15,578 bases of DNA from an uncultured Clostridia bacterium. Its GTDB lineage: Bacteria; Bacillota; Clostridia; Christensenellales; UBA1242. The stretch spans positions 1-15,578 of the forward strand of contig CALVUB010000010.1 of assembly GCA_944363385.1 (NCBI GenBank). Reading direction: 5' to 3'. The notes under the pieces were generated by a model. It ran no database searches. It saw only the letters and a list, made by a program, of their open reading frames with translations, and was not told the origin of the DNA. Both the position numbers and the translations under genes were made by a program. Positions 1-15,578 of the stretch are shown here, piece by piece (the first letter of the stretch is position 1; each line of letters opens with the position of its first letter).

Positions 1-21
1 GCTACCTTATGAGTTTCAAAT

Positions 22-52
22 AAAAATGCTGACTTGTTTAGTTAGCATTTTT
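22..52. terminator. Bidirectional intrinsic terminator downstream of comF
   Basis: Bases 22-33 pair with 41-52 (12 pairs including one G-T/G-U) around a 7-base loop. The outer stem is A-run/T-run, so either strand ends in a U-tract. On the minus strand it lies 34 bases past the comF stop codon and should end the recD2-comF transcript. On the plus strand it could end a gene left of the window. Bases 1-21 hold nothing I recognise. Confidence 0.8.
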
Positions 53-86
53 GATTCTATAGAATTTAATTTTTAAAGTTCATTTT

Positions 87-833
87 TCAATTTTGTTTTT
101 CTGTTTTTAAATGATTTCTAGCAACAGCAGTTACATAAATTTTTTTAGCATAATTTTTGAGTAGTTTTGCACACTGATTAGCAGTTGCGCAGGTTGTGAC
201 AACGTCATCAACTAAAAGCAATGTTTTGCCTTTTATTAATTTTGCGTTTGTTAGTATCATTGAATTTTCAAGATTTTTTGCTCTTTCGTTATAGTTTAAA
301 TTCTTTTGTGCTTTGGTTTGGCTGACTTTTTGCAACAGTTCAAAGCAAGGTTTGTCAAATAAAAGTGCAAGTTCCTCGGCGAGAAGCTTTGCAGGGTTAT
401 AGCCACGCCTTTTTATAGAAGTTTTATGAGAAGGCACAAAAGTTATATAGTCAAATTGCAAATTTTCATCTTTTATGTATTCAAAAATAATCTTCGCAAA
501 ATTTTTTGCTAAATATTTTGCATTACTGTCTTTGAAAGACAAAATGCTTGAGCGCACTGCCTTTTCATAATTTAGTGGGCAAAAACATTTTTCAAAATAG
601 CGTTTATGTGATTTGCAATTGTCGCAAATTTTGTTTTCTTCTTTTATGCGTGTGTCACACTTTATGCATTTTGCGCCTTTGTTGAAAGCATATTTTTCAC
701 AATCATCACAATATGGCTTTTTATCAAAATCTACAATTTCACTGTTGCAAAAGATGCATTTTGTGTTAAGAGGAAAGACTATGTCCAAAAATTTGTTGCC
801 AATTTTCTTGCAAAAAGATAAAAATTTATTCAT
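87..833 (-). CDS. comF: ComF/ComFC family phosphoribosyltransferase-like protein (amidophosphoribosyltransferase fold)
   Basis: A 248-residue ComF-family protein, the usual size. The N-terminal third carries four CxxC pairs (C26/C29, C42/C45, C56/C59, C70/C73), a zinc-binding region. The rest is a type I phosphoribosyltransferase domain with the RRGYN segment (142-146) and the PRPP loop LLLVDDVVTTCAT (205-217). In naturally competent Gram-positives ComFC supports uptake of single-stranded DNA at the cytoplasmic face; its catalytic reaction is not settled. Many non-competent bacteria keep the gene, so competence here is inference. The start overlaps the recD2 stop by 8 bases, and AAAGGAG (838-844) lies 4 bases before the ATG, so translation is probably coupled to recD2. 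No comFA is adjacent. The family call is firm; the role is less so. Confidence 0.9.
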   Translation of the reverse strand: MNKFLSFCKKIGNKFLDIVFPLNTKCIFCNSEIVDFDKKPYCDDCEKYAFNKGAKCIKCDTRIKEENKICDNCKSHKRYFEKCFCPLNYEKAVRSSILSFKDSNAKYLAKNFAKIIFEYIKDENLQFDYITFVPSHKTSIKRRGYNPAKLLAEELALLFDKPCFELLQKVSQTKAQKNLNYNERAKNLENSMILTNAKLIKGKTLLLVDDVVTTCATANQCAKLLKNYAKKIYVTAVARNHLKTEKQN

Positions 834-3060
834 AAAGCTCCTTTATTTTCTTTTGTGCGTCTTTAAGTAAGCCTTTTAAAAGAGTGTAGCGTTGCAATGT
901 GTAGTTGTTGGAAACCATGCGTCTAAGATTTTTCTTCTCGCCCACAAGCACAACCATCTTTTTTGCACGAGTCACTGCGGTATAGATTAGATTGCGCGTT
1001 AAAATCATTGGTGCGCCCGCAATCACAGGAATGACCACCGTGTCAAATTCTGAACCTTGACTTTTATGAATGGTTATGGCATAGGCAAGGCTGAGTTGAG
1101 AGATTTCAGTTCGCGGATAGGCGCAAACTCTTCCATCTTCAAATTCAACAACCGTTTCACCTGTTTGATAGTCAATTTTAACAATATAACCGATATCACC
1201 ATTAAATACCCCTTCGCCTTGCTCATCAATAAAACCAACTGTTCTGCTCCAAACAAGGTTATAGTTATTTGCCGTTTGCATAACTTTGTCGCCTTCTCTA
1301 AAAATGGTCTGTCCAACAACAAGTTCCATTTTTTTTATGGAAGGCGGATTGATGACTTCTTGAAGGGTGGTGTTAAGGTTTGTTATTCCGCACACTCCAG
1401 CCTTAAGTGGGGCAAGCACTTGGATTTGGGTTTTGTCTTCTTTGGTAAAGGATGGAAGTCTTTTAGTTACAAGTTCAATAACCGACTTTTTTATTTCTTC
1501 AAGTTCAATTTTTTCTTCAAAGAAAAAGTCTTTTGAATGGTTGTCGATAACTGGCATTTTTCCATTATTGATTAGGTGAGCATTTGTGATTATCAAGCTA
1601 TCGTCACTTTGACGGAAAATTTTTGTCAAAGTGCAGACTGGAATGCAATCGCTTTTTATAACATCGTCAAGCACATTTCCAGCGCCTACGCTTGGAAGCT
1701 GGTCTTTATCGCCTACCATAATCAGTCTGCATTGACGAGGAAGGGCTTTGCAAAGACTGCTCATAAGCGACACATCCACCATCGACATTTCATCCACAAT
1801 CACAACATCGGTTTTAAGAGGATTGTTTTCGTTGTAAACGAAGCGGTTTGCTGTTGTGGCATTTGGCGCAACTTCAAGCGCTCTATGAATTGTTTTTGCC
1901 TCTTCGCCTGTGCTGTCTGAAAGCCTTTTGCTTGCTCTGCCTGTTGGCGCCATAAGAATAAATTTTTGATTTTGTTGTTTTAAAAGTTCTATCACGCATT
2001 TGATAATGGTGGTTTTTCCAGTTCCAGGACCGCCTGTGATAACTGAAACGCCACTGTTTAGCGCTGTGGTGATTGCATTTTTTTGTTCGTCATGAAAAAG
2101 GATTTTGTTTTTTGCTTGAAAGTGGTCAATTTCATCCTCAAAGTCAAGTTTTTCTATGTTTTGAGTCGATGAAAGAACGGCAAGCTTTTGAGCGACTGAA
2201 TTTTCATAAAAATAATACTTACTTAAAATCACAACTTCAAGGTTGTCCTTCCAAAATTTCATCATGGTTTTGTCTAGAATAAGCCCGTCAAGTGCCTCTT
2301 CAAACAGATTATCGAAAGCTTCCTCATCAATCTCAAGCAGGGCAAGGCTTTGAGTGGCTAGCGCATTCTTTGGCAAGAAAGTGTTGCCTGTTTTTTCAAC
2401 AGAAGAAAGCATGGTGTGCAAAATTCCCGCTCTAACTCTAAATTCGCTATAGGCTGGTATGCCAATACTTTTTGCTATTCGGTCGGCTGAAAGAAAGCCT
2501 ATACCATCAATATCTTCCACCAGTTTGTATGGGTTTGCCTTAACCACATTTATGGTGTTTGAGCCATACACTTCATAGATTTTCATTGCCATGTTGGTTG
2601 AAATGTTGTATTTTTGCAAAAACATGATTGAATTTTGCATTTTTTTAAGTTCTTTGAATTTTTCGCCAATTTCAAGCGCTTTTTTCATGGAAATATTTTT
2701 GATTTGAGCCAGAGAAGAAGGGCTCATTTCGATAATGTCAAAGGTTTGTTCTTTAAAGGTCTCAACAATGTTTTTGGCAGTGACTGGTCCAACGCCTTTG
2801 ATAAGCCCAGAAGAAAGATATCTCTCAATGCCCGCAAGAGAAGTTGGCAAAACCACTTCATAGCTTGTAAAAGCAAACTGAAAGCCATATTTTGAGTTGT
2901 TGACAAATTCGCCTTCAAGTGAGAGGTTTTCGCCAATGTTTGCGCTGACAAGTTTGCCCACGCAAGTGGTCAGCGCACCTTTAAAATCAAGCAAAAAAAC
3001 AGTGTAACCATTTTCATCGTTACGGAAGATAATTTCTTCAATTGGCCCTTCAATTGTCAT
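826..3060 (-). CDS. recD2: RecD2-type superfamily 1B DNA helicase (RecD/TraA family)
   Basis: A 744-residue ATP-dependent 5'-3' DNA helicase of the RecD2 family, which acts in DNA repair and replication-fork maintenance without RecBC. The N-terminal start region (ending in NDENGYT, residues 14-20) is typical of the family and fixes the start. Helix-hairpin-helix segments lie near 86-98 (IKGVGP) and 184-196 (IDGIGF). Helicase motifs follow in order: Walker A GGPGTGKTT (343-351), APTGRASKRL (371-380), Walker B VDEMSM (422-427), VGDKDQLPSVGAG (449-461), the FRQ motif (482-484), the ITIHKSQGSEFD motif (662-673) and YTAVTRAKK (693-701). All expected catalytic motifs are present. It is first in a two-gene operon with comF. 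There is no Shine-Dalgarno sequence upstream, and a candidate -10 box sits almost at the start codon, so the mRNA may be close to leaderless. Confidence 0.95.
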   Translation of the reverse strand: MTIEGPIEEIIFRNDENGYTVFLLDFKGALTTCVGKLVSANIGENLSLEGEFVNNSKYGFQFAFTSYEVVLPTSLAGIERYLSSGLIKGVGPVTAKNIVETFKEQTFDIIEMSPSSLAQIKNISMKKALEIGEKFKELKKMQNSIMFLQKYNISTNMAMKIYEVYGSNTINVVKANPYKLVEDIDGIGFLSADRIAKSIGIPAYSEFRVRAGILHTMLSSVEKTGNTFLPKNALATQSLALLEIDEEAFDNLFEEALDGLILDKTMMKFWKDNLEVVILSKYYFYENSVAQKLAVLSSTQNIEKLDFEDEIDHFQAKNKILFHDEQKNAITTALNSGVSVITGGPGTGKTTIIKCVIELLKQQNQKFILMAPTGRASKRLSDSTGEEAKTIHRALEVAPNATTANRFVYNENNPLKTDVVIVDEMSMVDVSLMSSLCKALPRQCRLIMVGDKDQLPSVGAGNVLDDVIKSDCIPVCTLTKIFRQSDDSLIITNAHLINNGKMPVIDNHSKDFFFEEKIELEEIKKSVIELVTKRLPSFTKEDKTQIQVLAPLKAGVCGITNLNTTLQEVINPPSIKKMELVVGQTIFREGDKVMQTANNYNLVWSRTVGFIDEQGEGVFNGDIGYIVKIDYQTGETVVEFEDGRVCAYPRTEISQLSLAYAITIHKSQGSEFDTVVIPVIAGAPMILTRNLIYTAVTRAKKMVVLVGEKKNLRRMVSNNYTLQRYTLLKGLLKDAQKKIKELYE

Positions 3061-3079
3061 AGATATATTTTAATATCTA
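3060..3079. repeat. A/T inverted repeat at the recD2 start codon
   Basis: TAGATAT (3060-3066) and ATATCTA (3073-3079) form a 7-bp perfect inverted repeat with a 6-base loop. It covers the candidate recD2 -10 box and touches the ATG (3058-3060). It could be a regulator site or a weak RNA hairpin, or chance in AT-rich DNA. Confidence 0.35.
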
Positions 3080-3099
3080 AAATTCAAAAAAACAAGCAA
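3070..3099 (-). promoter_or_regulatory. Candidate recD2 promoter (TTGCTT-N18-TATTAA)
   Basis: On the minus strand TTGCTT (3094-3099) is followed after 18 bases by TATTAA (3070-3075). The expected transcription start near 3063 leaves about 3 bases before the recD2 ATG. The -35 match is moderate, the -10 is fair and the DNA is AT-rich, so this is tentative. Confidence 0.35.
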
Positions 3100-3111
3100 A
3101 AACGCTTGCTT
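3094..3111. promoter_or_regulatory. Inverted repeat joining two divergent -35 boxes; candidate MarR operator
   Basis: AAGCAA (3094-3099) and TTGCTT (3106-3111) are perfect inverted repeats separated by 6 bases. The right arm is the -35 of the marR-like gene; the left arm, read on the minus strand, is the candidate -35 of recD2. A dimeric winged-helix protein bound here would cover both. An overlapping pairing (CAAGC 3093-3097 with GCTTG 3104-3108) followed leftward by T's could instead act as a weak minus-strand terminator or attenuator. Confidence 0.4.
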
Positions 3112-3134
3112 TGAAAAAAAAATTGCATTATACT
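3106..3134 (+). promoter_or_regulatory. Sigma-A-like promoter of the small MarR-family gene
   Basis: TTGCTT (3106-3111), a 17-base spacer and TATACT (3129-3134). The predicted start near 3141 gives a leader of only about 14 bases, so the ribosome binding site AGAGGTG (3141-3147) lies at the very 5' end of the mRNA. Confidence 0.65.
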
Positions 3135-3154
3135 TGTTTGAGAGGTGAAAAACT

Positions 3155-3541
3155 ATGATGAATAAAATTGGTGGTCTTATCGAACTTGAAGCGCTGCTTG
3201 AAAATATTTTAAAAAAGAAGAGTGATGGCTCATTTTTAAAACATAAAATTTTGTATTTTGCCTATTTATATGAAAATCTTTCAATTGGCATGATTGTTGA
3301 AAAACTTGGCATCAAAAAGACTAATTTTGCCCTTATCACAAGAGAGCTTCAAAAAGAAGGTCTTGTCACCATAGGGCAGTCAACTATTGACAAGCGCTGT
3401 CATGTTTTAAATCTTACAGTCGAAGGCATGAAAAGCCTTTATAAATATGTTTCTTCAATCGGCGAGATTGTGGGAAATATTGACGACTCTGTTCAAGATG
3501 CCACAAAAGTGCTTAATGGCTATTTTAATAAAATAGTTTAA
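3155..3541 (+). CDS. Small MarR-family winged helix-turn-helix regulator
   Basis: A 128-residue winged helix-turn-helix protein, at the short end of the MarR family (usually about 135-160). The helix-turn-helix spans about residues 42-70 (SIGMIVEKLGIKK, then a recognition helix with ITRELQKEG). The wing has the family hallmark DKR (79-81) followed by LNLT and G91. The start is set by AGAGGTG 7 bases before the ATG; a second ATG follows directly (3158), so the protein may begin at either. It is divergent from recD2 and shares the inverted repeat at 3094-3111, so self-regulation and control of recD2-comF is plausible but inferred. The next gene, cysS, has its own promoter. Ligand and targets cannot be read from sequence. 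Confidence 0.8.
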   Translation: MMNKIGGLIELEALLENILKKKSDGSFLKHKILYFAYLYENLSIGMIVEKLGIKKTNFALITRELQKEGLVTIGQSTIDKRCHVLNLTVEGMKSLYKYVSSIGEIVGNIDDSVQDATKVLNGYFNKIV

Positions 3542-3556
3542 CTTTTCTATTAATTT

Positions 3557-3586
3557 TTGACCTTTTTACTTTAAAATTCATATTAA
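3557..3586 (+). promoter_or_regulatory. Promoter of the cysS-valS operon
   Basis: TTGACC (3557-3562), an 18-base spacer and TATTAA (3581-3586) lie just before cysS. The predicted start near 3593 leaves a leader of about 10 bases holding the ribosome binding site AAAGGAAAG (3591-3599). No terminator separates the preceding MarR gene, so read-through from 3106 is also possible. Confidence 0.6.
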
Positions 3587-3602
3587 ACATAAAGGAAAGA
3601 TT

Positions 3603-4961
3603 ATGATAAAATTTTATAATTCACTAACTAAAAGAAAGGAAGAGTTTGTGCCACATGGCGATAAGGTTAAGATGTATTCTTGTGGTCCAACTGTCTATTA
3701 TTATCCGCATATCGGCAACATGAGAGCTTATCTTTTTATGGATAATATAAGAAGAGTGCTGAAATATAATGGTTATCAAATGGATGGCGTTATCAATATC
3801 ACCGATGTTGGACATCTTACAAGTGACGCTGACGAAGGGGAAGACAAAATGCTTGTGGCAAGCGAGCGCGAGCATAAAAGCCCTTGGGAAATTGCAAAAT
3901 TTTATACCGATGTTTTTATGAAGGAAACCAAAAGACTTAACATCGATATGCCAGAGCATATTGCACCAGCAACAAGCGTGATTGAAGATATTATCAAGTT
4001 TGTAGAGGGGCTTATTGAAAAAGGTTATGCCTACCAGACCAGCAAAGGCATCTACTTTGATATCAACAAGTTTCCAGGCTATGGAAAACTTGGTGGTGCG
4101 GTTGACCAAAAAATGGCAGGGGCTAGAATTGAAGTTGACGATGAAAAACATAACCCTTACGATTTTGTGCTTTGGGTAAAGGCGCCAAAAGAGCATATCA
4201 TGCAGTGGAACAGCCCTTGGGGAATGGGCTATCCAGGCTGGCACATTGAATGCTCAGTTATTGGCAACAAATTTTTGGGCGAATATATTGATATTCATAC
4301 CGGTGGCGTTGACCATAAAACCATACACCATGAGAATGAAATAGCACAAAGCGATAGCTTATGTGGACATCAAGTGGTCAAGTTTTGGATGCATGTTGAA
4401 TTTTTGCAAGTTGACGGCGGAAAAATGAGCAAAAGCCTTGGAAATATCTACACACTTGATGATTTGAAAGCGCGTGGGTTTGAGCCAGAAGATTTCAGAT
4501 ATTTCTATTTTATGGCACATTACTCAAAGCAACAAAATTTCACTTTTGAGGCGATAAAAGGTGCGCAAAACAGTTTAAAAGCTTTCAAAACGGCAGTTCT
4601 ATCTCACAAAAATGGTCAAAACAAACTTGAAGAGGGCGTAATAGAGTACTATCGAAAAGCATTTTTAGAGGCGATAAATGATGACCTTAACATGCCAAAA
4701 GCGCTCGCTGTTTGTCAAAAACTTTTAAAAGAAGAAAAAAGCAGTCAAGTTTACTTTCTTATTGAAGAATTTAACAAAGTGCTTGGCTTTGATTTTGAAG
4801 AAAGCGCCCTGCCAGAAGAAGTTAAAATTCTTGCACAAGAAAGGTGGCAGGCAAAACAAAACAAAGACTATGCAAAAGCTGATGCCATTCGAGCAGAAAT
4901 CCTTGCGAAAGGGTATGTTGTTAAAGACAGCAAAGAAGGTTTTGTGCTAGAAAAAGCGTAA
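3603..4961 (+). CDS. cysS: Cysteinyl-tRNA synthetase (CysRS, class Ia)
   Basis: Charges tRNA-Cys with cysteine in the cytoplasm. The 452 residues are near the usual length (about 460). The catalytic zinc site is complete: C27 in CGPTVY, C217 in GWHIECS, and H242 and E246 in HHENE. The nucleotide-binding signatures are HIGN (36-39, a frequent CysRS form of HIGH) and KMSKS (274-278). A C-terminal helical anticodon-binding region ends in the typical RWQAKQNKDYAKADAIR stretch (414-430). The segments HIMQWNSPWG and IHTGGVDHKTIHHENE differ from the E. coli-type enzyme and recall the CysRS subtype common in candidate-phyla bacteria and some gut Firmicutes; that placement is from memory. AGGA (3593-3596) sits 6 bases before the ATG. 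First gene of an operon with valS, without a T-box leader. Confidence 0.96.
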   Translation: MIKFYNSLTKRKEEFVPHGDKVKMYSCGPTVYYYPHIGNMRAYLFMDNIRRVLKYNGYQMDGVINITDVGHLTSDADEGEDKMLVASEREHKSPWEIAKFYTDVFMKETKRLNIDMPEHIAPATSVIEDIIKFVEGLIEKGYAYQTSKGIYFDINKFPGYGKLGGAVDQKMAGARIEVDDEKHNPYDFVLWVKAPKEHIMQWNSPWGMGYPGWHIECSVIGNKFLGEYIDIHTGGVDHKTIHHENEIAQSDSLCGHQVVKFWMHVEFLQVDGGKMSKSLGNIYTLDDLKARGFEPEDFRYFYFMAHYSKQQNFTFEAIKGAQNSLKAFKTAVLSHKNGQNKLEEGVIEYYRKAFLEAINDDLNMPKALAVCQKLLKEEKSSQVYFLIEEFNKVLGFDFEESALPEEVKILAQERWQAKQNKDYAKADAIRAEILAKGYVVKDSKEGFVLEKA

Positions 4962-4987
4962 AAAAATTTAAACAAAAAGGAAAAATT

Positions 4988-7567
4988 ATGGAAAAATCTT
5001 ATACACCTGAGTTTTTTGAAAAAGAAATATATAAAAATTGGCTTGAGAAAAATTATTTTACTTCGAATCCTGATGGAAGAGAACATTTTTCTGCCGTTAT
5101 GCCACCACCAAATGTTACCGGCAAAGCGCATGTTGGACATGCCTTAAACAACACCATTCAAGACATTTTGGTGCGAACAAAACGCATGAAGGGTTTTAAC
5201 ACGCTTTGGATTCCTGGCACTGACCATGCGGCTATTGCAACTGAAGAGGTTATTGCGCGTCAACTTCGCCATGATGGACTTAAAAAGGAAGATATCGGCA
5301 GAGAAAAATTTCTTGAAATGGGCTGGGATTGGTATAAAAAATATGGCAATATCATTGTTGACCAATTTAAAGCTCTTGGAATTTCTTGCGATTGGTCACG
5401 ACTTGCTTTTACCATGGACGAAAATTTAAACAAAGCTGTTCGTCATGTTTTCTGTCAATATTTTGGTGAAGGGCTGATTTATAAAGGCAAGAGGGTGGTA
5501 AATTATTGCCCAAGTTGCAAAACCACAATCTCTGACAACGAAAATGTCTATGTTGAGCAAAACACCTTCCTATGGTATATTCGCTATCCATTTGCTGACG
5601 GAAGCGGTTATGTGACAGTGGCAACAACAAGACCTGAAACAATTTTTGGCGATACTGCTGTTGCCGTCAATCCAAAAGACCCAAAATATAAAGACCAAAT
5701 TGGCAAAGAGCTTATTTTGCCTCTTGTCAATAAAAAAATTAAGCTTATCGGCGATGATTATTGCGAAATGGGCTTTGGCACGGGCGCAGTTAAAATCACA
5801 CCAGCGCATGACCCAAATGACTATGAGGTTGGACTTCGTCATAACCTTGAGGTTGTCACTTGCATTGATGATGAAGGCAAGCTTAACCAAAATGCTGGAC
5901 AGTTTGCTGGGCTTGATAGAATAAAAGCAAGAGAACAAATTGAAAAAGCGCTCGAAGAGGGTGGTTATCTTGTTAAAAAAGAAAAATACAAAAACCAAGT
6001 CGGCACTTGCGAGCGTTGTCATAATTTTACAGAACCAAAGATTTCAACTCAGTGGTTTGTCAAGATGAAAGACCTTGTAAAACCTGCTATTGAAGCGGTT
6101 AAAAAGGGTGAACTAAAATTTCATCCAAAAAGATTTGAAAAAACATATCTAAATTGGCTTGAAAATATTCAAGACTGGTGCATTTCTCGTCAAATTTGGC
6201 TAGGACATCGCTTGCCTGTTTACACTTGCGCAAATGGCCATATGTTTGCAAGCGAAGAAGAGCCAACAGTTTGCCCACAATGCAAAAGCCACCACCTTGA
6301 ACAAGAAAAAGATGTGCTTGACACTTGGTTCTCGTCGGCTTTGTGGCCTTTCTCAACACTTGGATATCCTAAGCAAACAGAAGAGCTTAAATACTACTAC
6401 CCAACCTCAGTTTTAGTAACAGCTTATGATATTATAACCTTCTGGGTTTCAAAAATGGTGTTTTCAGGGCTCAAATTTATGGGCAAAGTGCCTTTTAAAG
6501 ATGTTGTAATTCACGGAATGGTTCGCGATATCAAAGGCGTCAAAATGTCAAAACATCTTGGAAACGGCGTTGACCCTAACGATATGATTGCCAAGTATGG
6601 CGCCGATGCTCTTCGTCTTTCTCTTGTAAATGGTTTGAGCATGGGAACGGACATCAAGTATGGCGAAGAAAAAATCAAAGAAGCCAAAATCTTTATCAAC
6701 AAACTTTACAATGCAAGCAAGTTTGTTATAGCAAACCTTAAAAATTTTGAAAAGATAGAACTGAAAAAGCTTGACCTTCAAGAGAAGGATAAGTGGATTT
6801 TGGCTGAGCTTAATCAGCTGATAAAGTCAATTGACAAAAATATGGATCGCTATGCACTTGGAAATTGCGCTAGCAACTTGATTGAATTTACTGTGGCAAA
6901 ATTCTGCGATTGGTATATTGAACTTGCAAAAGTTGACCTATATGGCAATGACGAGCAAAGAAAAAATGTAACGCAAAATGTGCTTTACTATGTTTTTGAT
7001 GCGCTTTTAAAACTTTTCCACCCATTTATTCCATTTGTAACTGAATATATCTATCAAAATATGCCTGAGCATGAAGAAACCATCATGCTTTGTCAATATC
7101 CAACAAGGCTCAAAATCTCACTTGCCAATGATTTTGAAAGTGTGATAGCGCTAATCAAAGAAATTCGAAATGCAAGAGCCAAATATAATCTGCCAGACAA
7201 TAAAAAAACCAAACTTTTCTTTAAACTTTCAGAAGATGACAAAATCTTTAAAGATAACCTAATCTTTATTTGCAAGCTTGCTTTTGGAAGTGAATATGCC
7301 ATTGTTGACCAGCCAACAGAAAAATGCGTAAAAATAATTGCGCATAACAGCGAAGTGTTTATTCCACTTGGTCAACTTATCGACAGCGAAAAAGAAAAAG
7401 AGCGAGTTCAAGCGGAAATTGAAAAACTTAAGTTTGAAATAGAGCGCTCAGAAAAATTACTTGCAAACGAAGGTTTTGTGAAAAAAGCTCCACAAAATCT
7501 TATAGAAAATGAAAAACAAAAACTTGAGAAAAACAAACTTGCACTTCAAAAAATTTTAGGAGAGTGA
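4988..7567 (+). CDS. valS: Valyl-tRNA synthetase (ValRS, class Ia, with editing domain)
   Basis: Charges tRNA-Val with valine and hydrolyses mischarged threonyl-tRNA-Val. The 859 residues are normal for bacterial ValRS. Order: PPPNVTGKAHVGH with the HIGH box as HVGH (48-51); zinc-type CxxC pairs C174/C177 and C341/C344, with a further C414 and C429/C432; CP1 editing domain with TTRPET (213-218) and TPAHDPNDYE (271-280); DTWFSSALWPFSTLG (445-459); KMSKH (519-523), where the last residue of KMSKS is His; an anticodon-binding helical domain (about 600-740); and a Lys/Glu-rich C-terminal coiled coil (about 800-858) that contacts tRNA in this family. Start set by AGGA (4978-4981), 6 bases before the ATG and 26 bases after cysS. 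The stop is TGA, one base before the next ATG, implying translational coupling to the membrane protein gene. Confidence 0.97.
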   Translation: MEKSYTPEFFEKEIYKNWLEKNYFTSNPDGREHFSAVMPPPNVTGKAHVGHALNNTIQDILVRTKRMKGFNTLWIPGTDHAAIATEEVIARQLRHDGLKKEDIGREKFLEMGWDWYKKYGNIIVDQFKALGISCDWSRLAFTMDENLNKAVRHVFCQYFGEGLIYKGKRVVNYCPSCKTTISDNENVYVEQNTFLWYIRYPFADGSGYVTVATTRPETIFGDTAVAVNPKDPKYKDQIGKELILPLVNKKIKLIGDDYCEMGFGTGAVKITPAHDPNDYEVGLRHNLEVVTCIDDEGKLNQNAGQFAGLDRIKAREQIEKALEEGGYLVKKEKYKNQVGTCERCHNFTEPKISTQWFVKMKDLVKPAIEAVKKGELKFHPKRFEKTYLNWLENIQDWCISRQIWLGHRLPVYTCANGHMFASEEEPTVCPQCKSHHLEQEKDVLDTWFSSALWPFSTLGYPKQTEELKYYYPTSVLVTAYDIITFWVSKMVFSGLKFMGKVPFKDVVIHGMVRDIKGVKMSKHLGNGVDPNDMIAKYGADALRLSLVNGLSMGTDIKYGEEKIKEAKIFINKLYNASKFVIANLKNFEKIELKKLDLQEKDKWILAELNQLIKSIDKNMDRYALGNCASNLIEFTVAKFCDWYIELAKVDLYGNDEQRKNVTQNVLYYVFDALLKLFHPFIPFVTEYIYQNMPEHEETIMLCQYPTRLKISLANDFESVIALIKEIRNARAKYNLPDNKKTKLFFKLSEDDKIFKDNLIFICKLAFGSEYAIVDQPTEKCVKIIAHNSEVFIPLGQLIDSEKEKERVQAEIEKLKFEIERSEKLLANEGFVKKAPQNLIENEKQKLEKNKLALQKILGE

Positions 7568-7568
7568 T

Positions 7569-8390
7569 ATGAGAAAAAATTGGACAGCATTTAAAAGTCT
7601 TCATAAACATAACAAAATTTTTAGAATTGTCAATCTTGTTGTTATGGGCGCGCTCTGCCTTACATGTGTTGCGCTTGCTTTCTATTACGGACTAGTTTAC
7701 GATCCAAACAATCGTATTGTGCCTGCCATCTGTATTGCTCTTCTATCGCTTGTGCCACTTGTGATTGAAGTGATTTTTGGGCGAAGATTTAACAATGTTG
7801 TCTTTCTTGCCATCGAAGTATATCTTATCTTTGCAGGGCTTGTTGGCTCTGTGCTAAATGTTTACTATCTTGTCAGTTGGTATGACATTGTGATTCATAT
7901 CTTGATGGGTTACTTAGTCGCTATGTGTGGAATATTTGTAATTTCAAGACTTGGTAACTATAAAAAAATGAATGTTATTTTGGTTGCCTTTTTCTGCCTT
8001 TGTTTTTCTCTTGCTATTGAAGTTTTTTGGGAAATCTTTGAGTGGGGAGCTGATAATTTATTCAATCAAACTATGCAAGGTGAAAAATTGCCAGGAGTCA
8101 ACCAGCCACTTGTGGGCGACACTATGCTTGACCTTGTTTGTAACACCACTGGCGCATCGGTATTTTTCTTTCATTTTTTGATTGGAAAGTTATCGCGCAA
8201 GAGTTTGGGTATAAATTTTATTGAGAAACAATTGATGAAAGAAGAGTTTGTGTTTGATGAAAAGCACTCTGGCATTGAAAATGTTGAAAAGGCTGAGCAA
8301 AAAGAAGTTGCAAACGACATTTCTCAGATACAAAACATTATCAAAAAACCTGACAAAGTCAAACGCGCTAAGTCGCAAAAGAAGAGTTAA
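7569..8390 (+). CDS. DUF2238/YjdF-like polytopic membrane protein
   Basis: A 273-residue integral membrane protein with about six hydrophobic segments (near 21-43, 52-70, 78-100, 106-126, 136-155 and 190-207). It ends in a long, charged, Lys/Glu-rich cytoplasmic-type tail (about 208-273). Polar residues inside or beside the membrane follow the DUF2238 (YjdF) pattern: YDIVIH with H110 and G114, EVFWEIFEWGAD (151-162), and DTMLDLVCNTTG (184-195). These buried acidic and His residues suggest a metal or proton site, but no function is established. AGGAG (7558-7562) inside the end of valS supports the start, only one base after the valS stop. It is last in the cysS-valS operon, before the terminator at 8406-8437. 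The family call is by motif recognition; the charged tail looks longer than I would expect. Confidence 0.7.
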   Translation: MRKNWTAFKSLHKHNKIFRIVNLVVMGALCLTCVALAFYYGLVYDPNNRIVPAICIALLSLVPLVIEVIFGRRFNNVVFLAIEVYLIFAGLVGSVLNVYYLVSWYDIVIHILMGYLVAMCGIFVISRLGNYKKMNVILVAFFCLCFSLAIEVFWEIFEWGADNLFNQTMQGEKLPGVNQPLVGDTMLDLVCNTTGASVFFFHFLIGKLSRKSLGINFIEKQLMKEEFVFDEKHSGIENVEKAEQKEVANDISQIQNIIKKPDKVKRAKSQKKS

Positions 8391-8405
8391 AGAAAAGAAG
8401 AGATA

Positions 8406-8437
8406 AAAAAGCATTAACGATAAAGTTAATGCTTTTT
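8406..8437. terminator. Bidirectional terminator between convergent operons
   Basis: AAAAAGCATTAAC (8406-8418) pairs perfectly with GTTAATGCTTTTT (8425-8437) around GATAAA: a 13-bp stem flanked by A- and T-runs. It serves the cysS-valS-DUF2238 operon on the plus strand and the MarR-ABC operon on the minus strand, whose last stop codon is at 8441-8443. Confidence 0.92.
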
Positions 8438-8440
8438 ATG

Positions 8441-10549
8441 TTATTCATGTCTGAGCGACTCAACAGGGTCAAGTCTTGCTGCTTTTGAAGCAGGGTAGAG
8501 ACCTGCAAGCACGCTTATCACAACACTTAAGCCAAGCGCTATAACAAAGTAATACCAGTGGAAAGCAAGAGGAGCAAAGCCGAGAAGTGAATTGAAAAGC
8601 AGTATCAACAATCCGCCTACAACAGCTGAGAAGATAACTCCTACAATTCCGCTGAAAAGCCCAATTAAAAAGCTTTCAGTTGTAAAAATTTTCTTTATAT
8701 CTCTCTTTCTTGCACCAATTGATTTGAGAACGCCAATTTCGCGAGTCCTCTCTGAAACGCTCATATACAGCACCACCAAAATCATAATCATTGCAACAAT
8801 CAGCGAAATTCCAGCTATGATTGCAAGGGCAATTGAGAAGGTTGACATCATTTCATTAAACATGCTTGCCATCTGATTTTCCACCGAACCTGTGTAGCCT
8901 TGCATGCCTGATAAGATAAGGTTTATTGTGTCGGTTGTGGCTTCGCTGTCTGTTTGAATGTAGAGTGAAGTTGGACTTAGCGTTCCGCCATTTGTTGTTA
9001 CCATGCTGTCAAAATAGTCATAATCAAGATAGGCAACAAGCATAGTTTCAAACATACTTACATCAACAATGCCCGTGATTTTGCATTTTTGTTCGATGCT
9101 AATTGCATTTGGAAATTGACCATAAGACGCTTTCACAGTCACTATTTGACCGATTGCATCTTCATAATTTTCTAGTCCCATTTCGCTTGCAATTTTTGCT
9201 GATACCATGATTTCGCCAAGCATTTCACCACTTTCTTCATCAAGTTTTGGTTGACCAGCAAGCTCACCAGCAAGCATTTGCTCTTCTGTGTAATATGGAG
9301 GAGTGGTGTAGAGATAGAAGATGTTTGAAGATTTTTCTTCGCCATCAACAGTAAAGTTGATTGATGCAGATTTTGTAACACCAGTTGCTGCAGAAAAACC
9401 ATATTTTATGCCATCTTGTGAAACACGATATTCTATGTTTGGATATTTTTCTTCAAGAGCACTGTTTATATTTTCTATAATTTGTGGGATTTCTTCATCG
9501 GTAAATGGTGTTGGATTTAATAGACTCATTATTTCTCCGCCAAGTCCGCCCATGCCACCTGAAGGGTCGTCTGCCATTTCATCAACTTTATTGACAGTCA
9601 CGATTGTTGGATTTGAATAGGACTTGGCAAGTGAGTCGATGTAGCCAGTAAGTCCAGAGCCAAACGCCAGCATCAAAATCATTGAGATAAGCGAAATTGT
9701 TACGCCGAGAGCCATTAAAAAGTTTTTGGTTCTGCTTGCCCACATGTTATGTAAAGAAAGTCTTATTGAAGAGTAGAGTGATAGGTGGCCTTCTTTTTTA
9801 GGTTTGGCTGAATTTTCTTGAGTGTTTTCTATAAGTTTTTCTGCATGTTTTTCTTTCTTATAGTCTTTTTCAATTTCATCTCTTATTATCTTTCCGTCTG
9901 CAAGTTCTACAACGCGAGAAGAGATGCTTGCAACCTTTTCCGAGTGAGTGACCATGATAACCAATTTTCCGTCATCAGCAATTTCTTTCATAATGTCAAG
10001 AATTTGCAGTGTCGTCATGCTGTCAAGCGAGCCAGTTGGTTCATCTGCCAAAATGATATCAGGGTCGTTTATCAGCGCTCTTGCAATGGCAACTCTTTGT
10101 TTTTGTCCGCCAGAGAGTTGTGTAGGTTTTTTCTTCAGCTGATTTTCAAGTCCAAGTTTTTTTAATATAGCTTTGGCTCGTTCAAGTTTTTCATTTTCTT
10201 TGACATCAGAAAGAGTTAAGGCAATGGTGACGTTATCAAGGATTGAAAGGTGAGGAATAAGATTGAAAGATTGAAAAACAAAGCCGATTTTCTTTTTTCG
10301 ATAATCGTCTAACTGTTTTTCTTTGAATGATTTTAGGTCAATTCCGCCTATCTTTATCTCGCCAGTATAGTCAGAATCGAGACCGCCAATCAAGTTCATA
10401 AGTGTGCTTTTTCCACTTCCGCTTTCACCTATGATTGACACAAGTTCGCCCTTTTCAAAGGAAATATTAATGTCGCTTAGAGCATTAAATTTTGACTTGT
10501 TGCCCAGTTTGTAGTCTTTATAGACATGATTGATTTCAAGTTCGCTCAT
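8441..10549 (-). CDS. MacB-like fused ABC ATPase-permease
   Basis: A 702-residue MacB/FtsX-type (type VII ABC) protein. The N-terminal ATPase has Walker A GESGSGKST (41-49), Q-loop Q93, signature LSGGQ (145-149), Walker B IILADEP (165-171) and H-loop H202. A charged linker (about 225-262) leads to TM1 (about 275-300), a large extracytoplasmic domain (about 300-568) with a Gly/Met-rich patch (328-341), and three C-terminal TM helices (about 570-598, 625-655, 662-684). The conserved cytoplasmic loop RTREIGVLKSIGARKRDI (601-618) and the YPASKAARLDPVESLR end are present. Such proteins dimerise and couple ATP hydrolysis to extracytoplasmic movements, exporting peptides, antibiotics or lipoproteins. 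No membrane-fusion partner or outer-membrane channel is nearby, as expected for a single-membrane cell. A strong GGAGGGA lies in the 17-base gap before its ATG. Last gene of the MarR-ABC operon; substrate unknown. Confidence 0.9.
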   Translation of the reverse strand: MSELEINHVYKDYKLGNKSKFNALSDINISFEKGELVSIIGESGSGKSTLMNLIGGLDSDYTGEIKIGGIDLKSFKEKQLDDYRKKKIGFVFQSFNLIPHLSILDNVTIALTLSDVKENEKLERAKAILKKLGLENQLKKKPTQLSGGQKQRVAIARALINDPDIILADEPTGSLDSMTTLQILDIMKEIADDGKLVIMVTHSEKVASISSRVVELADGKIIRDEIEKDYKKEKHAEKLIENTQENSAKPKKEGHLSLYSSIRLSLHNMWASRTKNFLMALGVTISLISMILMLAFGSGLTGYIDSLAKSYSNPTIVTVNKVDEMADDPSGGMGGLGGEIMSLLNPTPFTDEEIPQIIENINSALEEKYPNIEYRVSQDGIKYGFSAATGVTKSASINFTVDGEEKSSNIFYLYTTPPYYTEEQMLAGELAGQPKLDEESGEMLGEIMVSAKIASEMGLENYEDAIGQIVTVKASYGQFPNAISIEQKCKITGIVDVSMFETMLVAYLDYDYFDSMVTTNGGTLSPTSLYIQTDSEATTDTINLILSGMQGYTGSVENQMASMFNEMMSTFSIALAIIAGISLIVAMIMILVVLYMSVSERTREIGVLKSIGARKRDIKKIFTTESFLIGLFSGIVGVIFSAVVGGLLILLFNSLLGFAPLAFHWYYFVIALGLSVVISVLAGLYPASKAARLDPVESLRHE

Positions 10550-10566
10550 TTTTCCCTCCTTATCTT

Positions 10567-12414
10567 TTAAAAACTCTCACCAGTTTCAAATTGACTTGTA
10601 TAAAGTTCTTTATATGCACCATTTTTCTTAAGAAGCTCATCATGTTTGCCAATTTCAACAATGTTTCCATCTTTCATAACAATGATTTGGTCGGCATTTT
10701 TTATTGTCGACAGACGGTGAGCAATTACAAAACTTGTTCTGCCCTTTGTCAGTCTGTCCATTGCTGTTTGTATCAAGATTTCTGTTCTTGTGTCGACTGA
10801 GCTTGTGGCTTCATCCAAGATAAGCATAGGTGCATTTTGAACCATTGCTCTTGCAATTGTCATAAGTTGTTTTTGTCCTGCAGAGATGCTTGACTCTTCA
10901 CTAAGCACCATGTCGTAACCTTTAGGTTCTGTGCGTATAAAGTGGTCGACATTTGCCATTTGACAGGCTTTTACAACCTCTTCATCTGTTGCGTTTGGAT
11001 TGCCAAAGGCGATGTTATCTTTAATTGTGCCTTCAAACAGCCAAGTATCTTGCAAAACCATGCCAAATAGCGAACGCACATAAGTTCTGTTCATTTGGTC
11101 AGTTGGAATGTCGTCAATCAAGATTTGTCCGCTGTTTATTTCATAAAATCGCATCAAAAGGTTTACGATTGTAGTTTTTCCAGCACCAGTTTGACCAACT
11201 ATAGCAATTTTTTGTCCTGGCAGGGCAGTAAAGTTGAAGTTGTGGATTATCTCTTTTTCTGGAGTGTAGCCAAAAGATACATCTCTAAATTCTACTTTAC
11301 CTTTAATTTTCTTGATTGTCAAGCGTTTTTCGCTTTCATCTGGTTCATCTTTTTCATTTACAAACTCAAAAACGCGCTCGGCAGCAGCAATGGTGGATTG
11401 AAGGGTTGATGAAACTGAAGCAATCTGTTGAATTGGTTGGTTAAACAATTTTGTATATGTCATAAAGGTGATAATTGTTGCAAGAAAAGTTACATCATTT
11501 GATTTCAAGGCGATATAGCCACCCACAAGACATATAAGAACATAGACAAGGTTGCTTGAAAAGACCACTAGCGGATGCACAATGCCAGAGAAAAATTGTG
11601 CTTTTTTTGAAGAAATACGAAGGTTGTTGTTGATTTTGTCAAATTCGTTTTGTGATTTTGCTTCTGCATTAAAGGCTTTTACCACATTGTGAGCAGAAAA
11701 GTTTTCTTCAACATAGCCATCAACATCGGCAAGATATTTTTGTTGTTTTACAAAATATTTTTGATTGTTTTTTACAACCACAAAAATTGTTATAAGCGCG
11801 ATTGGAATTTGAAGCAAAGCCACAAGCGTCAACTGCCAATTTAATGTAAACATAACAATTGGGATGCCTATTATAGTGACTGTGGAGGTGATAAGAGAGG
11901 AGAGCGTTCTTTGCAGAGTATTACCCACAATGTCCACATCGTTAGTCACCCTCGACAAAACATCTCCATAGCTATGTTTGTCAAAGTAGTTGAGTGGAAG
12001 GCGGTTGATTTTCTTTATAATGTCGCTTCTCAGTTTCTTGGAAAGTTGCACAGACACTTTGGACATGCAAAAACCTTGAAAATAGTTTAGAATGGCTGAA
12101 AGAATATAAATGCCAGCTATAATAAGTCCAAATTTGGTGATTTGTGAAAGTTGATAGTTTTGCCCGAAGATAAGCGTCATAAGTTCGTTTAATATTCTTG
12201 GGCCAACAATATTCAAAACGGTTGCCATAATCGCAAAAATAACGGCAACAATCAATAGTGGTTTATATCTGCCAAGGTTTTTAAATAACATTTTGGTTGT
12301 TCCGCGAAAATCTTTTGCTTTGTGAGCTGAGTGGAGCGCCGTTTTTTGTTTGGTTTTCTTTGACTTTTCTTTTGTCACAACCGCTTGATTTAAAGTTGTT
12401 TTTGACTTTTTCAT
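10567..12414 (-). CDS. ABC exporter half-transporter with intact catalytic site (BmrD/LmrD-like)
   Basis: A 615-residue ABC exporter half: six TM helices (about 52-75, 95-115, 172-190, 193-214, 278-302, 308-325), then an ATPase. Motifs: A-loop Y383, Walker A GQTGAGKTT (407-415), Q-loop Q455, Walker B LILDEA with catalytic E535, and H-loop H566. The signature is SISAGQ (509-514), departing from LSGGQ. Paired with the upstream half-transporter it would supply the competent Walker residues to the consensus site and the atypical signature to the degenerate one, as in TM287/288-, BmrCD- and LmrCD-type heterodimers. The first 40 residues are an unusual Lys-rich cytoplasmic tail (11 Lys among residues 1-34). 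The start overlaps the upstream stop as ATGA, with AGGAGG 10 bases before, so expression is coupled and probably one-to-one. Likely multidrug or lipid export; substrate unproven. Confidence 0.93.
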   Translation of the reverse strand: MKKSKTTLNQAVVTKEKSKKTKQKTALHSAHKAKDFRGTTKMLFKNLGRYKPLLIVAVIFAIMATVLNIVGPRILNELMTLIFGQNYQLSQITKFGLIIAGIYILSAILNYFQGFCMSKVSVQLSKKLRSDIIKKINRLPLNYFDKHSYGDVLSRVTNDVDIVGNTLQRTLSSLITSTVTIIGIPIVMFTLNWQLTLVALLQIPIALITIFVVVKNNQKYFVKQQKYLADVDGYVEENFSAHNVVKAFNAEAKSQNEFDKINNNLRISSKKAQFFSGIVHPLVVFSSNLVYVLICLVGGYIALKSNDVTFLATIITFMTYTKLFNQPIQQIASVSSTLQSTIAAAERVFEFVNEKDEPDESEKRLTIKKIKGKVEFRDVSFGYTPEKEIIHNFNFTALPGQKIAIVGQTGAGKTTIVNLLMRFYEINSGQILIDDIPTDQMNRTYVRSLFGMVLQDTWLFEGTIKDNIAFGNPNATDEEVVKACQMANVDHFIRTEPKGYDMVLSEESSISAGQKQLMTIARAMVQNAPMLILDEATSSVDTRTEILIQTAMDRLTKGRTSFVIAHRLSTIKNADQIIVMKDGNIVEIGKHDELLKKNGAYKELYTSQFETGESF

Positions 12415-14162
12415 TTTTCAAGTTCCTCCTCAGAAAGTTGTGAAAGTGCAATCTCACGATAAACCTTGCATTTTTTAAGCAGTTGTTTATGAGTTCCTTT
12501 GCCCACCATTTTGCCCTGGTCAAGCACGATGATTTGGTCGGCATTCATGATAGTTCCAATCCTTTGAGCAACAATCACTTTGGTTGTGTTTTTATATTCC
12601 TCATTCAGCTTTTGTCTTACAGTTTTGTCAGTTTTATAGTCAAGCGCTGAAAAACTGTCATCAAAAATCAAAATATCAGGGTCTTTGATAAGCGCTCTTG
12701 CAATAGACAGACGCTGTTTTTGCCCTCCTGAAACATTTTTGCCACCTTGCGACACATGATAGTCAAGCCCGTTTGGCAATTCATAAACAAAACCCGCTTC
12801 TGATATGTCAAGCACCTTGGCTATTTCTTCACTAGTTGCGTCTTCTTTACCATATTTAAGGTTAGATTTGACCGTTCCGCTAAACAGCACACCTTTTTGT
12901 GGCACATAACCAATGATATCATGAAGCTGTTGTTGAGTGTAGTCTTTAACATTTTGACCGTTGACTAAAATTTCGCCGTCAGAGCAGTCATAAAAGCGTG
13001 GTATAAGATTGATAAGAGTGCTTTTTCCACTTCCAGTCGAACCAATAAATGCCACAGTTTGACCTGGCTTTACAGAAAAAGAAATGTTTTCAAGCACATC
13101 AGCATCGGCATCAGGATAGCGGAATGAAACATCTTTAAATTCAATTGTGCCTTTGCTTGGGTTTTCATTTGTAAGGTTTCCGTCTTGCAAGCTGGTTTTT
13201 GTGTCAAGCACCTCGTTGATACGCTTTGCGCAGACAATGCCTCTAGGCACAAGCATAAACAAGATTGAAAGAGAAGTAAACGACATGATGATAAACATTG
13301 AATATTGAGTAAAGGCGCTCATTACAAGCAAAAGTTGAGGATTTTCTCCTGCAAGCAGACCGATAATCCAAACAATTGCAAGTGTTGTGCCTTGCATGAT
13401 GGTTGAAAGGGCAGGCTCAATAATCATCAACACTTTGTCAACATAAAATTCAAGTTTTGCAAATCGAGAGTTGACTCTTTCAAATTTTTCTTCCTGTTCT
13501 TTTTCAGCGCCAACTGCACGAATAACTTTAAGCCCTGTAAGATTTTCACGAGTGACCATGTTGAGTTTGTCGGTTCCTGCTTGAATTTTTTTAAACTTTG
13601 GCAAAACCAAAATGGTGATTAATAGCACCACAAAGATGATTGCAAGCACAGAAACAATATTGACCCAAGATAATGTTCCAGCGCCATAGTCGCGTGAAAG
13701 GTCAACGATTTTTATAATCGCAAAAATTGCCGTCATTGGAGCGGTAAGTCCAAGCGTTATTGTGGAGGTGTAAACCTGTTGAAGCTGAGTGATATCGTTT
13801 GTAGAGCGGGTTATAAGCGATGGCACTGAGAACTTATTGATTTCAGTTGCAGAAAAATCATTGACGCGGGCAAAAATTTTGCTTCTTATTCTTGCAAGAA
13901 GTGAAGAAACAATTATTGAAGCAAGATATTGAGCCACGATTGCACAAACAACCACGCCTACCACAAACAAAAGCATTTGCACGCAAGTCCAAACAATATC
14001 GTTCCAATAAGGCGAAATGTCAGGTATAGACAAATACTCGCTTATCTTTAAGGTATACTCAGGAATAGTGATGTTGCACCAAACTTGAACAGCCAAAAAA
14101 GCGAGGGTAACAACAAGCAGTATCCATTCTTTTGTCTTTAAATATTTTAAAAGTTTAAACAT
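12411..14162 (-). CDS. ABC exporter half-transporter with degenerate catalytic site (BmrC/LmrC-like)
   Basis: A 583-residue ABC exporter half: six TM helices (about 12-34, 55-85, 138-155, 168-188, 245-272, 278-305) and a C-terminal ATPase. Walker A GSTGSGKST (374-382), Q-loop Q422 and signature VSGGQ (477-481) are intact. The Walker B region reads ILIFDDSFSALD: Asp502 replaces the catalytic Glu, and the H-loop residue is Gln533 (VAQRIGT). These two changes mark the non-hydrolytic site of heterodimeric exporters such as TM287, BmrC and LmrC. The partner is the next gene. The start overlaps the MarR stop by 8 bases with GGAG (14170-14173) 7 bases before the ATG, so it is coupled to its regulator. 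The degenerate residues are part of normal asymmetric function, not signs of decay. Confidence 0.94.
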   Translation of the reverse strand: MFKLLKYLKTKEWILLVVTLAFLAVQVWCNITIPEYTLKISEYLSIPDISPYWNDIVWTCVQMLLFVVGVVVCAIVAQYLASIIVSSLLARIRSKIFARVNDFSATEINKFSVPSLITRSTNDITQLQQVYTSTITLGLTAPMTAIFAIIKIVDLSRDYGAGTLSWVNIVSVLAIIFVVLLITILVLPKFKKIQAGTDKLNMVTRENLTGLKVIRAVGAEKEQEEKFERVNSRFAKLEFYVDKVLMIIEPALSTIMQGTTLAIVWIIGLLAGENPQLLLVMSAFTQYSMFIIMSFTSLSILFMLVPRGIVCAKRINEVLDTKTSLQDGNLTNENPSKGTIEFKDVSFRYPDADADVLENISFSVKPGQTVAFIGSTGSGKSTLINLIPRFYDCSDGEILVNGQNVKDYTQQQLHDIIGYVPQKGVLFSGTVKSNLKYGKEDATSEEIAKVLDISEAGFVYELPNGLDYHVSQGGKNVSGGQKQRLSIARALIKDPDILIFDDSFSALDYKTDKTVRQKLNEEYKNTTKVIVAQRIGTIMNADQIIVLDQGKMVGKGTHKQLLKKCKVYREIALSQLSEEELEK

Positions 14163-14589
14163 TTTTTTTCTCCATATTATTTACAATTCTTTGTGCTTTA
14201 TTTGAAATTTTTTCTAAAACAGTTTTAATAATTTCAAGGTCTTGTTTGTCAACTTCTTCAAGCAGAAGTTGATGCCAAGCGGAAGAATGTTTTTCAAATT
14301 CTTTTGCAACAATCTCTCCTTTGTCAGTCAAATTTACCAAATCTTGACAGTTTTGCATAAGTTTTTTGTCAATAAGTTCTTTAACCATGCGGTGAGTGTA
14401 ACTTTTGTCGCATTCTGCGATTTTTGAAAGCGCAGATTGTTTGAGAGCGCCTTCTTTAAAAAGGATGTGCAAAAACTGAGCTTGCCCAGCTGTCACTTCA
14501 AACAATTTAAGTTTGTAGTTCATATAACTTTCAAAGGATTTCTTAAGCAAAAAAATTTCACTTTTGAGCGGAAAACAAGTTTTTTTCAT
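14155..14589 (-). CDS. MarR-family regulator of the ABC exporter operon
   Basis: A 144-residue MarR-type winged helix-turn-helix protein, usual length. The helix-turn-helix covers about residues 50-78 (LSKIAECDKS, then recognition helix YTHRMVKELIDKKL). The wing ends in VNLTDKG (85-91) and is short, lacking the usual DxR motif. N- and C-terminal helices (about 8-30 and 100-140) would form the dimer interface. Cysteines at 5, 60 and 81, one beside the recognition helix and one in the wing, could be redox-sensitive, but this is speculation. GAGGA (14596-14600) is 6 bases before the ATG. First gene of the operon, followed by two ABC halves and a MacB-like protein. The palindrome over its -35 suggests it represses itself and the exporters until a drug or other ligand binds. 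Confidence 0.88.
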   Translation of the reverse strand: MKKTCFPLKSEIFLLKKSFESYMNYKLKLFEVTAGQAQFLHILFKEGALKQSALSKIAECDKSYTHRMVKELIDKKLMQNCQDLVNLTDKGEIVAKEFEKHSSAWHQLLLEEVDKQDLEIIKTVLEKISNKAQRIVNNMEKKNV

Positions 14590-14608
14590 GATTTTTCCTC
14601 ACAGTTTA

Positions 14609-14637
14609 AGTATATTCGCCCTTGGTTGACAAGTCAA
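14609..14637 (-). promoter_or_regulatory. Strong sigma-A-like promoter of the MarR-ABC operon
   Basis: Read on the minus strand: TTGACT (14632-14637), a 17-base spacer and TATACT (14609-14614), close to consensus. The expected start near 14602 gives a leader of about 13 bases with GAGGA as ribosome binding site. Confidence 0.82.
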
Positions 14638-14638
14638 C
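14625..14638. promoter_or_regulatory. Candidate MarR operator (GTTGAC-AA-GTCAAC)
   Basis: A 14-bp inverted repeat with perfect 6-base arms and a 2-base centre. It covers the -35 box of the operon promoter, a position where bound MarR dimers block RNA polymerase. No second copy was seen in the window. Confidence 0.65.
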
Positions 14639-14675
14639 AGTTTTTATAATCTTTTTCAAAATTTTTTCAAATCGT

Positions 14676-14704
14676 TTGCATAGAGGCTTGATTTGTGATA
14701 TATT
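14676..14704 (+). promoter_or_regulatory. Extended -10 promoter of the solenoid-protein gene
   Basis: TTGCAT (14676-14681), a 17-base spacer and TATATT (14699-14704), with an extended TGA (14696-14698) directly before the -10 box. The predicted start near 14711 gives a leader of about 72 bases. It is divergent from the MarR-ABC promoter. Confidence 0.75.
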
Positions 14705-14714
14705 AATATTGTAA

Positions 14715-14736
14715 AAAACAAAGATAACCTTGTTTT
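14715..14736 (+). other. Weak hairpin at the 5' end of the solenoid-gene mRNA
   Basis: AAAACAA (14715-14721) pairs with TTGTTTT (14730-14736) around an 8-base loop, starting about 4 bases from the predicted transcript start. It may stabilise the mRNA. With only one G-C pair it could be chance. Confidence 0.3.
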
Positions 14737-14772
14737 ATGCTGGTTTTCTTAAATTTTTGGCAATACATTTTT

Positions 14773-14777
14773 GGAGG
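14773..14777 (+). promoter_or_regulatory. Ribosome binding site fixing the solenoid-protein start
   Basis: GGAGG, a perfect Shine-Dalgarno core, lies 5 bases before the ATG at 14783 and decides the start of the open-ended reading frame there. Confidence 0.85.
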
Positions 14778-14782
14778 TTTTT

Positions 14783-15578
14783 ATGTGGTTTAAAAGAAAA
14801 GAAAAGGTTGTTGACCCAATTATTCATGATGAAGAGTCAAACTTTTCACTCTCAAGCGGGGTGCATATTTTAAACAAGTGCCAAAATGTGTCTCTTAGTG
14901 GAAATGCTATTGTGCTTGAAAGTTTTGATTGCTCTTTCAGTGAAATTAGTGGAAAGGCAAAAGTGCAAATGGTGGAAAACGGACAAATCACCAGGCTTTG
15001 TGGCAAAGCCAAAATTGGTCTTTTTAAAAGCGGAAAAATCACAACTGTCGAAGGTAAAAGCTCAATAACAACTATCAGTTCTTGCGTGATTGACTATGTG
15101 CGCGGAAAAAGCACCATTGGAACGATGAATGGTGGATTTATTCGCTTTGTTGACGAAAAGGCAGAACTTGCAACTATGACAGAGGGCGAGGTTATGTTTG
15201 TGCGAAACAAGGCGCGAGTTGTCACCATGATTGATGGGCAAATCACTGGAATTTTCAACAATGCCAAGCTTGTTTCAATGCTTAACGGAAAGATAACCTA
15301 TCTTTTAAATGAGGGCAAAATTGGCACAATCAACAACGGCAACATCGAACTTATTGCTGACAGCAGTGAAATTTCAACCTTAAATAAGGGGAAAATTCAT
15401 GAAATGATAGGAAAAAGCTTGATTTCTGCAAACATGGCAGGCGAAATTGAATATCAAGACAAGCAAACAATTGTTCTTTACTCTCCACAAGAAAGCGCAA
15501 AGCGTATGGCGGAGTATAAACAGGTGAAAGAAGAGGCAAAACAAAATGCTGAAGAAAATCCTGTTATAACTCAAGACC
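14783..15578 (+). CDS. Predicted beta-solenoid repeat protein, 3' end outside the window
   Basis: An open reading frame of 265 codons plus one base, running off the window without a stop. I do not recognise a named family. A short hydrophobic/basic N-terminus (MWFKRKEK) is followed by polar residues, then residues 57-226 form ten consecutive 17-residue units, each a 9-residue half (x-x-A/S-x-I/V-x-x-hydrophobic-x) and an 8-residue half (x-G-x-I-x-x-I/V-x). Residues 23-56 fit two more degenerate units. Regular Gly/Asn turns and alternating Ile/Val/Leu imply a right-handed beta-helix or similar solenoid. The tail (227-265) is charged and probably disordered. There is no signal peptide or TM helix, so it is probably cytoplasmic. 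Rung size, N-terminal peptide and tail resemble bactofilins, cytoskeletal polymers, but this is fold-level inference; a surface or fibre protein is possible. It has its own promoter, divergent from the exporter operon. Confidence 0.8.
   Translation, partial: MWFKRKEKVVDPIIHDEESNFSLSSGVHILNKCQNVSLSGNAIVLESFDCSFSEISGKAKVQMVENGQITRLCGKAKIGLFKSGKITTVEGKSSITTISSCVIDYVRGKSTIGTMNGGFIRFVDEKAELATMTEGEVMFVRNKARVVTMIDGQITGIFNNAKLVSMLNGKITYLLNEGKIGTINNGNIELIADSSEISTLNKGKIHEMIGKSLISANMAGEIEYQDKQTIVLYSPQESAKRMAEYKQVKEEAKQNAEENPVITQD
14951..15460 (+). repeat. Ten in-frame 51-base coding units (17-residue protein repeats)
   Basis: Codons 57-226 divide without gaps into ten 17-codon units starting at residues 57, 74, 91, 108, 125, 142, 159, 176, 193 and 210. 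The period holds at protein level, while the DNA of the units has diverged, so this is an old, selected repeat rather than a recent tandem duplication. Confidence 0.8.

Follow-up and report, generated by a model that had tools for sequence, protein, structure and literature searches.

A clade-restricted beta-solenoid protein family of small-genome gut Clostridia, possibly a bactofilin-like membrane-peripheral scaffold

Results

The solenoid gene at the contig edge

The analysed DNA (the window, 15,578 nucleotides) comes from an uncultured Clostridia bacterium of the Christensenellales, and its right edge is the edge of the contig (G000:C10, 15578 bases). A gene for a solenoid protein occupies this edge on the plus strand (14783..15578). 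The start proposed at 14783 by an earlier sequence-only reading proved correct, with an ATG at 14783 and a Shine-Dalgarno-like GGAGG on the same strand at 14773..14777; relatives carry GGAGG, GGAG, GAGG or GGGGG before the start. Since the open frame reaches the contig end at 15578, only 265 of about 308 residues are encoded here, and the missing 3' end was read on a second contig of this genome (G000:C85; L117 3241-3411). The minus strand of this contig begins with the open frame NPVIPQDQPQEKQEEEKQYNESLTERVEEEPAKPKKKAKSKQMKIDDITN followed by a stop, and a membrane transporter gene starts about 16 bases further on. The solenoid tail in the window ends EENPVITQD, and one of the seven residues shared with C85 differs, so the two contigs may stem from slightly different strains. 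A 97% identical relative (L022) carries the entire gene of 308 codons on a single contig, and complete relatives span 250-354 aa.

Repeat register and predicted fold

The sequence-only reading had divided residues 57-226 (14951-15460) into ten units of 9+8 residues with no insertion or deletion, and this division holds throughout. As claimed for the 9-residue half, unit position 3 is Ala or Ser in 9/10 units (the other is Gly 178) and position 5 is I/V/L in all ten; the G-x-I/V pattern of the 8-residue half is borne out by Gly at position 11 in 9/10 units (the other is Cys 101) and I/V at position 13 in 10/10. The register is longer than first claimed. It begins at residue 23 (LSSGVHILNKCQNVSLS, GNAIVLESFDCSFSEIS), which gives about twelve rungs of exactly 17 residues each (14849..15460, codons 23-226, plus strand), and the strands of the structure model lie in register with them. 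The protein has 61 identities at lag 17, to which none of 2000 shuffles came close, and its mean BLOSUM62 score was +1.00 at lag 17 and +0.63 at lag 34, compared with a maximum of -0.16 over lags 5-39 in 2000 shuffles. Among the 63 distinct family proteins, 61 were long enough for the lag test, and the best lag was 17 (51 proteins) or 34 (10 proteins) in all of them, the window's protein included.

AlphaFold2 predicts with confidence (pLDDT 92.9, pTM 0.82) a solenoid with a helix after it; block-mean pLDDT is 94-98 over residues 21-230. The confident prediction is thus of a rigid rod made up of about twelve beta rungs, each 17 residues long. The predicted helix (15485..15556, codons 235-258, plus strand, assigned by DSSP of the model) has block-mean pLDDT of 88, 87 and 69 over residues 231-260 and could cap one end of the rod. 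The beginning of the tail follows (15557..15578, plus strand), with pLDDT below 50 for residues 260-265, and its remainder, ending KQMKIDDITN, lies on C85.

Profile searches with the solenoid protein returned no Pfam match at E 0.01 (sub-threshold matches only, at E up to 10), no NCBIfam match at threshold and no PDB sequence match at E up to 10. The confident solenoid model, together with the lack of any enzyme, surface or phage family above a curated cut-off, leaves the earlier reading of the fold standing. The structure matches listed for the model are generic solenoids with 3p4g at the top; no bactofilin is among the best 50 of them (155 of 156 Foldseek-ranked chains aligned), which we do not count as evidence. 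Candidate identities as Ppnp, MJ0548_C or a PHROG were rejected (E 0.029 to 0.57, under the curated cut-offs where such exist), as was an RTX identity, the protein having no GGxGxD.

Distribution and selection

A search of 5.8 billion collected proteins recovered 8 solenoid relatives when queried by the single sequence and, out of 8000 scored candidates, 10 when queried by an alignment; P0009, at 38% identity, is among them. The genome_contigs scan added 49 loci, from Clostridia, Clostridiales, Firmicutes or Christensenella metagenome assemblies. The gene is present in 66/112 genomes of the genus, a count without G091, whose match (E 0.0026, with two internal stops) was put down to chance. Across the order, matches are limited to 20/396 genomes, which come from a single family and from 4/142 genera. 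No relatives were found in viral_contigs, phages or plasmids, and PHROGs gave only E 0.029 and above. Purifying selection on the gene is strong: dN/dS was 0.036, 0.031 and 0.055 in the three computable pairs, two of which have dS near saturation (L026 and L028, dS 2.6 and 2.1), while L024 gave no ratio, its dS not being computable. The solenoid is thus a real, unnamed, clade-restricted protein family of gut Clostridia with small genomes (roughly 1 Mb). In literature on bactofilins, beta-solenoids and Christensenellales, mostly from outside subscription journals, no title or abstract opening names it.

Gene neighbourhood and the adjoining transporter

Among the window and the 49 scanned loci, the solenoid is present in 48 as an ORF grouped in its family, and in 46 of these another ORF follows it. 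In 46/46 of the latter, this ORF lies on the same strand and belongs to one family (fam1), which by its sequence is an ArsP_2-like polytopic transporter; the member in L024 matches NF037962 'arsenic efflux protein' with 262 bits (cut-off 100) and PF11449 with 77 bits (cut-off 32.5). Beyond it, 36 loci continue in the order Rho_N-containing protein, Lgt, a small protein without a family match and a DivIVA-like protein. This last gene of the operon stays under the cut-offs of its profiles, with 19.6 and 17.4 bits for PF05103 in two proteins (cut-off 28) and 17.7 for TIGR03544 (cut-off 22). The Rho_N-containing protein kept between transporter and Lgt (L024 10140-11279) has sub-threshold Rho matches and looks like a degenerate Rho paralogue.

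On the other side, the divergent neighbour in the window is a MarR-type regulator (14155..14589, minus strand; Pfam MarR 25.3 bits, cut-off 24.6), whose family (fam8) lies next upstream, on the minus strand, in 31/45 loci with an upstream ORF. It belongs to a divergent minus-strand group (8441-14589) that also holds two ABC half-exporters and a MacB/FtsX-type ABC transporter and recurs in most of the 49 loci. A DUF2238-like membrane protein (7569-8390; 24.9 bits, cut-off 26.4) lies between a ValRS frame and the exporter genes.

At distant loci of the genus (L111-L114), fam1 comes next in L111-L113 and is missing there in L114 (G011). In the other genera read, the Lgt and DivIVA-like genes do not neighbour the solenoid: two genera (L107-L110) keep the solenoid-fam1 pair alone, and in a third (L106, G431) the solenoid stands alone. 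Nine solenoid-free loci (L118-L126) have no solenoid adjoining fam1. On the 5' side of fam1, eight of the nine have a MacB-type gene, directly or past a MarR-like or one other gene, and L124 has ribosomal protein genes. The Lgt/DivIVA-like cluster points at the transporter in 9/9, so loss of the solenoid accompanies local rearrangement. In a midpoint-rooted fam1 tree of 34 hand-picked proteins (25 with solenoid loci, 9 without), the nine solenoid-free loci form one clade (100/99), and the other genera, with solenoid, fall outside it. The solenoid was most simply lost once in this sampled tree.

This linkage raises the possibility that the solenoid forms no polymer and serves the ArsP_2-like transporter as a monomeric adaptor or regulator, a peripheral subunit on the cytoplasmic side whose N-terminus keeps it at the membrane. 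The solenoid-then-transporter order is the sole linkage that persists across genera, and the spacing is tight (-1 to 238 bases, median 24.5, in the scan). However, fam1 occurs in 106/112 genomes of the genus and in 43/46 of the solenoid-free ones, so the transporter does not need the solenoid; L106 and L114 carry the solenoid without an adjoining transporter; and a twelve-rung rod seems, in our opinion, more than an adaptor needs. We regard the adaptor role as possible, and as the leading alternative to a scaffold.

The N-terminal peptide

The protein opens with a putative membrane-targeting peptide, MWFKRKEKV (14783..14809, codons 1-9, plus strand), assigned by a hydrophobic-then-basic rule, and a segment conserved in the family, DPIIHDEE (14813..14836, codons 11-18, plus strand), precedes the first rung. 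P12 and H15, like the earlier K8, are near-invariant across the family. The rule fits 54/63 distinct solenoids, 23/29 bactofilins and 93/575 other ORFs of the same loci, a comparison set whose starts are uncurated and which includes two solenoid fragments (from L067 and L068). A stricter form fits 55/63 solenoids, 7/29 bactofilins and 65/575 other ORFs; it also fits 26/36 fam7 and 17/73 ABC proteins, two membrane-protein families, and misses 4/6 proteins of other genera, among them P0009, which has Asp 5. For bactofilins, excerpts of PMC12448750 give the N-terminal consensus MFSKKKK and the BacA peptide MFSKQAKS, in which F2 and K4/K7 are important. Since the stricter rule accepts few bactofilins and many other membrane proteins, the resemblance of the solenoid N-terminus to a bactofilin targeting peptide is only suggestive. 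Read by eye, the N-terminus is K/R-rich with no signal-like hydrophobic stretch, from which we infer that the protein is cytoplasmic.

The tail motif and a possible link to the sliding clamp

Past the helix the tail is, by eye, acidic and then lysine-rich. It carries a motif Q[LMVT][KESRQ][LIMF] (Q-h-x-h) in 51/59 complete distinct proteins, compared with a mean of 2.7 and a maximum of 10 in 2000 shuffles, in which relatedness is uncorrected; the 59 are the 63 distinct proteins less the incomplete L001, L063, L067 and L068. Clamp-binding hexapeptides follow the consensus QLxLxL. According to excerpts of PMC12309361, the clamp-binding consensus is QL[S/D]LF or QxxLF, and QLSLPL binds tightly. 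A hand count placed 14/51 tail motifs near such a form, 3 pentapeptide-like (QVSMF, QTSIL and QTSLL; as QVSMFDD in L015, QTSILD in L107 and QTSLLE in L108) and 11 hexapeptide-like (QMELDL, QMELEL, QMKLNL, QMKLDL, QLKLDL and QLKLNL).

The tail might thus bind the DNA sliding clamp, so that a membrane-bound solenoid array would tether or sense the replisome. What the lineage's own polymerase carries agrees with this: GQF[ST][MI]FD or GQYSLFD was found in the probable DnaE of 6/6 genomes (L174-L179; forms QFSMFD, QFTMFD, QFSIFD and QYSLFD), close to the QVSMFD of the L015 tail. These polymerase ORFs are probably DnaE, judged by their length and partial PolC-profile matches, and no PolC lies above the cut-off in 7 genomes; the ORFs of L164-L166 run off the locus ends, and their C-terminal parts were read separately. 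Against clamp binding, none of the 51 tail motifs is exactly QxxLF, 37/51 (QMKIDD, QLKIDD, QMKMEE, QLKIGD and similar) are hydrophobic at neither position 5 nor position 6, 8/59 complete proteins have no match to the tail motif, and MutS of the lineage offered no clear canonical clamp motif for comparison; in L173 the longest ORF encodes something other than MutS. A clamp-binding function appears unlikely to us, and the clamp-like appearance of the tail is kept as a lead.

Relation to bactofilins and cell-shape genes

The sequence-only reading had proposed that the protein may be bactofilin-like. The shared plan of N-terminal peptide, solenoid and tail supports this description, whereas membership of the bactofilin family (PF04519) found no support, the profile giving no match to the protein at E up to 10. 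Aligned by hhalign with 29 Clostridia bactofilins (taken from class-wide PF04519 matches; L155 was excluded from 30 as a wrong ORF), the solenoid family reached a probability of 0.8% (E 0.068); the controls reached 100%, both for bactofilin halves (E 7.6e-56) and for the genus against six proteins of other genera plus P0009 (E 2.5e-74). PF04519 matches occur in 44/148 genomes drawn from the class, where other genera of the family are represented by one genome (G200). None of 37 genomes of the genus has a bactofilin above the cut-off. The sole weak profile match in these 37 genomes (L079, G023:C1:45339-45638; 19.3 bits) lies within a 924-residue open frame.

The family might still be a true, extremely diverged bactofilin. 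Besides the common plan and the lack of any above-cut-off bactofilin in the 37 genomes, the two families may have rungs of similar length: among the 29 bactofilins the lag test peaked at 33 in 19, at 6 in 5, at 39 in 4 and at 34 in 1, and a lag of 33 may represent two rungs. Yet the profile and hhalign results speak against such descent, as does a core of about 220 residues, compared with about 110 for bactofilins in excerpts of PMC12448750. We judge common descent improbable, and consider the protein plausibly bactofilin-like in its working, by analogy of plan, with descent unsupported by the profile.

The suggestion that the cell-shape proteins of this lineage are poorly known was weakened. 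MreB profile matches were found in 41/41 relatives (38 through an MreB-sized frame or piece; 3, namely G015, G047 and G049, solely through a frame about 620-650 residues long, probably DnaK), and a DivIVA-like relative is present in 103/112 genomes of the genus. Because the MreB profile matches all 41 relatives, we no longer consider the solenoid a replacement for MreB.

Discussion

A proposed membrane-peripheral scaffold

The explanation that we favour, and to which we give about an even chance, is that the solenoid is a cytoplasmic, membrane-peripheral scaffold that works in the manner of a bactofilin. The first seven to nine residues (M-x-hydrophobic-K/R-K/R) would dip into the inner leaflet, as a bactofilin targeting peptide does, and, without any nucleotide, the rods would align end to end or side by side along the membrane. 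Such an array could concentrate or position membrane clients, the co-encoded transporter being the first candidate and a plausible one, while the disordered tail would display its short Q-h-x-h motif and recruit a further cytoplasmic partner. Membrane binding, polymerisation and client are all inferred here, and polymerisation is less certain than membrane attachment.

On a more far-reaching version, the family would be a second class of solenoid cytoskeleton that needs no nucleotide and evolved independently, in a Clostridia lineage with reduced genomes and no bactofilin above the cut-off in 37 genomes of the genus; its membrane-bound rods, with a clamp-binding tail, would couple membrane, metal transporter and replisome. 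We consider this conjunction a long shot. An exported, adhesive, phage or ice-binding protein is very improbable, given the K/R-rich first residues without a signal-like stretch, the lack of relatives in viral_contigs, phages or plasmids, and the steady chromosomal place.

If the scaffold reading is true, a second protein family has arrived at the bactofilin plan of membrane peptide, solenoid and adaptor tail, and it can be asked which features nucleotide-free membrane filaments need. The solenoid being a single small gene, the question is directly testable. The family also provides a marker gene, with one loss in the sampled tree, for uncultured gut bacteria whose genomes measure roughly 1 Mb.

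Comparison with known systems

The beta-helical antifreeze protein of an Antarctic bacterium (3p4g) is likewise a long regular solenoid, with 8% identity to the window's protein. It is an exported, calcium-dependent ice binder, whereas the window's solenoid lacks the GGxGxD pattern. Pentapeptide-repeat proteins (HetL 3du1, QnrB1 2xtx) have rungs of 20 residues, unlike the 17-residue rungs found here, which show no pentapeptide pattern. The synthetic beta1 solenoids (4yfo, 4yei, 4yc5) are designed proteins unrelated to the window's solenoid.

Bactofilins (PF04519; BacA of Caulobacter) are alike in having a solenoid core, a short hydrophobic-basic N-terminal peptide and unstructured flanks. Their core is a right-handed triangular beta-helix, and their filaments are nucleotide-free and non-polar. 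The solenoid family differs in a predicted core about twice as long, in its C-terminal helix and in its recurrent tail motif, bactofilin tails being typically poorly conserved according to excerpts of PMC12448750.
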